64,000 bases of DNA from Armatimonadota bacterium (lineage in GTDB: Bacteria > Armatimonadota > Fimbriimonadia > Fimbriimonadales > Fimbriimonadaceae), in NCBI GenBank assembly GCA_027451905.1, contig DAIDHV010000001.1, positions 286,667-350,666 of the forward strand. The letters run 5' to 3'. The notes below the pieces were generated by a model. That model did not search any database. It was not told where the DNA came from and saw only the letters and a program-made list of their open reading frames with translations. Position numbers and translations under genes: made by a program. Within the stretch, counting starts at the first letter, position 1. Each line of letters starts with the position of its first letter. Of this stretch, positions 1 through 64,000 are shown piece by piece.

Positions 1-1356
1 GTGAATGTGATCTCCACCATCACCGATGGCTATGACGCAGGTGGCAGAAAGGTCAGCCAGACAAGGGATGCTAATACAACTTTGTATTCTTATGATGCCA
101 TCAACCGTCTCACCGGCCAAAGCCTTTCTGGTGCGGCTGCAACCTACAGCTATGATAATATTGGCAACCAAACCCTAAAGTGGCAAGAAGGCTCTAGCCC
201 GATGACAATGAGTTATGATCCTGCCTCTCGGCTGACGACGATGGTTCAGGGTAGCAATACGACCACGTATGGGTATGACAATAATGGCAATACGACCATT
301 GAGTCGATCCCTGGTGGCTCGACTTATTACGCGTACGATTATGATCCTAGGAATCGTTTGACCGCGTATAATCTGGAGACCGGTGGCAGTACCTTGCCAA
401 TTGCGACGATTTCCTATGATGGAGACGGGCTGAGGCGAACCAAATGGGCGAGTTTAAACGTAACAACCTATATCTGGGATGGAGTGGATTATTTGGCAGA
501 GGAAACCGGAGCGGCCCTTGATGTAGTTTATGCAACTGTGAATGGGCAATTGGCTGAAGAGAACAGGGGTGGGACGGTGACCGAATATGTTCCTGACACC
601 TTGGGATCGGTGATCCAAACCACAAACGCCTCCGGAGCCCAAACTTCTTCTGCCTATTACTGGCCCTATGGAGAAACTAGAACTTCCACCGGAACTAACC
701 CCAGCCCGTGGAACTTCGTGGGCACTTTTGGCTACTACATGGATTACCCCAGCCTGGCAAGTGGCCCGCCGCAAAGATATTACATTCGCGCCAGAGACTA
801 CCGCCCCGATCTCTCCCGCTGGCTCACCACCGACCCCCTCTGGCCAATTGAGGCTTCTTATAGCTACTCGAACCTAGACCCCGTTGGTCTGCTGGACCCT
901 TCTGGGGAAAAATGCCGATCTTTTGTCACTCAGCTAAGCGACCATAGCTGGAAAAAGGTTACAAACTGCAATCGAAGGGAGTATCTGGTATTCCACCTAA
1001 CCTTTCCATGCATGAAGATCGACCCATATTTTTGCTTCCCTCCATTTATACCGGGTCTGTGCCATGAAACCATATCAATTCCATGCGACATCACTGACAT
1101 TACGACAGAGTATCACATAAGCAGGGTCTCGAGGGACAAATTACAGGGGCTGTGCGATCTCTACAGTGGCTTTGGAGTTGCGGCGTGTGTCAGAGCTGGA
1201 GGGGGGCCACTTTGCTTGTTACTACCCGTCCTGTGCTTTCTCGGTCACAACTCTTGCGTCAACCCCGATGGGAGCCAGTGCTTTAAATTTAGGTCGAGGT
1301 TTAATCCCTGTATGTGGCAGGGCGGGCCGGGTTCTGGGTTCACGGGTTGCTGTTGA
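1..1356 (+). CDS. Rhs/YD-repeat protein, 3' part with Cys-rich tip 1 (partial at left edge)
   Basis: C-terminal part of a large Rhs-family wall- or secretion-associated protein; the frame is open at base 1, so the true start lies outside. Residues 1-290 carry YD-type repeats (SYDAINRLTG, YGYDNNGNTT, ISYDGDGLRR) ending in the Rhs-associated core signature RYYIRARDYRPDLSRWL and DPLWP. After a DPSG motif (about residue 300) the sequence changes to an unrelated tip of about 150 residues with 15 cysteines, while the core has none. In the family, the core forms a shell around a variable C-terminal toxin. The tip matches no toxin family I recognise, so toxin activity is inferred. This is the only copy whose core continues upstream, so it is the likely expressed one. 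It ends in a TGATG overlap with the next gene. Confidence 0.85.
   Translation: MNVISTITDGYDAGGRKVSQTRDANTTLYSYDAINRLTGQSLSGAAATYSYDNIGNQTLKWQEGSSPMTMSYDPASRLTTMVQGSNTTTYGYDNNGNTTIESIPGGSTYYAYDYDPRNRLTAYNLETGGSTLPIATISYDGDGLRRTKWASLNVTTYIWDGVDYLAEETGAALDVVYATVNGQLAEENRGGTVTEYVPDTLGSVIQTTNASGAQTSSAYYWPYGETRTSTGTNPSPWNFVGTFGYYMDYPSLASGPPQRYYIRARDYRPDLSRWLTTDPLWPIEASYSYSNLDPVGLLDPSGEKCRSFVTQLSDHSWKKVTNCNRREYLVFHLTFPCMKIDPYFCFPPFIPGLCHETISIPCDITDITTEYHISRVSRDKLQGLCDLYSGFGVAACVRAGGGPLCLLLPVLCFLGHNSCVNPDGSQCFKFRSRFNPCMWQGGPGSGFTGCC
328..444 (+). repeat. Rhs core direct repeat, copy in full-length gene
   Basis: 117 bases identical to 3750-3866 and nearly identical to 5822-5929 (one A/G change, diverging after CTGAGG). 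Such long identity among otherwise diverged core copies is a likely site for homologous recombination that would swap tips. Confidence 0.9.
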
Positions 1357-1751
1357 TGGTCCTAAGAATAAAACGACTCACTTTAGTGCTTGCATCGGCA
1401 ATTTGCTACTATGCTATGTGCCTGCGTTATGGTCAAGCGGTTTCAAAGGGGCAGATGGGAACCCTGATCAGTATCATCCTCTATGTGATCGGCATAATAC
1501 TTTTTAGCACCGTTTGTAGCCAATTAATTAAGCGCTGGGACATTAAGCAGGTCAGCACCTATCGCGCAGCCTATTATCATGTAGGTATGAGCAATGCGGC
1601 GTTGGTTTGTTGCGCCACCTTTAAGTTGCAATGGATGGCTCCATGCTTTCTATTGACTTTTGTCTTTGCCATTCCTTTTATTGGTGATTATTTGGACAAG
1701 GGTCTTCCACCTCTTGGTAGGTCAAGGGATAAGATTCGGGTATTTTACTAA
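1356..1751 (+). CDS. Small multi-pass membrane protein, candidate immunity protein for tip 1
   Basis: Unrecognised 131-residue hydrophobic protein with about three to four predicted membrane segments (for example LTLVLASAICYYAM, LISIILYVIGIILF, ALVCCATFKLQWMAPCF, FLLTFVFAIPFI). The start is taken at the ATG that shares its A with the upstream stop codon (TGATG), although the frame is open further upstream; this is a typical translational-coupling geometry. Position directly after an Rhs tip and membrane nature suggest an immunity protein protecting the inner membrane, or blocking a toxin that acts there. Function is inferred from location only. Rhs core homology resumes at the base after its stop codon. 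Confidence 0.6.
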   Translation: MVLRIKRLTLVLASAICYYAMCLRYGQAVSKGQMGTLISIILYVIGIILFSTVCSQLIKRWDIKQVSTYRAAYYHVGMSNAALVCCATFKLQWMAPCFLLTFVFAIPFIGDYLDKGLPPLGRSRDKIRVFY

Positions 1752-2500
1752 ATGCTATCGATGGGCGGTTGGTGGAAAAGAATCGAGGTGGAACGGTGAC
1801 TGAATACGTCCCTGACACCTTGGGTTCGGTGGTGAAGACTACCAATTCCTCGGGTGGCATCACTTCAACCATGACCTATTGGCCGTATGGTGAAATAAAT
1901 ACGTCTTCCGGATCTAACCCCAGCCCATGGAACTTCGTCGGCACCTACGGTTACTATTTAGATTCAGGTCAGCTAGGCTCGCCTCGTTACTACATCCGAG
2001 CCAGAGACTACCGCCCCGACCTCTCCCGCTGGCTCACCACCGACCCCTTGTGGCCAAATGAGGCAAGTTACACCTACGGCGGAAGCCCCGTTTTACTTAT
2101 TGACTCGGACGGCGAGCGCCCTTGCACTCCAGGTGAGGTCGGCTACTGCCGCAGCAAATGCGACTCGATGCAGTTGAAATATGGTGATTGCCAAGTGGGA
2201 TGTGTGTTCTGGTTTTGGGCAGCCGTCGAGTGCATCTGCGATTGCCCAGTCCCACCCAGGGCGGAAGGCACAGCGCTCAGCCAAGGTCTTAGGTTTGCCT
2301 CAAGTAAATTCGGGAAGTGTAGATTCAAGAAGACTGGAGGCGAAACCGAGTCTTTGATTTGCGAAGGTGGTACGCACCAAACATGGGCCTACAGTTGCGG
2401 GCCCAAGCGCCGCGCAGTTACGGTTAGTGTAACCTGTTGCTACTGCAGAACTGGCAGTGGTGGCCAGAGCCTAAATTGCTTCTTCACTGTAAAGCCTTAG
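1752..2500 (+). CDS. Orphan Rhs core 3' fragment fused to Cys-rich tip 2
   Basis: Rhs homology starts directly after the TAA of the preceding gene, in the core section equivalent to NGQLVEENRGG, and runs through RYYIRARDYRPDLSRWL and DPLWP. It then switches to a new tip of about 130 residues with 15 cysteines, including CRSKCDS, CICDC and CCYC. The earliest in-frame start is a TTG at 1769, giving 243 residues; no ribosome binding site is evident and the upstream core is missing. It therefore looks like a stored or displaced cassette that becomes expressed only after recombination with a full-length core. The tip has no similarity I can see to tip 1. Toxin function is inferred. Confidence 0.7.
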
Positions 2501-2514
2501 CCCGAAAGTCAGCC

Positions 2515-3570
2515 ATGCCTATCAAGTACGAGTTTATTTATGAGGTTGGCGTCGGCACACAGATCAGGCGGGTGCTTGCAGAAGATGGCGAACAAGACCG
2601 ACCGCTCGAAGCGTTTACGCAAGCCAAGAGTTTTCCGCAAGTGGACGGGATTGTTACTTGGCTGGTCTTTCTTGCAGATGTGCCCTCCAACGAGCTAGCG
2701 CTCGTTTTCAGATTCCTTCTTACAGCAGATCGGCTTGAATTCGATGGTTGTTCAAAACGATTTGTCGAATCTGTCTTGGGAAGGGGCGCTATGGTTCGGC
2801 ATTACGGAGAACGCTGGTCTTCGTCGGGGGTAGCTACGCCAAAGATATTAACACCTGACTCGCAGAAACTGGACGGACCTGGCAAGCATTTCGATTACGC
2901 ATCGCTAAGGTTTAAAAATATCTCCGTATGTAAAAGTTTGCAAAGTATAGTGACTAAGGCGGAGTCCGTTTCGATTCAGTCCGCAGACCCAATTCTTGCG
3001 GCCACCTTGGTTGCCGATTGCAAATATTTTTTCGGTAGGAAGCTGCCCAGTCTGTTGACTCCACAAGTGCAACTAGCGGCGCAACTGGGTCCTGACTGGA
3101 TTAGTGTGCTGGCGAGTTGGCCAAGCCTCAAACACATAACAATAGAGTCGACCTCTATAACGCCGGACGCCTTAAAGCGGCTTGCCAATCTTAGAATAAG
3201 TTCTTTGCACATTTCTGGAAGATTGGTTCCGGGATGCGAAACTAAGGGAATTACAAGGAGCAAAACCCAAATTAGAAGCCTGAAACTCTTAGGGCTGACA
3301 GGCGATGACCGGGGTGTTCTGCGCAGGATCGTTGGCAAGTCCCCCGACTTGATAGAACTTTGGTTGCCAAAGCGCTATGATCTTGGGCAACTCAACTTAA
3401 GTAGAAACGAAGCCCTTAAATTCGTCGCCCTGTACGGAGCTACACTTATTAGGCATACAACCTTAAATTGCGTGCCGCAGGTAAAATCCGTCATTATTTT
3501 CCACTCGACAAAGGTAGCTTTCCAGACTGCCAAGCGAGTTTTCCCAAATGCCGAAATTTCCGAATCGTAG
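2515..3570 (+). CDS. LRR-like protein, candidate immunity protein for tip 2
   Basis: Unrecognised 351-residue soluble protein. The ATG at 2515 is chosen because it lies just after the preceding stop; the frame is open upstream but overlaps the Rhs tip. The C-terminal half shows leucine-rich-repeat-like spacing, with short beta-strand phrases such as LKHITIEST, ISSLHISG, IRSLKLLGL, LIELWLPK and LKFVALYG at roughly 23-30 residue intervals. No signal peptide or membrane segment is visible, so it should be cytoplasmic. LRR-like folds bind proteins, which fits a neutralising partner. Other genes in this position are unrelated in sequence, as expected for cognate immunity genes. Assignment is positional inference. 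Confidence 0.6.
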   Translation: MPIKYEFIYEVGVGTQIRRVLAEDGEQDRPLEAFTQAKSFPQVDGIVTWLVFLADVPSNELALVFRFLLTADRLEFDGCSKRFVESVLGRGAMVRHYGERWSSSGVATPKILTPDSQKLDGPGKHFDYASLRFKNISVCKSLQSIVTKAESVSIQSADPILAATLVADCKYFFGRKLPSLLTPQVQLAAQLGPDWISVLASWPSLKHITIESTSITPDALKRLANLRISSLHISGRLVPGCETKGITRSKTQIRSLKLLGLTGDDRGVLRRIVGKSPDLIELWLPKRYDLGQLNLSRNEALKFVALYGATLIRHTTLNCVPQVKSVIIFHSTKVAFQTAKRVFPNAEISES

Positions 3571-3584
3571 GGCGCCAGTCGGGT

Positions 3585-4751
3585 GGCAACCAAACCCTGA
3601 AGTGGCAAGAAGGGTCTAACCCAATGACAATGGGCTATGATCCTGCCTCCCGCCTGACCACGATGGTTCAGGGGAGCAATACGACCACGTATGGGTATGA
3701 CAACAATGGCAATACGACCTTTGAGTCGATCCCAGGAGGTTCAACCTACTACGCGTACGATTATGATCCTAGGAATCGTTTGACCGCGTATAATCTGGAG
3801 ACCGGTGGCAGTACCTTGCCAATTGCGACGATTTCCTATGATGGAGACGGGCTGAGGCGAACCAAAATCACTCAAACAAACGTTACTACCTATATCTGGG
3901 ATGGGGTGGATTATTTGGCGGAGGAATCTAGCGGGTCGCTTGACGTTATTTATGCAACCATGAATGGGCAGTTGGTGGAAGAAAATCGAGGTGGGACGAT
4001 TACGGAATATGTTCCTGACACATTGGGTTCGGTTATTCAAACCACTAATGCATCGGGAACCCAAACGTCTTCGGCGACTTATTGGCCGTATGGTGATACC
4101 CGCACCAGCACAGGCACCAATCCAAGCCCCTGGAACTTCGTTGGCACTTATGGTTACTACGTGGACTCCGGCCAATCAGGATCGCCGAGATACTACATCC
4201 GTGCCAGAGACTACCGCCCCGACCTCTCCCGCTGGCTCACCGTCGATCCATTATGGCCGAAGCTGGTAGCCTACCTGTACTGCCTAGGGGACCCAGTAAC
4301 AGACATAGACCCCCTGGGAATGTTCACTAAAGCGGAGTGCCGGGCTGCCTGTGTGATGCTAAAACCGAAAGATCGAGGAGCTTGCAAGAATGTTTGTAAA
4401 GAGTTAGATGGAAATTCGTGCCAGCAATTACATAACATGTGTGAACATGGAAACCGGCACCACGAAAGCCGCTTTGATCGGAAAGTTTGCTGGGCAGTTT
4501 ACCAAGTCCTTTGCGGCGAAGTTACTGCGCCCGAGTATAATCCGGTGAAGAGTTTCATTTGCTCACCCCACCCGGTGGTCCTACCACTTCCAGCAGGAGG
4601 CGGAAAAGGCGTATTGCGACCTATTGCCGAGGGCGGCGGAGCAATGGTTGCTTGCTGGTGTGCTTGGGAGGGTGTAAAGTGGGTCGTGGCTATTTGCACC
4701 ATTCCAGAAACCTGCGGCAGCAGTTTGGCGGGTGCAGCCGCCCTACCCTGA
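3585..4751 (+). CDS. Orphan Rhs core 3' fragment fused to Cys-rich tip 3
   Basis: Rhs homology begins about 15 bases after the previous stop, at the section GGNQTLKWQEGSNPMTMGYDP, and includes a longer stretch of YD repeats than the cassette before. The core ends at LSRWLTVDPLWP and IDPLG. The tip is about 145 residues with 13 cysteines (ECRAAC, CKNVC, ACWCAW) and a hydrophobic end. The frame is open upstream to 3468, but that part overlaps the LRR-like gene out of frame; the first ATG inside the homology is at 3624. No clear ribosome binding site is seen, consistent with a silent cassette. Bases 3750-3866 are identical to 328-444 of the first copy. Confidence 0.7.
   Translation, partial: GNQTLKWQEGSNPMTMGYDPASRLTTMVQGSNTTTYGYDNNGNTTFESIPGGSTYYAYDYDPRNRLTAYNLETGGSTLPIATISYDGDGLRRTKITQTNVTTYIWDGVDYLAEESSGSLDVIYATMNGQLVEENRGGTITEYVPDTLGSVIQTTNASGTQTSSATYWPYGDTRTSTGTNPSPWNFVGTYGYYVDSGQSGSPRYYIRARDYRPDLSRWLTVDPLWPKLVAYLYCLGDPVTDIDPLGMFTKAECRAACVMLKPKDRGACKNVCKELDGNSCQQLHNMCEHGNRHHESRFDRKVCWAVYQVLCGEVTAPEYNPVKSFICSPHPVVLPLPAGGGKGVLRPIAEGGGAMVACWCAWEGVKWVVAICTIPETCGSSLAGAAALP
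3750..3866 (+). repeat. Rhs core direct repeat, copy in orphan 3
   Basis: Identical over 117 bases to 328-444. Sequence diverges sharply after the last base, where the first copy encodes WASLN and this one ITQTN. Confidence 0.9.
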
Positions 4752-4773
4752 AATGCATGCTACGTAATCACCT

Positions 4774-5670
4774 ATGAAAGTCATCAAGTTCGAGAAGTTC
4801 CACTCAAAGTTCCGTAGTCGTCTACCTGAAGAAAACGCTGAGTTTTACGGCTGTTCCTTCAAAGGGGCGAATCTAGTATGTAGTCAGTTCCGCAACTGTA
4901 AGTTTTTTACCTGTGATTTCTCGGATGGACGGCTCCTCGGCACTGAATTTTGGAACTGCAAGTTCGAAAACTGTTTATTTTGTAGAACTCTTATCAGCGA
5001 GCGATCTTTGTTGCCAGAGCAACTAGCGGGTGCGGAGGGCCTTATTTTCCTTCCTAAGAGGGGCAAGCCGCAACTGGACGGAGTGAAGCTTGACAAGGCG
5101 TACTTGGCTGCCTACTCCCTTCGAGGTGGTTCAGGCCACTTCGCCAACTTTTCAGGTGTTACCTTTTACTCTTTTTCAATGACGAATACGAAACTCTTTA
5201 ATGCCGATTTATCCGAAACGGTATGGAAGGACTTTAAGCTTAGTGGATGCGACTTTTCAGGCTCCAACCTTTCCCATTCTTGCTTTAACGGAGGGAGGCT
5301 TAAAAAGTGTATTCTTGGCGGGGTAGATTTTGCAGGGACTCTGGTTAGCCAAGAGTGTGAAGTTGACGATAGTGCTAGGACCGATATCCTGGTGGGCGGC
5401 GGTGCTTTTGTTGGCCCTGGAAAAGATCTGCGAGGTCTGGATTTACGGCGGTCTGTCCTGCAAGACCTAGACCTGGGCGGCGCGGATTTATCCGGTTGCG
5501 ATCTTCGACACGCGTATATTGGAAATACATCTCTTAGGGGCGCCAAACTGTTCGGTTGCAAGCTACAAGGCACACGCATTACACGCCGCTGTCTTGACGG
5601 TGCGCTTTACGACGCCACCACGATGTCAGTTGCAAAGGTGCTTGAGGACGAGCCATATTGGAGAAACTAG
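4774..5670 (+). CDS. Pentapeptide-repeat protein, candidate immunity protein for tip 3
   Basis: 298 residues with two blocks of pentapeptide repeats of the A(D/N)LXX or F-centred type: residues about 22-75 (FYGCSFKGANL, CKFFTCDFSDG, CKFENCLF) and about 120-280 (KLFNADLSETV, GCDFSGSNLSHS, GADLSGCDLRHA, SLRGAKLFGC). The family folds into a right-handed quadrilateral beta helix; some members mimic DNA and protect gyrase. There is no signal peptide, so it should act in the cytoplasm. It starts 22 bases after the tip 3 stop. The immunity role is inferred from position. A gyrase-directed partner toxin is possible but nothing in tip 3 shows it. Confidence 0.75.
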   Translation: MKVIKFEKFHSKFRSRLPEENAEFYGCSFKGANLVCSQFRNCKFFTCDFSDGRLLGTEFWNCKFENCLFCRTLISERSLLPEQLAGAEGLIFLPKRGKPQLDGVKLDKAYLAAYSLRGGSGHFANFSGVTFYSFSMTNTKLFNADLSETVWKDFKLSGCDFSGSNLSHSCFNGGRLKKCILGGVDFAGTLVSQECEVDDSARTDILVGGGAFVGPGKDLRGLDLRRSVLQDLDLGGADLSGCDLRHAYIGNTSLRGAKLFGCKLQGTRITRRCLDGALYDATTMSVAKVLEDEPYWRN

Positions 5671-5706
5671 CGACAAGGTGGCTTGTACGTGAGTTTGGTC
5701 AAGGAG

Positions 5707-6916
5707 CTATGATCCTGCCTCTCGGCTAACAGCCATGATTCAAGGCAACAATTCCAACACATACAGCTATGACAACAATGGCAACACGATATCGGAAACG
5801 ATCTCGGGGGGCTCAACCTACTACGCGTACGATTATGATCCTAGGAATCGTTTGACCGCGTATAATCTGGAGGCCGGTGGCAGTACCTTGCCAATTGCGA
5901 CGATTTCCTATGATGGAGACGGGCTGAGGAGACCCAAATGGGCGAGTTTAAACGTTACAACATATATCTGGGATGGGGTGGATACTTTGGCGGAGGAATC
6001 GGGTGGTTCCATTGGTGTGGTGTATGCGACCGTGAATGGGCAGTTGGTGGAAGAAAATCGGGGAGGGACGGTGACGGAGTACGTTCCAGATACCTTGGGC
6101 TCGGTTATTCAAACCACAAACGCCTCCGGAACCCAAACTTCTTCGGCGACTTATTGGCCGTATGGTGAAATAAATACGTCTTCCGGATCTAACCCCAGCC
6201 CATGGAAGTTTGTTGGAACTTACGGTTACTACATGGATTACCCGAGACTGGCGAGTGGCCCGCCGCAAAGATACTACGTCCGCGCACGTGACTACCGCCC
6301 CGACCTCTCCCGCTGGCTCACCGTCGATCCCTTGTGGCCAGATGAGGCTTCATACATGTACGTGAACGATGGACCGAACTTGACTTTTGATAGAAATGGT
6401 AAAGGCTCATCAGACGTCATGGGAGGGAACTTTGGCAATTGTTCTGTGCGAATTTGCAGTCTGTACGGGTTTGCCGGTGGCCCCGGGCTCGTAGGTACCT
6501 TGAAGAACATCATTGTAGGCCAGGTGCCAACACATAGGTTTCTATGTGTGACCGGTCCCCATGGCGGGTGCCAAGGCGGGCTCTATCCCGGGAAGCGCCC
6601 CAACTCTGACAGGTGGACGAACGGTTGGGCTCCAGGGCACGTCGAATCAGACAAATGGAACCCTTGCGGCGGCCGAAATTCAGCAGGAGACCTGGTTGGC
6701 TGCAAAATCGTAAGCACGGACTGTAATTTGGCAAGTTTTGCCTGCGAGTGTCTTCGGACGGCAGCTAGTCGACACCCTCTGTACTTCTTCCCCATTAACA
6801 CCTGCTATTCATTTCCGTACGACGTGGTGTCATGCGCATGCGACAAACTTCCCCCTGGTCTAGATATTCAATGCAGGTTTAAACTTAACTCTGGCAGCTA
6901 CGAGATCACAAAGTAA
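5707..6916 (+). CDS. Orphan Rhs core 3' fragment fused to Cys-rich tip 4
   Basis: Rhs homology resumes about 36 bases after the pentapeptide gene (YDPASRLTAMIQGNN); the first ATG in frame is at 5735, giving 393 residues. The core runs to RYYVRARDYRPDLSRWL and DPLWP, then a tip of about 185 residues with 13 cysteines. The tip holds HRFLCVTGPHGGC, GWAPGHVESDKW, STDCNLASFACECL and NTCYSFPYDVVSCAC, a spaced His/Cys pattern that could be a catalytic or disulfide framework; I cannot assign a fold. No ribosome binding site is obvious, so it is probably silent. Bases 5822-5929 are almost identical to the matching part of copies 1 and 3. Confidence 0.7.
5822..5929 (+). repeat. Rhs core direct repeat, copy in orphan 4
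   Basis: Matches 328-435 over 108 bases with one substitution (Glu-Thr to Glu-Ala codons). Beyond it the sequence again resembles copy 1 (WASLNVTTYIWDG) more than copy 3, which points to mosaic exchange between copies. Confidence 0.85.
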
Positions 6917-6920
6917 AAAA

Positions 6921-7331
6921 ATGCAGAGTCTCGGACAGGTGAAAAGTTGGCCAGCTACTATTTTCCGAAGGCGGAGGGCTTTTGGCTGCGCGCTTACCAC
7001 TGTTGGGGTTTTCCTCCTCTTTACGTGGTGGCCGTACCATATGGAGTCAGTGATTGATTACGACTCTCATATCGTGGTAAAAATGTACGACGATCAGGAG
7101 CAAAACACACCAATAGGGACGGTTGCCACCAAGACCGGACAGGTTGCTTTGGATAAACTAGCGAAATCACAGGGTAAGGTGCAAAAGTTTATCCACGTCC
7201 GCTCCTACGCCGACTTCTTTCTTGAGCCAACCTTGCACGTATTTAAGGTAATGCGAGGCGGAAAGTGGGAGTACGAACTATCTGTGGTTAGTCACTCTAA
7301 GGTCACCTTTGTCATGGTAACGAGCGGTTGA
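6921..7331 (+). CDS. Single-TM protein, candidate immunity protein for tip 4
   Basis: Unrecognised 136-residue protein that starts four bases after the tip 4 stop. One hydrophobic segment at about residues 22-37 (GCALTTVGVFLLFTWW) follows an Arg/Lys-rich N-terminus, so the remaining 95 residues probably face the periplasm. That soluble part is beta-rich in appearance and has no recognised motif. A membrane-anchored periplasmic domain could neutralise a toxin entering from outside. Its TGA overlaps the TTG start of the next Rhs fragment by three bases. Function is positional inference. Confidence 0.5.
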   Translation: MQSLGQVKSWPATIFRRRRAFGCALTTVGVFLLFTWWPYHMESVIDYDSHIVVKMYDDQEQNTPIGTVATKTGQVALDKLAKSQGKVQKFIHVRSYADFFLEPTLHVFKVMRGGKWEYELSVVSHSKVTFVMVTSG

Positions 7332-8131
7332 TTGCCCAAAGCGATCCCCTTGGCTACTTAACCAGCTACGGTTACGATTCCGCTGGTGTGGCAGGCGGCC
7401 CGCCACCCAGATACTACATCCGCGCCAGAGACTTCCTTCCCGACCTCTCCCGCTGGCTCACCACCGATCCCTTGTGGCCAGATGAAGAGCGTTTCAATTA
7501 CGCAATTGCGTGGCCGATCCTACTTATAGATCCGTCCGGTTCACAATCCCATAGTCACGGTAGGGGATCGGATTTTTGTAAAAAGTTTCCAATCTTTTGC
7601 CCACCTAAGCCTCGGCCTAAGCCGGTGGGAAAGCCCGGCATTCCTTCCTCGGGAGGCGTCCAATCACTTTGCAAATCGCTAGGTATAAAGTGTCCACCAG
7701 GCTTTCGGCTACCTGGTCCGCCTCATCCCCCGCGCCCAGGGCACCGAGTCCCAGCACACCCCGCTCCAAGGTCGGCACCTTGGTACCAGGCTCTATTCTG
7801 TGACTTTTTCCCTCAATATGCACCGCCTGACATTCCAAAGCCTACTGACAGCGGTTCTTCGGACCTATGCAAGGACCTCTGTTCCACCCTCGAATGCACT
7901 CTTACGGGGCCAGCGCAATCAATCTGCGTTGCAGGTTGCGAAAAATTATACGATTGTGATCACCTCGTCCGTGGGCTCCCGAACGGCATTCTGATAGGAA
8001 AGATGTGCAGGGGCCAGGTCACAATCGACCTTTCCGATTGTTGCGACAAAGAGTGTAGCAAATGGACGGGTGCTTCGTATGACAGTTGCCACAACTTCTG
8101 TCTCTACGGGGGAGCCATGCGTGGTTCGTAA
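7328..8131 (+). CDS. Internally deleted orphan Rhs core fused to Cys-rich tip 5
   Basis: Starts at a TTG overlapping the previous stop codon. The first residues (AQSDPLGYLTSYGYDSAG) belong to an earlier YD-repeat section of the core and then jump directly to PPPRYYIRARDFLPDLSRWL, so several hundred bases of core present in the other copies are missing here. The tip, about 200 residues, has a proline-rich stretch (for example PPHPPRPGHRVPAHPAP) and 17 cysteines, including CKDLCSTLEC and CCDKECSK. It overlaps the start of the next gene by about 11 bases. Probably a decayed or stored cassette; toxin function is inferred. Confidence 0.65.
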   Translation: MIAQSDPLGYLTSYGYDSAGVAGGPPPRYYIRARDFLPDLSRWLTTDPLWPDEERFNYAIAWPILLIDPSGSQSHSHGRGSDFCKKFPIFCPPKPRPKPVGKPGIPSSGGVQSLCKSLGIKCPPGFRLPGPPHPPRPGHRVPAHPAPRSAPWYQALFCDFFPQYAPPDIPKPTDSGSSDLCKDLCSTLECTLTGPAQSICVAGCEKLYDCDHLVRGLPNGILIGKMCRGQVTIDLSDCCDKECSKWTGASYDSCHNFCLYGGAMRGS

Positions 8132-8855
8132 GCTGATAGGATCCCCCAGGCTTTCCTGCTCACTTGCCTTAGTGACATTCATTATTGGCACCTACCTGAC
8201 CGTTGGGGCACTATTATATCGGCGCCACGTACAATACGAATACAGACGCCTATGGAGCGGGAACTCTACAAATCGGGCCCAATCGTCGTATGTGCGATAC
8301 AGCTTTCGACCGCTTGGGAGGCTAGTTGTTACGAGCTTAACGGTTAATGCCCTCGACGGTGCCTGGCATTTAACTATTGAAGGGAGTGCCGACACAAGGA
8401 CACGACATGCAATTCAATATTTTGCCTCAAACGACTATTGGCGCATAACTGCGTTGCACCACGAGGTCACAGCGCCAATTTGGGATAACCTGTTAACATT
8501 TCATGTTAAAGAGGGCCGCTTTTTAGTAGACATCTACATTGCCCCGACGAAGGCATTCAGCGAGCATGTTGTTAAAGATTATTCACCATTTTTTCGAGGC
8601 TCGATTCTCTGGTGCTCTTCCAACACGCCTGAGTTCGTCGTACCTAAGAACACCCCGGCGTATAACCACTTACTATTGAAACGAAGTGCCACCAAGTCGC
8701 AAATGTGCTGGATACCGAGCGGTAAGTTTAAATTGGGTGTGCTGGAGTCACCGAACACCCTCGGTAAGAATTCTTTAGATCCTATTCCCCACGGAGATCT
8801 ACCAGTGCTAACAATAATCACAATAAAGCCTGGTGCAGATGTGCCTAGTCCCTAG
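8121..8855 (+). CDS. Membrane-anchored protein, candidate immunity protein for tip 5
   Basis: Unrecognised protein of about 244 residues. The GTG at 8121 is preferred because a GGGGGAG sequence lies 6-12 bases upstream and the overlap with the tip gene is then only 11 bases; the frame is open back to 8070. One hydrophobic segment near the N-terminus (ALVTFIIGTYLTVGALLY) is followed by a long, mostly hydrophilic domain without recognised motifs. This topology resembles the partner of tip 4 although the sequences look unrelated. It is the last gene of the Rhs array before a core remnant. Immunity is inferred from position. Confidence 0.5.
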   Translation: MVRKLIGSPRLSCSLALVTFIIGTYLTVGALLYRRHVQYEYRRLWSGNSTNRAQSSYVRYSFRPLGRLVVTSLTVNALDGAWHLTIEGSADTRTRHAIQYFASNDYWRITALHHEVTAPIWDNLLTFHVKEGRFLVDIYIAPTKAFSEHVVKDYSPFFRGSILWCSSNTPEFVVPKNTPAYNHLLLKRSATKSQMCWIPSGKFKLGVLESPNTLGKNSLDPIPHGDLPVLTIITIKPGADVPSP

Positions 8856-8936
8856 TTTGTGACTAGACGTTAATTTCATTCTTGAGCCTAGGTTTAGCTC
8901 AGCTAAACTGCTTGCTCCCCGGGGACTAGCCATTAC

Positions 8937-9086
8937 AATATGAAAGATGGTTTGAGGCGAACCAAATGGGCGAGTTTAAACGTAACAACCTATATCTGGG
9001 ATGGGGTGGATTACTTGGCGGAGGAATCTGGTGGAAGCTTGGATGTGGTGTGTGCAACCGTGAATGGGCAACTGGCAGAAGATTGA
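8937..9086 (+). pseudogene. Rhs core remnant without tip
   Basis: About 150 bases translate as DGLRRTKWASLNVTTYIW and YLAEESGGSLDVVCATVNGQ, then a stop (LAED*). This is the same core section as in copies 1 and 4, cut off before the RYYIRARD signature and without any tip. It follows the last partner gene by about 80 bases. It marks a decayed end of the array. The bases between 8856 and 8936 and between 9087 and 9262 hold no gene I can support. Confidence 0.8.
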
Positions 9087-9262
9087 CTGGTCCCCGTATT
9101 CTGTCCAGAGCTTACCAGTAGGATTCGTCTCCGGATGGTGTCAGCCTTTGTTTGAAGTTTGCACCGTCATCAACGGGGTAAACGTCGGTGCGTTCTACGG
9201 TGGTTGTCGTGATCTTGCTACTCGTTAGGGCTGGTTTTGTTTTTAGTGGGGATTTCTAAAAG

Positions 9263-9296
9263 AAATGCCCGAAGCCTAAGCGGCTCCGGGCATTTT
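9263..9296. terminator. Bidirectional rho-independent terminator
   Basis: Inverted repeat AAATGCCCGAAGCC / GGCTCCGGGCATTT around a short TAAGC loop, followed by T5 on the + strand and preceded by A-rich sequence. It lies between the + strand Rhs array and the convergent - strand PEP-CTERM gene and can serve both. Confidence 0.75.
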
Positions 9297-9313
9297 TGAG
9301 GAAACCTAAATGC

Positions 9314-10459
9314 CTACTTTCTTCTTTTTCTGATAAGGAGTAGTCCTAAACCGGATAGGCTCGCAAGACAGCTTGGCTCGGGAACCGAGTTCACAGTCAT
9401 AACCCCCAATTGAGTAGAGCCATTGTAATCGCCCTCAATCAGAATCTGCTTATTGTCGTTAACCGATAATGCCGCATACACTGAACTCCAGCCGGAGCCT
9501 TGTGGAATGTAATTGTTGAGGTTCAGATTTCCTAGCCCCGGCACATAAAGGAATCCCATCATCGATGACAAGTTCAAACTCACAACGTTGTTACCTTCCA
9601 TTCCTGCAACCCAGCCCATATCGTTGACTGAAAAGGCTAGGGAACCCTCGAGTGATCCACCAGTTGGGTCAAGCAAGGGGATATAGTTGACCGAAGAAGC
9701 CCCCTTCATGTAAGTCCAAGCCTCAGGCACCGCGTACTCACTTCCGCTGAATGGGCTTCCCCATCCCACCACTTCATAGTTGGCATTGTTATTCAGGGCA
9801 GTAGCCCCCGCGTTTGGGAAGACATTGTTTCCGCTGACTGGCAAATAGTTAACTCCACCTGCCTGAGTATAGGTGAATGGCTCGGCTAAGCCACTCACTG
9901 GATTCACAATGTCATACCCCGAGACAACCCCATTGTTATTCAAATCGGTGGGGCCAACCCCGTTGATTCCCGTATCATAAGCTGTCCAAGATGTTGCTCC
10001 ATTGGCCATGAAAAGAGCTCCCGGAGTGGAATAGGAAGACGCGGAGACATCGCCATTGTCATTAACAATGACCGATCCATAGGTGTCTATATTGCTCGGC
10101 AGCATCGTTGAACTGGACGTGTTGGTGTTATAAAGACTGCCTCCACTTGAACCGCTTGGATCGTATAAACCCGCAATCCCATTATTGTTAATCGAAGTGG
10201 GGATAAAACTGTTGGGTGCCCCCGTCATGGCAACTGCGCCCGTGTTGGAATTCCAAGATGAGGCAACCCCGTTGTTCACGCCAACCACCGTGCCATGATT
10301 GTTCATCAGCGCAGAAAGAGCGTAATAATTGAGGGCATTGTTGTCGATCGAAAATGTGTTTGGCAGGGCAACAATCGAGTTAGATTGCCCAAAAGCTAAG
10401 CCCGCAAAGGCGAGGGCAAAAGCGTCAACTAGAAGTGCTCGGAGTATTGATTTTTTCAT
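9314..10459 (-). CDS. PEP-CTERM sorted extracellular protein with HAF-type repeats
   Basis: 381 residues. The start is placed at MKKSILRALL, which gives a normal signal peptide ending near LAFAGLAFGQ; an upstream in-frame start would add 11 residues. The body has repeated phrases with N-D/N-N-G spacing (NNNGIAGLYD, VNDNGDVSAS, LNNNGVVSGYD, VNDMGWVAGM), resembling the HAF extracellular repeat. The C-terminus is a PEP-CTERM signal: VPEPS, hydrophobic stretch, then RKRRK. Family knowledge: this tail is recognised by an exosortase and the protein is exported across the outer membrane or into the matrix. No exosortase gene is in this window. It stands alone between two terminators or hairpins. Confidence 0.8.
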   Translation of the reverse strand: MKKSILRALLVDAFALAFAGLAFGQSNSIVALPNTFSIDNNALNYYALSALMNNHGTVVGVNNGVASSWNSNTGAVAMTGAPNSFIPTSINNNGIAGLYDPSGSSGGSLYNTNTSSSTMLPSNIDTYGSVIVNDNGDVSASSYSTPGALFMANGATSWTAYDTGINGVGPTDLNNNGVVSGYDIVNPVSGLAEPFTYTQAGGVNYLPVSGNNVFPNAGATALNNNANYEVVGWGSPFSGSEYAVPEAWTYMKGASSVNYIPLLDPTGGSLEGSLAFSVNDMGWVAGMEGNNVVSLNLSSMMGFLYVPGLGNLNLNNYIPQGSGWSSVYAALSVNDNKQILIEGDYNGSTQLGVMTVNSVPEPSCLASLSGLGLLLIRKRRK

Positions 10460-10656
10460 ACTGGTTTTCAAGCGCCAAGCATGCCTTGGCACTTGCCATC
10501 CGTTTAATTATTAACTTCAAGCCCAAGTTTTGTGATAAAAGACCTATCAATTCTTTTTGTCGACGGGGTTAGGTGGATGTTGAGGAACTCAAAAACCACC
10601 TTGCCCGGAAGGAGCCGGGATGCGATGTGAAGGTGCTTTGAACCTGCGCATCGTCA

Positions 10657-10724
10657 GTAACCGTCTGATTTCCGCGTAAATCAGACGGTTACCATGAACA
10701 ATTGCCATGGATTGGCAACTGTTC
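10657..10724. terminator. Two adjacent hairpins downstream of the nitrilase gene
   Basis: First stem 10657-10692: a perfect 15-base inverted repeat beginning GTAACCGTCTGATTT with a 6-base loop. Second stem 10696-10724: GAACAATTGCCA / TGGCAACTGTTC, fully paired on the - strand if G-U is allowed. Both lie just past the 3' end of the - strand gene ending at 10781. Neither has a strong T-tract, so they may be 3'-stabilising structures or dyad binding sites. The rest of 10460-10780 holds nothing I recognise. Confidence 0.5.
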
Positions 10725-10780
10725 AACACCCTCATAGGACCGATGATTTGCTTGACTTCAAATTCAAAAGCCAGAGAAAT

Positions 10781-11641
10781 TTATTTGACGATCTGATCAA
10801 CTAACCGCTTGACGTCACCCCAAGCGCTTTCTAAGTTGGCAAGAAGTGGAGACGCAGACCGCGCAATCGTCACCAAGTCAAAATCCACTTCAGCAAGAAG
10901 AAGGTGCGGTTCCAGAATCGGGCTTGAGGCAACGGTCAGACCAAAGGGATTTATAATTCTCGATCCCCCAACAAAGCCCTTCCCTCCTTCAAAACCACAG
11001 AGCTGACAATTGGCAGCCCAAACGCCGTGCTCTTCTGCCAAGGCAGCCATAAGCCGATGGTACCGATCAAGACTCTCGACTTGATCTCCAGAAAATCCCC
11101 TTCCTGGTGACGCACTAGGAACCAAGACCAATTTTGCCCCTCTCAGGGCAACCAAAGTTGGCATAATCGAGTGCCAAATATCTTCACAAACAAGGACTCC
11201 CATTGTCCCAAATCGTGTTTCAAAGACTCCTAATTCTTGCCCACGGCTAACAAAACGGCTCTCGTCAAAGACTCCATAAGTTGGCAAAAAGAACTTACGG
11301 TAAACATGCCGAACCTGGACTTTTCCGTCCATAACTTCAACATAAGCCGCTGAATTATATAGGTTTCCTTCCCAAGATTCATAAAATCCAACAAGAACAT
11401 CAATGGTAGCTTCCTGATGACGCAGGCGCATTTCAAGCTCCGCTGCCAATCCTTGTGATGTCAGTGATGATTCCAGCACTCCTCCTTCTAAAAAGTAACC
11501 AGAAGTGCTTGCCTCTGGAAATACAACTAAATCGGCGCCTTCTTGCGATGCTTGGCTGATGATCTCACCAATTTCATCGATATTTCGCTTGAGATCTCCC
11601 TTTTTAGGTGAAGTTTGAGCGCAGGCAAGTTGGAATGGCAT
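10781..11641 (-). CDS. Carbon-nitrogen hydrolase (nitrilase superfamily)
   Basis: 286 residues with the nitrilase-superfamily Glu-Lys-Cys triad: E43 in VVFPEASTSGY, K116 in YRKFFLPTYG and C152 in VLVCEDIWHS. The YRKFFLPTYGVFDE stretch is close to that of the glutaminase-like domain of NAD synthetases and related amidases, which also explains the DLVVFPE signature. Length fits a stand-alone amidase with no synthetase domain. Likely hydrolyses an amide or ureido substrate in the cytoplasm; the exact substrate cannot be read from sequence. It lies 55 bases downstream of the helicase gene on the same strand and may share its transcript. Confidence 0.85.
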   Translation of the reverse strand: MPFQLACAQTSPKKGDLKRNIDEIGEIISQASQEGADLVVFPEASTSGYFLEGGVLESSLTSQGLAAELEMRLRHQEATIDVLVGFYESWEGNLYNSAAYVEVMDGKVQVRHVYRKFFLPTYGVFDESRFVSRGQELGVFETRFGTMGVLVCEDIWHSIMPTLVALRGAKLVLVPSASPGRGFSGDQVESLDRYHRLMAALAEEHGVWAANCQLCGFEGGKGFVGGSRIINPFGLTVASSPILEPHLLLAEVDFDLVTIARSASPLLANLESAWGDVKRLVDQIVK

Positions 11642-11696
11642 GGCTTACTCTAGGTTACCGTGGTTCAGTTTTTTCCTTAGAAACTGGGCCTATCAA

Positions 11697-13934
11697 TCAC
11701 AGAACCGTTTTGAGTACCTTGAGCCACTCGGAAAATGACCCTGCCTTAGCCTGGGCAGGCGCGTAAAGATCTAAACCCTTTGCGGCTCGTGTCATCGCAA
11801 CATACAAATTACGCTGACCCTCCGCAAGTGCCTTTTGCTGAACCCTTTTTGTAAGCTCTTCATAAAGTCTTCCTGCGCCCGCGCTGTGAGGCTTAACAAG
11901 TAAGAAAGGCAGCTCTTTTTCGATCAAGAGATCCTTAACCCACTCTGAGTGAGGCTTTGCCGTGTGAGTCACCACAACATGATTCCACTCCAGCCCCTTG
12001 GCTTGATGAACGGTGGCAATGGTGATGCAAGGGCTATTTTCGTCGGCAACATCCGCATCTTTGAACCCAATTTTTAGCTTTTGGCGTGATCTTAAAAAGT
12101 GGGCGAATTCATAACAATCGGCTTCTGGTCTCAAAGCTGCCATCGCAAGGAGCTTTCTAACGTTGGCAATGGCCTCTTCTCTTCTGGAATGCTTGGCAAG
12201 TTTTGCTAGAAATCCACCATCTTGAATCAACCGATCAATAACCTCAAACGCATTCAATCGATGGGCAACTTTGGAAAGCGGCACCCACCATTTCAAGAAG
12301 TCTTGCAGCTTTTCTTGGTCAGCCTGGTTTTCTAGTTTGCAGTGGGTTAGGTCTTGATAGGGATTGGCAAGCTTTGCAATCTGAACAATAGAATCCAATG
12401 ATAGTTCGGTTAAGGGGCCGCGGAGCGTGGCAAGCAACGCAAAATCGTCGGCAGGTTTCATCAGGCAAGTCAAAGCGTTGGCAAGGTCTCGTGTCTCTAG
12501 CCGCGGCAATAACCCTGTACCTTCCAACATTCTGCTCTGTAAGCCTTTGTCTTGCAAAGAAGCTTGGATTTCACCTCCAAAAGACCAAGTTTGAACCAAA
12601 ATCGCAATCCCAGAGGGCTCTAAACCATCGGAAATAAGCTGTTGAACGCGATTCGCAACAGCTTCTGCTTCACTCCCAGTTTCTAGACCGGCGTGTTCAT
12701 TAACTTTGCCAATAAATTGCACTGCATCCTGTACCGATTGATGCGGCAGCACGGGGTTGTCTAGATCAAATTCCTCCATCGGGCTCATGGGAGTGTATCC
12801 CTGCCAAAGTTTGGTAAAAACCAAATCTACCGCTTGAAGCACACCTGGCACCGATCGCCAATTTCGATTGAGTTCAAAACATGTGTATTGCCGAGTCATG
12901 GCTCGGAACAAATGAGGAGCAGCTTGGCGGAAGCCGTAAATGGACTGCTTATCATCTCCCACAAAAAGATTCCAATCCGATTCAATGGACTGCAGTAGCT
13001 CTAATTGAAGCGGATTCAAGTCTTGAGACTCATCCACAATAAGCACCCGACTTTTTCGTTGGATCTTCTTGCGAACCTCCTCATTTGATGTCAAAAGCTC
13101 AATGGCTCGGCGCTCTAAAAGCGAGTAGTCTAGGGCCTGCAGCTGGCTGAGCCGATTCTCAAGACTATTCCAAGCCAGTAGAGCAAGCTGAACACATCCA
13201 CAGGTTATTTCTAAAGAACCCTTGGTCACCAACTGTTCATTCGGCTTCAAATTCAGTTTTAAGTGGGTTGCCAATGCTTCCGCCATTGTTTGCAACGACT
13301 TTGGGCTGGAATAGGCCTGCATAAGAGACATTTCTGAACCAAAGAGAGGCTGATCAAGGCGGGAGGGAGGCAAAGACCGTAAGAAGTCAACTACCTTTTT
13401 AACAAGGTCCATGGCCAAGGCATAGGGTCCAGTCAAGCCAAAGGCTTGATTGCCCACAAAAGCATCAAGAAAAGCCCTCACCTCTGGTTTTCTATGACTT
13501 TGCTGTACCGCATCTTGGATGGACGCTTCCAGCATATGCCGAACTTCTTCGTCACCAAGGATCTCAAAATAGGGATCTAACTTGGCATCAATCGCGTGTT
13601 CTCGCAAAATTCGATCACACAAACTGTGAACGGTGCCAATCACCGCATGCTCTGCTTGTTGGGCAAGATCAGCCCTTCCAAGTTCTTCAAAGGCTTGAAT
13701 AATCCTTGAGCGCATCTCGCTAGCGGCACGCTTGGTATAGGTCACGCACAGTACTTCGCCGGGGTCAATGCCATCATTCAAAACATGTTTGAGATAGCGC
13801 ATGACAACCGTCCAAGTTTTGCCGCTTCCCGCCGAAGCCAACACCACCGCAAACCGCTCATCAGTTTCGATAATCGCCCTTTGCTCGGAAGTCGCTGCCT
13901 CGTAATCAAACTTCAAGGGGCTAACACCGGTCAA
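11697..13934 (-). CDS. UvrD/AddA-like superfamily 1 DNA helicase without nuclease domain
   Basis: 745 residues. Motifs of UvrD-type 3'-5' helicases are present: Walker A ASAGSGKT (residues 33-40), motif II LIVDESQDLNP, motif III GDDKQSIYGFRQA, motif V ATVHQAKGLEW and motif VI LYVAMTRAAKG. AddA/RecB proteins usually have about 1,200 residues with a C-terminal nuclease; this one ends soon after motif VI, so the nuclease domain is absent. Its ATG overlaps the stop of the upstream gene by four bases (ATGA), as in addB-addA operons. Together they probably process double-strand DNA ends. Confidence is high for the helicase and moderate for AddA-like function. Confidence 0.85.
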   Translation of the reverse strand: MTGVSPLKFDYEAATSEQRAIIETDERFAVVLASAGSGKTWTVVMRYLKHVLNDGIDPGEVLCVTYTKRAASEMRSRIIQAFEELGRADLAQQAEHAVIGTVHSLCDRILREHAIDAKLDPYFEILGDEEVRHMLEASIQDAVQQSHRKPEVRAFLDAFVGNQAFGLTGPYALAMDLVKKVVDFLRSLPPSRLDQPLFGSEMSLMQAYSSPKSLQTMAEALATHLKLNLKPNEQLVTKGSLEITCGCVQLALLAWNSLENRLSQLQALDYSLLERRAIELLTSNEEVRKKIQRKSRVLIVDESQDLNPLQLELLQSIESDWNLFVGDDKQSIYGFRQAAPHLFRAMTRQYTCFELNRNWRSVPGVLQAVDLVFTKLWQGYTPMSPMEEFDLDNPVLPHQSVQDAVQFIGKVNEHAGLETGSEAEAVANRVQQLISDGLEPSGIAILVQTWSFGGEIQASLQDKGLQSRMLEGTGLLPRLETRDLANALTCLMKPADDFALLATLRGPLTELSLDSIVQIAKLANPYQDLTHCKLENQADQEKLQDFLKWWVPLSKVAHRLNAFEVIDRLIQDGGFLAKLAKHSRREEAIANVRKLLAMAALRPEADCYEFAHFLRSRQKLKIGFKDADVADENSPCITIATVHQAKGLEWNHVVVTHTAKPHSEWVKDLLIEKELPFLLVKPHSAGAGRLYEELTKRVQQKALAEGQRNLYVAMTRAAKGLDLYAPAQAKAGSFSEWLKVLKTVL

Positions 13935-16768
13935 GATGAATCACCATAACTTTCATGGTGTCGACAAAGCTCCCCAAACCCACAATTTCGGCACGAGGGG
14001 CCTGGGGATGGGTGAATTGGAATATCAGAAGCCCACTGCTTTAGGCTCTGGGCAGCTTCTTTAATTGAGCCTAGGATGTTTGTGTCCAAGTCCGAAGACG
14101 AGACAGTTAGTCCATCGGCTGCGCTGCCTGGCAATCCTGTGAGAACGCTTGTCGCCAGATGTCGTGTGCCGGAGTTGCTTGAATCAATTTCCAGCCCAAA
14201 TTGAGCCTCCGTTTGGTTCGGCAAACCTTGCCCAGACTCCATTCGATTGACTTGCAAGGCGGCAAGAAGCATCGGCACAACGTCGTAACTAGTCTCTCCA
14301 TTCAAGGATTTCCCCACTCCTTCAAAGGCAGCGGATTGGTAATCAATCAGCACCGTCAGACCATTTAAGCGATACTTTCCCGCAACTTTTGCGGTGACCC
14401 CGTTTTCTCTTGGCGAAGTGAGTTCAAAGGGCGCCTCAATGTCCGTTGCGCTCTGGCGCCAAAGCCGCCTCGCCGTAAACTCTCTGTGTAGCCAACCACT
14501 AAAAAGTCGATCCCAGCCACATCGAATCATAGAGACCTCCCAGTGAGGCATGGTCGGTCCCTGAACGTCGAGAAACTCCTCATAGGCGGCCTGGAGCCTG
14601 CCCCTCGCTTCGGATTCATCACTAATGCCAACAAGCCCAACGTCCCTGGGGATGTCAAACAACCGCTGGTATTTAGCGTAAAAGTCGGCGGGGTGGACCT
14701 TCAGTAAGTCATTGGCGAAGGCCTGAAAAGCACACCGCCTCAATCTTCTGATGACCGGAATTGCCCAAGGTCCCGCTGCCAGAGCCGACAAACCTTCTTT
14801 TACAGCAGGGGAAAGCACCGGCTGGGGAAAAGCGCCCTCCTTGCCACCGAAACTTTCAACGACCTTAGATTCATATTTGGTTAAAGGATGAGTTGTTGGA
14901 ATGGCCCCGTGCTGCCTTGTAAAAATCTCGACCTTGATGCTTTTTGCCCAGTCCAAAAAGCTGGTCAGATACCTCGCTGGCAATTGGGTGCGTTCATCTT
15001 CATACGACGCGTAGCTAAGAGTGAGCCTAGATTTGGCAGAGGACAGAAGCTGAATAAAAAGGACTCGCTCCAATTTGGCAAGGCTCTCAGTCGTATCAAG
15101 GTCAACAATGAGCCCACATTTATGAGACAAGATTCGCCGCTCTTCATCATTGAGCACCGGGTCCTCAAGGTATTTTCGGGGAAAAGAACCCTCTGATAAC
15201 CCAATGACGATCAGGTCATCCACCGGCGAGATTTGAGCAGGCTGATCCCAAACTTCAATTCCACTTGGATCCCAGGGATGGGTCATTTCTGCCTTGCGCA
15301 GACTTGTTTCAACCCAACTCAACATCTCACCAAAATGGAGAATGGCAGGCGACTGCAATGATTCAATCGAAGCATCCGCCGAGAGCACACTCATCATCTT
15401 GATTTTTGCTCGTTCTTCTCTTTCACAAAGCTGGCGAGTGGTTTCGGTCAGCGGCGAAGCCCATGGGATAAGACAGCCTAGCTCCTGAATTCTTTCCAGC
15501 CAATCCCGTTTGGAAAATTGACTTTGACTGTACGTCGCTGCCCAGTCCCAAACCAGGCCAGCCCAAGGTATTGAATCTGACTCCGACCTCTGAACATCTT
15601 TATTAAGTTTTGACCATTCCTTAAACAGATCGGTCAATTCTTTGATCTGTTCTTGCCCAAGGTCAGAAAACTTCCCTTCAAACTGAGATGCCAACAAATG
15701 AGGATCGCAGGTTTTGCATGCCCTCAGAATCTTGAGGAAGTATTGGATGTTGGGAAGAGTATCCACCCGTTGCTTGCGGGGCAAAGCAAGCGCAGTTTCC
15801 AGCCGAGTTGCGGCAGATTGAAGCAAGGGAGCAAATTTCTCGATATCCCGGGCGTAAATGGCAACTGTCCCTCCTTTGGATCGAGCTTGTTTTGCATTTC
15901 TCACCGCCATTTCTGCCTCGGTTAGCAGATCAGGAGCCGCAAAAACCCGGGCCGAACACTCAAGCAAAGGGGGGTGATCATGTTGAAATAATCTTGCAAT
16001 GTGGGGGCTTTCTCCCACCGATGTCCAAGACCGCTCTTCAAAAACTGCGGATAATGGGTCAGCAACGCCCGCCAGTTCATAGGAGTTATCACGTAGTACC
16101 CAAACCTCTGCCCCTGCTTCGGCAACGCTAAACACAAATTCGGCATCTAAAGGAGCCGCATCATTGCCAAGCAGAAACAGCCATCTTCCATATTCATTTC
16201 CAGGCACGGCTGGTGCCCGAATGCAATCCAGCATGACATCCGCATTCCACGCACGATGAAGGCGGCCGAGCAGTTCTCGAGTTTGTTTACGGATGGCAGC
16301 CATCGAGCCGAGCTTTCCTCTAAGAACCGGTTCTGTATCGGAAGCATCTTCAAGATCACTTTCGGTAACCCCATGGCTTAGCAGCTCTTGCCATACGGAT
16401 GTCACTGCTTGATGAAACCCGCCCGACTCAAAGACTTCTTCATAAAAATTAGATTCCGTTATGTGCTGGCAAGCCTTTCTAGATGCAGACTCTGCCAAGG
16501 CTTGGCTGGCTTGGGTCATTGGCTCGATTTCTTTGAGTTTGCTGACGTATCGAACCGACTGGTTCAGCTCAAGAAGCTCAATTCCAAGATCTTCAAAGTC
16601 GACTTGGAGACCAGATGCCAACTGCCTAAGGGCAGATGGCGATGTTGCAACAAGAAAACCAGCCCCCCCATCAATAAATTCATGAGCCAAGTCCAAAGCT
16701 GCCATGCTTCCGCAGGCATATCGGAAAAGCTTTAAATGAAATTTAGGCTGCTGATCGGTTTGGCTCAA
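13931..16768 (-). CDS. AddB-like helicase/nuclease subunit, nuclease motif degenerate
   Basis: 945 residues. The C-terminal third resembles the PD-(D/E)XK nuclease region of AddB/RecB-type enzymes. Four cysteines fit the AddB iron-sulfur cluster: C679 (RRCAFQAFANDLL) and C926, C929, C935 (CRNCGFGELC). The nuclease core, however, reads AGKYRLNG then LIDYQS (D809-Y810-Q811): the usual GxIDRxD aspartates and the DYK lysine are missing. The N-terminus (LFRYACGSMAALDLA) lacks a Walker A motif; AddB also has an altered helicase domain. It is coupled to the AddA-like gene by a four-base overlap. Predicted to be a structural or scanning subunit rather than an active nuclease. Confidence 0.75.
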   Translation of the reverse strand: MSQTDQQPKFHLKLFRYACGSMAALDLAHEFIDGGAGFLVATSPSALRQLASGLQVDFEDLGIELLELNQSVRYVSKLKEIEPMTQASQALAESASRKACQHITESNFYEEVFESGGFHQAVTSVWQELLSHGVTESDLEDASDTEPVLRGKLGSMAAIRKQTRELLGRLHRAWNADVMLDCIRAPAVPGNEYGRWLFLLGNDAAPLDAEFVFSVAEAGAEVWVLRDNSYELAGVADPLSAVFEERSWTSVGESPHIARLFQHDHPPLLECSARVFAAPDLLTEAEMAVRNAKQARSKGGTVAIYARDIEKFAPLLQSAATRLETALALPRKQRVDTLPNIQYFLKILRACKTCDPHLLASQFEGKFSDLGQEQIKELTDLFKEWSKLNKDVQRSESDSIPWAGLVWDWAATYSQSQFSKRDWLERIQELGCLIPWASPLTETTRQLCEREERAKIKMMSVLSADASIESLQSPAILHFGEMLSWVETSLRKAEMTHPWDPSGIEVWDQPAQISPVDDLIVIGLSEGSFPRKYLEDPVLNDEERRILSHKCGLIVDLDTTESLAKLERVLFIQLLSSAKSRLTLSYASYEDERTQLPARYLTSFLDWAKSIKVEIFTRQHGAIPTTHPLTKYESKVVESFGGKEGAFPQPVLSPAVKEGLSALAAGPWAIPVIRRLRRCAFQAFANDLLKVHPADFYAKYQRLFDIPRDVGLVGISDESEARGRLQAAYEEFLDVQGPTMPHWEVSMIRCGWDRLFSGWLHREFTARRLWRQSATDIEAPFELTSPRENGVTAKVAGKYRLNGLTVLIDYQSAAFEGVGKSLNGETSYDVVPMLLAALQVNRMESGQGLPNQTEAQFGLEIDSSNSGTRHLATSVLTGLPGSAADGLTVSSSDLDTNILGSIKEAAQSLKQWASDIPIHPSPGPSCRNCGFGELCRHHESYGDSS

Positions 16769-16837
16769 TAGAATCTAGTATGAAAGACTTTGCTAGGTCC
16801 TCATCGTGTAGGAGGCAAGACCAAGTAACCTTACTGC

Positions 16838-17470
16838 GTGGCAAAGTCTCACCCTCCTGTGGCAAAGGCTGAGTTTTGGAATCTGAGGGCAAAGTTGGTC
16901 GGAAATCTCCTCCCGCTGTTGCTTGGCGCACCCTTCTTTATCTACGGAGTGATACTTGCCCGCCAAACCCATGTTCTGATTGGGAAAGACCTCATTTTTT
17001 TGGCAATTGGGGTACTGCTTCCAACCCTATTCCTGAACTGGCTTGCCATGGTTGGAAACAAGTCAATAAAGACTAGCTTTTACGCTCGCCACTCGAGGGC
17101 GTTCCATAAGCCGGATGCTCTTGATTCCTTCTTTTGCGGGATGGCGTGGCCCGAGTTTTCAAGCCTTTTAGACCCCCATCAGGATGTGGGTTACCTAACT
17201 TTAGATAAGGGTGAAGTGCACTATTTTGGGGAACAGTTTAGGTTTCAAATTGAGATAAAAGACATCTCTAGCATACGGTGGAAGAAAAATCCGCATTCCT
17301 TTCTTGGCTTGGGCGGATTTCTTGCGATTACTTGGTCTGATCAAGGCAAAACCGAGGTGGTTTTCTTAGAATCAAGGAATGAATCCAACCTGCTTGCCAA
17401 CAAAAAGAAAACCAAGCAGTTCATGTCTAAAGCTCTAGACCAGCTCCGTTTAATGAAGCCTGGAACTTAG
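16838..17470 (+). CDS. Two-TM membrane protein of unknown function
   Basis: 210 residues starting at a GTG. Two membrane segments at about residues 22-42 (LVGNLLPLLLGAPFFIYGVIL) and 50-72 (DLIFLAIGVLLPTLFLNWLAM) are followed by a soluble cytoplasmic-type domain with FRFQIEIKDISSIRW and GFLAITWSDQGKTEVVF, a PH-like or bPH-like alternation of strands. No catalytic motif is visible. A bacterial-PH-type role is a guess from the strand pattern only. It is divergent from the AddB-like gene, 69 bases away, and convergent with flagellin. Confidence 0.55.
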   Translation: MAKSHPPVAKAEFWNLRAKLVGNLLPLLLGAPFFIYGVILARQTHVLIGKDLIFLAIGVLLPTLFLNWLAMVGNKSIKTSFYARHSRAFHKPDALDSFFCGMAWPEFSSLLDPHQDVGYLTLDKGEVHYFGEQFRFQIEIKDISSIRWKKNPHSFLGLGGFLAITWSDQGKTEVVFLESRNESNLLANKKKTKQFMSKALDQLRLMKPGT

Positions 17471-17508
17471 GATGAGCTTCTTGCCCGAAGACTAGACATT
17501 GCCCCTGA

Positions 17509-17547
17509 TAAAAAAATTAAGGGCCCCATCCTTGCCGGATGAAGCCC
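17509..17547 (-). terminator. Rho-independent terminator of flagellin
   Basis: On the - strand: stem GGGCTTCATCC / GGATGGGGCCC with a small internal mismatch and a 5-base loop, followed shortly by a run of seven T. It begins about 20 bases after the flagellin stop codon. Confidence 0.8.
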
Positions 17548-17566
17548 ATTAGCTAGAGGTCCTTTT

Positions 17567-18994
17567 TTAAGGAATAAGCTTGAGTACCGCTTGTGGCAGC
17601 GCGTTAGCCTGAGCCAGAACAGAGACACCAGCCTGCTGAAGGATCTGCAGTCGCGTGAAGTTCGTCATTTCTTGGGCCACGTTCGTGTCTTGAACGTTAG
17701 AGAGCGAAGCAGTTAAGTTCTGCTGAGCCACACCAAGCTGGGCGATGTTCGGGTTAAGAACGTTGGCTTCAAACGATCCGAGGGATCCCTGTGCGTTGGA
17801 GACCTGAGTCAGAGCGGCTTGAATAACCTGCATGGCGGTTCCTGCATCCGATGCGGACGAAAGGTCAATGTTGCTAAGGTTGAATCCTGAGACTGCACTG
17901 CCTCCGAGCGCACTGGCTTGGAAGTTGCCAAGGGAAAGGTTGGTTGTCTGACCGTAGTTTGCACCAATTTGGAACTGAGAAGTTCCAACCGTGACCTGGC
18001 CGACGCTGGCGCCGGTAACGCTTGTTGAGTTTCCAGCTTCGGAAAGCACAAGCTGGTTTCCCGCAGAGTCGCTGAGGGTCAAGCCATTGTTTCCGTTTTG
18101 TCCACCAGTAAAGGTCACCGTTGTGCCGCTGATAGTCACCTGGGCAACTGCATTAGTTCCTGACGCAGTAGAAGCACCAGAGTTCAGTTTTCCGCCAGAA
18201 TCAGCAAAGTTAACCGAGGAATTGCTTCCATAGTTAATTGACTTCAGAACAATGGGGCCGCCAGTTGTGTAAGAAGCCAGAACTCCAGTTTGCGAGGAAG
18301 CATTGTTGATCTGGTTCAAGACATCTTGAACAGTTGAGTTCGCATTTGTGGTGAAGGTCTGACCGTTCAAAGTGAACTGGTCGGCTCCTACCGCGGTTCC
18401 CAAAGTTGCCAAGCTAACACTAAGGGTTGCCGTTGCCTGGGTTGCAGCCGTGGTTACCGTCAAGGTCACCGCACTGTTCGTTGTTAGCGCAGCACCGCCA
18501 AACGTTCCGCCGATGCTGATGCTGCTGATGTCGGTTGAGTTGGTGACAGATGACGTCACACCAGCACTGCCGTCGAGAAGATGCTTCTGACCGTACTGAG
18601 TGTTCTTGGCAATTGTCGTAACCGAGTTCACAATAGATTGAAGCTGACTGTTGTCGGCTTGAACCTGCTGGCTGCTCAAAGTTCCCGAGTTGCTGGCTGC
18701 AACCGCAAGGCTGTAAGCTGAGTTGAGAAGACCGGTGATCTGTCCCATCGCACCATCCGCGGTCTTGGAGTAGTTCAGGGCATCCTGCGAGTTAGAAATC
18801 GCCTGTTGGATACCACCAAGTTGAGCCTGGAATTCATTGGCAATAATCAAACCTGATGGGTTGTCGGCAGCAGAGTTGATCTTGAGACCTGTGCTCAATC
18901 TTTGAATCGATTGGCTAAGTTGGTTTCCAGTGTTATTGATGTTGTAAAGCGCATTCAGCGCAGTGGTGTTGGTGTTGATGTTAAAGATCGACAT
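17567..18994 (-). CDS. fliC: Flagellin
   Basis: 475 residues. The N-terminal D0/D1 region is canonical (MSIFNINTNTTALNALY, QRLSTGLKINSAADNPSGL) and the C-terminal coiled region follows (NFTRLQILQQAGVSVLAQAN, then PQAVLKLIP). The central, variable region (residues about 145-380) is Ser/Thr/Gly/Asn-rich. The start is set at the ATG at 18994 because a GGAGGATC ribosome binding site lies just upstream; a longer in-frame GTG at 19018 would contain that site. The protein forms the flagellar filament after export by the flagellar type III system. No other flagellar gene is in the window. A long structured leader precedes it. Confidence 0.95.
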   Translation of the reverse strand: MSIFNINTNTTALNALYNINNTGNQLSQSIQRLSTGLKINSAADNPSGLIIANEFQAQLGGIQQAISNSQDALNYSKTADGAMGQITGLLNSAYSLAVAASNSGTLSSQQVQADNSQLQSIVNSVTTIAKNTQYGQKHLLDGSAGVTSSVTNSTDISSISIGGTFGGAALTTNSAVTLTVTTAATQATATLSVSLATLGTAVGADQFTLNGQTFTTNANSTVQDVLNQINNASSQTGVLASYTTGGPIVLKSINYGSNSSVNFADSGGKLNSGASTASGTNAVAQVTISGTTVTFTGGQNGNNGLTLSDSAGNQLVLSEAGNSTSVTGASVGQVTVGTSQFQIGANYGQTTNLSLGNFQASALGGSAVSGFNLSNIDLSSASDAGTAMQVIQAALTQVSNAQGSLGSFEANVLNPNIAQLGVAQQNLTASLSNVQDTNVAQEMTNFTRLQILQQAGVSVLAQANALPQAVLKLIP

Positions 18995-19044
18995 TCGACT
19001 CTTGATCCTCCATGACACCGTTCATCAGCTTAGAAGCATCTGAC

Positions 19045-19180
19045 CGGTGAGTCCTGAGCGTTACGGATCCGATTGCCGCCCTCTAGCTTTGCGGTGAGAC
19101 CGCAGGAAGATTGGCTCGTGCATCCGTGCTCCGCCGTTCTTCCCCGTCTAACGCTCGTCAGGCACCCTCCTGATCCGTTA
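19045..19180 (-). ncRNA. Structured 5' leader RNA of flagellin (candidate riboswitch)
   Basis: On the - strand the untranslated region folds into several stems: GAGCGTTA (19156-19149) with TAACGCTC (19063-19056), extended by CCT/AGG and GGTG/CACC; GGAAGA (19143-19138) with TCTTCC (19110-19105); and a perfect TGCGGT-CTC-ACCGCA hairpin (19104-19090). ACGGATC (19178-19172) can also pair with GATCCGT (19069-19063), crossing the first stem, which gives a pseudoknot or two exclusive folds. The segment CCGCAAAGCTAGAGGG after the hairpin recalls part of the cyclic-di-GMP-I (GEMM) core, but the other half of that core is not convincing. Class is therefore left open. The ribosome binding site lies about 50 bases downstream. 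Confidence 0.5.
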
Positions 19181-19309
19181 CACTTGCTTTGTTCCCCAAA
19201 CCCTGATTTCGGACTCCCGTATTTTCACCTGTTTTTTTGAAATCGAAGCCAATGAACCGTCGATCTTGGGTGAACTTTCCTACAGGTGCAGTCTACTCTT
19301 GCAGAAAAT

Positions 19310-19339
19310 TTGCAGATTGAGGACTGCCTTGAGTAAAAT
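19310..19339 (+). promoter_or_regulatory. Possible sigma-70-type promoter of secG
   Basis: TTGCAG and TAAAAT separated by 18 bases, immediately upstream of the secG ATG at 19348. The predicted start of transcription would leave a very short leader, which weakens the call. Confidence 0.35.
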
Positions 19340-19347
19340 AAAGGGGA

Positions 19348-19590
19348 ATGCATGTTCTGTACAACATCCTGCTGGTTTTGGCAATTTTCAATGCCATTAT
19401 CTTTACCTTTTTGGTAATTCTCACCAGCAAGGGCGATGCAATGTCAGGTTCTTCTTCTACTGTCCGCACTACTTTTAGAGGCAAAGCAAGCTTTGATGAC
19501 TACATGGGCAGAGTTGTTTTGATCCTAGGCGGATCTTTTATGGCAATCATTCTGTTGCTGGACTTGGTCAGCAACAAACTCGGCAGCTAG
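19348..19590 (+). CDS. secG: Preprotein translocase subunit SecG
   Basis: 80 residues with two membrane segments (about 4-26 and 56-76) joined by a Gly/Ser-rich loop (KGDAMSGSSSTVRTTFRGKAS) and a following FDDYMGRVVLILGGSFM, the usual SecG layout in which the loop precedes the conserved second helix. SecG sits beside SecYE and eases SecA-driven export. Length is typical. An AAGGGGA sequence precedes the ATG. Identification rests on topology and loop composition, because SecG is weakly conserved. Confidence 0.7.
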   Translation: MHVLYNILLVLAIFNAIIFTFLVILTSKGDAMSGSSSTVRTTFRGKASFDDYMGRVVLILGGSFMAIILLLDLVSNKLGS

Positions 19591-19627
19591 CCAGCGAGAG
19601 CTTAGCTTCTTGCGCAGATCCTTTGGC

Positions 19628-20746
19628 TTAAAACGTTAGCAAGCTTCCTCGATGGCCAAGATGAAGCAAGAAGTAAACGATTGCCCCCGTTGCCCACCCT
19701 CCGGTAAGAACATGAAGTAGCCCTGTATTGTAGATTGTCTTCCAAATCGGCCCCCTTACTTCGGAGGACCCTGAAACTTTTTCAATCAGTTCTTCTGCAG
19801 ACTTGCATCCCATTTGAATCTGCTTACGGGATGGCGGTTTTGTGGTCACCCAATACTGTACCAAACCTCCTATTTTTCGATATCCGAGCCATGCCACAAA
19901 AAAGGCAATGATGAACTGAAAGCTTGCAATCCAATCTGACAACCCAAAATCGGTAAGGCCAAAAACCGAAATAATCAGGACCGCAGTCGCTAGATTCGTC
20001 CCGCAGCGGGGGTGAACACGAGGCATCCTGCCAACAACTTCGGGGGTTAAAGGCTCATCCCTTTCGATGGCATGAACCGCCATGTGTTCCGCGGCATGAA
20101 TCCCGGCAAGGGGTGAAAACCGCATAAGAAGCCCAAAAAAAGGAAGCGTCAGTAAGTCGAGATTAGTGGCAGAAATTGAAAAATGAACCAAATGGGCAAG
20201 GCTGCCAACTCCAACGGATAGGATCTTGGCGCAAATCAGCATCAAAGACATCGTGGCACCGGTCGCAAACAATCCCCATGGTCTTGGCCCCGCCCACAAA
20301 GACCCAGTGGTTAAGTACACGCCAAAGGGAGTTGCTAATCCGCCTACCGTTGGCATGTAAGGACGCGAACCTTCCGGCTGAAGCAGGTCACTAGGGGTCA
20401 ATAAGCCCCAAATTCTTCCCGACTCATCAACAACCGCAGCATCCACCACATTGCGTTGGCTCATTAATCTCAGGGCTTCAGCGCCGGTTGCATACGGTGG
20501 CAGAACAAGGGGTTCAGATTCTAGCCAAGGCTCTATTGCGCCGTCAGGATCAGCACCGGCTTCAAGCGCCTGCTTGAGTCCCACTTCAGAAACAAGTCCT
20601 GTAAATTGCCCCTCTTTACTAACAGCAAAGTAAGAACACTGAAAAGTGCGGAAGGCTTTTGCTGCCGTGCCAAGGCTAGACCCCGCCTCAAGTACCCTCG
20701 CTCTTTTTGCAAGCTTGGAGACGGGCAAATTGAGAAGGTTAGCCAT
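19628..20746 (-). CDS. CBS-domain protein fused to DUF1385-like membrane domain
   Basis: 372 residues from the second in-frame start (MANLLNLPVSKLA); an upstream start adds five residues. Residues about 5-125 form a CBS pair (VSKEGQFTGLVSEVGLKQAL, DAAVVDESGRIWGLLTPSDLL). The remaining part matches the DUF1385 type of membrane protein: PTVGGLATPFGVYL, GIHAAEHMAVHAIE, a conserved RVHPRCGTNLATAV and several membrane segments. CBS pairs bind adenine nucleotides or related ligands, so they probably gate the membrane part. The biochemical role is unknown. Convergent with secG. Confidence 0.7.
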   Translation of the reverse strand: MANLLNLPVSKLAKRARVLEAGSSLGTAAKAFRTFQCSYFAVSKEGQFTGLVSEVGLKQALEAGADPDGAIEPWLESEPLVLPPYATGAEALRLMSQRNVVDAAVVDESGRIWGLLTPSDLLQPEGSRPYMPTVGGLATPFGVYLTTGSLWAGPRPWGLFATGATMSLMLICAKILSVGVGSLAHLVHFSISATNLDLLTLPFFGLLMRFSPLAGIHAAEHMAVHAIERDEPLTPEVVGRMPRVHPRCGTNLATAVLIISVFGLTDFGLSDWIASFQFIIAFFVAWLGYRKIGGLVQYWVTTKPPSRKQIQMGCKSAEELIEKVSGSSEVRGPIWKTIYNTGLLHVLTGGWATGAIVYFLLHLGHRGSLLTF

Positions 20747-20918
20747 GACGCAGGGAAACAAGGAATAGGTTACCCGCGACCGAACTTAATGAATCCGTAG
20801 GCACCCATGAGCTCGTGCGCGCGATCGAAATGTACCTCTCCATAAACCCTTGAAAGCGCAACTCGCCTAGGGCCAAATCCTGGAAATCAGGCCCTTTTAA
20901 GTTTGAAATAAGCCTCTT

Positions 20919-21551
20919 TTACTGCTGCTTGCAAAAAGAAATTGCTGCCTTAAGCGAATTTGTTGACACGGCGGCACCCAATTTATTAAATGCGATCAGG
21001 GTGGGTGTACCATCGATTGGCAATTTTTTCATTTCATTCAAGAGCCTTTCCTTCTCGATAAGGTTTTTTTTACGAATGAGCCAGCAACGGAGTGCCCACG
21101 GGCCGATTTTTTCAAAAAATTGACGGGGCCTCTCACCGGGGATGGGAAACTTGCTCATGACTGCGTTCTGGAAGTTTTCATAGCATCCTTCATCTCTGGC
21201 CTCCAAGCCCGCCAGCGCATAGTCAAACGATCCAGGATGGATGGCTAGGGGAAAAATAACTGTCCGCCAGCCCAACTGGGGATACTCCCTTCGTGCTTGC
21301 GTAAAGCTAAGGTTTCGCGAATGGCATGGAGGGCATAAATAGTCCAATGCCTCTACGATCGTTCCGTGTCCCTTGGATCCGAGTTGAATGGGAATCGACA
21401 ATTGGTCAATCTGGGCAAGGCTCACCGGGAATAATCGAGTCTCCGCTGTTGTGTCTGGCGGGTTCAGCGAACTTCTCACCGCAACATAGGCAACGCCAAC
21501 GCTCGCTACAATGAATAACACCTCAGCGAATGTCGCGAACGCCTTTTTCAT
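20919..21551 (-). CDS. DsbA-like thioredoxin-fold thiol oxidoreductase
   Basis: 210 residues. An N-terminal membrane anchor or signal (residues 5-25) is followed by a thioredoxin-fold domain with an active-site CPPC (C73-P-P-C76 in EALDYLCPPCHSRN) and a cis-proline segment GTPTLIAF. This fits the DsbA/DsbC/BdbD-like family, which makes or isomerises disulfides outside the cytoplasm. CPPC is a less common active site than CPHC. It is the last gene of a four-gene - strand cluster that starts with a Cys-rich small protein, a plausible substrate. It starts 10 bases after the prepilin-like gene. Confidence 0.8.
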   Translation of the reverse strand: MKKAFATFAEVLFIVASVGVAYVAVRSSLNPPDTTAETRLFPVSLAQIDQLSIPIQLGSKGHGTIVEALDYLCPPCHSRNLSFTQARREYPQLGWRTVIFPLAIHPGSFDYALAGLEARDEGCYENFQNAVMSKFPIPGERPRQFFEKIGPWALRCWLIRKKNLIEKERLLNEMKKLPIDGTPTLIAFNKLGAAVSTNSLKAAISFCKQQ

Positions 21552-21561
21552 ACCTACGCAT

Positions 21562-22197
21562 CTACCTATTCTTAACTTGGCTAAATGGGATGTAGGGAAT
21601 GCATCCTAAGCCGTAATTGACATGCCCATCAAAGTGAAGGTTATTGCAATAGAAATAGCCGGTACTAAGAGGTTGCGGGATGCCGTGCCAAGCGGGTCCC
21701 GCATCGGTTGCCCAAATATCATAAGCCACCCCTGCGAGTGAAGTTGAAGTTTGATGTTCAAACAGTTCACTGAATAAGTAGCTGGTACCGTCATTCCACT
21801 GCCATAGGGTTGGATAAAACTTGACGCCATAGCGGTAGTGGCTCCATCCGTTATCTTGGGGGCATCTCCAAATTTCTGGATTCGATATGTAAGCTCCCAT
21901 TGCTTCAACAGGAGACTCGTAATCCCGAGGGTCTAACCCAACCGGCAGCCCCCATTGAATCTTGGGCATGTAGCGTGAGACATAATTGACAGTTTCCGGA
22001 TAAACATCGTTGTTATCCCCCAAATACAAGCCAGTTGCTACCCCGATGTTGTAAAGATTAGAGGCACATGTCACTTTTTTGGCAGACCCAATTGCCCCCG
22101 ACATTACTGGAAATAAAATCGCTACAAGCGAGGCAATGATAGCAATCACCGCCATAAGCTCAACTAATGTGAACGCGTAACTTCTACTGACTTTCAT
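21562..22197 (-). CDS. Prepilin-type protein (pseudopilin-like)
   Basis: 211 residues with a type IV prepilin N-terminal signal: short leader MKVSRSYA, then FTLVELMAVIAIIASLVAILFP with Glu at position +5 of the mature part. The rest (ASNLYNIGVATGLYLGDNNDVYPE) resembles the H-X9-DG or DUF1559-type secreted prepilin-like proteins common in Planctomycetes and Armatimonadota. It needs a prepilin peptidase, not in this window. Its start overlaps the end of the upstream hypothetical gene by 14 bases, so both are probably co-translated. Role: minor pilin or pseudopilin; the cargo is unknown. Confidence 0.8.
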   Translation of the reverse strand: MKVSRSYAFTLVELMAVIAIIASLVAILFPVMSGAIGSAKKVTCASNLYNIGVATGLYLGDNNDVYPETVNYVSRYMPKIQWGLPVGLDPRDYESPVEAMGAYISNPEIWRCPQDNGWSHYRYGVKFYPTLWQWNDGTSYLFSELFEHQTSTSLAGVAYDIWATDAGPAWHGIPQPLSTGYFYCNNLHFDGHVNYGLGCIPYIPFSQVKNR

Positions 22198-22636
22198 TTT
22201 TTGGCTCTAGGGTCTTAAGTTCCTGCGCTTCTTGCACATACCCCGATTTTGCCCAATGAACAACGACAAAGCCCATCTCCAACTGGTTCTTACCACTCGT
22301 GATTTCTGCTTTTGCAATTGGCAAGCACTGATTTGCGATGGCTTCGCTTCCTGCGTTCTCTAAAACTTCACAGACCTGAGTTGAAGCTGGACGTTGGCCG
22401 GTCGCGTACCTCGCCAGTATCGCGAAGTCGGAAGGGCTTAAAGCAACAATCTTTCTTTCTTCACTTAAATGAACCATGCGATCCATGTCTGACTGAGAAC
22501 GAAACCCGTACTCCTTCGCACCCAATACGTTATCGGAGGTCTTGGAATTGCGCCAAGCAACTAAAGATCGCCCAGCCGCAATTCCAAGTAGGGATGCGCA
22601 TACCCACAACACCGTTGCCCTCACCGGCAATTTCAC
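22184..22636 (-). CDS. Hypothetical membrane-anchored protein
   Basis: 150 residues, unrecognised. One N-terminal membrane segment (ATVLWVCASLLGIAAGRSLVAW) is followed by a hydrophilic helical domain (MDRMVHLSEERKIVALSPSDFAILARYATG). It lies between a Cys-rich protein gene and the prepilin-like gene, overlapping the latter. Co-occurrence suggests a shared export or assembly role; nothing in the sequence shows which. Confidence 0.55.
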   Translation of the reverse strand: MKLPVRATVLWVCASLLGIAAGRSLVAWRNSKTSDNVLGAKEYGFRSQSDMDRMVHLSEERKIVALSPSDFAILARYATGQRPASTQVCEVLENAGSEAIANQCLPIAKAEITSGKNQLEMGFVVVHWAKSGYVQEAQELKTLEPKNESQ

Positions 22637-22675
22637 TTGAAGATTGACTCCTCCGATTCCTGAAGACTCCTTAGT

Positions 22676-22984
22676 TTAGCAACCAGAGCCGGGCACACAA
22701 CACGCCAAACATTGGGTAAGAGCGGGCCCCGTACATACCTTCTTGCAACAGTCGTCGCACTGCGCCTGACCATTAGGGCAATTGTCACAATAGCCACTGC
22801 ATGGTGCGCCGAGAACCTCTTTGATAGCGCAATCTGGCCAGGCCCTAGCTAAGATGCTTCCGCTCCCCGCCGAGGCGATAGCGAACGCTAGAAAAAGTAT
22901 GACTGACACATACAAGGCTCGGTTGGACCCTTGCAGCGATTGGACTACACTTCGAATTCTATGAAAAGCTGAAATCTTTTTCAT
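22676..22984 (-). CDS. Small secreted or anchored protein with Cys-rich C-terminus
   Basis: 102 residues. A hydrophobic segment at about 24-46 (LYVSVILFLAFAIASAGSGSIL) acts as signal or anchor. The last 53 residues hold 12 cysteines (SGYCDNCPNGQAQCDDCCKK, then CLACCVPGSGC), which points to a disulfide-knotted or metal-binding module outside the cytoplasm. The ATG has a good AGGAGA ribosome binding site seven bases upstream. It is the first gene of the cluster ending with the CPPC thioredoxin, its likely folding catalyst. No known family recognised. Confidence 0.65.
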   Translation of the reverse strand: MKKISAFHRIRSVVQSLQGSNRALYVSVILFLAFAIASAGSGSILARAWPDCAIKEVLGAPCSGYCDNCPNGQAQCDDCCKKVCTGPALTQCLACCVPGSGC

Positions 22985-23088
22985 GACTTTCTCCTATATG
23001 GCAAGGAAAGTAGCAGAGCAAGTTACCTAACAAGTCCCATTGTAATCCAAATTCTTGACAAATAATGGGGAATTCTCAAAAAAAAAAA

Positions 23089-23135
23089 GCGAAATGTCTA
23101 CTGTTTTACACCGGAAATTGCGTATTTGTCTACCG
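23089..23135. repeat. Pair of direct repeats upstream of the Cys-rich/prepilin cluster
   Basis: On the - strand CGGTAGACAAATACGC and CAGTAGACATTTCGC, starting 32 bases apart, followed by a run of 11 T. They lie in the 184-base gap upstream of the Cys-rich protein gene and could be tandem operator half-sites. No further gene or clear promoter is seen in 22985-23168. Confidence 0.35.
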
Positions 23136-23168
23136 ACTCTAGTTTCCTGCGCACCGCGTGGAATTTGC

Positions 23169-24224
23169 CTAGGGCTTTTTGGCAGGGACAACCGGAACCT
23201 CAAACAGACTGGGTGGGTTCATCTTTGGAAACCAATGGGCTGACCACATCATTTCGTTAGGGCCCTTCCCCGGGAAGCGGTATCGGCTGCGTACCGTCAC
23301 CGGTAAAAACCGATCTCCATCCAAAATGATCTCAAGTTCGGCATAGCCCAATTGGCTGCTTGGACTTCGAGTGGCTAATATCCGGTAGTCAGTTACCAAT
23401 TGCCCCTGATAAGGCGTGACCCTCTTCTCGGCAACCACTTTGAACTGATTGGCAGGATTTTGCAGTTCCTGAATCAGAGGCTGATAAACGTTGGCTTGAA
23501 AGCGGTACCAACCCGTGACGTAGGCTGGCATGTCGGTCAACCAATCTCGAAGCAGCTGAGCGCCCGAACCTGGAGACTGACTATGGAGAACTTCTCTAGT
23601 CGCCATTTTGTCGCCTACCCCTAATTTCTTGTCCCGATCCGTATAGCGGTTGACTCCATCCGACACAACCAACACGACAGCAGGATGATCACCGGCCCAG
23701 GTCTCGTACTGAGCATGAAATTTATGACCGTCTTCAATGGCACCATGAACCTGGGTTACGCCTCTTCCCTTTTCGATGTTGAGACTGATGACGCCATCAT
23801 AAGCTGCATTATCGAGAATCTTCATGGACCTATCGGCTTCTTGGGCAAGTTGGTCTGCCGACTTATGGCAAGGCACCCAGCCGTTTGTTCCTTTTGCGCT
23901 GATTGCCAGATTTTTTAATGGCCCTTTTTTGTAAGGAATAATTGGAATTACCGGTGTGTGCTCTGGCTGCACGGGGCTATTTTGACCCAAGGCGGACGGT
24001 CCGTTACTAGGGGGCACCGTATCTCTGGGGTTGTTGCCAGTGCTCGATTGAGAACCTGTGGATCCGCCGGTCGAACCTGAACCGGAAGTGCTGCCAGTGG
24101 CCACCGGATTGGAAGAAGATTTGGGTGCTGAATGGCATCCGCTTGCAAAAGCGCATAAAGCCACCGATCCCAGCCAAACTTTTAGGATAAGACTCATCTT
24201 TTGCGACTTCACACTCATGAACAT
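23169..24224 (-). CDS. Lipoprotein with LolA-like domain
   Basis: 351 residues. A signal peptide with lipobox (CAFASGC, Cys30) is followed by a Ser/Gly/Thr-rich linker (residues 35-75) and a domain of about 230 residues with repeated amphipathic strands (VISLNIEKGRGVTQVHG, AVVLVVSDGVNRYTDR, YAELEIILDGDRFLPVTVR) typical of LolA/LolB/MucB-like outer-membrane lipid carriers. The fold assignment is tentative. Its ATG overlaps the TGA of the branching-enzyme gene (TGATG), so translation is coupled, although an obvious metabolic link is missing. Alternative starts lie two and nine codons downstream. Confidence 0.6.
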   Translation of the reverse strand: MFMSVKSQKMSLILKVWLGSVALCAFASGCHSAPKSSSNPVATGSTSGSGSTGGSTGSQSSTGNNPRDTVPPSNGPSALGQNSPVQPEHTPVIPIIPYKKGPLKNLAISAKGTNGWVPCHKSADQLAQEADRSMKILDNAAYDGVISLNIEKGRGVTQVHGAIEDGHKFHAQYETWAGDHPAVVLVVSDGVNRYTDRDKKLGVGDKMATREVLHSQSPGSGAQLLRDWLTDMPAYVTGWYRFQANVYQPLIQELQNPANQFKVVAEKRVTPYQGQLVTDYRILATRSPSSQLGYAELEIILDGDRFLPVTVRSRYRFPGKGPNEMMWSAHWFPKMNPPSLFEVPVVPAKKP

Positions 24225-25948
24225 CAGGTTACCGTTGCAGGAGGATATTGGGCAATCGCATCTTTGGGCGTCACTTTATCCCAAAGGGATAACTCAAGGT
24301 CTTGAAAGACACTGTCTTTGGACTCACATTCTTCCAAAAAGAGTTCATCTGAATCCGATAATTTCCCTCCACCATGCACCCGGTCTGCAAGTGCCGCCAA
24401 CCGATCAAAGCGTTCGATGTGATCGGCAAACCGGATTTCAGAGTAGTCTCGTGCCGAAAAAGTAGAAATCAAAAATTGCCAATCACTTGCCTCGGCCAGA
24501 AGCATTTCTCTTGCTGCTTGCTTCACAAGTCGTTCTGCGGGCCCGCCTCGATAATCGCGCGCCATTTGTCTCAACTTCCGCTCCACCGGATACAACTTTT
24601 CCCACGTCCAGTAGTTGCCATCGTTAAGCCAAATATAGTGGTAGCCACCTTCGCCCCAAGAGCCTTCAGGCATCGTAATCATGTGTCGAGCCGGCTCATC
24701 ATCAATCACATCACTGGGGCTAACCATCTGCAAATGGCCATCATAGTGCATGGCTTTTGCCATCTCATACAAAAACTCGGGGCCCTCCCACCACCAATGG
24801 CCAAATAACTCCGTATCGTACATCGCAACTAGGGTCCCCGTTCTATCGGCAAGGCCTTTGTAGTGTGCCAAGGTTCCGGTGACGGTACGCACTAAATCCT
24901 CGGCATGACCTTGAATCTTCTCAAACGCATTGTAAGGATCATAGGGTTGCTTAGCGCCTAGATCACTTTTGTTTTCGCTGATGCGCCAATACCGAAGTCG
25001 GCCAGGATACAACTGCTTGTGAAACTCAAGATAGGCCGGATCACCCGGGTACCCAACATCACCAGACCACACCTTGACCGTTGTTTGAGGGTCTCGCGCA
25101 AAAACAACAACCCCATTTGGCAGTTGATAATGCTCATATTCACTTCTAAACTCTTCGGGGGGCGTGAAGTACCGGCTACTTCTGGCAAAAAGTTCAGCCA
25201 ACTGTGGAAAATTCATCGCATAGGTGCCAAGAGGCATCCCTCCGCGAATCATGTGGGAATCTACAAAAAAGTAATCCAAGCCCTCTTGCTTAACGATTTC
25301 CTCGGTACCGAGCCTTTCCCAGGCAAGCTCTTCTTGATTAACGGGGCTCTTCCAATTGTAATGGGGACGGTAGGCACATTCCGGAAGCCAAATTCCACGA
25401 GGCTTGCGTCCAAAATGCTTCTCATAGGTCTGGACGCCGAGCTTAATCTGGGCGCGGCAGCTTTCATCGGTCCCCAACAGGGCCTGATACCCGTGGGTTG
25501 CGCCGGAAGTAATCAGTTCAATGCAACCTTCATCCTGAAAGTAACGAAAGGCTTCGGTGATAGACCGGCCCCACTGGTGCTTAAACTGAACCAAGGAGCG
25601 CGTGTACATTCGCTGCCAAAGGGCTGCCACCCCTTGCATTTTTAGGTCATTTTGGGCTGCGAAACTCTCTTGATCATGGATCGCCGCATCAATTTTTGCC
25701 TGACAATACGCCTCAAACTCAACTTTGAATTCCTCGTCGGCAAGTTGTTCGGCAAGAACTGGCACAATGTTTATTGCCCACCTTGGCTTGATGCCTTCTT
25801 TGTGAAGCCGGTCCAAGGCGTTTAGAATCGGCAGATAGCACTCGGCGGCGGCTTCGGTTAGCCAATCAGTACCATGAGGGCTTTTGCCATGGCTCAGCAC
25901 GTACGGCATGTGCGAGTGGAGACAAAGTAAAAACCTTCCGACTGGCAT
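24224..25948 (-). CDS. GH57 1,4-alpha-glucan branching enzyme
   Basis: 574 residues. GH57 landmarks are in order: HSHMPYV near the N-terminus, GIWLPECAYRP with the nucleophile E190, and MYDTELFGHWWWEG with the acid/base D378. Flanking aromatic motifs (GEGGYHYIWLNDGNYWTWEK) and the C-terminal helical domain match the branching-enzyme subgroup that moves alpha-1,4 chains to alpha-1,6 branch points in glycogen. It acts in the cytoplasm; there is no signal peptide. No other glycogen gene is adjacent; the downstream coupled gene encodes a lipoprotein. Confidence is high for the family and good for branching rather than amylase activity. Confidence 0.85.
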   Translation of the reverse strand: MPVGRFLLCLHSHMPYVLSHGKSPHGTDWLTEAAAECYLPILNALDRLHKEGIKPRWAINIVPVLAEQLADEEFKVEFEAYCQAKIDAAIHDQESFAAQNDLKMQGVAALWQRMYTRSLVQFKHQWGRSITEAFRYFQDEGCIELITSGATHGYQALLGTDESCRAQIKLGVQTYEKHFGRKPRGIWLPECAYRPHYNWKSPVNQEELAWERLGTEEIVKQEGLDYFFVDSHMIRGGMPLGTYAMNFPQLAELFARSSRYFTPPEEFRSEYEHYQLPNGVVVFARDPQTTVKVWSGDVGYPGDPAYLEFHKQLYPGRLRYWRISENKSDLGAKQPYDPYNAFEKIQGHAEDLVRTVTGTLAHYKGLADRTGTLVAMYDTELFGHWWWEGPEFLYEMAKAMHYDGHLQMVSPSDVIDDEPARHMITMPEGSWGEGGYHYIWLNDGNYWTWEKLYPVERKLRQMARDYRGGPAERLVKQAAREMLLAEASDWQFLISTFSARDYSEIRFADHIERFDRLAALADRVHGGGKLSDSDELFLEECESKDSVFQDLELSLWDKVTPKDAIAQYPPATVT

Positions 25949-26040
25949 ACTCTTTATTTTAAGCTACAACGCACTTTTTCAGCGTTGGACCAAAATTGAG
26001 CCCACAACCGAGCGTACCGATCCAACGCCTAAGGATTGCC

Positions 26041-27549
26041 TTAGCCGACCGAGCCTTCTAAGCTAACGCCAAGCAGCTTTTGCGCTTCCACCGCAAACTC
26101 CATCGGAAGTTCCCTAAAAACCTCTTTACAAAATCCGCTGACAATCATATTGACCGCGTCTTCGGTTGGGATTCCTCTTTGCTTGCAGTAAAAAATTTGA
26201 TCTTCTCCAATTTTAGAAGTTGATGCCTCATGTTCCACCGTTGCCGTGGGATTTTTAACTTCGATGTAAGGAAAAGTGTGGGCGCCGCATCGGTCTCCCA
26301 TCAACATAGAATCGCACTGACTATAGTTGCGGGCGTTGTCGGCACCAGGATTGACTTTGACCAAACCCCGGTATGTATTTTGCCCATTTCCAGCCGAGAT
26401 GCCCTTGCTAACAATTGTTGATTTGGTGTTTTTGCCAATATGAATCATCTTCGTGCCGGTATCGGCTTGCTGCTTGTTGGCAGTGAGCGCCACCGAATAA
26501 AACTCACCGATAGAGTAATCACCCTGCAGAATAACGCTTGGGTACTTCCAGGTGATCGCAGAACCTGTCTCTACCTGAGTCCATGTCACTTTACTATGGG
26601 CTCCTCTGCACGCGGCTCGCTTGGTTACAAAGTTATAGATTCCCCCTTTGCCGTCTTTGTCTCCCGGGTACCAGTTTTGAACGGTGCTGTACTTGATGGT
26701 CGCCTTTTCCATGGCAACAAGTTCAACCACTGCCGCATGGAGTTGATTCTCGTCGCGCATCGGAGCCGTGCACCCTTCTAGGTAGCTGACGTAAGCACCT
26801 GCGTCGGCAATGATTAACGTCCTTTCAAACTGGCCAGTCTTTTCCGCATTGATCCTAAAGTAGGTGCTTAATTCCATAGGGCAGCGCACCCCGCTGGGAA
26901 CATACACAAAAGAGCCATCGGAAAATACGGCCGAGTTTAGAGTGGCAAAATAATTATCGCTGTAGGGAACAACCGATCCCAAATACTCCTTGACCAGTTC
27001 TGGATGCTCTTTGACCGCTTCTTGAATCGAGCAAAAGATAATGCCTAGCTCCGCTAATTTCTCTTTGAAGGTGGTCACCACCGAAACCGAATCAAAAACC
27101 GCATCGATCGCAACGTTAGAAAGCGGATTAGCGACTTCGGCGGGAGCCATATTTTCTGAACCTCGGACATTCAAGAGAACCTTTTGCTCCGCAAGAGGAA
27201 TGCCCAACTTCTGAAAAGTCTTAAGGACTTCGGGATCGGCCTCATCTAATGAGTTCAGAACTGCCTTCTTCTTAGGCGCCGAATAATAAATGATGTCCTG
27301 CAGATCAATAGGCGGGTAATGAACGTTTGGCCATTTGGGAAGGCTCATGGTTTTGAGGTGTTTAAAGGCTTTGAGCCTCCAGTCCAACAGCCATTCCGGC
27401 TCTCCCTTGATGTTGGAAATCCTTCTAACCGTTTCCTCTGTCAGCCCGGGCTCAAACTGGTCTACTTCCAGTTCAACGCTAAAACCCTGCTCATATTCCC
27501 GATTTGCAAACTGCTCTAAGAGGGCAGTCGATTGATCTAACTCGCTCAT
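26041..27549 (-). CDS. sufB: Fe-S cluster assembly scaffold SufB
   Basis: 502 residues, full length for SufB. Characteristic segments: [75 protein letters not shown] and the C-terminal [20 protein letters not shown] and [12 protein letters not shown]. SufB with SufC and SufD builds iron-sulfur clusters in the cytoplasm. SufC and SufD are not in this window, so the gene is separated from the usual operon here. A stem GCGTTGG/CCAACGC with a 33-base loop lies just downstream (25982-26028). Confidence 0.95.
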
Positions 27550-27661
27550 TTTCTATCTTTGCCGACACCCTCCCCGCAGAACGGGCTACGCCTCGACACT
27601 GAAAAGTACGCCTAATGGACCTAAATCGTTCTCAAATGTTGGATCGGGGGATGGATTGCAG

Positions 27662-28654
27662 TTAGACGGCTCGGCGGGAGGATTCCCGTATGATAAGCCT
27701 TGGCGAAACCTTAACATGGACCGGCGGCCTTTTTGGGTCAGAGCGGCGCTGGTCAATCAAGATCCATGCTTTTTCAACCGCCTCGGCGGCAGGGTAAGCA
27801 ACCGTCGTCAAAGATGGCAGCGAGACCTCGCCATCGGCAGTGCCACCAAAACCAATAATCAAGCAATCTTGAGGGACGGATTGTCCAAGATCGTGCAAAG
27901 CGCGGATGCAAGCGATTGCCGCTGAATCCGTATCGGCAATGATTGCCTGGGGAACGCCCGATTTTTCTATCTTTACCTTAAGGGATGCTTTGATCCCCGC
28001 ATGGCTTCCATCAACGCAAACCAAACTGTCGATCACAACCCCGCTTTCGGACATCGCCCCTTTGATCAGTGCCCTTCGGCTATCAAACGGGTCGGTGACA
28101 TCAGCCAACGAAATATGAAGGGCTTTGGAAACGTTTTGCTCCGCAAATTCTTCGGCAGCCAGCCTCGCGCCTTGCTCAACATCAAACGCTACCGAATCTA
28201 CATGGTTCGAGACAATGGTTCCGATTGACGCCACAGGGTGATCCAATTTTGTTGCGCTTGAAATCCACGGCGCTTCCCCGCAATCTAAAAGTAGAGTGGC
28301 GGCAATGGGCCAATCCTCCAAATCAACCGAGTTGATAAATTGATCGTCAAAAGAAGCAGTCCTTAATACCACTTCCATGGATTTTGACCTTGCTATCATT
28401 TCTAGCTGTTCGGCGAGCTTCCAAAAATCGTTCACCGTTCTGGAAGGCACCCAAAGGGCGATCAGATCCGATTCACCTTTGGCAAGCGCGCGCGCTGCCC
28501 TATTTGGCTTGTAACCCATTCTTTCTGCTGCCTCTTTCACGCGCTGCCTAGTGGAATCGGGGATTGAGACGTCCCGACGGTTATTCAGGACAAAAGAAAT
28601 GGTGGCGTGGGATAGCTGGAGTTCTTTCGCAATATCTCGTATTGTTATGCGCAT
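27662..28654 (-). CDS. LacI-family transcriptional regulator
   Basis: 330 residues. The N-terminal helix-turn-helix is canonical (TIRDIAKELQLSHATISFVL, NNRRDVSIPDSTRQRVKEAA, MGYKPNRAARALAKG), followed by a periplasmic-binding-protein-like sensor domain (TLLLDCGEAPWI, AIIADTDSAAIACIRAL, IIGFGGTADGEVSLPSLTTV). Members bind a sugar or nucleoside and release an operator. No transport or catabolic gene adjoins, so targets are unknown. Two inverted repeats upstream may be its own operator. Confidence 0.9.
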   Translation of the reverse strand: MRITIRDIAKELQLSHATISFVLNNRRDVSIPDSTRQRVKEAAERMGYKPNRAARALAKGESDLIALWVPSRTVNDFWKLAEQLEMIARSKSMEVVLRTASFDDQFINSVDLEDWPIAATLLLDCGEAPWISSATKLDHPVASIGTIVSNHVDSVAFDVEQGARLAAEEFAEQNVSKALHISLADVTDPFDSRRALIKGAMSESGVVIDSLVCVDGSHAGIKASLKVKIEKSGVPQAIIADTDSAAIACIRALHDLGQSVPQDCLIIGFGGTADGEVSLPSLTTVAYPAAEAVEKAWILIDQRRSDPKRPPVHVKVSPRLIIRESSRRAV

Positions 28655-28680
28655 CCTATATGGACCAATCCACTGCCGAT

Positions 28681-28748
28681 CCGCATTTTGGACTAGTAAA
28701 AGTACCGGTGTCCTATGCGGAAAATGAACTTAATCGGTTATCTAACCG
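28681..28748. promoter_or_regulatory. Two dyads upstream of the LacI-type regulator
   Basis: A perfect 14-base palindrome CGGTTA-TC-TAACCG at 28735-28748, and a longer interrupted dyad at 28681-28720 (CCGCAT, GGAC ... GTCC, ATGCGG). Both lie within 100 bases of the regulator's start. A palindrome of this size suits a LacI-family dimer; either could instead help terminate the upstream gene, though T-tracts are missing. Confidence 0.4.
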
Positions 28749-28841
28749 TGGTTGGCTCTCTCCCAGGTTATTTGACTGGGGTTTCAACTCAATTGTTCCC
28801 TTGATCCTAGGTCTAAAATTCCCCGCAAGAAACGCAGGGTC

Positions 28842-29831
28842 TTAAAGCATGGTAGTGAGGTTGACTCCGATTGTAAAATCCGGCCCGATGCCAACCCCAT
28901 TGGGGAGATTGGGATTCAGCAAATCAAGGTCCTCAGAAAAATAGAAGGTCAAAAAGTCTCTTGGGTTGATTTTTCTGCGGTACCCCACCGAAGTGATCGC
29001 CTGAATCTGGTCAGAAACCGGTATCCCCGTTTTAAGGGCAGAACTCTCTCTTTGCAATTGCACCGTCCAGCAATCGCGACTATTTTGACGCAATGTCAGT
29101 GCCGCCGAAAGCTGATATCCCCATACCAAGGAGTGCCTCAGGAAAGTCGAAGCCCCCTGATAAATTCCGGCGGCTTGCAAAGAAAGTCCCCAATTTTTGC
29201 CAAGTGGCTCAAACTGCTCAAGTTGGAGTCCAAGATCAAAGTTGCCGGATCCTAGCAGTCCGTTTGGATTGCCAGTTGGCAGTTTAACCCCCACCGAAGC
29301 AAACGTTCGACTCCCCAGCCAATGGGCAAGGGTCGCAGAAACGTCGCCAACGCCTAACCCGCCATTTGAAGTCGGCTCATTGGGTGATTGAACAATGTGC
29401 CTTCCAAACCGAAACGTGTTGCGATCGTTAAGAAGGCTCAAAAAAGCGCGGTGATACCAAGTAATCATTGGATCCATAAATCCGGGCCCCATGTCCACAA
29501 ACGGCACGTCCACCCCCCATTGCCACCCAGACGGCATCATCTTTTGATACCTGCACTCCAAGATGTCGGCCTCAATGTCTTCTTGGAAGACAGGATTGGC
29601 AGAATCCGGCAAGATCGTCATCGAATTGGCGGCTTCAAAGTCAAACTCAGCTTGACTTTGACCGGATTTCAACAGGGGCCCCGAAAAAGGAAACCTAAAA
29701 AAAGGCAAATTAAAGGGCCGAGCATCCCGAGTCGATATCGGAGCATATTGCTGGCCTTCTGCAAATCCTACCAAACCTAAGGCAAATACGCACCCAATCA
29801 GAACCTTATATCCGCCCAAAGTCTCCTTCAT
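28842..29831 (-). CDS. DUF3187-like outer-membrane beta-barrel protein
   Basis: 329 residues with a signal peptide (residues 9-26, ending FAEGQ). The body alternates amphipathic strands with Gly/Asn turns (GVGDVSATLAHWL, ASVGVKLPTGNPNGLLGSGNFDLGL, FTIGVNLTTML at the end), as in outer-membrane barrels. The phrase RPFNLPFFRFPFSGPL near the mature N-terminus and the LPTG...GSGNFD pattern match the DUF3187 type. Function is not known. It precedes the regulator on the same strand, separated by 187 bases. Confidence 0.65.
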   Translation of the reverse strand: MKETLGGYKVLIGCVFALGLVGFAEGQQYAPISTRDARPFNLPFFRFPFSGPLLKSGQSQAEFDFEAANSMTILPDSANPVFQEDIEADILECRYQKMMPSGWQWGVDVPFVDMGPGFMDPMITWYHRAFLSLLNDRNTFRFGRHIVQSPNEPTSNGGLGVGDVSATLAHWLGSRTFASVGVKLPTGNPNGLLGSGNFDLGLQLEQFEPLGKNWGLSLQAAGIYQGASTFLRHSLVWGYQLSAALTLRQNSRDCWTVQLQRESSALKTGIPVSDQIQAITSVGYRRKINPRDFLTFYFSEDLDLLNPNLPNGVGIGPDFTIGVNLTTML

Positions 29832-29896
29832 TTTAAAACATGATTATCAAATTCCGTTTTAGTGCCGAGTGCCTAGGGGGCCTGGCATCAAAGACA

Positions 29897-29930
29897 AGAT
29901 CGGCCCGAAGCCTGCCCTTCAGACCGATCT
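29897..29930 (-). terminator. Hairpin terminator after secA
   Basis: On the - strand a 14-pair stem (allowing G-U) starts AGATCGGTCTGAAG, has a 6-base loop, and ends CCGATCT, followed by the T-rich TGTCTTTG. It lies about 20 bases past the secA stop. Confidence 0.65.
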
Positions 29931-29947
29931 CTAGACCAACCGACGTC

Positions 29948-32900
29948 TTAGATCTCGCCGTTAGATCTTAAAATTGGGTAGTGGCAAGCCTTAAACTTCT
30001 TGCCACTACCGCACGGGCAAGGATCATTTCTGCCAACTCGCTTCCAATTTATGGTTGCCAAATCCGAGCCGGTTGCTAACGCGGTACCGCCGCCTTGCTG
30101 CATTGCATTGGCTTCATTACCATCAATCCTTTGCATCATGGGCGCAGGTTCGCCGTACATTGAGGGCTGGGGAAGGTTCTCGATTCTTGCCCTAAAGATC
30201 AGCTTCACCGCATCGTTGTGAATGTTTCGCTTTGTCTCGACAAAGGTATCGAAGGTTTCCCTCTTGTAGGCAATGAGGGGATCAACCTGACCATAGCCAC
30301 GCAAGCCAATGCCTTCCCGGATATAGTCAATAGTCTGAAGATGCTCCATCCACCGCTCGTTTACGGCATGAAGCATCACCCGCCTCTCGAGGTCTCGCAT
30401 CACTTCATCGCCTAAATTCTCGATTCGTTGGTCATAAGCTTCATGAGCTATCTTCACCAAGTAATCCTTGAGTCCGCCATCCGGTGGATACTTTTCTAGG
30501 TCACTGATCGTTGCAAAATCAACGGCAGGAAAGACTTCATTGACGTCCTCAAACAAAAGGTTGTAATCGTAAAGCCTGTTATCGTGCTCATCAAGCACCC
30601 AGGCGTTGTCAACAAGGGCGCTGACAATCTCGGGGAGATAGCTCTGAATTTCCTCTCTACAGTCCTTGCCAAGCAAGATTTCGCGTCGCATCGAGTAGAT
30701 GTCCTCACGCTGGGCATTTAAAACGTCGTCATACTCCAACGTCTGTTTTCTGTATTCGTAGAAGTGATTCTCGATGCGCTCCTGAGTGCGTTCGATCATC
30801 TTATCCATGGATTTCATCTTGACTTCTTCAAACTCGGGCCAGAGTTTGAGAAGTGGATTTTCCATCATATTGGGATTAAAGGTCTTCCATAAGGTGTCTT
30901 CTAAGGAAACAAAGAACCGACTTTCGCCAGGATCACCCTGACGGCCCGATCGGCCTCGAAGCTGGTTATCAATTCGCCTTGATTCGTGCCGCTCGGTACC
31001 CAAGATAAAGAGTCCACCAAGCTTTCTCACCTCATCAGCAAGCCCTTTGCGCTCTTGGTCATCCAAAGGCAAGGGCGGAGCTGCGCGCTCTTTGCCACCT
31101 CGTCTATACGTGGCAAAGGTTTCCGCATACTCGTCATCTGCCCCTTCCTGCTCATCAGTTGTAATGGTGGTTGCGTCGCGAACGCTTTTGACCGTATCAT
31201 CTTCAACTCGACCGCCAAGGAGGATATCAACTCCGCGACCTGCCATATTCGTTGCAATTGTCACCTGTCCTTTGCGTCCCGCTTCGGCAACGATAACTGC
31301 TTCCCGCTCGTGGTACTTTGCGTTCAAAACGTTATGAGGAACACCATGGGCAAGCGCTTCATGCAAATAGCCCTTGTTCTCCTTGGGAAGCTCAGCGTAA
31401 TCTAAAAACCAATCCAGCCAGGGATCGGCAAGAACATCCTTCCCTAATTCAATTTTACTGAGGAAAGCATCCACCGCCTGCCTATTGAAGGTGTCTAAAG
31501 GCTGGTTTGCAATTTCAATTGCAGTTTTGCGGTCATCGCCTTTGATTTCTTTCTTGACGTCGGCAAGGTCACGCAGTCGCGTGACAATCATCAGGTTTTG
31601 CAGCATATCGGCTTTGAGGCGCCCAGAAACAACTTCGGAAAGCTCGATAGACCGTGTACCCACCAAAACCGGCTGCTGCTTGGTATAAAGCCTCAAGATT
31701 TCTAGCCCGATGCCCCGAAGCTTTGCCTCCATGGATTTGTAAATCAAGTCACTATGATCAACACGGACCATAGGTCGATGGGTTGGGATTGCAACCACGT
31801 CTAAGCCATAAATCTTTCGAAACTCGTCTTCTTCTGTTTTGGCAGTACCCGTCATTCCTGCAAGTTTGTGGTACATGCGGAACAGGTTCTGGAAGGTGAT
31901 CGTGGCAATCGTTTGGCTCTCTCTTTGGACGGGAACCCCTTCTTTGGCTTCAATTGCCTGGTGCAATCCATCAGACAAACGCCTACCAAACATCATGTGG
32001 CCCGTGTTTTCATCAATGAGAATGACTTCTCCCTTCCTCACCACATAATCTGTGTCTTTGTCAAATAGCCCGTAGGCCTTGACGGACGCATTCACGTGGT
32101 GGAACATTTTGGGGCTAGACGCAATATTATCAATTTCAAGCAGCCTCTCCACTTCGTCCATTCCTTCTTCTGTTAAATGGGCAGCATGAGACTTCTTATC
32201 AACCGTGTAGTGCTTTTCTTTTTCTAGCTGTTTGGCAATCTTATCAACTTCAGCATAAACGCTGACATCTTCTGTACTCGGTCCAGAAATAATGTGAGGA
32301 GTCTTAGCTTCATCAATTAAAATCGAGTCAACTTCGTCAATCATCGCGTAGTTCAACTCCCTCATCACCAAGTCTTCTTCGTCAAAAGCCATGTTATCCC
32401 GAAGGTAATCGAATCCAAATTCGTGGTTGGTTCCATAAACCACGTCACATCCATACGCTTCTCGGCGACCAGTGGGTACCAAGTGCATGTAGCGGGGATC
32501 TTCATGTTCGGCACCTGGCTTGTAAATGTAGCTTCCTCCCAGTTCATCAGAATCCTGAGATTGGCCTTGGATAATTCCTACCGAGAGTCCAAAAAAGTGA
32601 TAAATCGGGCCCATCCAAACCGCATCACGACGCGCCAAATAATCGTTGACGGTAACAAGGTGGGCGCCTCTTCCAGGCAAGGCATTGAGGATTAGCGGGG
32701 CAACCGCAACTAAAGTCTTTCCTTCACCGGTTCTCATTTCCGCAATTCGGCCTTGATGAAGTACGACTCCTCCAATCATTTGTACGTCAAATTGCCTCAT
32801 CCCTAAGGTGCGCTTGCTGACTTCTCTAACCACGGCAAAGGTTTCAACAAGGAGGCTATCCAAGCTCTCCCCTTCCATGGCCCTGGATTTCAGAGCCGCA

Positions 32901-33031
32901 GCCGCTTCTTTGAGCTTTTCATCGGTAAGGTCCGCGTAGTCTGCTTCCTTAGCATTGATCTGAGTGACGATGGGGGTTATGCTCTCGACATCTTTCTTAC
33001 TTGTGTCGAATATCTTTCTTAAAAATTCCAT
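29948..33031 (-). CDS. secA: Preprotein translocase ATPase SecA
   Basis: 1,027 residues. Landmarks: AEMRTGEGKTLVA (Walker A), MIDEVDSILIDEAKTPHIIS (DEAD-type motif), MTGTAKTEEDEFRKIY, ATNMAGRGVDILLGG, RRIDNQLRGRSGRQGDPG, and the C-terminal zinc tail NDPCPCGSGKKFKACH. SecA drives proteins through SecYEG. It is longer than the roughly 900 residues of enterobacterial SecA: about 90 extra residues lie between the SIELSEVVSGRL and LNAKYHEREAVIVAEAG motifs (about 31340-31616), and a smaller charged insertion follows LLGGRVED. The start is the only good ATG before the MEFLRKIFDTSKKD segment. Confidence 0.97.
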   Translation of the reverse strand: MEFLRKIFDTSKKDVESITPIVTQINAKEADYADLTDEKLKEAAAALKSRAMEGESLDSLLVETFAVVREVSKRTLGMRQFDVQMIGGVVLHQGRIAEMRTGEGKTLVAVAPLILNALPGRGAHLVTVNDYLARRDAVWMGPIYHFFGLSVGIIQGQSQDSDELGGSYIYKPGAEHEDPRYMHLVPTGRREAYGCDVVYGTNHEFGFDYLRDNMAFDEEDLVMRELNYAMIDEVDSILIDEAKTPHIISGPSTEDVSVYAEVDKIAKQLEKEKHYTVDKKSHAAHLTEEGMDEVERLLEIDNIASSPKMFHHVNASVKAYGLFDKDTDYVVRKGEVILIDENTGHMMFGRRLSDGLHQAIEAKEGVPVQRESQTIATITFQNLFRMYHKLAGMTGTAKTEEDEFRKIYGLDVVAIPTHRPMVRVDHSDLIYKSMEAKLRGIGLEILRLYTKQQPVLVGTRSIELSEVVSGRLKADMLQNLMIVTRLRDLADVKKEIKGDDRKTAIEIANQPLDTFNRQAVDAFLSKIELGKDVLADPWLDWFLDYAELPKENKGYLHEALAHGVPHNVLNAKYHEREAVIVAEAGRKGQVTIATNMAGRGVDILLGGRVEDDTVKSVRDATTITTDEQEGADDEYAETFATYRRGGKERAAPPLPLDDQERKGLADEVRKLGGLFILGTERHESRRIDNQLRGRSGRQGDPGESRFFVSLEDTLWKTFNPNMMENPLLKLWPEFEEVKMKSMDKMIERTQERIENHFYEYRKQTLEYDDVLNAQREDIYSMRREILLGKDCREEIQSYLPEIVSALVDNAWVLDEHDNRLYDYNLLFEDVNEVFPAVDFATISDLEKYPPDGGLKDYLVKIAHEAYDQRIENLGDEVMRDLERRVMLHAVNERWMEHLQTIDYIREGIGLRGYGQVDPLIAYKRETFDTFVETKRNIHNDAVKLIFRARIENLPQPSMYGEPAPMMQRIDGNEANAMQQGGGTALATGSDLATINWKRVGRNDPCPCGSGKKFKACHYPILRSNGEI

Positions 33032-33125
33032 GGTTTGTTGGCTCGGTACAGAGCAGTCTTGAGTCAGAAATGGACCTAAATAACCGATGTGACGGGTTCA
33101 AGTAGGTCAGTTGGCAATAAGGAAG

Positions 33126-33434
33126 TTATGCCAATGGTCCGTCTCGAGTCAGACCTGAGGTTCGCTTAGATTTTTGAGGAACCTGGATCGAAAGGTTTGC
33201 CAAACAACATTCAGCAATTGCCAGTTCGGGTTGAGCCTGCAAAGCCGGCTGGACAGCCGCCAGGCAAATAACCAGAAAGGCGGCGTGAGAAACAGTACCG
33301 TTTTTACCGGTTACCGATTGAACCCTTGCAATGACATGGTGGGGCAAGTTTGCCTGAGATACCGCCGACTGCCCCTGAACCGGTTGACCGGTTTGAAAGA
33401 TCAGGAGTAGCAGGGCAGGGAAAAAGGCAAACAT
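33126..33434 (-). CDS. Possible small secreted protein
   Basis: 102 residues with a hydrophobic N-terminus that could be a signal peptide (MFAFFPALLLLIFQTGQPVQG). The rest has no recognised motif, and no ribosome binding site is evident. A + strand reading frame of similar length overlaps it, so coding is uncertain. It lies between secA and the phosphofructokinase gene on the same strand. Confidence 0.3.
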   Translation of the reverse strand: MFAFFPALLLLIFQTGQPVQGQSAVSQANLPHHVIARVQSVTGKNGTVSHAAFLVICLAAVQPALQAQPELAIAECCLANLSIQVPQKSKRTSGLTRDGPLA

Positions 33435-33489
33435 TTTGTTGGTTACTTTAAAAGTATAGACGTTTTTTGATCAAAAACTGATCCCAATC

Positions 33490-34449
33490 TTATGCCATTG
33501 TCTGAACCAAAAGCAGCTTTTCAGGGTCGATTTCTCGAGAGCTGCTAAGGACGTAAGAAAGAGGATGGCTAACAAGGCGCGTCCCTTCAACACCCACCAT
33601 CTCACCCCGAAACCCGTTTAAGAGCCGGTTAGCGGCAGTTGCACCTAGCCGCAGGGCAAGAACCCGATCAAAAGCGGTGGGGCTTCCACCTCGTTGCATG
33701 TGTCCCAGCACCAAATACCTGGTTTCAAAATTTGTCTTCTTTTGAATAAATTCGGCAATGTCTTTGGCGTTTCCGGCTCCTTCTGCCACGATGATAATGG
33801 AGCTTTTCTTGCCGCGTTCCGCCGCGCTTTTCATTTGCTCACAAATCTCCATTAAAGAGCTTGAAACTTCGGGAATGATCACCGCTTCTGCCCCTCCCGA
33901 CAGGCCCGCTTCAAGGGCAATGAATCCGTTGTGACGTCCCATAACTTCAATCACAAAGACCCGTTCGTGAGAATAAGCCGTGTCTCGGACCCGATCAATG
34001 GCTTGCATAGCGCAGACCACTGCCGTATCAAATCCAATCGAAAAGTCTGTTGCCGCAATATCGTTATCAATAGACCCAGGCACTCCCATCACCGGAAAAT
34101 CAAATTCTTCATGTAATTTCAGCGCCCCTGTCAAAGATCCATCACCACCAATGATGACAAGGCCCTCCACCCCTCCTGAGTTTAAGACTTCAATCGCTTT
34201 TTTTCGCCCTTCGTAAGTCTTAAATGTCTCACTTCGAGCTGTGCGGAGGATCGTTCCTCCACGGTCAATGATTCCCCCCACAGAATGAAAATAAAGAGGA
34301 GTTGTTTCATCGCAAATGATGCCCTCGTAACCATGAACATATCCCACCACTGCCGCTCCTCGGCCAATTGCAGCGCGGACCACTCCTCGGATCGCCGCAT
34401 TCATACCGGGGGCATCGCCGCCGCTGGTGAGAACTCCAATTTTCTTCAT
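33490..34449 (-). CDS. pfkA: ATP-dependent 6-phosphofructokinase
   Basis: 319 residues, the usual bacterial length. ATP-site GVLTSGGDAPGMNAAIRG, catalytic PGSIDNDI followed by FDTAV, the GGDGS motif (IIGGDGSLTGA, Gly-Asp-Gly marks the ATP-dependent type), and fructose-6-phosphate residues in EVMGRHNGFIA and LGHMQRGGSPTAFDR. It commits fructose 6-phosphate to glycolysis in the cytoplasm. It stands as a single gene between the L21/L27 terminator and secA. Confidence 0.97.
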   Translation of the reverse strand: MKKIGVLTSGGDAPGMNAAIRGVVRAAIGRGAAVVGYVHGYEGIICDETTPLYFHSVGGIIDRGGTILRTARSETFKTYEGRKKAIEVLNSGGVEGLVIIGGDGSLTGALKLHEEFDFPVMGVPGSIDNDIAATDFSIGFDTAVVCAMQAIDRVRDTAYSHERVFVIEVMGRHNGFIALEAGLSGGAEAVIIPEVSSSLMEICEQMKSAAERGKKSSIIIVAEGAGNAKDIAEFIQKKTNFETRYLVLGHMQRGGSPTAFDRVLALRLGATAANRLLNGFRGEMVGVEGTRLVSHPLSYVLSSSREIDPEKLLLVQTMA

Positions 34450-34587
34450 GTTCTTTATGAGTTTATCTGCAGGAACCGGATTCCTTCACTGCCCTCAGTG
34501 CCAAAACCGAGAAGTGTGCGCCTGAGCCAACCATGAAAGGCCTCTACTTTTCTAAAGATATGGCACTGACTCCATGGGGCTGGCAAC

Positions 34588-34629
34588 AAAAAAAGGTTTT
34601 CTAACCTGCATTAAGCAAGTTAGAAAACC
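34588..34629. terminator. Rho-independent terminator of rplU-rpmA
   Basis: A perfect 11-base stem GGTTTTCTAAC / GTTAGAAAACC with a 13-base loop, followed on the - strand by a run of seven T. It is 22 bases past the rpmA stop. Confidence 0.9.
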
Positions 34630-34651
34630 CTCTTTCTTGGATGCAAGATGT

Positions 34652-34915
34652 TTAAGCAGAAGGGGCCGCAGGATAGACGCTGATTCGGCGCCGCTTGGTT
34701 GGGCCCTCAAACTTCACCTGGCCATCAATGAGGCTATAGATGGTGTGGTCCCTGCCGATCCCAACGTTGCTGCCGGGATGAAATTGCGTGCCGCGCTGGC
34801 GAACAATGATATTGCCGGCGATGACAACCTCACCACCATACTTCTTGACTCCAAGCATCTTGGGCTTTGAATCGCGACCATTTCGAGATGAACCTTGACC
34901 TTTTTTATGTGCCAT
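34652..34915 (-). CDS. rpmA: 50S ribosomal protein L27
   Basis: 87 residues. The conserved N-terminus [19 protein letters not shown] and the [20 protein letters not shown] motif identify L27, which reaches the peptidyl transferase centre. There is no N-terminal cleavable extension of the Firmicutes type. It follows rplU by 14 bases, the standard order. Confidence 0.98.
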
Positions 34916-34929
34916 TTAATTTAATTCCT

Positions 34930-35247
34930 TTACTTTCCAGCTTTGATGGAAACAATTTCCACATGGGTTTCCGGTTGGCGGTGACCCCATCGCTTGCGCT
35001 CGTTCTTCTTGGGTTTGTAGTTGAACGCATTGATTTTTGCCGCCTTAGCCTGACGAACCACTTTGCCGGTGACCTTGGCGCCCTTTACAAAGGGAGCACC
35101 AATGATCGTATCAGGACCATCTGCTACCAACAGAACTTCGTCAAAAATGACTTCGGCTCCTGCCTCTCCATCCAACTTTTCGATTATTAACACGTCTCCT
35201 TTAGACGCGGAATACTGCTTACCACCGGTTTTGATTACTGCATACAT
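34930..35247 (-). CDS. rplU: 50S ribosomal protein L21
   Basis: 105 residues starting MYAVIKTGGKQYSASKGDVL, with the L21 signature GAKVTGKVVRQAKAAKINAF and KKNERKRWGHRQP near the C-terminus. It binds 23S rRNA with L20. First gene of the rplU-rpmA pair. No obg gene follows, unlike in many genomes. Confidence 0.98.
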   Translation of the reverse strand: MYAVIKTGGKQYSASKGDVLIIEKLDGEAGAEVIFDEVLLVADGPDTIIGAPFVKGAKVTGKVVRQAKAAKINAFNYKPKKNERKRWGHRQPETHVEIVSIKAGK

Positions 35248-35310
35248 ACTTCACCCGTTGCTTCAATTTTTAACGCGAAGTCAATTATGGCACAGTCCAA
35301 TGCAACTTCG

Positions 35311-37278
35311 CTACGCTGCGTTGGATAAATCTGCCAAAAGATGAACTATTTCCGAATCATAGCGATTTGGATCATTCAAAAGCTCGGCTTCGTTGTTGCC
35401 GCTAAGGGCCAGTAAGATCGGCAAAATCCGTCCAAGCAGAGGGATTTTTTTACCCTGTAGCCCCTTAGGCCCGTTGCCATCATACCGCTCATAGAGGCAG
35501 TGCAAGCTTGGCGCCAAACTTCGCAATTGGCTGTCTGATTCAATCTGCTTGAGCTTCTTTGTGTTCTTAGTTTCAAGCCATCTTTGATAGCTTGGTGCAA
35601 TCTTACACAGGGCTTTTAAGATTTCTCGTTGCCCCTCACTCAGCCCAAGGCGTCGAACCAAGAACTCGATTTCGCTGGCGACTTTTCTGGTGCAAGCCTC
35701 ACTATATTCGAAAAGGTCTGGATCTATCCAATCGTCAACGCTAATCTCTGGCTTAGTCCTGTTTTCAGCCGGTTCATATCGTCCTTGCCATAAAACAACT
35801 TGATTCCTGCCCTGCTGCTTAGCCTTGTACAACGCCGCGTCGGCAGCCTTGAGCAAGTCACCGGCCTCGGTTTGATTTTCGGGGAAACATGCCCCGCCAA
35901 GACTTGCAGAAATTCCACGCTCTTGGCCGCTTGGAGTTAAAAAGGTCTGGCTTTCAATCTTGGCCCTGATCCTTTCGCCAACCACCGCAATGTATTCCAA
36001 ATTTGCGTTCGGAATAATGACTGTAAACTCTTCTCCACCATATCTGGCGGCAAGATCGTAGTGACGCAGGCAACTTCGAATCGCATCTGCCACCAATTTG
36101 AGAACCGTGTCTCCTGCATCGTGCCCTTCTTCTTCATTAAAGGCTCGGAAGTGGTCAACATCAATCATGATGACGCCAAGAGGCTGCCCCATTCGCTTGG
36201 CTTCTGCAAGCCTCGTGAACAAAAACTCATGCATAGACTTGTGGTTGGCTAACCCCGTTAAGGCGTCATGGCTTGCCCTTTTCTCCGCCGATTCATACAT
36301 CAGGGCCGCGTTGAGGGCAAGCGTCAGGTGCTCTGCAAAGGTCTGAAAAAGGTCTTTGCTGGCTCTAAAACCGGAGTCATCAGATTTGCCAACGATTTCT
36401 AAAACACCCACCGTTCTATCGGCAGTGACCAGAGGATAAATTGCTAATCCCCCCGGTTTTAGGTAGCAAAACTTCCCTTCCAACTCTCTTGCATTGGCGT
36501 CTTCATGAAGGTCTTCATAAAATGCTTCCTTGCCGGTGGAAGCAGACAGCTCCGCCAAACTGCAGGGAGTATCGGTTAACGAGAGTCCCGCCAGCGCTTG
36601 CTGACCGGTTCGATTAACGCCGACCGATGCCGCTAACTTAAGAGAGTGGCTTGGCTCGTCAAGAACCCAAACCAGCACTGCCGCCAAGTCTGCGCAAGAG
36701 GCAATTTCATGTGCCGCCGCGATCGCAACCCGCAATGCGCCCTCTTCCACCGCCATCGACTTTCCGAGCCTGCGCAGTGCCTGAGCATGGCGCTCTGTCC
36801 TCTGCACTGCAGTTAACAATCCTTTTTCTTCTGAAGCGTTCACTATCAAGGCAAGCACATCAGGCTCGTGGTGGCCATCTGGCTCATGAAAAGCCTTTTT
36901 GCCGAGCACGGAGGCAAACACCCGATAGCCGTCGTGATAGAGGGCCAGTGCGTCTCCGGTGGCCAGGCATTCCGGAATGAGGGAAAGGGGGGTGTTGAGG
37001 ACCGATTTGCCCTCACGCAAGACAGGTAGCCTCCGTGCCAAGCCCCAAGAGTATTTGACCTTGCCCAACGAATCGACAATCGCGATGCCTACCTGACGCT
37101 CATCGAGGCAGTCAAAAGGGGTCGGCGTGGTGAGATCTAGGGTAATGGACCCGCCTCCCGTCAATTCCACTGTCAACGGGAATCCAATTGCTTCTCCTGG
37201 CGAACTATCTTCAACCACTCTAACGCCTAACTCTTGAAGGAGTTGGGTTAGGTGAATTTGCTTATGCAATGAATCCAA
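35311..37278 (-). CDS. GAF-GGDEF diguanylate cyclase with degenerate HD-GYP-like tail
   Basis: 655 residues from a TTG start. Order: N-terminal sensor-like region (1-150); GAF domain (about 180-330, VLVWVLDEPSHSLKLAASVG, GGLAIYPLVTADRTVGVLEI); GGDEF domain (about 335-495) with active site GGEEF at 414-418 and an inhibitory RxxD (RHYD, 405-408) five residues before it; C-terminal helical region where YERYDGNGPKGLQGKKIPLLGRIL (split over residues 595-617) copies the GYP half of an HD-GYP phosphodiesterase. The HD metal-binding part is not seen. It should make cyclic di-GMP with product inhibition; the tail is probably regulatory. It is divergent from the clostripain-like gene. Confidence 0.85.
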   Translation of the reverse strand: MDSLHKQIHLTQLLQELGVRVVEDSSPGEAIGFPLTVELTGGGSITLDLTTPTPFDCLDERQVGIAIVDSLGKVKYSWGLARRLPVLREGKSVLNTPLSLIPECLATGDALALYHDGYRVFASVLGKKAFHEPDGHHEPDVLALIVNASEEKGLLTAVQRTERHAQALRRLGKSMAVEEGALRVAIAAAHEIASCADLAAVLVWVLDEPSHSLKLAASVGVNRTGQQALAGLSLTDTPCSLAELSASTGKEAFYEDLHEDANARELEGKFCYLKPGGLAIYPLVTADRTVGVLEIVGKSDDSGFRASKDLFQTFAEHLTLALNAALMYESAEKRASHDALTGLANHKSMHEFLFTRLAEAKRMGQPLGVIMIDVDHFRAFNEEEGHDAGDTVLKLVADAIRSCLRHYDLAARYGGEEFTVIIPNANLEYIAVVGERIRAKIESQTFLTPSGQERGISASLGGACFPENQTEAGDLLKAADAALYKAKQQGRNQVVLWQGRYEPAENRTKPEISVDDWIDPDLFEYSEACTRKVASEIEFLVRRLGLSEGQREILKALCKIAPSYQRWLETKNTKKLKQIESDSQLRSLAPSLHCLYERYDGNGPKGLQGKKIPLLGRILPILLALSGNNEAELLNDPNRYDSEIVHLLADLSNAA

Positions 37279-37368
37279 AACTAGTTCAATTATCGGCAGG
37301 CTGCAAGCATTTCCTGATCAACAGTTAAGCTATTCCGACCTCCTTTAAACTAAAATTGGAGAGTTGCA

Positions 37369-39129
37369 ATGAAAAAGTGGTTAGTTGCGTTCGTTATTTG
37401 GGTGCCATTTGCGCTGATTGGCTGTGGAGGAGGCGGGTCCGGCTCAACCACCTTAAGTGTGGTTTTAGATTGGACCAATGCCACCAGCTCGACCGGTGGC
37501 CAAAGCGTACGCATTGAAACTTTGGACGTGAACGGCAACCTCGTCAATTCCACCTTAGTTAACGCAGGTTCAACCACCTTAACCACCACCCCAATTTCTA
37601 ATCTGACTTCCGCAACTTACCACGTTAGCATGCAGCTGTTTTCGCAGGCCAATGCTCAGGGTGTTCAGGTTGGATCTTTGGATCTCTATGCCCCCGGAAA
37701 CCAAACCATCAAGGCCGCGGTGGGAGGATCAGAATCCACACTTGTTGTAAGCCCAAACAGCGCCACAATAACAGCCGGGCAAACGGAGCAGTTTTTTGCA
37801 GATGGACTGACGTCCACCAATGAATTTACCTTTATAGACTCCTCCACCATCACTTGGTCTGTCCTGAACAATATTGGGACCATCGACCCTGTGCAAGGCA
37901 TCTTTAATGCCACTACCGTAGGAAGCGGATCGGTCAGAGCCAGTCAATCAACCACGGCCCTAACCGGAGGCGCTCCTGTCACCGTCAACGCGGTGAACAT
38001 CACCAAGTCAACGTGGACGATCATGGTGTACATGAACGCTGCCAATGACTTGAGTTATTACAGCCCGATCAACTTCGAGCAAATGCAGTCGGTGGCCAAT
38101 AACCCCAATGTTCGCATCGTTGTCCAATGGAAGCAGGTTCCTTCCCTTGGATATCCAACCCAATTTAATGGAACTCGGCGATATCTCGTCAACTACAGCA
38201 CTGCCAATTCCATCAACTCCACTTTGGTTCAAGATTTGGGTTCTGGCGTCGACATGGGAGTTCCTCAGACCCTGAATAGCTTTATTGGCTGGGCTCAAAC
38301 TTACTATCCAGCTCAACATTATGCGCTTGTGATTTGGGACCACGGAAATGGTTGGAACCGAGGACCACAAAACCCTTCGACTCGTGCCGTCAGCTATGAC
38401 TTTGAAACCGGAAATGCCATTCAAACATGGCAGCTTAACCAGGCATTGGGAAGCTATCACTTCGACATTTTGGCTTGGGACGCCTCATTGATGCAGATGG
38501 CAGAAGTGGCCGACCAGATTGCCAACAATTGCACGTATATTGTGGGTGGTGAGGCAAGCCCTCCTGGCGCGGGATATCCCTACAATCTTGTTTTTGGCAA
38601 CTTCGAAACTAACCCCACCGCTCCAACTCTCAACCTAGCTAAGGGTTTTGTGGACGGCATGATCCAAGGCTATGCCAATACAAGCGGTGTCGAAATAACT
38701 CAAAGCGTGATTGACCCCACCCAGCTTCCTGGCCTGATGAGTTCCATCAAATCACTTGGGTCGGACCTGGTTGCCAACAATAATCTTGGCAATACGGCCT
38801 GGGTAAACGCGATCGACACGGTGCGCAATAACTCGCAGGCCTACAGTCAGTCCACCACTAGGTACTACCGTGACCTGTATGATATCACCACTCAACTGGA
38901 TGGCACTGGCATCATGCCGGCTGCCATTACTGCCGACGATGCTACGGTGCGCGCCGCGATCGGCAAGGCAGTGGTGTATGAGCAGCACAACGCTTCGGTA
39001 CCCAATAGCCATGGCATTTCCATTGACTTTTCGCCAAGTTCGGTGTTTACGCCAGAAGCTACTGATTACAGCAATCTGCAAATGAACACTGATACCAACT
39101 GGGGCGCATGGCTGCAGGTAGCACCTTAA
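37369..39129 (+). CDS. Clostripain-family (C11) lipoprotein, catalytic Cys replaced by Ser
   Basis: 586 residues with a lipoprotein signal (FALIGCGGGG, Cys19). Residues 25-215 are Thr/Ser-rich and contain a bacterial Ig-like section (LVVSPNSATITAGQTEQF). The C11 peptidase part starts at WTIMVYMNAANDL and has the catalytic histidine in VIWDHGNGW (H325). At the usual D-A-C-L-M site the sequence is WDASLMQMAEV, with Ser373 in place of the nucleophile Cys. The protease may be inactive or use serine. It is anchored outside the cytoplasm. A GGAGAG ribosome binding site precedes the ATG. A rho-independent terminator follows at 39285. Confidence 0.8.
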   Translation: MKKWLVAFVIWVPFALIGCGGGGSGSTTLSVVLDWTNATSSTGGQSVRIETLDVNGNLVNSTLVNAGSTTLTTTPISNLTSATYHVSMQLFSQANAQGVQVGSLDLYAPGNQTIKAAVGGSESTLVVSPNSATITAGQTEQFFADGLTSTNEFTFIDSSTITWSVLNNIGTIDPVQGIFNATTVGSGSVRASQSTTALTGGAPVTVNAVNITKSTWTIMVYMNAANDLSYYSPINFEQMQSVANNPNVRIVVQWKQVPSLGYPTQFNGTRRYLVNYSTANSINSTLVQDLGSGVDMGVPQTLNSFIGWAQTYYPAQHYALVIWDHGNGWNRGPQNPSTRAVSYDFETGNAIQTWQLNQALGSYHFDILAWDASLMQMAEVADQIANNCTYIVGGEASPPGAGYPYNLVFGNFETNPTAPTLNLAKGFVDGMIQGYANTSGVEITQSVIDPTQLPGLMSSIKSLGSDLVANNNLGNTAWVNAIDTVRNNSQAYSQSTTRYYRDLYDITTQLDGTGIMPAAITADDATVRAAIGKAVVYEQHNASVPNSHGISIDFSPSSVFTPEATDYSNLQMNTDTNWGAWLQVAP

Positions 39130-39284
39130 GTTTCGACAAAGACAATTGGTCCTCTAAATAACTGGCAATTCAGCGAAGTATCGGCAGCGGGCAAAGACGG
39201 AATACCCTAAGTGTTCCTTCGCCTCCCCATCGAAGGAGCAAAAATAAGAAGCCCCGATCTTGGGCTTGTCCACCCTCCAGAAGA

Positions 39285-39325
39285 GGAGCCGGCATCCGCC
39301 ATCCGGCTCCTTTCCTGCTTTTTGT
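39285..39325 (+). terminator. Rho-independent terminator after the clostripain-like gene
   Basis: Stem GGAGCCGG / CCGGCTCC with a 10-base loop, then TTTCCTGCTTTTT. It lies about 155 bases after the stop. The remainder of 39130-39430 holds this terminator, a smaller AAGCCC/GGGCTT dyad near 39248 and the promoter of rpsR. Confidence 0.75.
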
Positions 39326-39365
39326 GGGTCGGCAAGTGCTCTATTCTTGAATCCTGTTTTCTTGG

Positions 39366-39395
39366 TTGCGGAATCGAACTTCGACCTGCCATAAT
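39366..39395 (+). promoter_or_regulatory. Likely sigma-70-type promoter of rpsR
   Basis: TTGCGG and CATAAT with an 18-base spacer, about 36 bases before the rpsR ATG. It lies after the upstream terminator, as expected for a separate transcript. Confidence 0.45.
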
Positions 39396-39430
39396 AGTAA
39401 TCCGCTTTGATTCAAGGCTAACATTTACTT

Positions 39431-39835
39431 ATGAGCGAAGAACTCCTTTCCCGACCTGCCGGCAACCCGGCCGGTGAAGCCATTCCTGGCGGTCTCCAAC
39501 GGGAGAAAGATATCATGGACCCAACTAAGGCGCGACCAAAGCGCCGCAGAAAGGTGAGTTATCTGACCCTTAACAAAATCGACAAAGTTGATTACAAAGA
39601 AGTCTCTATTTTAAGAAGATTTCTTAATGATCGCGGCAAGATGCTTCCCGCAAGGCAATCTGGCAATACCGCGGGTCAGCAGCGCATGATCTCCCAAGCA
39701 ATTCGCAGAGCGAGAGAAATGGCTTTGTTGCCATTTACGGTTGATGAAAGGCAACCAGACCGAAGCGGCCTAGGGCGACGTGAGCGCGCACCACGAGAAA
39801 GAACCGATACACCGGAAGCCACCGCCGAAAACTAA
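39431..39835 (+). CDS. rpsR: 30S ribosomal protein S18 with N- and C-terminal extensions
   Basis: 134 residues. The S18 core is clear: VDYKEVSILRRFLNDRGKML, PARQSGNTAGQQRMISQAIR and RAREMALLPF. S18 is usually 70-90 residues; here about 35 residues precede the basic RPKRRRKVSYLT segment and about 25 Arg/Asp/Glu-rich residues follow the core. Next-neighbour genes rpsF, ssb or rplI, often linked to rpsR, are absent. An ATG inside the extension (MDPTKARPKRRRK, codon 29) could be the true start; no strong ribosome binding site decides this. Confidence 0.85.
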   Translation: MSEELLSRPAGNPAGEAIPGGLQREKDIMDPTKARPKRRRKVSYLTLNKIDKVDYKEVSILRRFLNDRGKMLPARQSGNTAGQQRMISQAIRRAREMALLPFTVDERQPDRSGLGRRERAPRERTDTPEATAEN

Positions 39836-39855
39836 AAGTCTCCAGCAACATCAGC

Positions 39856-39899
39856 AAAAAAATGCCCAAAGCGCAAAATCGCGCCTTGGGCACTTTTTT
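39856..39899. terminator. Bidirectional rho-independent terminator
   Basis: Stem TGCCCAA-GCGC / GCGC-TTGGGCA with a 6-base loop, flanked by A7 on one side and T6 on the other, so it can end both rpsR (+) and kdsD (-) transcripts. Confidence 0.9.
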
Positions 39900-39997
39900 A
39901 GAATCGTGGTTTGCTAGGCATCTAGATTTTCTAAACTTTCTAGCTTGGGCAAGAATGCGGGTACCAAATACCGCTCCTCCTCCAAAATAAAGGACCT

Positions 39998-40954
39998 CTA
40001 AACAATTCCTGAGCGCAACAGGTCTTTGAGCATCAGCAATCCTAAAAGCCGGTCATTCTCCACAACCGGAATTTCTCCAAGTTTCTTTTCAAGATTCTGG
40101 AAGTACTCTAAACCTTCGATCGCCAACAAGTTAGGGGCGATGGTTGTCACCTTTGAAGTCATGATATCTTGAGCCCGCAGTTCAAGTGGACTTTCCTTAG
40201 AAAATGCCCTTCGGATGTCACCATCACTAATCAGACCCAGCAAGTTGCCTTTGCTGTTAATGATGCACGCAGCTCCGACCCCCGCCTTGGTGATAGCCCT
40301 CGTAACGTCCAAAATCAGGTCTGCCTCTTTACAAACTGCAATTTCCGAAAGTGGCCGCATGGCATCGGATACGGTTAGCACAAGTCGCTTGCCAAGCGTC
40401 CCGCTTGGATGAAACTTTGCAAAGTCTTCTTTTCCAAACCCCTTCTTGGTCATCACGGCAATGGCAAGGGCATCGCTGAGGGCCATCATGGCTGTAGTGG
40501 AAGTTGTGGGAGCCAAATTGAGATGACAAGCTTCTTGATTCACTCCTGTGTCAATGACCAAATCCGCCATGCGTCCCGAACTGCTCGCGGGCCGACCGGT
40601 AATAAGGATTGTATGGGCGCCAAGCGATTTCAGGCTTGGAAAGAGCCTGACAATCTCATCGGTTTCACCACTTTGGCTGTACAAAATCACGATGTCTTGC
40701 GGCTGAACCATGCCCAAGTCTCCGTGGACAGCTTCTGCCGCATGCAGAAAAGCACTCACGGTTCCTGTACTGCTGAGAGTGCCAGACGCCTTGCGGGCGA
40801 CGTGACCGCTCTTGCCAACTCCGCAAGTCAACGTCCTGCCCTGACACTCAACAATCCTCTGAACTGCGGTTTCAAAACTGGCACCCAGTTGCTCGGATAG
40901 CTGCAAAAGGGCCCTGGCTTCGTCTTGTAAAACTTGCTTGCCAATATCCTTCAT
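39998..40954 (-). CDS. kdsD: Arabinose-5-phosphate isomerase
   Basis: 318 residues. The SIS domain (about 30-170) has CGVGKSGHVARKASGTLSST and ILYSQSGETDEIV; two CBS domains follow (VSDAMRPLSEIAV, GLISDGDIRRAF, IMTSKVTTIA). This is the standard layout of KdsD/GutQ, converting ribulose 5-phosphate to arabinose 5-phosphate for KDO, hence an LPS-making diderm. The start at 40954 is chosen because its ATGA overlaps the arginase stop by four bases and the next upstream start would overlap more. The upstream ribulose-phosphate epimerase gene shares the substrate pool but is 5 kb away. Confidence 0.92.
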   Translation of the reverse strand: MKDIGKQVLQDEARALLQLSEQLGASFETAVQRIVECQGRTLTCGVGKSGHVARKASGTLSSTGTVSAFLHAAEAVHGDLGMVQPQDIVILYSQSGETDEIVRLFPSLKSLGAHTILITGRPASSSGRMADLVIDTGVNQEACHLNLAPTTSTTAMMALSDALAIAVMTKKGFGKEDFAKFHPSGTLGKRLVLTVSDAMRPLSEIAVCKEADLILDVTRAITKAGVGAACIINSKGNLLGLISDGDIRRAFSKESPLELRAQDIMTSKVTTIAPNLLAIEGLEYFQNLEKKLGEIPVVENDRLLGLLMLKDLLRSGIV

Positions 40955-41898
40955 GATCCGGGCCCACCTAAAATGGACTTCCCAAATAGACTGCAAATCC
41001 ACTCAACTGCCATCTTAGCGGTTTGGTTTCCCTGATCTTGCAAGGGGTTGACTTCAACCACGTCTAGGCCCACAAGGCGATATGGACAAGTCGGCTGAGA
41101 CAATAACTGATGCAAGAGTTCGGCAAGCATGTGGGCTTCCCGATAACTAAGCCCCCCTCGAACTGCTGTGCCCGTTCCCGGCGCTAAAATGGGGTCCATA
41201 ACATCAACATCAAAAGAGATCCACAGCCGTTTGGCGCCCATTCCCTTTAGCCAACCATCAATGAGGTCAACTTGGCTTGCCAAACCGTCTCGATCAATAT
41301 CAAACATGGTGATGCTTTGCGAATTTGTTTGAGACCTTAACACCCTTCTTTCTTCTTGATCTACGTCTCGCAAGCCAAGCCAACAGATTTGATCTAACTT
41401 GATCGAGCTTGCCGGTTTGATTGATTTCCATTGCAAGTCGGCAATCCCGTGAACTCCAGAATCCAGACCAGCAAGGATGGCAAGAGGCATTCCATGCAAG
41501 TTTCCGGATTCGGAGGTTGCTGGCGTATTGAGATCGGCGTGGGCATCAATCCACAGCACCGCACAAGTTTCATCGGGGGCTGCCAGCGCGGCAGCGGCGA
41601 TGCTTCCTACCGAAATGCTATGCTCTCCCCCCAAGACAAGCGGCAGATCGCCCTGGTTTAGTGCGCCACCCACATCTTCATAAAGTTGCTTGATTGTCTG
41701 GTGAAAAGCACTAAAGTTTCGAAGTCCATCGACTTTTGGGTCCAGCCCAAATTGAGGGATTTTAATCCAGTCTTTACTTGGAAGCCCTAGCTTGGAAAGT
41801 TCCTCATCAAGATTGGCAAGCTTAATTGCTTCGGGGCCAAGTCGACTTCCCAACTGGGCACCACCACCATCAAATGGCGCCTCAATGATCTGAATCAC
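40951..41898 (-). CDS. rocF: Arginase (ureohydrolase family)
   Basis: 315 residues. Binuclear manganese motifs: LVLGGEHSISVGS, IDAHADLNTP and SFDVDVMDP; ILAPGTGTAVRGGLSYREA is typical of arginases rather than agmatinases, which usually lack this exact form. It should hydrolyse arginine to ornithine and urea in the cytoplasm. Length and start (MIQIIEAPFDGGGAQLG) fit. It is translationally coupled to kdsD, an odd pairing with no obvious pathway link. Confidence 0.88.
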   Translation of the reverse strand: MIQIIEAPFDGGGAQLGSRLGPEAIKLANLDEELSKLGLPSKDWIKIPQFGLDPKVDGLRNFSAFHQTIKQLYEDVGGALNQGDLPLVLGGEHSISVGSIAAAALAAPDETCAVLWIDAHADLNTPATSESGNLHGMPLAILAGLDSGVHGIADLQWKSIKPASSIKLDQICWLGLRDVDQEERRVLRSQTNSQSITMFDIDRDGLASQVDLIDGWLKGMGAKRLWISFDVDVMDPILAPGTGTAVRGGLSYREAHMLAELLHQLLSQPTCPYRLVGLDVVEVNPLQDQGNQTAKMAVEWICSLFGKSILGGPGS

Positions 41899-41985
41899 AG
41901 TTAAAAGTCTACACTTGTTCTGCTATTAGCAAGGGCCTTTCACTAACCAAGGGTAGTTCCGAACCTCGTAGAATATAAGAAATCC

Positions 41986-42555
41986 GTGAAAAAAGTTGGC
42001 GTCCTTGCCGTGCAAGGTAATTTCTCTCTCCACCAGGCGGCTCTGGAAAGTGCAGGGGTACCGGCTAGCCATATTCTTACCGTCCGCACCGTGGAAGAAC
42101 TGGGCAACGTTGATCGTCTCATCATTCCAGGAGGCGAAAGCACCACAGTTGGCCTACTGCTGAAGCGCTACGGATTGGGAGATGCCATCCAGGCTCGCGC
42201 TCAAGGAGGCATGCCTCTTTGGGGAACTTGCATGGGAATGATCCTGATGGCAAAAGCAATCGAAGGTCGAGACCAGTACTCTTTGAACTTGCTAGACATC
42301 ACGGTTAAAAGAAACGCCTTTGGCGCCCAGGTGCATAGCTTTGAAGATGAGGTGCAGATGACAGGAGTCGAACCCAACCTACTGGGTGTCTTCATCCGCG
42401 CGCCAATCGTAACCGAATGGGGTTCAGCAGTCGAACCAATGGGTTGGTACCAATCCAAGGTCGTCGCAGTGAAACAAGGCAAACGGATTGGCACATCTTT
42501 TCATCCCGAACTCACCACTGATACTCGGCTGCATCAGTATTTTCTGAGCCTTTAA
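41986..42555 (+). CDS. pdxT: Glutaminase subunit of pyridoxal 5'-phosphate synthase
   Basis: 189 residues from a GTG start. Class I glutamine amidotransferase of the PdxT type: GVLAVQGNFSLHQAAL at the start, IIPGGESTT, nucleophile Cys82 in WGTCMGMI, and His173-x-Glu175 in FHPELT. It supplies ammonia to PdxS to make PLP. pdxS is not in the window; in most genomes the two genes are adjacent. A G+C-rich imperfect hairpin follows (42565-42595) without a T-tract. Confidence 0.93.
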   Translation: MKKVGVLAVQGNFSLHQAALESAGVPASHILTVRTVEELGNVDRLIIPGGESTTVGLLLKRYGLGDAIQARAQGGMPLWGTCMGMILMAKAIEGRDQYSLNLLDITVKRNAFGAQVHSFEDEVQMTGVEPNLLGVFIRAPIVTEWGSAVEPMGWYQSKVVAVKQGKRIGTSFHPELTTDTRLHQYFLSL

Positions 42556-42682
42556 AAAGAGAAAGGCCCCGGCCTTGAGGGGAGGCGCGGGGCTCTTGGG
42601 GGAGGGTTGGGAGGAAAAACTTACTTTGTTACTTGCTGTTTGCTATTGATATTCCTAACAATTCTTGTGCCAATTTAGTTCC

Positions 42683-43687
42683 TTAGTTCGAGGCGACCAC
42701 CGCATTCAGCATGTCCACCGGTACATACATGGCTCCGTCCTTAATTATTGGAGAAGTTGAAGCGGTTTTTGCGTTACCGTCTAAACGATATTGAGCCGTG
42801 CCTTTTGCAATCCTCATGCTATGACTTTGGCTATCAACATAAATGTATTCCGTTCCATCTGTTATGTGAAGACCAAGCTGATCCGAGGCGCTCCGCAAAG
42901 GAACCATTACAGAATTACCAACTTTGAAAGGCTGGCTACCTGCCGCAAAATGAAGCTGTATACCATTGATCACCACACTTTGGGGATTCACAGGCCCAGT
43001 GGGATCAATGGGATACTGCCCTTGATTATTGTTGCTATCTCCCTTCTGAGAAGCAGACTGCCCCGCTAAAGCGGCATTAGAGTTCGTCGGCGTATCGTCC
43101 AAGGTGATGTCTTGCTGAACGAAGGCTCCCAGTTCTTTACCCTTGTTGATTGTGGCTTGCTGAGGACCACCGTTTGTCTCGCCAACAACAACTCCGATCA
43201 AAGAACCTAAGAACGTCCCTTCAAAGGGTTTGTTAATGAGCGAACCGAGTAAGAACCCGGCGAGGGCGCCAGCCCCAAGCGCAGTCCCTTTTGTAATGAC
43301 AGGTTTGCCCACGTATTGGCCATTTTTTAGTTTGTCTACGTACTTCTTGTCAAGAGGGATCGGTACGGCTTGAATAGGAACAATCGTGCCATTTTTGAAC
43401 TTGATTTGATCAAATGATAAGTCCAAAACCCCATTGTGATCCTTTGTTGCGCTTTTAGCCTTGTCAACGTGGCCGAGAAACAAGGTCCCTTTAGGCAGTT
43501 CCGAATCGCTTTCAACCACTGCCTTGATCTTATCTCCAACTTTTGCATTGGCTGTGCTGACTTTGGTTTCGAACTTAATAGGAATGACGTCGTTCTTATG
43601 AAGGTCATATGTCGTTGCAAGTCCGGGTACCGACGCCATAGTCAGAGCACCTGACATTACAATCCAAGCTGCTTGATTCATCTTCAT
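42683..43687 (-). CDS. Secreted protein with copper-amine-oxidase-N-like stalk domain
   Basis: 334 residues with a signal peptide (residues 1-25, ending GLATTYD). The first half has beta-strand phrases typical of envelope proteins (GDKIKAVVESDSELPKGTLFLGHV) and a Gly-rich hydrophobic stretch ALGAGALAGFLLGSLI resembling glycine-zipper segments. The C-terminal 100 residues match the copper amine oxidase N-terminal stalk domain: VVINGIQLHF, MVPLRSASDQLGLHI, MYVPVDMLNAV. This domain usually binds cell-wall or surface components and has no oxidase activity itself. Function unknown. Confidence 0.7.
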   Translation of the reverse strand: MKMNQAAWIVMSGALTMASVPGLATTYDLHKNDVIPIKFETKVSTANAKVGDKIKAVVESDSELPKGTLFLGHVDKAKSATKDHNGVLDLSFDQIKFKNGTIVPIQAVPIPLDKKYVDKLKNGQYVGKPVITKGTALGAGALAGFLLGSLINKPFEGTFLGSLIGVVVGETNGGPQQATINKGKELGAFVQQDITLDDTPTNSNAALAGQSASQKGDSNNNQGQYPIDPTGPVNPQSVVINGIQLHFAAGSQPFKVGNSVMVPLRSASDQLGLHITDGTEYIYVDSQSHSMRIAKGTAQYRLDGNAKTASTSPIIKDGAMYVPVDMLNAVVASN

Positions 43688-43794
43688 AGGCTCTCTTCTT
43701 TTCCTACTCTTTTAGACGCTTGGTGTTTGCGGTTGTTTCAACCGGTCATAGGACCCTGAATAGAAATAAAGCGAATCTGGTTAGCTTCATAAAG

Positions 43795-44904
43795 ATGTTG
43801 TTTGTAGCGATTCCCCATCATGTCTCAATAACCCTCGGCAAGCCTCAGATTGTTTTTCAGAGTGGCGAACCCGCAATTACCGGCTTTTCCACGTTTCGGA
43901 TCCCTGCCATTGCTTTTACAAAAAATTTTGAGACTCTTGCTTTTGCAGAAGGGCGCCGCAGCGTTTTGGATCAGTCTCAAAATGAAATTGTCATGAGGGA
44001 AAAACCATGGGGGGCCAAAAAGTGGGGTCCGATAAGGGTTGTAGAATCGGCTGGAGAAAATTCTCTAAACAACCCCTGCGTCCTTGTTGATGGATTCGGC
44101 ACCGTCTGGCTTATGTATCAGCAATATCCTAAAGGGAAGACGGAACGATCCGTGTCAACCGGATACTCACCAAGCACCAGTTGCCAAAGCTTTGTGATTG
44201 ATAGCCGTGACCAGGGAAGAACATGGTCCGCGCCAATAAATATCACCAGACTTGTTCGGCCGCTAAAGGAAAGGTCTGTGGCAAGTGGCCCCGGCAATGG
44301 ACTTCAAATCCAAGCCGGACGTTACAAAGGGCGGCTTGTTTTTCCGTTCAACGAAGGGTCAAAGGGACTCTACCAAAACTTTGTTGTTTACAGCGATGAC
44401 GGAGGTATTACGTGGCAGAGGGGGGCTGATGCGCCAGAACCCATAGGAATCAATGGCAACGAGTGTCAAATTGCAGAAGGTGCCAACGGCAATCTGATCA
44501 TGAACAGCCGCAATCAGGGCCGTCTCCACTATCGGCTGGAGTCGATAAGTAAAAACGGAGGCGAATCTTGGAGCGAACTCAAGCCCAATAGGACCCTTAT
44601 TGATCCCGTGTGTACTGGATCCATCCTAAGGGTCTCGTTTCGACCATCTCTCTTGGCATTTTGCAATCCCGCCAGCCGAACTCACCGGATTCTAGGGACG
44701 CTAAGATTGTCTTTCGATCAAGGAGCCTCGTGGCCCCAATCTATTCTGATCAAGAAGGGTTCTTTTCAGTACTCTTCGATGTGCGTCGAATCGTCTCACC
44801 GCATAGGCTTGCTCTACGAGTCGGTGGACCTATCCCCCAGTGGCAAGCAAAACTACGACATCTGGTACCTGCCGATCAAATTAAAGTGGGAGGTTCGCCA
44901 CTGA
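43795..44904 (+). CDS. Sialidase-like (BNR/Asp-box) protein
   Basis: 369 residues from the ATG at 43795; the frame is open upstream to a TTG at 43720. The catalytic arginine motif FRIPAI is near the N-terminus, and four Asp boxes follow (SRDQGRTWS, SDDGGITWQ, SKNGGESWS, SFDQGASWP). The blades of a six-bladed sialidase propeller fit this layout. GH33 enzymes cut terminal sialic acids, but the Asp-box fold is shared by other glycan-binding proteins. No convincing signal peptide is seen with either start. It is divergent from the stalk-domain gene and convergent with ribD. Confidence 0.7.
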   Translation: MLFVAIPHHVSITLGKPQIVFQSGEPAITGFSTFRIPAIAFTKNFETLAFAEGRRSVLDQSQNEIVMREKPWGAKKWGPIRVVESAGENSLNNPCVLVDGFGTVWLMYQQYPKGKTERSVSTGYSPSTSCQSFVIDSRDQGRTWSAPINITRLVRPLKERSVASGPGNGLQIQAGRYKGRLVFPFNEGSKGLYQNFVVYSDDGGITWQRGADAPEPIGINGNECQIAEGANGNLIMNSRNQGRLHYRLESISKNGGESWSELKPNRTLIDPVCTGSILRVSFRPSLLAFCNPASRTHRILGTLRLSFDQGASWPQSILIKKGSFQYSSMCVESSHRIGLLYESVDLSPSGKQNYDIWYLPIKLKWEVRH

Positions 44905-44953
44905 AATTAGCCCTGAGACTGCTTTTGAAAGTCTTGATCCAGCACACTTGATT

Positions 44954-46018
44954 TTAAAGTACTCGATCGTAAATAAGTTCTACGCATTCGCCAAAAGTCT
45001 TTGTGTGATTCAACCGCCATCTTATCGCATCCTCGAGTGGCTTCCATTGACCCGTGACCCAAGGAGGACCGTCACCCAAGATCACATTGCCAACAAACAG
45101 ATGCAAGCGATCCACTAAATCGGCATCAAGAAAACCTTTGGCGGTGATGGCACCGCCTTCGATTAACACCCCCTTATTTCCGTACTCATAGATTTTGGCA
45201 AGCAGAGTTTTAAGGTCAAACCCTCCTCCATCAGCGGCTATCTCGCGATCATAGGGCACGGCTGCCTTTTCCACAAAACGCACAGCCGGATGCTCTCCCT
45301 GAAACACATGATATTGGCCCGAGAGGCTGGCTTTGGCATCCAGCACAAATCGAGCCGGTTCATTGACCACCCCCTTGATCCTCGAGGTCAACAAGGGGTT
45401 ATCCGTTTGAATGGTCTTTCTGCCAACAAGGACGCTTCCGTATTGGCATCTTAACCTTCTTCCTTCTGTGCGCGCCTTTTCATTTGTGATCCATTGGCTG
45501 GTGCCATTTGGCAGTGCTATCCTGCCATCAAGGCTCATTGCCACTTTAAGCCCCACAAATGGGCTCCGTCGCTGAACTGCAGTTAGCCATAGATGGTTGA
45601 CCCTGCTTGCCTCGTCTTGAAGCAAGCCTTGATGAACAAGAATTCCTGCCGACCGAAGGACATCAGCTCCACCGCTTGCCGCCGGATTGGGATCGGCTAC
45701 TGCAAAAAAAACCTGCCTAACTTTGGCCGCAATCAGGGCCTGAGTGCAGGGCGGAGTTCTTCCAAAGTGGCGGCAAGGCTCAAGGGTCACAAAAACATCA
45801 GCTCCTTCTGACTTTTTGTCGGCTTGTTTCAGGGCTTCCACTTCGGCGTGAGGACCACCTGCATAGTTGTGAAACCCTCTGCCAACGATCTCGCCGTTTT
45901 TGACAATGACGCATCCCACATGAGGATTAGGAGCCGGAAAACCTTTTTTGCTTAACTCAATCGCCACTTTCATCGCAGAAGCATTGATGGCATTTGAGTC
46001 TTTTCTATTGATTTGCAA
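44954..46018 (-). CDS. ribD: Bifunctional riboflavin deaminase/reductase RibD
   Basis: 354 residues if started at the TTG two bases past the upstream stop; an in-frame ATG at 46075 would add 19 residues inside the previous gene. The start is preferred because it puts 29-30 residues before the conserved PNPHVGCVIV, as usual. Zinc deaminase motifs HAEVEAL and EPCRHFGRTPPC; reductase domain with VGLKVAMSLDGRIAL, SQWITNEKAR and LIEGGAITAKGF. It performs the second and third steps of riboflavin synthesis. It is the last gene of a long - strand cluster. Confidence 0.93.
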   Translation of the reverse strand: MQINRKDSNAINASAMKVAIELSKKGFPAPNPHVGCVIVKNGEIVGRGFHNYAGGPHAEVEALKQADKKSEGADVFVTLEPCRHFGRTPPCTQALIAAKVRQVFFAVADPNPAASGGADVLRSAGILVHQGLLQDEASRVNHLWLTAVQRRSPFVGLKVAMSLDGRIALPNGTSQWITNEKARTEGRRLRCQYGSVLVGRKTIQTDNPLLTSRIKGVVNEPARFVLDAKASLSGQYHVFQGEHPAVRFVEKAAVPYDREIAADGGGFDLKTLLAKIYEYGNKGVLIEGGAITAKGFLDADLVDRLHLFVGNVILGDGPPWVTGQWKPLEDAIRWRLNHTKTFGECVELIYDRVL

Positions 46019-46019
46019 T

Positions 46020-46349
46020 TTAGCTCTCTGCCTTTGAGTTAGAGGCTTTCTGAAGCTCGGCTTGGGCCGCTTCAACCAACTGCTGATAATTGGCTTGCCT
46101 AGCTACTTGATAGTCTTCCCTCATCTCAACAATTACCCAAACCGCAAAGATAGCGCTCGACAAAAAATAAAGGAGGTTAGCGGCACTATAAGACAGCATC
46201 AACCCACTGTAGGCAAGGACCCGCCGGTGCTCAATCAGCGTAGGATGGGCGCTTAGAGCAGGGGGCTTGATGCTGAGTATCCAAGGATAGCCAAACATCA
46301 TGATCAGGCCAATTAAAAAGCAAACGGTGCTTACCGCACGTATCCGCAT
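46020..46349 (-). CDS. Small two-TM protein with charged helix
   Basis: 109 residues, unrecognised. Membrane segments at about 5-28 (AVSTVCFLIGLIMMFGYPWIL) and 48-72 (YSGLMLSYSAANLLYFLSSAIFAVWVI), then a C-terminal amphipathic helix rich in Gln, Ala and Glu. It overlaps the rpe stop by 19 bases and ends one base before ribD, so it is part of the transcript. Role unknown. Confidence 0.6.
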   Translation of the reverse strand: MRIRAVSTVCFLIGLIMMFGYPWILSIKPPALSAHPTLIEHRRVLAYSGLMLSYSAANLLYFLSSAIFAVWVIVEMREDYQVARQANYQQLVEAAQAELQKASNSKAES

Positions 46350-46984
46350 GATTTTTCCAATACCTCTACCGCCTCTTGGATCGAGGCAGGCTTTTGCAAA
46401 TAACTGCCAACCACAAACAAGTTGGCTCCCGCATCTTGGGCTCGCTTAATTGTAAGTGGCTCGATCCCACCATCAACCTCGATAAACACTTCTGGACGCA
46501 AATGCCGAATCTTCTGCACTTTTTCAAGGCATTCCGGCAAAAACTTTTGTCCCCCATAACCAGGATTCACGGTCATGACCAACACAAGATCTACAAGTGT
46601 CAAGATCGGCATTATGGCTTCCACCGGCGTGCCAGGATTGATGGCAATCCCCGCTTCCATACCTGCGTCCTTGATTTGCTGCATTAGGCGATGAGAGTGC
46701 ACTGTGGCTTCAACATGAGCAATTAGCCTAAAGCAGCCAGCTTTTGCAAACGCATCAATTTGCTTTTCGGGCGTCTCGATCATCAGATGGGCTTCCACCG
46801 GTAAATCCACAATTCCTACCACAGATTTGGCAAGTCCATCCCCAAATGTGATCGGTGGCACAAACTGACCGTCCATGACATCGAGGTGAATGAGATCAAC
46901 CCCCGCGTCTTGCATCGCCAGTAAGGGTCCTTTCAGATCGGCATGAGGAAACGTTAAAACAGACGGAGCAATCGCCGGTCGCAT
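46331..46984 (-). CDS. rpe: Ribulose-phosphate 3-epimerase
   Basis: 217 residues. The start is set at MRPAIAPSVL because a GGGAGGT ribosome binding site lies about eight bases upstream. TIM-barrel signatures: LIHLDVMDGQFVPPITFG (metal site), VEAHLMIETPEKQI, MTVNPGYGGQKF, and EVDGGIEP. It interconverts ribulose 5-phosphate and xylulose 5-phosphate. The stop of the upstream pseudokinase gene is two bases away. Confidence 0.95.
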   Translation of the reverse strand: MRPAIAPSVLTFPHADLKGPLLAMQDAGVDLIHLDVMDGQFVPPITFGDGLAKSVVGIVDLPVEAHLMIETPEKQIDAFAKAGCFRLIAHVEATVHSHRLMQQIKDAGMEAGIAINPGTPVEAIMPILTLVDLVLVMTVNPGYGGQKFLPECLEKVQKIRHLRPEVFIEVDGGIEPLTIKRAQDAGANLFVVGSYLQKPASIQEAVEVLEKSCGYVR

Positions 46985-46985
46985 A

Positions 46986-48965
46986 TCATTGACCTCCCGT
47001 TGGCGGCGCATCGAGGCCGCTGCCTGATTGAGCACTGGGAGAATTAGATGGCCTAGGGACTTTGGTGCCTTTTTGCGGAGCTTGGGCAGTACCGTGCACT
47101 TTAATCGATTGCTTGAGGACCCCGTCGTAATAGATGAGAAACTTCGCGTCGGGATCGGGACTCACCGTTGAGATATTAACCACATCATTGGGATCGTGAG
47201 TTTCTTCTAAAATTGGTCTTTGCCCCAGGCTATCCGATATATCCACCCGAAGTTCTACTGCGGATTGAACATGAGTGACTTTGATTGTTAAATCGTAGTC
47301 GTAATTGGCTTGGGATGGGTTTGTATTGGAAGAATTGGGAGCAGAGTTTGCTGCTGACTGGCCCGAATTCCCCTGGGTGCCTTGGTTGGACCCGGTAGTG
47401 GCAGCATTTGTGGCAGGAGCAGCCGGTGGAGGAGGTGGCAGTCCATTGCTGATTGCAACCCTCACTTCGGAGCCTTTCTGAACCGTCTGCTTAGCGGGAG
47501 GGTCTTGGGTGGACACTTGCCCTTGCGGCAACAAAGACGGCTGTTGGGTCACCGGCTGCTGCAAGATTAAATTGAGATTTTTTAAGACGCCGGTTGCTTG
47601 GTCTAAAGTCATACCTTTAAGGTCTGGCACCTGAACCGTGTTGGGTCCGGAATTCACAATAACGCTGATGGTTGCACCAGCCACTATTTTCTCACCCGCT
47701 TTTGGATCGGTATCAAGAATCGTATCGATTGGCGCGGTTGGATCAGACTTTTCGCCAACTTCTTTGATATTGAGGTGTAAGGGAACTAAGGACTGCCTTG
47801 CATCGCTAAGCAGCTTGCCTTTGAGGTTTGGCACCGTAACCAGGCTTTTGTGGCTAAGATTAAACAATATATAAAGGGCAATAGCCCCAGTGATGACAAT
47901 TCCAATGGCAAGCCCAATAGCTCCAACAAGCCATCCGGGAACATCTCTTTCTCTACTCATAGCTTTCCTTTGCGGCTGCTCTCTAACCGAGTTCAGTCTA
48001 GGGGCAACTGGTAAATCCTCAATCTTTTTAGTCTGAGCCTTGGGTCTTGGATTTGGCGACAACGCCGCTTTGGTTGCGGCAGTTGCTACCCCCGCTACGT
48101 TAGAAAGGGCTCCTGCAGGCTTTATGGGCCAGGTCAACACCTTGCCAAACCTTAAGGCATCTTGCAGCAGCCTTAAGTCATTTTGCATTTCCAACGCATT
48201 GGCATACCTCTGGCTAGGATCTTTATCCATTGCCTTTTTTACAATCTGAATCAAGACCTCGGGGGCATCATTACTGCTAAGAATCGGGGTTGCAACCGTC
48301 GCATGCTTGAACGCCATGGCAAGGGGTGTTTCTGCCGTGTATGGCAAATGGCCGCAAAGCAGCTCATACAAAAGTATGCCTACCGCATACACATCACTTT
48401 GCTTGGAAGGCAAACCGCCCGAACTCACTTCAGGGGCCAAATACGCTGCCATCGAGGGTAGCACCACTTGGCCCGCGGTTTGGCTATGGCTGTATGCTTC
48501 CCAGATTCCGGCAAGTTGAAGCCGGGCACTGCCATCCGCTCCGATCACGATGTTTTTAGCGCTGAGATCTCCATGAATGATCCCCGCCTCGTGAATAGCT
48601 CCAAGCCCCTCTAAGATAGAAACCACTGTCTGAACAGAAACGGACTTGCTAAAGGGAGCCAGCTTTTTGATTCGGTCTGCCAAGGTGATATCAGGGCTAA
48701 GTTGCCCGATGACATACGGCTTGCCCATATCCACTTCGACGCTTTCTAACCGCTCGACACCGGGGTGGTGAATGCCGAGGGTCTTTTGAATCGCAAGGCC
48801 AACCGAGGCAACAAATCCCTTTTCATCATCAAAAGGGGGTTTGAAAGCCCGTACCGAGACTTCTCTGCCTTGGAGCCTATCTTTGGCTGAATAAATCTTA
48901 AAGATCGGGCCTTCACCAATTAAACCCGTTAGTTCGTACCGAGATCGGATCAGATCGCCAATCAC
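46986..48965 (-). CDS. PASTA-domain Ser/Thr pseudokinase
   Basis: 659 residues from a GTG whose GTGA overlaps the upstream stop; an in-frame ATG lies 12 codons earlier. Kinase-like domain at about 5-270: the Gly loop is GEGPIFKIY, the VAIK lysine is Arg39 (VSVRAF), HRD is HGD at 131-133 with Asn138 kept, but the DFG aspartate is lost (LAG, 151-153); the APE motif is present (YLAPEV). A membrane helix (about 343-370) precedes two PASTA domains (about 374-511), then a Pro/Asn/Gly-rich region and a beta-rich tail. PASTA domains bind peptidoglycan fragments. It looks like a catalytically dead sensor or scaffold, unlike PknB/PrkC. Confidence 0.8.
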   Translation of the reverse strand: MIGDLIRSRYELTGLIGEGPIFKIYSAKDRLQGREVSVRAFKPPFDDEKGFVASVGLAIQKTLGIHHPGVERLESVEVDMGKPYVIGQLSPDITLADRIKKLAPFSKSVSVQTVVSILEGLGAIHEAGIIHGDLSAKNIVIGADGSARLQLAGIWEAYSHSQTAGQVVLPSMAAYLAPEVSSGGLPSKQSDVYAVGILLYELLCGHLPYTAETPLAMAFKHATVATPILSSNDAPEVLIQIVKKAMDKDPSQRYANALEMQNDLRLLQDALRFGKVLTWPIKPAGALSNVAGVATAATKAALSPNPRPKAQTKKIEDLPVAPRLNSVREQPQRKAMSRERDVPGWLVGAIGLAIGIVITGAIALYILFNLSHKSLVTVPNLKGKLLSDARQSLVPLHLNIKEVGEKSDPTAPIDTILDTDPKAGEKIVAGATISVIVNSGPNTVQVPDLKGMTLDQATGVLKNLNLILQQPVTQQPSLLPQGQVSTQDPPAKQTVQKGSEVRVAISNGLPPPPPAAPATNAATTGSNQGTQGNSGQSAANSAPNSSNTNPSQANYDYDLTIKVTHVQSAVELRVDISDSLGQRPILEETHDPNDVVNISTVSPDPDAKFLIYYDGVLKQSIKVHGTAQAPQKGTKVPRPSNSPSAQSGSGLDAPPTGGQ

Positions 48966-49183
48966 GATTCTGTTTCTTTCACCCGATCTTCTTTGGGCCA
49001 AATCAGAGCCGACAGCACTGTAACGACTAGCGCCCCGAGCGCCAAGTGCTGAACGGGAGGAACATCAACTCGCTTGGCATAAGCAGCAAAATTCCCTGTC
49101 AGCCAGTCCCATTGGCTAGCTCCGTATCCAATGGTTAGCAGGGAAAGGATCACAACAAACAAGGCCGCTCGAATTGTTTGCAT
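48962..49183 (-). CDS. Small two-TM membrane protein
   Basis: 73 residues, unrecognised. Two membrane segments at about 4-22 (IRAALFVVILSLLTIGYGA) and 45-62 (LALGALVVTVLSALIWP). It overlaps the pseudokinase gene by four bases and starts 18 bases after aroB, so it belongs to the same transcript. It could be a partner of the pseudokinase; this is only positional. Confidence 0.6.
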   Translation of the reverse strand: MQTIRAALFVVILSLLTIGYGASQWDWLTGNFAAYAKRVDVPPVQHLALGALVVTVLSALIWPKEDRVKETES

Positions 49184-49201
49184 TGATCAAATTGTACTAA
49201 A

Positions 49202-50242
49202 TTATGAAGCGTTCTTCTTGTTGATCTCAAAAAGTGAGGCTTTAATCAGGTCTTCTGGGATCCCTCTAACAAGTTTGCAGACGCCAATGTCTCCGATTAA
49301 GCTCATATTGATGGTATGATCTGCCTTCTTATCTTGCTTCATCAGCTTGATCAAACCTTCCGAATTAGCAAGGGCAGGGTGCCAAATAGGTAATCCATGC
49401 GATTGCAGGGTTTGCTGAACAACATTGAAGGTTTCCGCTGAACAAGTGCCTAGCTTTTCGGCAAGATAGCACTCCACAACCATACCAATAGAAATGGCTT
49501 CTCCGTGCAGCAAATCTTGGTAGTGAAGATGTGATTCTATAGCGTGGCCAACCGTATGACCAAAATTGAGAATGGCTCTCCTCCCTGAGGTTTCAAACTC
49601 ATCTTCTTGCACAACCTGGGCTTTACAGTGGATGCAAGCTGCTGCCACCGAAGCGTAATCACCGTCCTTGATCCACTTTTGGAGGGATTGAAGAAGGCCC
49701 GGAACCATGATAAATCCGTACTTTAAAACTTCCGCCAATCCATTGCGGAGATGCCTTTTTGGAAGGCTCTCCAGCACTTGGGGGCAGATTCGAACCTCCT
49801 TCGGTGGCCAAAAGCTTCCAACCAAGTTCTTACCAAATTCGGTGTCAATCCCAACTTTGCCTCCAACCGAAGAATCGACCATCGCGAGTAAAGAGGTCGG
49901 AATCATGACAAGGGCAACGCCGCGCATATAGGTGGCGGCGGCAAATCCTGCCAAATCACCAATGACTCCGCCGCCAAGGGCGATGATCGTACTTTTGCGG
50001 TTGGCGCCATTTTTGCTAAGCCAGTCTAAACAGAGGCTGTAAAACTCTAGGCTCTTTGTAGTCTCGCCTGGGGGCAGCGTGAGGACCTTCAATTCGGCTG
50101 GGATTTGGATTTTGGTTGCAACATTTTGGTCCGTAATTAGGTAAGCAGACTCTTTGGAAAACCCGCTAAAGAGTTCGCCGAGTTCAACAAACTGAACGGA
50201 ATAGCTTCCTCTTTGATGATTAATTGTCTCGCTGGTTTTCAA
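49202..50242 (-). CDS. aroB: 3-dehydroquinate synthase
   Basis: 346 residues. NAD-binding and active-site segments: IIALGGGVIGDLAGFAAATY, IPTSLLAMVDSSVGGKVGI, LPKRHLRNGLAEVLKYGFI, metal-binding NFGHTVGHAIE and HGEAISIGM. It makes 3-dehydroquinate in the shikimate pathway. It overlaps aroK by 23 bases, giving the conserved pil-aroK-aroB order. Confidence 0.97.
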   Translation of the reverse strand: MKTSETINHQRGSYSVQFVELGELFSGFSKESAYLITDQNVATKIQIPAELKVLTLPPGETTKSLEFYSLCLDWLSKNGANRKSTIIALGGGVIGDLAGFAAATYMRGVALVMIPTSLLAMVDSSVGGKVGIDTEFGKNLVGSFWPPKEVRICPQVLESLPKRHLRNGLAEVLKYGFIMVPGLLQSLQKWIKDGDYASVAAACIHCKAQVVQEDEFETSGRRAILNFGHTVGHAIESHLHYQDLLHGEAISIGMVVECYLAEKLGTCSAETFNVVQQTLQSHGLPIWHPALANSEGLIKLMKQDKKADHTINMSLIGDIGVCKLVRGIPEDLIKASLFEINKKNAS

Positions 50243-50762
50243 GTCTTAAGAATATCTCGTATGCAGCCTTTGCGATTGCGTCGACCCCTTCGTTGCCTAC
50301 CTCCAACACTGCATCTGCCTTCAGGTAGAGTGGCTCGCGATGGTTGAGGAGTTCAGAAACCGTTTCTTGCCAAGATTCTGAGCTGAGCAGCGGTCTTTTT
50401 TTTCTGCTATTTTCTAGTCTTTCCAAGAGAACTGGCAAGGGCGCTCGCAAATATAAAATTGGGCCCAGCCTACGCATTTCTTGCCAGTTATCCTCTCGTA
50501 GCACAATTCCTCCACCGGTAGCAAGCACGATCGGCTCTGGTTCTAGGCTTCTCAAAACTGCCGCCTCATGCTCTCGAAACGCATCTTCACCATAGATTCT
50601 AAAGATTTGGGTAATGCTTCTTCCCAATCGACTTTGCACTAAGGAGTCTGTATCTTGATACTCTCTGCCGGTTAGTTCGGCCAGGGACCTGCCTATTGCA
50701 GACTTACCGGCTCCCATCATTCCCACCAAGATTAGGGTTTTTGTGAGAGGAGGGTTGGACAT
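50220..50762 (-). CDS. aroK: Shikimate kinase
   Basis: 180 residues. Walker A GMMGAGKSAIGRSLAE, shikimate-binding DTD (YQDTDSLVQ), FREHEAAVL, TGGGIVL and the lid RPLL. It phosphorylates shikimate. It lies 69 bases downstream of the secretin gene, past a hairpin, and overlaps aroB. Confidence 0.96.
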   Translation of the reverse strand: MSNPPLTKTLILVGMMGAGKSAIGRSLAELTGREYQDTDSLVQSRLGRSITQIFRIYGEDAFREHEAAVLRSLEPEPIVLATGGGIVLREDNWQEMRRLGPILYLRAPLPVLLERLENSRKKRPLLSSESWQETVSELLNHREPLYLKADAVLEVGNEGVDAIAKAAYEIFLRLENQRDN

Positions 50763-50783
50763 GGGCTGGTCAATATAAATGAA

Positions 50784-50811
50784 GGGTGGGAACGCTAACG
50801 CATTCCCACCC
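50784..50811. terminator. Hairpin between secretin and aroK
   Basis: A perfect nine-base stem GGGTGGGAA / TTCCCACCC with a 10-base loop in the gap between the two genes. No T-tract follows on the - strand, so it may attenuate or process the transcript rather than end it. Confidence 0.5.
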
Positions 50812-50831
50812 CATTGTGATTTCGGTTCTAA

Positions 50832-52541
50832 TTAAAGACCCGTGTTGCTGCTGCTAGAATCTTTTACGATTGTAGGAGTCACAAAAATCAAGAGTTCAGA
50901 ATCTTGCTGGCTTGTTGTATTTGACCGGAAGAACTGACCAATGATTGGAAGATCGGACAGGATGGGGAATCGGTTCTGAGATCCTGAATCTGTCTTTTGA
51001 GTCACACCGCCAAGCACAATGGTTTGTCCATTGTTGACTCGAACCACAACTTGGACTCCTTCTTGCAGAATCTGCGGAAGGGTCTGACCATCAGGGAATT
51101 TGACTTCCTGGCCAAGTTGCCGAATGTTTGGATTCAGAAACATGGTGATGGTTCCGTCATTGTTGATTCTCGGTGCAACCGTTAAGAAGGTTGGAACATT
51201 GATCTGGTTGATTTGGACCGAGTTCTGCACCAATCCGCTTGTCACCGCACTTGTTGTTGTTTCAAAGAAGAGGGTGATCGAAGAAAACACAGAAGCAGGT
51301 TCGTTGTTCATCGTTGTGATGACAGGAGACGAAACCGTCTTACCGTAGCCTTGCGTCAGCAAGGTTTTGAGACGGGTTAGAATGTTTCCAAACGCGTAGT
51401 TAACGAAGATTGGATCGTTAGACGAAGTAAACGTTCCGGGGACGTTTCCTGCCGAGATCGTTCCTCTCTGATACAACCAGTCAAAACCGAGGTCCTTGTT
51501 GATGTTTGTACTTGTCGTAATGAACTCAACTTTAATTTGAACTTGCTTTGGCACCGTATCAAAGGTTGCAATCGTCTTTTGAAGCTTGTCAATGTCGTCT
51601 GGAGTTCCCGAAACGATAATTGAGTTGTCGGTTGGATCGTACTCAATGTTCTTAATTGAACTTGGGACGAAACCCTGACCGCCTTGCAACTGAGGTTGCT
51701 GACCACCAAGTCCGCCACCACCACCGAGTCCGCCGCCGCCGCCAAGACCGCCGCCGCCACCAAGACCGCCGCCGCCGCCAAGACCGCCTCCGCCACCAAG
51801 GCCGCCACCACCGAATCCACCGCGACCACCGCCGCCGAGCTGATTTGCTGCTTCGCCGGGAAGTTGAATGGAATTCGTTGAGCCGGAATCTGCCGAGCCT
51901 AACAATCCCTGACCATTAGAAGGTCGGTTCATGTAGTCGTTAGACCCAACTGGCTCTGCAATAGGCTTGGCAGGAACAAAATCGCCACCAGAGCGCATTA
52001 AAATTGCATTCTTTGTGAACTGGTTAAGCTGATCAAATTCTCGAGTATCAAAAACTCGATTCGTTCCGTTCAAATAGGATCGGTTCTCAACCTCTTCCAA
52101 CACAGTCTTTGCGTCAGCGTGCATCAACTTGATGCGCTTTACAATTAACTTCGGTGCAGGTTCCACAACAGCAGGATCAGCCGCTGGCTTGGTGAGAGGC
52201 TTTGGGCTAATGATATAGACACCATTCTTGTCTCGATGGAAGAAAGCCCCCGCTGCTTCGCAGATGTACTTAAGCGCATCTTCTGCGGAAACATTCGATA
52301 GTTGCAGAGTGATCTGCTTGTAAGGCTTGCTTGACTGCATGAAGATAAACTGCAATCCGGTTTGAGCGGTAAGGCTCAGGGTTGCATCTTGCAGATTTGC
52401 ATCTGTCAAGTTCAACCTATGAACGACGAGTTGTGATGGCCCGGTTTGTTGAGCCGCATTTTGAGCCATCGCTACACTGGCGGTTGCCATAAAGGCTACC
52501 GTCAGTGCTGCAATTCCCCAAACCCCTTTGTGTAAACGCAT
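50832..52541 (-). CDS. pilQ: Type IV pilus secretin PilQ-like
   Basis: 569 residues from the second in-frame start (MRLHKGVWGIAAL), which gives a clean signal peptide ending near SVAMAQN. An N0/STN domain (VVHRLNLTDANLQDATLSLT) is followed by a secretin N1-type section (IVKRIKLMHADAKTVLEEV). About residues 235-282 are a Gly-rich linker of repeated LGGGGG units. The next section (NIEYDPTDNSIIVSGTPDDI) leads into the secretin barrel with SSPVITTMNNEPASV, FLTVAPRINNDGTI and the closing VLGGVTQKTDSGSQNRFPIL. It forms the outer-membrane pore through which pili pass. Confidence 0.88.
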   Translation of the reverse strand: MRLHKGVWGIAALTVAFMATASVAMAQNAAQQTGPSQLVVHRLNLTDANLQDATLSLTAQTGLQFIFMQSSKPYKQITLQLSNVSAEDALKYICEAAGAFFHRDKNGVYIISPKPLTKPAADPAVVEPAPKLIVKRIKLMHADAKTVLEEVENRSYLNGTNRVFDTREFDQLNQFTKNAILMRSGGDFVPAKPIAEPVGSNDYMNRPSNGQGLLGSADSGSTNSIQLPGEAANQLGGGGRGGFGGGGLGGGGGLGGGGGLGGGGGLGGGGGLGGGGGLGGQQPQLQGGQGFVPSSIKNIEYDPTDNSIIVSGTPDDIDKLQKTIATFDTVPKQVQIKVEFITTSTNINKDLGFDWLYQRGTISAGNVPGTFTSSNDPIFVNYAFGNILTRLKTLLTQGYGKTVSSPVITTMNNEPASVFSSITLFFETTTSAVTSGLVQNSVQINQINVPTFLTVAPRINNDGTITMFLNPNIRQLGQEVKFPDGQTLPQILQEGVQVVVRVNNGQTIVLGGVTQKTDSGSQNRFPILSDLPIIGQFFRSNTTSQQDSELLIFVTPTIVKDSSSSNTGL

Positions 52542-52576
52542 TTTTAAGTTAAAATCCCCCAAGAAACTATTTTGAT

Positions 52577-53299
52577 TTAGAAGCCGACTCCGCCGCCGCC
52601 GCCGAAGCCGCCGCCGCCGAAACCACCCCCGCCACCAAAGCCGCCGCCGCCAAAGCCGCCGCCGCCGAAGCCGCCGCCGCCGAAGCCGCCGCCACCGAAG
52701 CCGCCGCCGCCGAAGCCGCCGCCGCCGAAGCCGCCGCCGCCGAAGCCGCCGCCGCCGAAGCCACCGCCGCCACCAAAGCCGCCGCCACCGCCTAATAGCT
52801 GGCCATTACTGATTGCTGATGTCTCTGGAACGTTTCCAGCTACTGTCTGCACCTTTCCAGAAAGCAGTTTGAAAATTAAGGCAGGATCGGCGTGCATGAT
52901 CAAAATTTTCCTCGTCACCGTTTCTTGAGTGGGTGCCACGTTGTTGTTCTGATCCGGACCGGTAATAGTAGTTGTTTGCTTAACCAGGATATGGTAAATG
53001 CCACCTTCTAAGCGGTAGGTGTCTCCATTCTGGTTTAGAATATCAATCAAGACCGTATCAAATGGCTTGTTTTTGATTGAAAGCGTTACCGTACCTTGTA
53101 CATCTTGGTCAACTATATAGCTCGCACCAGTCTGCTTGAAGAGCAAATCGAGAGTTGACCGAATGTCTGCACTTTGCACATCAATCGATACGTTTTGCTG
53201 GCTTGTGTTTGTGTCTTGTCCATATGCACTCATCGGTAGTGCAATTGTTCCAAATGCAACCGCGATGGCTGCTGCTGCTAGTTTCAGGTTGTTGTTCAT
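52577..53299 (-). CDS. STN/N0-domain protein with FGGGG repeat tail, no secretin barrel
   Basis: 240 residues. Signal peptide (1-28), then one STN/N0-like domain (about 35-110: VSIDVQSADIRSTLDLLFKQ, VTLSIKNKPFDTVLIDIL) and a short N1-like piece with KILIMHADPALIFKLL, also seen in the secretin. From residue 172 to the end it consists of FGGGG units and their variants. No barrel follows. It starts 69 bases after the pilP-like gene and ends 36 bases before the chosen pilQ ATG. It may be a truncated duplicate of the secretin N-terminus, or an accessory periplasmic ring protein. Confidence 0.75.
   Translation of the reverse strand: MNNNLKLAAAAIAVAFGTIALPMSAYGQDTNTSQQNVSIDVQSADIRSTLDLLFKQTGASYIVDQDVQGTVTLSIKNKPFDTVLIDILNQNGDTYRLEGGIYHILVKQTTTITGPDQNNNVAPTQETVTRKILIMHADPALIFKLLSGKVQTVAGNVPETSAISNGQLLGGGGGFGGGGGFGGGGFGGGGFGGGGFGGGGFGGGGFGGGGFGGGGFGGGGFGGGGGFGGGGFGGGGGVGF
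52578..52795. repeat. Short tandem repeat coding for FGGGG units
   Basis: Tandem GGC/TTC-rich units, mostly 15 bases, with small GGC-number changes. Such slippery arrays can change copy number during replication; because units are multiples of three, changes would keep the frame. Confidence 0.85.
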
Positions 53300-53367
53300 G
53301 AGTTTCCCCTATTGAGTTGACGTTCTATTATAGTCATAATTTCACTTTCTGATTTGGCGTCTGTGCG

Positions 53368-54123
53368 TTAAGAAGCCGCTCCGGCGTTGCCTCCGCCTCC
53401 TCCGCTTACGCCACCCATTGAAGGGCGACCGCCTTTCTTTCCAGTGCCCGGTCCAGTACCACCGGGCTGATTTCCTGCTCCGGAACCGGTCTGAGAACCA
53501 AATGGTGGCTCTTCTAGCCTAACTTTGATTTCGTGCGGCAAAGTATTACCAGAACGCTTTAAAATGGCGTAGTCCCCATTAATGGAAACTACTGTCCAAT
53601 CGGTGCCTTTGACTTGTGCGCCCGGATAAATAATCTGAGCCTCACTGTTGTCAGTTCCAGTTTGCAAAATCGCATAGACCGCATTTCCAATGCTAACACC
53701 ACTTAATCTGCGATAAGGCTGCGCTTCGATCATTGGTGCCGGCTTGGAAGGGATGGTTTGAGGCCCCATGAACGTCATGTTTCCATCCTGAGAAACCAAT
53801 CTCTCCGAGGTTTGGTCTGTATTGTAAACCCGCTCCTGCGGAGTCAAAGCGAAAGGGTCACCGCTTGGATGAAAACCCTTCTCCTGGGCTAAAGCCACAA
53901 GCTGTTTTGTGCTTGCACCTGCAGGTGGAGTCACCGTGATGCCAGCCGGGACATTCAAATTCAATTTAGGTCCAGAAGCGGCCGTTGTTGTAGAGGAAGA
54001 AGTCGTATCTGTTGTCGTAGAAGCTGTTCCAGCATCATTGGCACTTCCACAACCTGTCAAAACTGTTCCCGAGCTTGCTACAATCAGAGCTGCCAGCCAC
54101 ATATAACCCGATCTTTTTTTCAT
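53368..54123 (-). CDS. PilP-like lipoprotein
   Basis: 251 residues from MKKRSGYMWLAAL, chosen because this gives a lipoprotein signal (GTVLTGC) and an AGAAGTGAG sequence lies upstream; a longer frame opens at 54165. After a Thr/Ser-rich linker, the domain YRRLSGVSIGNAVYAILQTG, IIYPGAQVKGTDWTVVSING has the strand pattern of PilP/GspC HR domains, which link the inner-membrane PilMNO complex to the secretin. The C-terminus is Gly-rich. Position between the pilO-like and secretin genes supports the call. Confidence 0.65.
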   Translation of the reverse strand: MKKRSGYMWLAALIVASSGTVLTGCGSANDAGTASTTTDTTSSSTTTAASGPKLNLNVPAGITVTPPAGASTKQLVALAQEKGFHPSGDPFALTPQERVYNTDQTSERLVSQDGNMTFMGPQTIPSKPAPMIEAQPYRRLSGVSIGNAVYAILQTGTDNSEAQIIYPGAQVKGTDWTVVSINGDYAILKRSGNTLPHEIKVRLEEPPFGSQTGSGAGNQPGGTGPGTGKKGGRPSMGGVSGGGGGNAGAAS

Positions 54124-54164
54124 TTTTCTCACTTCTTTAAGCATTCGTGGCATGTCTTGATTCA

Positions 54165-55037
54165 CTAACCACCCATCGTCGGTTTGCCAAAACCTGTTTT
54201 ATGATTCACTCCGCCAGCTGGACCACCAGGACCCATTGGACCGCCCGGTCCCATTGGACCGCCCGGACCCATCGGTCCGCCGCGGCCGCGTCCAGCAGGA
54301 CCGCCTAAACCTGCGGGCCCTCCTCCCACTCCTCCAGTTGATCCTTGAACCTGACTGGTAGGAACGCTTGGGAATATGGACTTGCCTTGAATGTAACCCA
54401 CAATAGAAACACTGTAGGTACCGGTCAAGTAAGGTGCCGTACCCGCAATTTGAAGTCCATCTGAAACCGCAAAATAGTTCGGCATGTGGGCCCAAGATTT
54501 GTAATTCTTCATGATTTGATTCCATGTTCCTTGAACTTGGACTTGACCCAAATTGAAAATCACCACTGGGAACGGAATCGCAGGATAGTTGAAGTACGTT
54601 GCCAGGATCTGATCACTTTCCTGAGGAGGATCAGTGACATAGGGTCCTACCAAAACCTTGACCCCTCCTGCTTTGATCTGTTGGTTGACATCCCTTTGAA
54701 TGCTGTTCCTAAACTTAGGAGCATCAACAACAAGCTGAAACGGATTCTCGCCAATGTTGATCCCACCATTGGCGACATTGGTCCCAATTCGGTGCTGATC
54801 CAACATTGTCGTCCACTGACTAGCCATCTCTGTAACCAATTTTTCTGCGTTTTCAACTCGCTTCTTGGCTTGTGGCAGTTGATCCCCAATCGTATTGGCA
54901 TCCTGGGCGTTCGAATTGTACTTAGAAGCAGCTGCTTCTTCCGGTTGATACCTCGTAAACCCAAAGGCCAAAGCGATAAGAGATAAACAGACGAAGATAA
55001 CCAGCCAAGTTAATGGCCATTTGAAGAACTTAAGCAT
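54165..55037 (-). CDS. PilO-like protein with collagen-like tail
   Basis: 290 residues. One N-terminal membrane helix (about 9-28), a short coiled-coil-like helix (QLPQAKKRVENAEKLVTEM), then a globular domain (FPVVIFNLGQVQVQGTWNQI). Around residues 240-280 is a Gly/Pro-rich tail with three GGPMGP units, unusual for PilO. Its place between the pilN-like gene (one-base overlap) and the pilP-like gene supports a PilO role in the inner-membrane complex. Sequence similarity alone would not settle this. Confidence 0.6.
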   Translation of the reverse strand: MLKFFKWPLTWLVIFVCLSLIALAFGFTRYQPEEAAASKYNSNAQDANTIGDQLPQAKKRVENAEKLVTEMASQWTTMLDQHRIGTNVANGGINIGENPFQLVVDAPKFRNSIQRDVNQQIKAGGVKVLVGPYVTDPPQESDQILATYFNYPAIPFPVVIFNLGQVQVQGTWNQIMKNYKSWAHMPNYFAVSDGLQIAGTAPYLTGTYSVSIVGYIQGKSIFPSVPTSQVQGSTGGVGGGPAGLGGPAGRGRGGPMGPGGPMGPGGPMGPGGPAGGVNHKTGFGKPTMGG

Positions 55038-55912
55038 TAGTCTGAAGACCCCGGCCCATTAGGACCTGTAGGAGTGCCTGGTCCAGCCGCTCCTGGAGCT
55101 CCTGTCCCAGGCGTCGTGGTTGAGGAAGCAGGCGCAGCCGCAGTTGGCGTCGTCGAAAGCGTTGCCTGCGGGTCTGGAGTTTGCAATTGGAATGGCAGAG
55201 TGACTTGGATCGTTACGAGCGATTCGGTTGGAGTTGCACCTTTCGTTTCAGTTGGGTCGCCGCCAAAGTTGCCAACTCCACTATAAGTGTCAGTCCCTGC
55301 ACTAGCCGATAAAGCGTCAATTCTTTGCAAAGGATCGGTGGGAATGTTTGTAGACCCTTCTGGGATGGGAGTTCCAATCTGATCATCAGGGGTTAAAGCA
55401 GGAACCACGGTCGGAGTGATCGTATATGGCGACCTGCCCACGCTTGAAGCTCCTGGTATCCGCCAAAGGGCAAGCATGACATCCGCATAGTGCTGAAAAC
55501 TGTCAATCGTCCCTGTCATTGTGACGGTACAAGTCTTAGCATCCACCGGAGCCGCCGATATCGAAGTCAAACGATAAAACGATGGCACGTACCTTCTCAC
55601 TAAATTATAGAGATTGGGATATGTTGCACAATGCTGCTGCATCGCAGAAGCCAATTGAATGTTTCTGGCAAGCAACAAAGTGTCTGGCTCGGCCATCACT
55701 GCATCGGCTTGATCGTACTCAGCTTTTGTAGCCGAAGCCCTTGCCATTGCCTGAGTGTTGGCATCCTCTGCATTTGCCAAATCTGACTTGCCTTTGGCAA
55801 CCAAGACGGCACTACCGAGGATAGCAATAATTAAAATGAGAAGACCGATGAAAAACGACCTCTTAACGAGGGCATCGGCCCCGACTGATCTTGGCAGTAA
55901 ATTAACTTTCAT
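55037..55912 (-). CDS. PilN-like protein
   Basis: 291 residues beginning MKVNLLPR, the typical PilN N-terminus that docks on PilM. A membrane helix (about 21-41) and a coiled region follow, then a periplasmic domain with ISAAPVDAKTCTVTMTGTI. The C-terminal 50 residues are Ala/Thr/Pro/Gly-rich. It overlaps the pilO-like gene by one base and starts nine bases after pilM. Confidence 0.75.
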   Translation of the reverse strand: MKVNLLPRSVGADALVKRSFFIGLLILIIAILGSAVLVAKGKSDLANAEDANTQAMARASATKAEYDQADAVMAEPDTLLLARNIQLASAMQQHCATYPNLYNLVRRYVPSFYRLTSISAAPVDAKTCTVTMTGTIDSFQHYADVMLALWRIPGASSVGRSPYTITPTVVPALTPDDQIGTPIPEGSTNIPTDPLQRIDALSASAGTDTYSGVGNFGGDPTETKGATPTESLVTIQVTLPFQLQTPDPQATLSTTPTAAAPASSTTTPGTGAPGAAGPGTPTGPNGPGSSD

Positions 55913-55921
55913 GCTTATCTA

Positions 55922-57244
55922 TTAGTCGAAAAATCCATACAAGCCATTTCCAAGCGCAACACTAAATTGCTCTTTATTGGCCTCAACAAAGTCAGGTGCA
56001 ACCTTCCTTAGATTGACATTTAGACGCCGAGTTGGATCGTAGAGGTCACACGGCAAATTCAATGCGTCGTGAACATATTCGGAAATACCCTTGATCTTGG
56101 CGCCACCGCCTGCTAAGAAGATTCGATCTACAACCCCGCCCCTGCTTCGGTAAAAATCAATGGACCGGCGAAGCTCATCTAAGAACTCGCTCAAAGTCAC
56201 CGCAATCGCGTTGTACACCGCGGCCTGCTCTGGATTGTCTTGAGGCACGGGAGCTGAGCTGGCAGGAGGCGCTTCTGCCGGTTGAGGCTGCGCATCGGTC
56301 GGCTCCGCATCTGCAGTCGGTGGTGCGGCAGACGCACTTGCGTTAGTTTCTTCGTGAAAAGGATTGTAGGGGGTTCCGCTCATCTGAGTCGGCTCTGCCG
56401 TCGCTGCAGGAGGCGCATCAGAAAATGGCGCGTAAGGCGCGTAGGTAGCATTAGGATCAGCAAAGGGATTCATCGGCGCCGCAGCCTGAGAGCCGGCACC
56501 AGCCGGAATGGAGGCTTGTTCCATTTTCTTCCGCTCTGCATCATCCATCGAGATTCCAAACGCATCCGAAATCGCTTGGGTGAAGTTCTCGCCGCCAATT
56601 GGCACCTGGCGGGGCCAAAGCAACTTTCCGTTCTTGTAAATATTAATGGAAGTGGTTTTGTGTCCTACGTCAACAAGGCACACCGTCTCATTCTCGATTG
56701 CATCCATGTAGGAAGAAGCTAATGATCTTGCGTAGCTAAGCGGCGGCACATCGATGGCGCCAAGCTTCTTGCCTGCCTTCTTAAAGCACTGCACGACAAT
56801 GTCGATTGCGGATTGAGGAGCCGCCGCCATCACCACATCAATATTGGCGGAAGAAGGATCTTCCTCAGCCAGTTGCTTGTAGTCGCTTAATATGTTGCTT
56901 TCTGCAAACGGAGATTGGTTTTGGATCTCCCAGCCCATATGCTGCTCCAATTCGTCCTTGGACATCCTTGGAACTTCAAGGCATTTGACCAAGACAGCAG
57001 CTTGGCCATTGATTGAAACCACTGCATCGCCAATCGTTGCCCCGCAATCATGAGCACATTGCTTGATTGCCGCACCCACCGCATCGGGGTTTTGAATTCC
57101 CGTGTGGTCAACCGAGCCTACCGGCGTTTCAACTAAACCTAATGCAGACACCATAGGCTCACGACCCTGTGTCCTCACTTCGGCAACTTTAATCGTTCGA
57201 CAGCCTATGTCGACCCCAAGAACATTGCTTAGCTTTTTAGCCAT
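55922..57244 (-). CDS. pilM: Type IV pilus assembly ATPase-fold protein PilM
   Basis: 440 residues. Actin-like fold motifs: LGVDIGCRTIKVAEV, DAVVSINGQAAVLVKCLEVP, CLVDVGHKTTSINIYKNG and FLAGGGAKIKGI, the last typical of PilM/FtsA. Usual PilM has about 350 residues; here about 100 Ala/Pro-rich residues (about 255-350) interrupt the protein. PilM binds the PilN N-terminus on the cytoplasmic side. An AAGGAAA sequence precedes the ATG. It is the first gene of the pilus cluster. Confidence 0.92.
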   Translation of the reverse strand: MAKKLSNVLGVDIGCRTIKVAEVRTQGREPMVSALGLVETPVGSVDHTGIQNPDAVGAAIKQCAHDCGATIGDAVVSINGQAAVLVKCLEVPRMSKDELEQHMGWEIQNQSPFAESNILSDYKQLAEEDPSSANIDVVMAAAPQSAIDIVVQCFKKAGKKLGAIDVPPLSYARSLASSYMDAIENETVCLVDVGHKTTSINIYKNGKLLWPRQVPIGGENFTQAISDAFGISMDDAERKKMEQASIPAGAGSQAAAPMNPFADPNATYAPYAPFSDAPPAATAEPTQMSGTPYNPFHEETNASASAAPPTADAEPTDAQPQPAEAPPASSAPVPQDNPEQAAVYNAIAVTLSEFLDELRRSIDFYRSRGGVVDRIFLAGGGAKIKGISEYVHDALNLPCDLYDPTRRLNVNLRKVAPDFVEANKEQFSVALGNGLYGFFD

Positions 57245-57352
57245 TCTTTTCCTTCAAGCACCCTCAATAGCCTAGCACAACGCAAGACATTTTGGCATTG
57301 ACAGATTCCCTCAAACCGTCAAATAAACTTGCTTTTCCGCTTACGGTATCTA

Positions 57353-57381
57353 ATCTTATCACGTTCACGCAAACCTGTCAA
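57353..57381 (-). promoter_or_regulatory. Sigma-70-type promoter of the pil-aro cluster
   Basis: On the - strand TTGACA (57381-57376) and TAAGAT (57358-57353) with a 17-base spacer, about 110 bases upstream of pilM. A weaker second candidate (TTGACA at 57481-57476 with TAATGA 17 bases later) lies further upstream. The rest of 57245-57656 has no gene I can support. Confidence 0.75.
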
Positions 57382-57592
57382 ATTGGCTTGGGCTATTTCT
57401 TCGACTTGATTCCATACTTTTGGACGACAACTCTGCCCAAATTGGTTCAAATTCATTAACTAAGAACGCTTCTTTTGTCAAAAAGAATTTTGAGGTTAAT
57501 CGAGCGTTAACACTTCCTTCTCCCTCAAGCACGGCCAGCGATCCCAACCGTAGAGGCTAAGCTGGTGAAGGCATCCAAAAGAACTGCTCTTT

Positions 57593-57632
57593 GAAAAAGA
57601 AAGGCAGGAAGGGCACCTGATGCCCTTCCCTG
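57593..57632 (-). terminator. Rho-independent terminator of the giant propeller gene
   Basis: On the - strand GCAGG-GAAGGGCA / TGCCCTTCCTGC with a 5-base loop, then a T-rich run (CTTTCTTTTTC). It separates the propeller gene from the pilM promoter. Confidence 0.8.
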
Positions 57633-57656
57633 CTTGATGCGCCGCCTCTTGATTGG

Positions 57657-60600
57657 CTAGTTGGATAGCTTGTAAAGGGCAGGTGCAATGGTTTCGAAGT
57701 AGATGTCCGAAGTCCCGTTGCGGCTGCTGGTCCAGAAGTTCCAAATGAGGTCTGGCCTTCTTAAGTTGAATGCAGTTGGATCAAACGGATCCAGGAAACT
57801 TGTCACCTGGGTTTCATTTCCTGGTCTATCTATCGGCAGTGCTTGCTCCGGTGTCTCCACAACCAAGGTAGGCACAAACGTCACCGCGTTGCCACCTGTC
57901 CCCGCCGTAATCACATTCCCTTCGTCTTCAGTTGTGAAGTATTGGAAGTTCTGGTTTGGACCTAAGGCATTGTTGGCAAAGTTAACCTGGTTTGGAATTC
58001 CTATCCGAAGAGTCATCCACATGGGCTGAGACCTTGTTCCAACTCCACCAGATCCTTTGTCAAACGTTAAGATATACCGATCGTTCCTCACTAAGTTGTT
58101 ATTCAAATTAGCTGGAGTTCCATCTGGGTTGTACCAATTTCGGTCCTGAATCGTACCATTGGCCAGATAGCTTGCGGAAGCGGCAAGGTGGCTGTCCCAG
58201 CTCAGCGTTGGGCGGCTGTAAGACTGCACCGAGCTTGAGCTAACCCTGAGAATCTTCGGTTGATACGTGAGGCTAATCGTGGCACTGTTGGTTGGAATGA
58301 TTCCCGAAAATCGAACCGTACCGGTGGTGGAATCAAGATAGACTCTGCCCGCGGCCGGATCGTTATAGGTAAACGTTCCCGAATTTGGATCGTAGCTTGG
58401 CGTGGTTGTCAATGGCACTCCATTGATCGAAAGACCAAACGTCCCCGTTGGATTCCAATCCAAGCCCTTGGTTCGATAGACTCCCAGCGGATCGTTTGTA
58501 GACCTCGTCAGGACTTCATTGGTTATGAGCGGGAAGTAGCTCAGTTGCTGACCAGCAGCATTGGAACTATTCGGCACCGCATTGCCGTCGGTTGGCATTC
58601 TTGCCATAAAGATTTCCGTATTTGCACGGCCCTTAAGATGGCCAGCAAACGCAAAATCAATCACCGCTCCGATTGTTGCTACCGTCGATTCATCGGCCCC
58701 ATTGTAAACCCGTGCAATTCCAGAAGGATCGGAGGCACTTAAGAAGCCAGTTCCCAAATTGATTGGGGTGGGTTGGCCAAAGGTGCCATTTTGGTCCACA
58801 ACGTAGAACAATCGGTTATTTCCGGTGTCACCAGTGCTATACAACACGGTCGTTGAGTTTTGAGTCTCAATGACGGATGGTTTCGATATGGGAGCGTCGC
58901 TAGACACCGGTGTCTGTACAACCGCACCCAATGTTGGAGCTACGCCCTGATTAGGGGTTAGGGTTCCCAAGAACAGGCGATTGACCGTGGTCTGCCCGAT
59001 CGGTGATTGCACCTGAGCCGAACCTGTAAAGCCGAACACCATGTTTGCAAAAGATTGGTTTTCGTTGTAAGGGTCAACCACTCCTGCCGAGGGGAATGAA
59101 GGATTGCCAAAGGTGGCTGAATCTATTTCACCAGCCTGAGTTCCGATGACATGCTCATTGGCTCCCACTTGGAACAACGCATTCACGGCAGCTCCATTGG
59201 CTGCAGACGGCCCAACAGGATAAGGACCAGCAGCCGTGTACCAAGGCGATCCGTTTGCACTTGTTGAAAAGGCATTGAGGTCTCTAAAGACATTGGTGCC
59301 AGCAACATTCACTGGAGAAGCTCCCAGCAATCCGCCAAAGTACAGCCTAAAGGCATTTTGGCTAGCCGATGGCAAGACCCCGGTGCCAATTGCTGGCCGG
59401 TTCGAACTCCACGACGCGATCAAATTGCCAAAGAGGTCTCGAGTTGCAGCGGGTTGGACGTTGCCATCTAGCGCGCCACCAGTCCACCCATTCGGAACCA
59501 AACTCTCCATCATTGTCGAAACATTGTTGGAAGAACTATTGGTGAGCCTTGTCTCCCGAACCGTAAACGAAAGATTGAGAGTCGGGTCAGAATAGGTTTC
59601 CTGGCCCTGAGCCAAGCTAAGGTCATATCCGGGCGCCACAGTTGGATTGGCACTGTTCCAAGTTCGATCTTCAATAAGGCGAACAAGTTGACTGTATTGA
59701 CCAACCGGAGTTCCAATTGGAGGTGTAATCGCAATCTGAGGGTTCTGTACCGGATAGCCTGCTACCAGCGGCAAATCGGTGATCCTGCTAATTGGATTAG
59801 AAGTAATCGAAGTTCCGCTTGCATCGGTGACTCTTGGCTTTTGCGAGAAGACTTCGCCTCTCGCCAGTGTTCCGCTAAGAGCAGAAGGCGAGAAGGTTGG
59901 ATCAAGATCGCTCCACATATTCGCGCTTCCATCAATCCAAGCCAAATCATCGTTACCAGACGAATAGAATGGCCAAGCTGTGTAAGCGGTGCCCTGATTG
60001 AAAAAGTGGGCCAATCTCACGTTCAGCAAGTTGGTGTTCCCGTCATTAATTGCAGAGAAGCTCTTATACACAGTGGGCAAACCAGGGATAACCCACGGCG
60101 TGTAAGGAGTGCTTCCAGTGGTTGTTGGAGTTAATCCCAACCCCTCTGCAAGAGGACCAAGGTCAACCGAAGGCGTCATTACAGAAATGTGCTGCTTAAC
60201 ACTAACTCCGGTGCCAAGTATGAAGGACCGATCCGCATCTCTTTGACCGTTGTTGGGGTTATAAATCCCACTGTTAAACCGATCAATAAACACGTTCATC
60301 CAACCATCGTATCCTGCATATTGAGGATTACCAAGCGCATCGGGTGACGTGCCCAAATTGGCAGGTTGGAACTGAGGAATCGAGACGTCAAACTCAAATG
60401 GGGTTGGGTTTGGAGCCCGTTTGTCATAGGATTTCGGAGGAACTGCCGTGTTCGTGTAGTTTCCGTTTGCGTCGGTTGTAAAGAGATTCAACGGAAATTC
60501 TAAAGTCACTCCATTAAACAGAGGATTCTCAGTCTTGCCATTTGGCTCTTTAATAACATTCACATCTTCTGGCTTCATATCTGGGTAATCCAAGCTATCG

Positions 60601-63600
60601 TTTGGAAAATCCGTTGGATATTGCTCAAATGTACTCAGTAAGGCGTTTCCAGGATAGAGGCCATTTGCCCCGCCAATTGGGTTCACAACGCTGTTGTATC
60701 CACCTTGCCAAGCCATGGTGCTACGATCAACCCGAACGTTGGTAATGCCTCCGATATCGGGTCCATTAAGAAGAACCATAAGGCTTCGGTCATAAACATT
60801 GACATCTGCCGTGGAGACCGTTCCAGGATCGCTTAAATCATTGCTCGCAGAACCAACCTGCAGGTTGGTGCCAGCAAGCAAGGACTCAGACAGAGGATAG
60901 GATGGGCTAACGCCATTGAATCCATTTTGCGCATTCGCGGGCGACGCAAAAGAATTGACATCTGCGCCTAAAGAATTTCCTATTGTGCCATAGGCTGTTG
61001 TAGGATCTAAAGCGATGCCCAATGGATTAGCCAACTGGAAAGCAAGCTTTTCTGTGTTAGGATTGACAATAACCTGAGTCATCCCTCCGCCAGGCTGAGA
61101 GGCATTGATGGTGAAGGAAATTGCGCCGGTGCCAGGAGTCAGCGAGCTGGTTCCCGAAACAACAATCGGGTACGCCATTGCCACAAATCCATCTTCGCCG
61201 TTAGGCGCCCCTGAGAACTGCCTTGCCGTTTGCGGCACACTTCTCGTCGTCATTCCTGGCACATTAAATGTAAAGTTAATGGTTGGTGGAACCGTGCCTC
61301 CCGTTGAGTAAGGAATGTTGAACACGACTACGTACATGGTTTGCCCAAAGTCGAACCCAGCCGGTTGAGGCACAAAGTTGGCTGCGTTCTGAACAATGGC
61401 GTAGCTTGGGTTGGTTGTGGCAGTTAGCTGTTGATAAGCGCTTGCAGTAAGAAACTGAATGTTGAAGTTCTTGAACGACTGGGCAATGGGGCTATTAGGA
61501 GGGCTGCCCATTGAACCAGGCCCACCGCCATTGCCATAAGAATTGACCGAGCTAAAATCGTACAAAATTCCCTGATCGTCGGTTGCCGCAAGTTGATTGA
61601 ATGCGGTTGCCATACCAGTCGACGTTGAACTTGCCGCTGTTGAGTAGAAGTACGCCAGCCTTGTACCGACTGAGTTTAGCTGAGCCTGAGCCGCAAATAA
61701 GCCGTAGTAATGGCCATCATCACTGGGGACCATAACCATGGGCTGAGGAGTTCCAAACAAGACGCCGGCATTATTGTAAACATTAACGTCGGTGTAAGTC
61801 AGCGGTGCGGAAACACCCGTGTTCAACTCATTGGTAGACCAGAGAATCGAGCCATTATCGCTGAAGGCGTAGATATACCCGTTCCGGTTGGAAGCATAGA
61901 TGTAATTGTTGCCATCTCCCACCAGCCCAAACGCGGTTGCGGGACCGCCGTCAAAACTGTCCCAAGCGGCATTGGTATCAACCCAATTTACGGAGCCAGT
62001 ATCGGCGTTCAAAGAGTAAAACGAGCCAGCAGTACCGGTTCTGATCTCGGTTCCAAAGTAGAGAGAAGGCTGAGTGCCATCAATTGCGGGGGTGCCCGCG
62101 ATGGGACCAATTGTTGGCTGCGTTACGGTTGGATAGGCCCACTTTACGGTTGTTGTCTTTGTGGCAGAGTTACCAGCTGCATCAAGCGCGTAGATACGAC
62201 CTTGCATGGAGGGCACATAAATGGTTGGACCACTTGCAGGGTCTGCAAAGAGAAGCGAAGCCTGAAAAGCACCCAAATTGCTGGGAACCGGAACGCTTGG
62301 ATAGTCATTGGGATAGCTCCAGATTCGAGTTGTGGTACCAGGCGCTTGCTGAGCAAAGTTGTTATCGCCTCTGCCTTGCATGTCAATGCAATAAACTCGA
62401 CCATTGGAACTGGCGATATAGCAATAATAATGACCCGATCCTGGCGGTACTTCTGCTAAAACAGGGCTAGATTTGCCGAACCCAGTGGGCATGGTTGCCA
62501 AGATAACTCCGTTGGTGCCATCAGGACCCAATGAATTCGGATCCTGAGCGTTGGGGTTAAGAGGGTTTGGCAGGCTTGGATAAGCCCAATAGATATTGGT
62601 GGTTCCGTTTCCGTTCCCGTCCGCGTCTAAGCAGTAAATTCGACCATCTTCTGCTCCCACAACCACAACGTTCTTGGTTTCAAGTTGGACGCCAGAAGGG
62701 GTGCCAACATTGATCGGAATGGTTGCGTAGGCAGGGGTTGAGTCGATAGCAACGTTAGTTGTCGCTACAAACCTCACCGCATCTGCATAGGCATACTTTC
62801 CTGCATCGCCAGGAAGGGCGCTGTAGTTTGTGATCTTTACAACCAGAGGCTCTGCCGTGCTGTTGGCAAACGGAGCAACCCCAAGGCGATAGTAGCCGTT
62901 GAGCTGCTGTAAGTTCACAACATAAAGATGAGCAGTGGCGCCTTCATCAACTTCAACTTGAACTTGCTGAGCATAGTTGTAGTTGGCTTGGGTGCCGGGC
63001 AGCCACATATAAACGCTGTAATTGCCATTATTGAGCGTTGGCTGATAAACAAATTGAGTTGAAGTTGCCAAGGTGTTGGTAATCGGAGCCGTGTAATAAT
63101 CAGGACCTTGGTTGTACGTGGTTCCCACATTTTGGGTCCAACCGAGGCCAGGCACAATCGATGCACTCGGCATATCAACAGTTATGAACTGCTGGGACGC
63201 ATTAGGAACCGTAAATGACCACAATGGGGTGACCGTGCCCGAACCGATTTGGCTGGCAAGGGCCTGCAATGTTCCTTGCTGCTCGGTGACGATAGTGCCG
63301 TTAACGTTGGTGGCAACATTATTGTTAAAAACCGAATAGACTCGGTACCCATTAGGGGTGTTGTTCGGGTCTGCCACAATAATTGGCTGAGTTGGGCTAC
63401 CGGCAAAGTTAGGAACCGTTTGAGCTGCGTCGGCATAGACCCAAAACGTCTTGCTGAGCGTTCCACCCGCGGTCAAAGATACGCCTTCTAAATTACCATT
63501 AGAATCTCGTGGAACCGTATTGTACAGGGTCACCTTGATAGGTGTAACCCCATCATAGCTAAATAGATCATTGCTGGAACCGGTGCCCTGAGGCAGGGTT

Positions 63601-64000
63601 ACCCAGCCACTATTGCTAGCAAGTCGATCAACAACGTCCACGTACCGATTCCCCGCCGAATCTGTGACCGAATAAACAAAGTACCGCTGAGCAAAATTGA
63701 CTCCCAAACCTGGATCGGTAGTTGGTCCGGTAGGAAGCCACACTTGAACTTGATAACTTCCTGGCGCCGGCGTATTGGTGTTGCCCGCAAAGGTTTGCTG
63801 AGTGGGCGCTAAATCCCATGTGAAAGTGTTCGCCGTAAAACCAGTCTGAGGCACCGAAGGATCGGTACCAGGTTGAGAAGGAACCACAACCGAATACTCA
63901 TACGGGGTTGTTGGATTATCGCCAGGATAGTATCCAACCGCCGCATCAATCGGATTGTTGGGATAAACCCAACCGGTAGAGGCAAGGACGCCGCTTGCGG
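57657..64000 (-). CDS. Giant protein with golvesin-like domains and PQQ-type propeller (5' end outside window)
   Basis: More than 2,110 residues visible; the frame stays open to base 64000. Near the visible N-terminus are two golvesin/Xly CBD-like domains (PAPGSYQVQVWLP ... RYVDVVDRLASNSGWVTL; NGNYSVYMWLPG ... YADAVRFVATT). Then comes a PQQ-like beta-propeller (about residues 400-800) with repeats such as GAEDGRIYCLDADG, SSNGRVYCIDMQG, SMQGRIYALDAAG and NRNGYIYAFSDNG. The remaining 1,300 residues are Asn/Pro/Thr-rich strands without a recognised family, ending SRNGTSDIYFETIAP. Probably secreted and surface exposed. It sits upstream of the pilus genes, where PilY1-type propeller adhesins are sometimes found; that link is speculation. 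Confidence 0.8.
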   Translation of the reverse strand, partial: ASGVLASTGWVYPNNPIDAAVGYYPGDNPTTPYEYSVVVPSQPGTDPSVPQTGFTANTFTWDLAPTQQTFAGNTNTPAPGSYQVQVWLPTGPTTDPGLGVNFAQRYFVYSVTDSAGNRYVDVVDRLASNSGWVTLPQGTGSSNDLFSYDGVTPIKVTLYNTVPRDSNGNLEGVSLTAGGTLSKTFWVYADAAQTVPNFAGSPTQPIIVADPNNTPNGYRVYSVFNNNVATNVNGTIVTEQQGTLQALASQIGSGTVTPLWSFTVPNASQQFITVDMPSASIVPGLGWTQNVGTTYNQGPDYYTAPITNTLATSTQFVYQPTLNNGNYSVYMWLPGTQANYNYAQQVQVEVDEGATAHLYVVNLQQLNGYYRLGVAPFANSTAEPLVVKITNYSALPGDAGKYAYADAVRFVATTNVAIDSTPAYATIPINVGTPSGVQLETKNVVVVGAEDGRIYCLDADGNGNGTTNIYWAYPSLPNPLNPNAQDPNSLGPDGTNGVILATMPTGFGKSSPVLAEVPPGSGHYYCYIASSNGRVYCIDMQGRGDNNFAQQAPGTTTRIWSYPNDYPSVPVPSNLGAFQASLLFADPASGPTIYVPSMQGRIYALDAAGNSATKTTTVKWAYPTVTQPTIGPIAGTPAIDGTQPSLYFGTEIRTGTAGSFYSLNADTGSVNWVDTNAAWDSFDGGPATAFGLVGDGNNYIYASNRNGYIYAFSDNGSILWSTNELNTGVSAPLTYTDVNVYNNAGVLFGTPQPMVMVPSDDGHYYGLFAAQAQLNSVGTRLAYFYSTAASSTSTGMATAFNQLAATDDQGILYDFSSVNSYGNGGGPGSMGSPPNSPIAQSFKNFNIQFLTASAYQQLTATTNPSYAIVQNAANFVPQPAGFDFGQTMYVVVFNIPYSTGGTVPPTINFTFNVPGMTTRSVPQTARQFSGAPNGEDGFVAMAYPIVVSGTSSLTPGTGAISFTINASQPGGGMTQVIVNPNTEKLAFQLANPLGIALDPTTAYGTIGNSLGADVNSFASPANAQNGFNGVSPSYPLSESLLAGTNLQVGSASNDLSDPGTVSTADVNVYDRSLMVLLNGPDIGGITNVRVDRSTMAWQGGYNSVVNPIGGANGLYPGNALLSTFEQYPTDFPNDSLDYPDMKPEDVNVIKEPNGKTENPLFNGVTLEFPLNLFTTDANGNYTNTAVPPKSYDKRAPNPTPFEFDVSIPQFQPANLGTSPDALGNPQYAGYDGWMNVFIDRFNSGIYNPNNGQRDADRSFILGTGVSVKQHISVMTPSVDLGPLAEGLGLTPTTTGSTPYTPWVIPGLPTVYKSFSAINDGNTNLLNVRLAHFFNQGTAYTAWPFYSSGNDDLAWIDGSANMWSDLDPTFSPSALSGTLARGEVFSQKPRVTDASGTSITSNPISRITDLPLVAGYPVQNPQIAITPPIGTPVGQYSQLVRLIEDRTWNSANPTVAPGYDLSLAQGQETYSDPTLNLSFTVRETRLTNSSSNNVSTMMESLVPNGWTGGALDGNVQPAATRDLFGNLIASWSSNRPAIGTGVLPSASQNAFRLYFGGLLGASPVNVAGTNVFRDLNAFSTSANGSPWYTAAGPYPVGPSAANGAAVNALFQVGANEHVIGTQAGEIDSATFGNPSFPSAGVVDPYNENQSFANMVFGFTGSAQVQSPIGQTTVNRLFLGTLTPNQGVAPTLGAVVQTPVSSDAPISKPSVIETQNSTTVLYSTGDTGNNRLFYVVDQNGTFGQPTPINLGTGFLSASDPSGIARVYNGADESTVATIGAVIDFAFAGHLKGRANTEIFMARMPTDGNAVPNSSNAAGQQLSYFPLITNEVLTRSTNDPLGVYRTKGLDWNPTGTFGLSINGVPLTTTPSYDPNSGTFTYNDPAAGRVYLDSTTGTVRFSGIIPTNSATISLTYQPKILRVSSSSVQSYSRPTLSWDSHLAASASYLANGTIQDRNWYNPDGTPANLNNNLVRNDRYILTFDKGSGGVGTRSQPMWMTLRIGIPNQVNFANNALGPNQNFQYFTTEDEGNVITAGTGGNAVTFVPTLVVETPEQALPIDRPGNETQVTSFLDPFDPTAFNLRRPDLIWNFWTSSRNGTSDIYFETIAPALYKLSN

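Follow-up and report, generated by a model that had tools for sequence, protein, structure and literature searches.

The usual reading of PASTA kinases is that they sense the wall and act through phosphorylation. The receptor kinases of this family (PrkC, StkP, and PknB; NCBIfam NF033483) have a kinase fold, a transmembrane (TM) segment, and PASTA repeats in this order, and in Firmicutes they are encoded with rpe nearby. In Bacillus, rpe is placed in one operon with prpC, prkC, and cpgA (PMC8631317); the Firmicutes order is prkC-rsgA-rpe, and at a Veillonellaceae PASTA-kinase locus the distance from the PASTA match to the downstream rpe is about 1.2 kb. In M. tuberculosis, the pseudokinase domain of MviN (ActPs3) does not bind ATP or Mg2+, aromatic residues fill its pocket, and it serves wall homeostasis through partner recruitment (PMC12599244). 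The DYD family is characterized by replacement of the β3 Lys with Arg, by loss of the αC Glu, and by DYD in place of DFG, and in GLW pseudokinases GLW replaces HRD and the β3 residue is Leu or Trp (PMC12599244). Neither Armatimonadetes nor Fimbriimonas is named in this review of bacterial pseudokinases, and no published description of a PASTA pseudokinase was found in the open-access literature searched, an absence that is not proof.

The window (the whole stretch of 64,000 nucleotides that was analysed) codes on the minus strand for a 659 aa protein at 46986..48965, with a GTG start at 48965-48963 and a TGA stop at 46988-46986, exactly where the preliminary description had placed it. By Pfam, it has a Pkinase domain (8e-25) along with a pair of PASTA domains (3e-20); the presence of PASTA domains had been noticed there too. 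The kinase fold (residues about 9-266) is followed by a linker, a TM segment (about 352-378), PASTA1 (about 384-450), PASTA2 (about 451-515), a Pro-rich linker, and a C-terminal domain (about 559-640) that resembles, as judged by eye, that of a Veillonellaceae PASTA kinase. Kinase fold, TM segment, and PASTA repeats, the layout of PASTA receptor kinases, are all present, and the nearest solved chains are pneumococcus StkP (6e-34) and PknB. The protein differs from the receptor kinases in having neither the β3 Lys nor the DFG Asp and in having two PASTA domains, and its locus is without adjacent PP2C or rsgA. Its alignment with NF033483 spans residues 3-509 and scores 283.7 bits, below the cut-off of 450, while three HRD paralogues reached 492-525 and three motif-intact HGD relatives 384-447. 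The kinase-domain model, predicted from an alignment of three sequences, has pLDDT of 67 (below 50 in the DFG/activation segment); it confirms the kinase fold and is uninformative on the pocket.

The motifs of the window protein are VSVR in β3, HGDLSAKN in the catalytic loop, LAG in the DFG slot, and LAPEV with the APE kept, so that the positions of the β3 Lys, HRD Asp, and DFG Asp are occupied by R, D, and L, respectively. The codon of the VAIK lysine (48849..48851, minus strand) is CGG for Arg39, and that of the DFG aspartate (48513..48515, minus strand) is CTT for Leu151. As each of them is at least two bases from any Lys or Asp codon, respectively, neither substitution is of the kind expected from a one-base error. 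The GTDB family of the window is probably Fimbriimonadaceae, phylum Armatimonadota. Of its 85 genomes, 83 contain a homologue, and motifs were aligned for 61 proteins, i.e., those from 60 family loci and that of the window. In β3, 58 of them have Arg, two have Lys, and one has Gly. Asp is missing from the DFG slot in 61/61; its first position is mostly Leu or Met, and the slot mostly reads [LM][APT]G, with a hydrophobic residue and then Trp after it (W155, two residues past the slot, 60/61). His131 and Gly132 are invariant (61/61), Asp133 of the HGD is present in 54/61 with E, G, C, or H in the other seven, and Asn138 is present in 43/61. In the APE motif, P178 is kept in 61/61 and E179 in 59/61. 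The αC Glu column shows no variation in HRD/DFG paralogues but is unconserved in the family, and the pattern of the glycine-rich loop is gone. Replacement of the VAIK lysine by Arg, loss of the DFG aspartate, and retention of APE had all been noticed in the preliminary description and hold for the family as a whole. The comparison of kinase motifs in orthologues proposed there returned the same losses in the 61 family sequences. The refuting case named there, orthologues with VAIK/DFG intact, therefore fails, which leaves a practically negligible chance that an ordinary PASTA kinase is hidden behind a local sequencing or annotation error.

A kinase fold with at least one residue of the catalytic triad lost, the loss being shared by orthologues, corresponds to the general definition of a pseudokinase. 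Because of the NF033483 score below 450 and the lost catalytic residues, the window protein was filed as a putative pseudokinase variant derived from the PASTA receptor kinase family and not as a member kinase. By its motifs it falls outside the named bacterial pseudokinase families GLW, DYD, and ActPs3. Like DYD proteins, the window family has Arg in β3 and has lost the αC Glu, but the DFG slot differs (LAG in the window, with the first position never Asp in 61/61). GLW pseudokinases are likewise membrane-associated and share a superficial G-[ILVF]-W string; in the window family this string comes after the DFG slot, and HG(D) is retained, with HG conserved in 61/61. MviN is similar as a membrane-tied pseudokinase linked to peptidoglycan control, but it is without PASTA, has all three motifs lost, and has its activation loop deleted, whereas the window family keeps APE and mostly HGD, and so membership in ActPs3 was rejected as well. 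The MviN pseudokinase is the nearest functional precedent.

Kinase-domain dN/dS in pairs from the window's family with estimable dS was 0.048, 0.008, and 0.093, the second value being rough as its dS of 2.3 is near saturation. Three pairs from another family, f3, gave 0.09-0.11. Judged by these ratios, the pseudokinase is under strong purifying selection across the family. Mean pairwise identity in the family is 43% for the kinase fold, 38% for PASTA1, 32% for PASTA2, and 31% for the C-terminal domain. The ratio of C-lobe to N-lobe conservation is 1.37 in the family and 0.94 in HRD/DFG paralogues; such a raised ratio is expected if constraint on the nucleotide site was relaxed and a surface was kept, but it is weak evidence since the ratio is also raised, at 1.23, in HGD relatives with the catalytic residues intact. 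Of 88 class genomes, 86 have a PASTA protein; the number of PASTA matches in a genome is almost always two, and in the window's own genome both fall inside the pseudokinase ORF. No second, active PASTA kinase was seen among the PASTA matches of the 88 class genomes. Genomes G034 and G100 have no PASTA match at 95-96% completeness, through either loss or an assembly gap.

Relatives were compared phylum-wide, many of them from the same locus, in a tree built without the trait columns by a quick method with SH-aLRT support only. HRD/DFG PASTA kinases (86, drawn open) are apart from a lineage in which HRD became HGx (96 for this HGD lineage). The window's family, f1 (99), is sister to f2 (99 for both together), in which β3 is Arg and DFG is kept. 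In f3, on the other hand, the β3 Lys is kept and the DFG Asp is changed to Gly, and its neighbours G101 and G102 have DFG kept. Members of the HGx lineage in several other classes (e.g., G150, G164, G169, and G182) retain K, D, and D. The minimum number of changes on the tree is at least seven for the DFG Asp and at least seven for β3, several of these sitting on long, uncertain branches. The losses of the DFG Asp in f1 and f3 are nevertheless separate events. As sister families each lost one, different residue, the decay of catalysis went step by step and along parallel lines. Among the genomes that carry two PASTA proteins, some (G195, G200, and G204) have a copy on the aroB side that is degenerate or without a kinase domain, and an HRD/DFG copy elsewhere. 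Kinase-less PASTA proteins beside aroB were seen at L127 4016-4798 and L142 6831-7649 (G200 and G204).

All genes of the operon are on the minus strand. The pseudokinase lies between aroB (49202..50242) and rpe for ribulose-phosphate 3-epimerase (46331..46984), whose start is one nucleotide past the pseudokinase stop; this position had been given correctly in the preliminary description, as had the overlapping small membrane protein. The latter is a two-TM protein of 73 aa (48962..49183), whose ORF shares 4 nt (GTGA) with the start of the pseudokinase gene. It could be assigned to no family of Pfam or NCBIfam, and a membrane ORF is at this position in 57/58 family loci and 4/5 f2 loci. Upstream of aroB are aroK (50220..50762) and a pilQ-like secretin (50832..52562), in a block of which pilM (55922..57244) is the first gene; ribD (44954..46075) is on the other side of rpe. 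Nearly all family loci share the order secretin-aroK-aroB-pseudokinase-rpe-ribD. Another small membrane protein of 109 aa (46020..46349), between rpe and ribD, had no match above the Pfam or NCBIfam cut-off. Small membrane proteins thus flank the pseudokinase-rpe pair, and the one at 46020-46349 was seen in many loci.

The preliminary description considered wall-sensing by a pseudokinase tied to central metabolism to be an unusual arrangement. A catalytically degraded PASTA receptor is indeed present, but its setting is not unusual, given that proximity of a PASTA kinase to rpe is the standard arrangement in Firmicutes and that in E. coli K-12 DamX is encoded between aroB and rpe, in the order hofMNOPQ-aroK-aroB-damX-dam-rpe. 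DamX binds septal peptidoglycan via its SPOR domain (PMC4981707). The resemblance to the window protein is that DamX is a division protein that binds peptidoglycan and has its gene between aroB and rpe, downstream of the pil-like hof secretin block, but it has a SPOR domain and no kinase fold, and dam is between damX and rpe, which makes this an analogy of slot and not homology. Three lineages thus have a wall-binding membrane protein encoded near rpe, and by analogy the slot near rpe may have a shared function across them.

Most probably, the window protein is a non-catalytic wall receptor with the kinase fold as a docking scaffold. This reading is drawn from the family-wide loss of catalytic residues with APE and W155 kept, from low dN/dS, from the kinase domain as the most conserved part of the protein, from one PASTA protein per genome, and from the two-TM protein in 57/58 loci. 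The protein would be a bitopic inner-membrane receptor of the cell wall that is no longer a protein kinase, the loss of activity being suggested by its residues. Outside, the ligand of the two PASTA domains and the C-terminal domain would be peptidoglycan or one of its precursors, and inside, the kinase fold would serve for docking with no phosphate transfer. Wall binding would shift the position or oligomeric state of the receptor, which would then recruit or release a partner with an effect on wall synthesis or division. Of the candidate partners, the co-translated two-TM protein is the best placed, its conservation indicating linkage and not contact. Loss of activity, ligand, partner, and output are inferred. 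The retained Asp133 (54/61) and Asn138 (43/61) leave room for some nucleotide binding, and a reading in which ATP is still bound, with weak or unconventional activity via Arg39 and the retained HGD/Asn residues, would be in line with the frequencies of Arg39 (58/61) and Asp133 and with some bacterial β3-Arg families (DYD) having been modelled as ATP binders (PMC12599244). It is quite unlikely, as acidic residues are retained in the DFG slot of DYD members, where the window family never has Asp in the first position, and as Asp133 is replaced in 7/61 and Asn138 in 18/61.

The main rival of the docking scaffold is an allosteric role on one of two active kinases, in which the pseudokinase would form a pair with, and activate, a canonical transmembrane kinase of the same cell and so pass on the wall status. 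The window's genome does encode two other kinases with intact motifs, both without PASTA and one of them with VAVK/HRDVKPDN/DFG and a TM segment, as well as a PP2C phosphatase, and back-to-back dimerization is known for bacterial receptor kinases (PMC12599244). The search for a partner kinase suggested in the preliminary description thus yielded active kinases in the genome, but no linkage of the candidate to the pseudokinase locus was seen, and its C-terminal half was found in only 34/88 class genomes in a single-sequence search. The PknB-type dimer positions 33 and 76 are not conserved in the family (the alignment being approximate), although Arg10 is. The allosteric role therefore seems unlikely. 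It is very improbable that the protein is a decaying relic of an active kinase en route to loss. The kinase domain was wholly lost in the aroB-side copy of some classes (G200 and G204), but the window's form is present in 83/85 family genomes, its kinase-domain dN/dS is far below 1, which disfavours a relic, and family-specific residues are fixed (W155 in 60/61).

A large clade thus has as its sole PASTA protein one that is apparently unable to phosphorylate and yet is strongly selected. Intermediates still live in the same operon slot, i.e., Arg with DFG, Lys without the DFG Asp, and all motifs intact. The scaffold function of the fold would thereby be separated from catalysis, and these families would form a natural series for receptor roles without kinase activity. 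It is possible, and is put forward tentatively, that a module of the two-TM protein and the PASTA pseudokinase replaced PASTA-kinase signalling, with a docking-only report on the wall, stepwise and parallel loss of catalysis, and a fixed operon.

Several other genes around the operon were recorded. Two adjacent secretin-like ORFs are located at 50832-53299, both with long glycine-rich repeats and one of them with N-terminal STN/N0 domains only. A BNR-repeat (sialidase-like) protein encoded on the plus strand at 43720-44904 adjoins the operon. A protein of 2076 aa beside the pil block (57657-63887) has weak beta-propeller and Golvesin_C matches.
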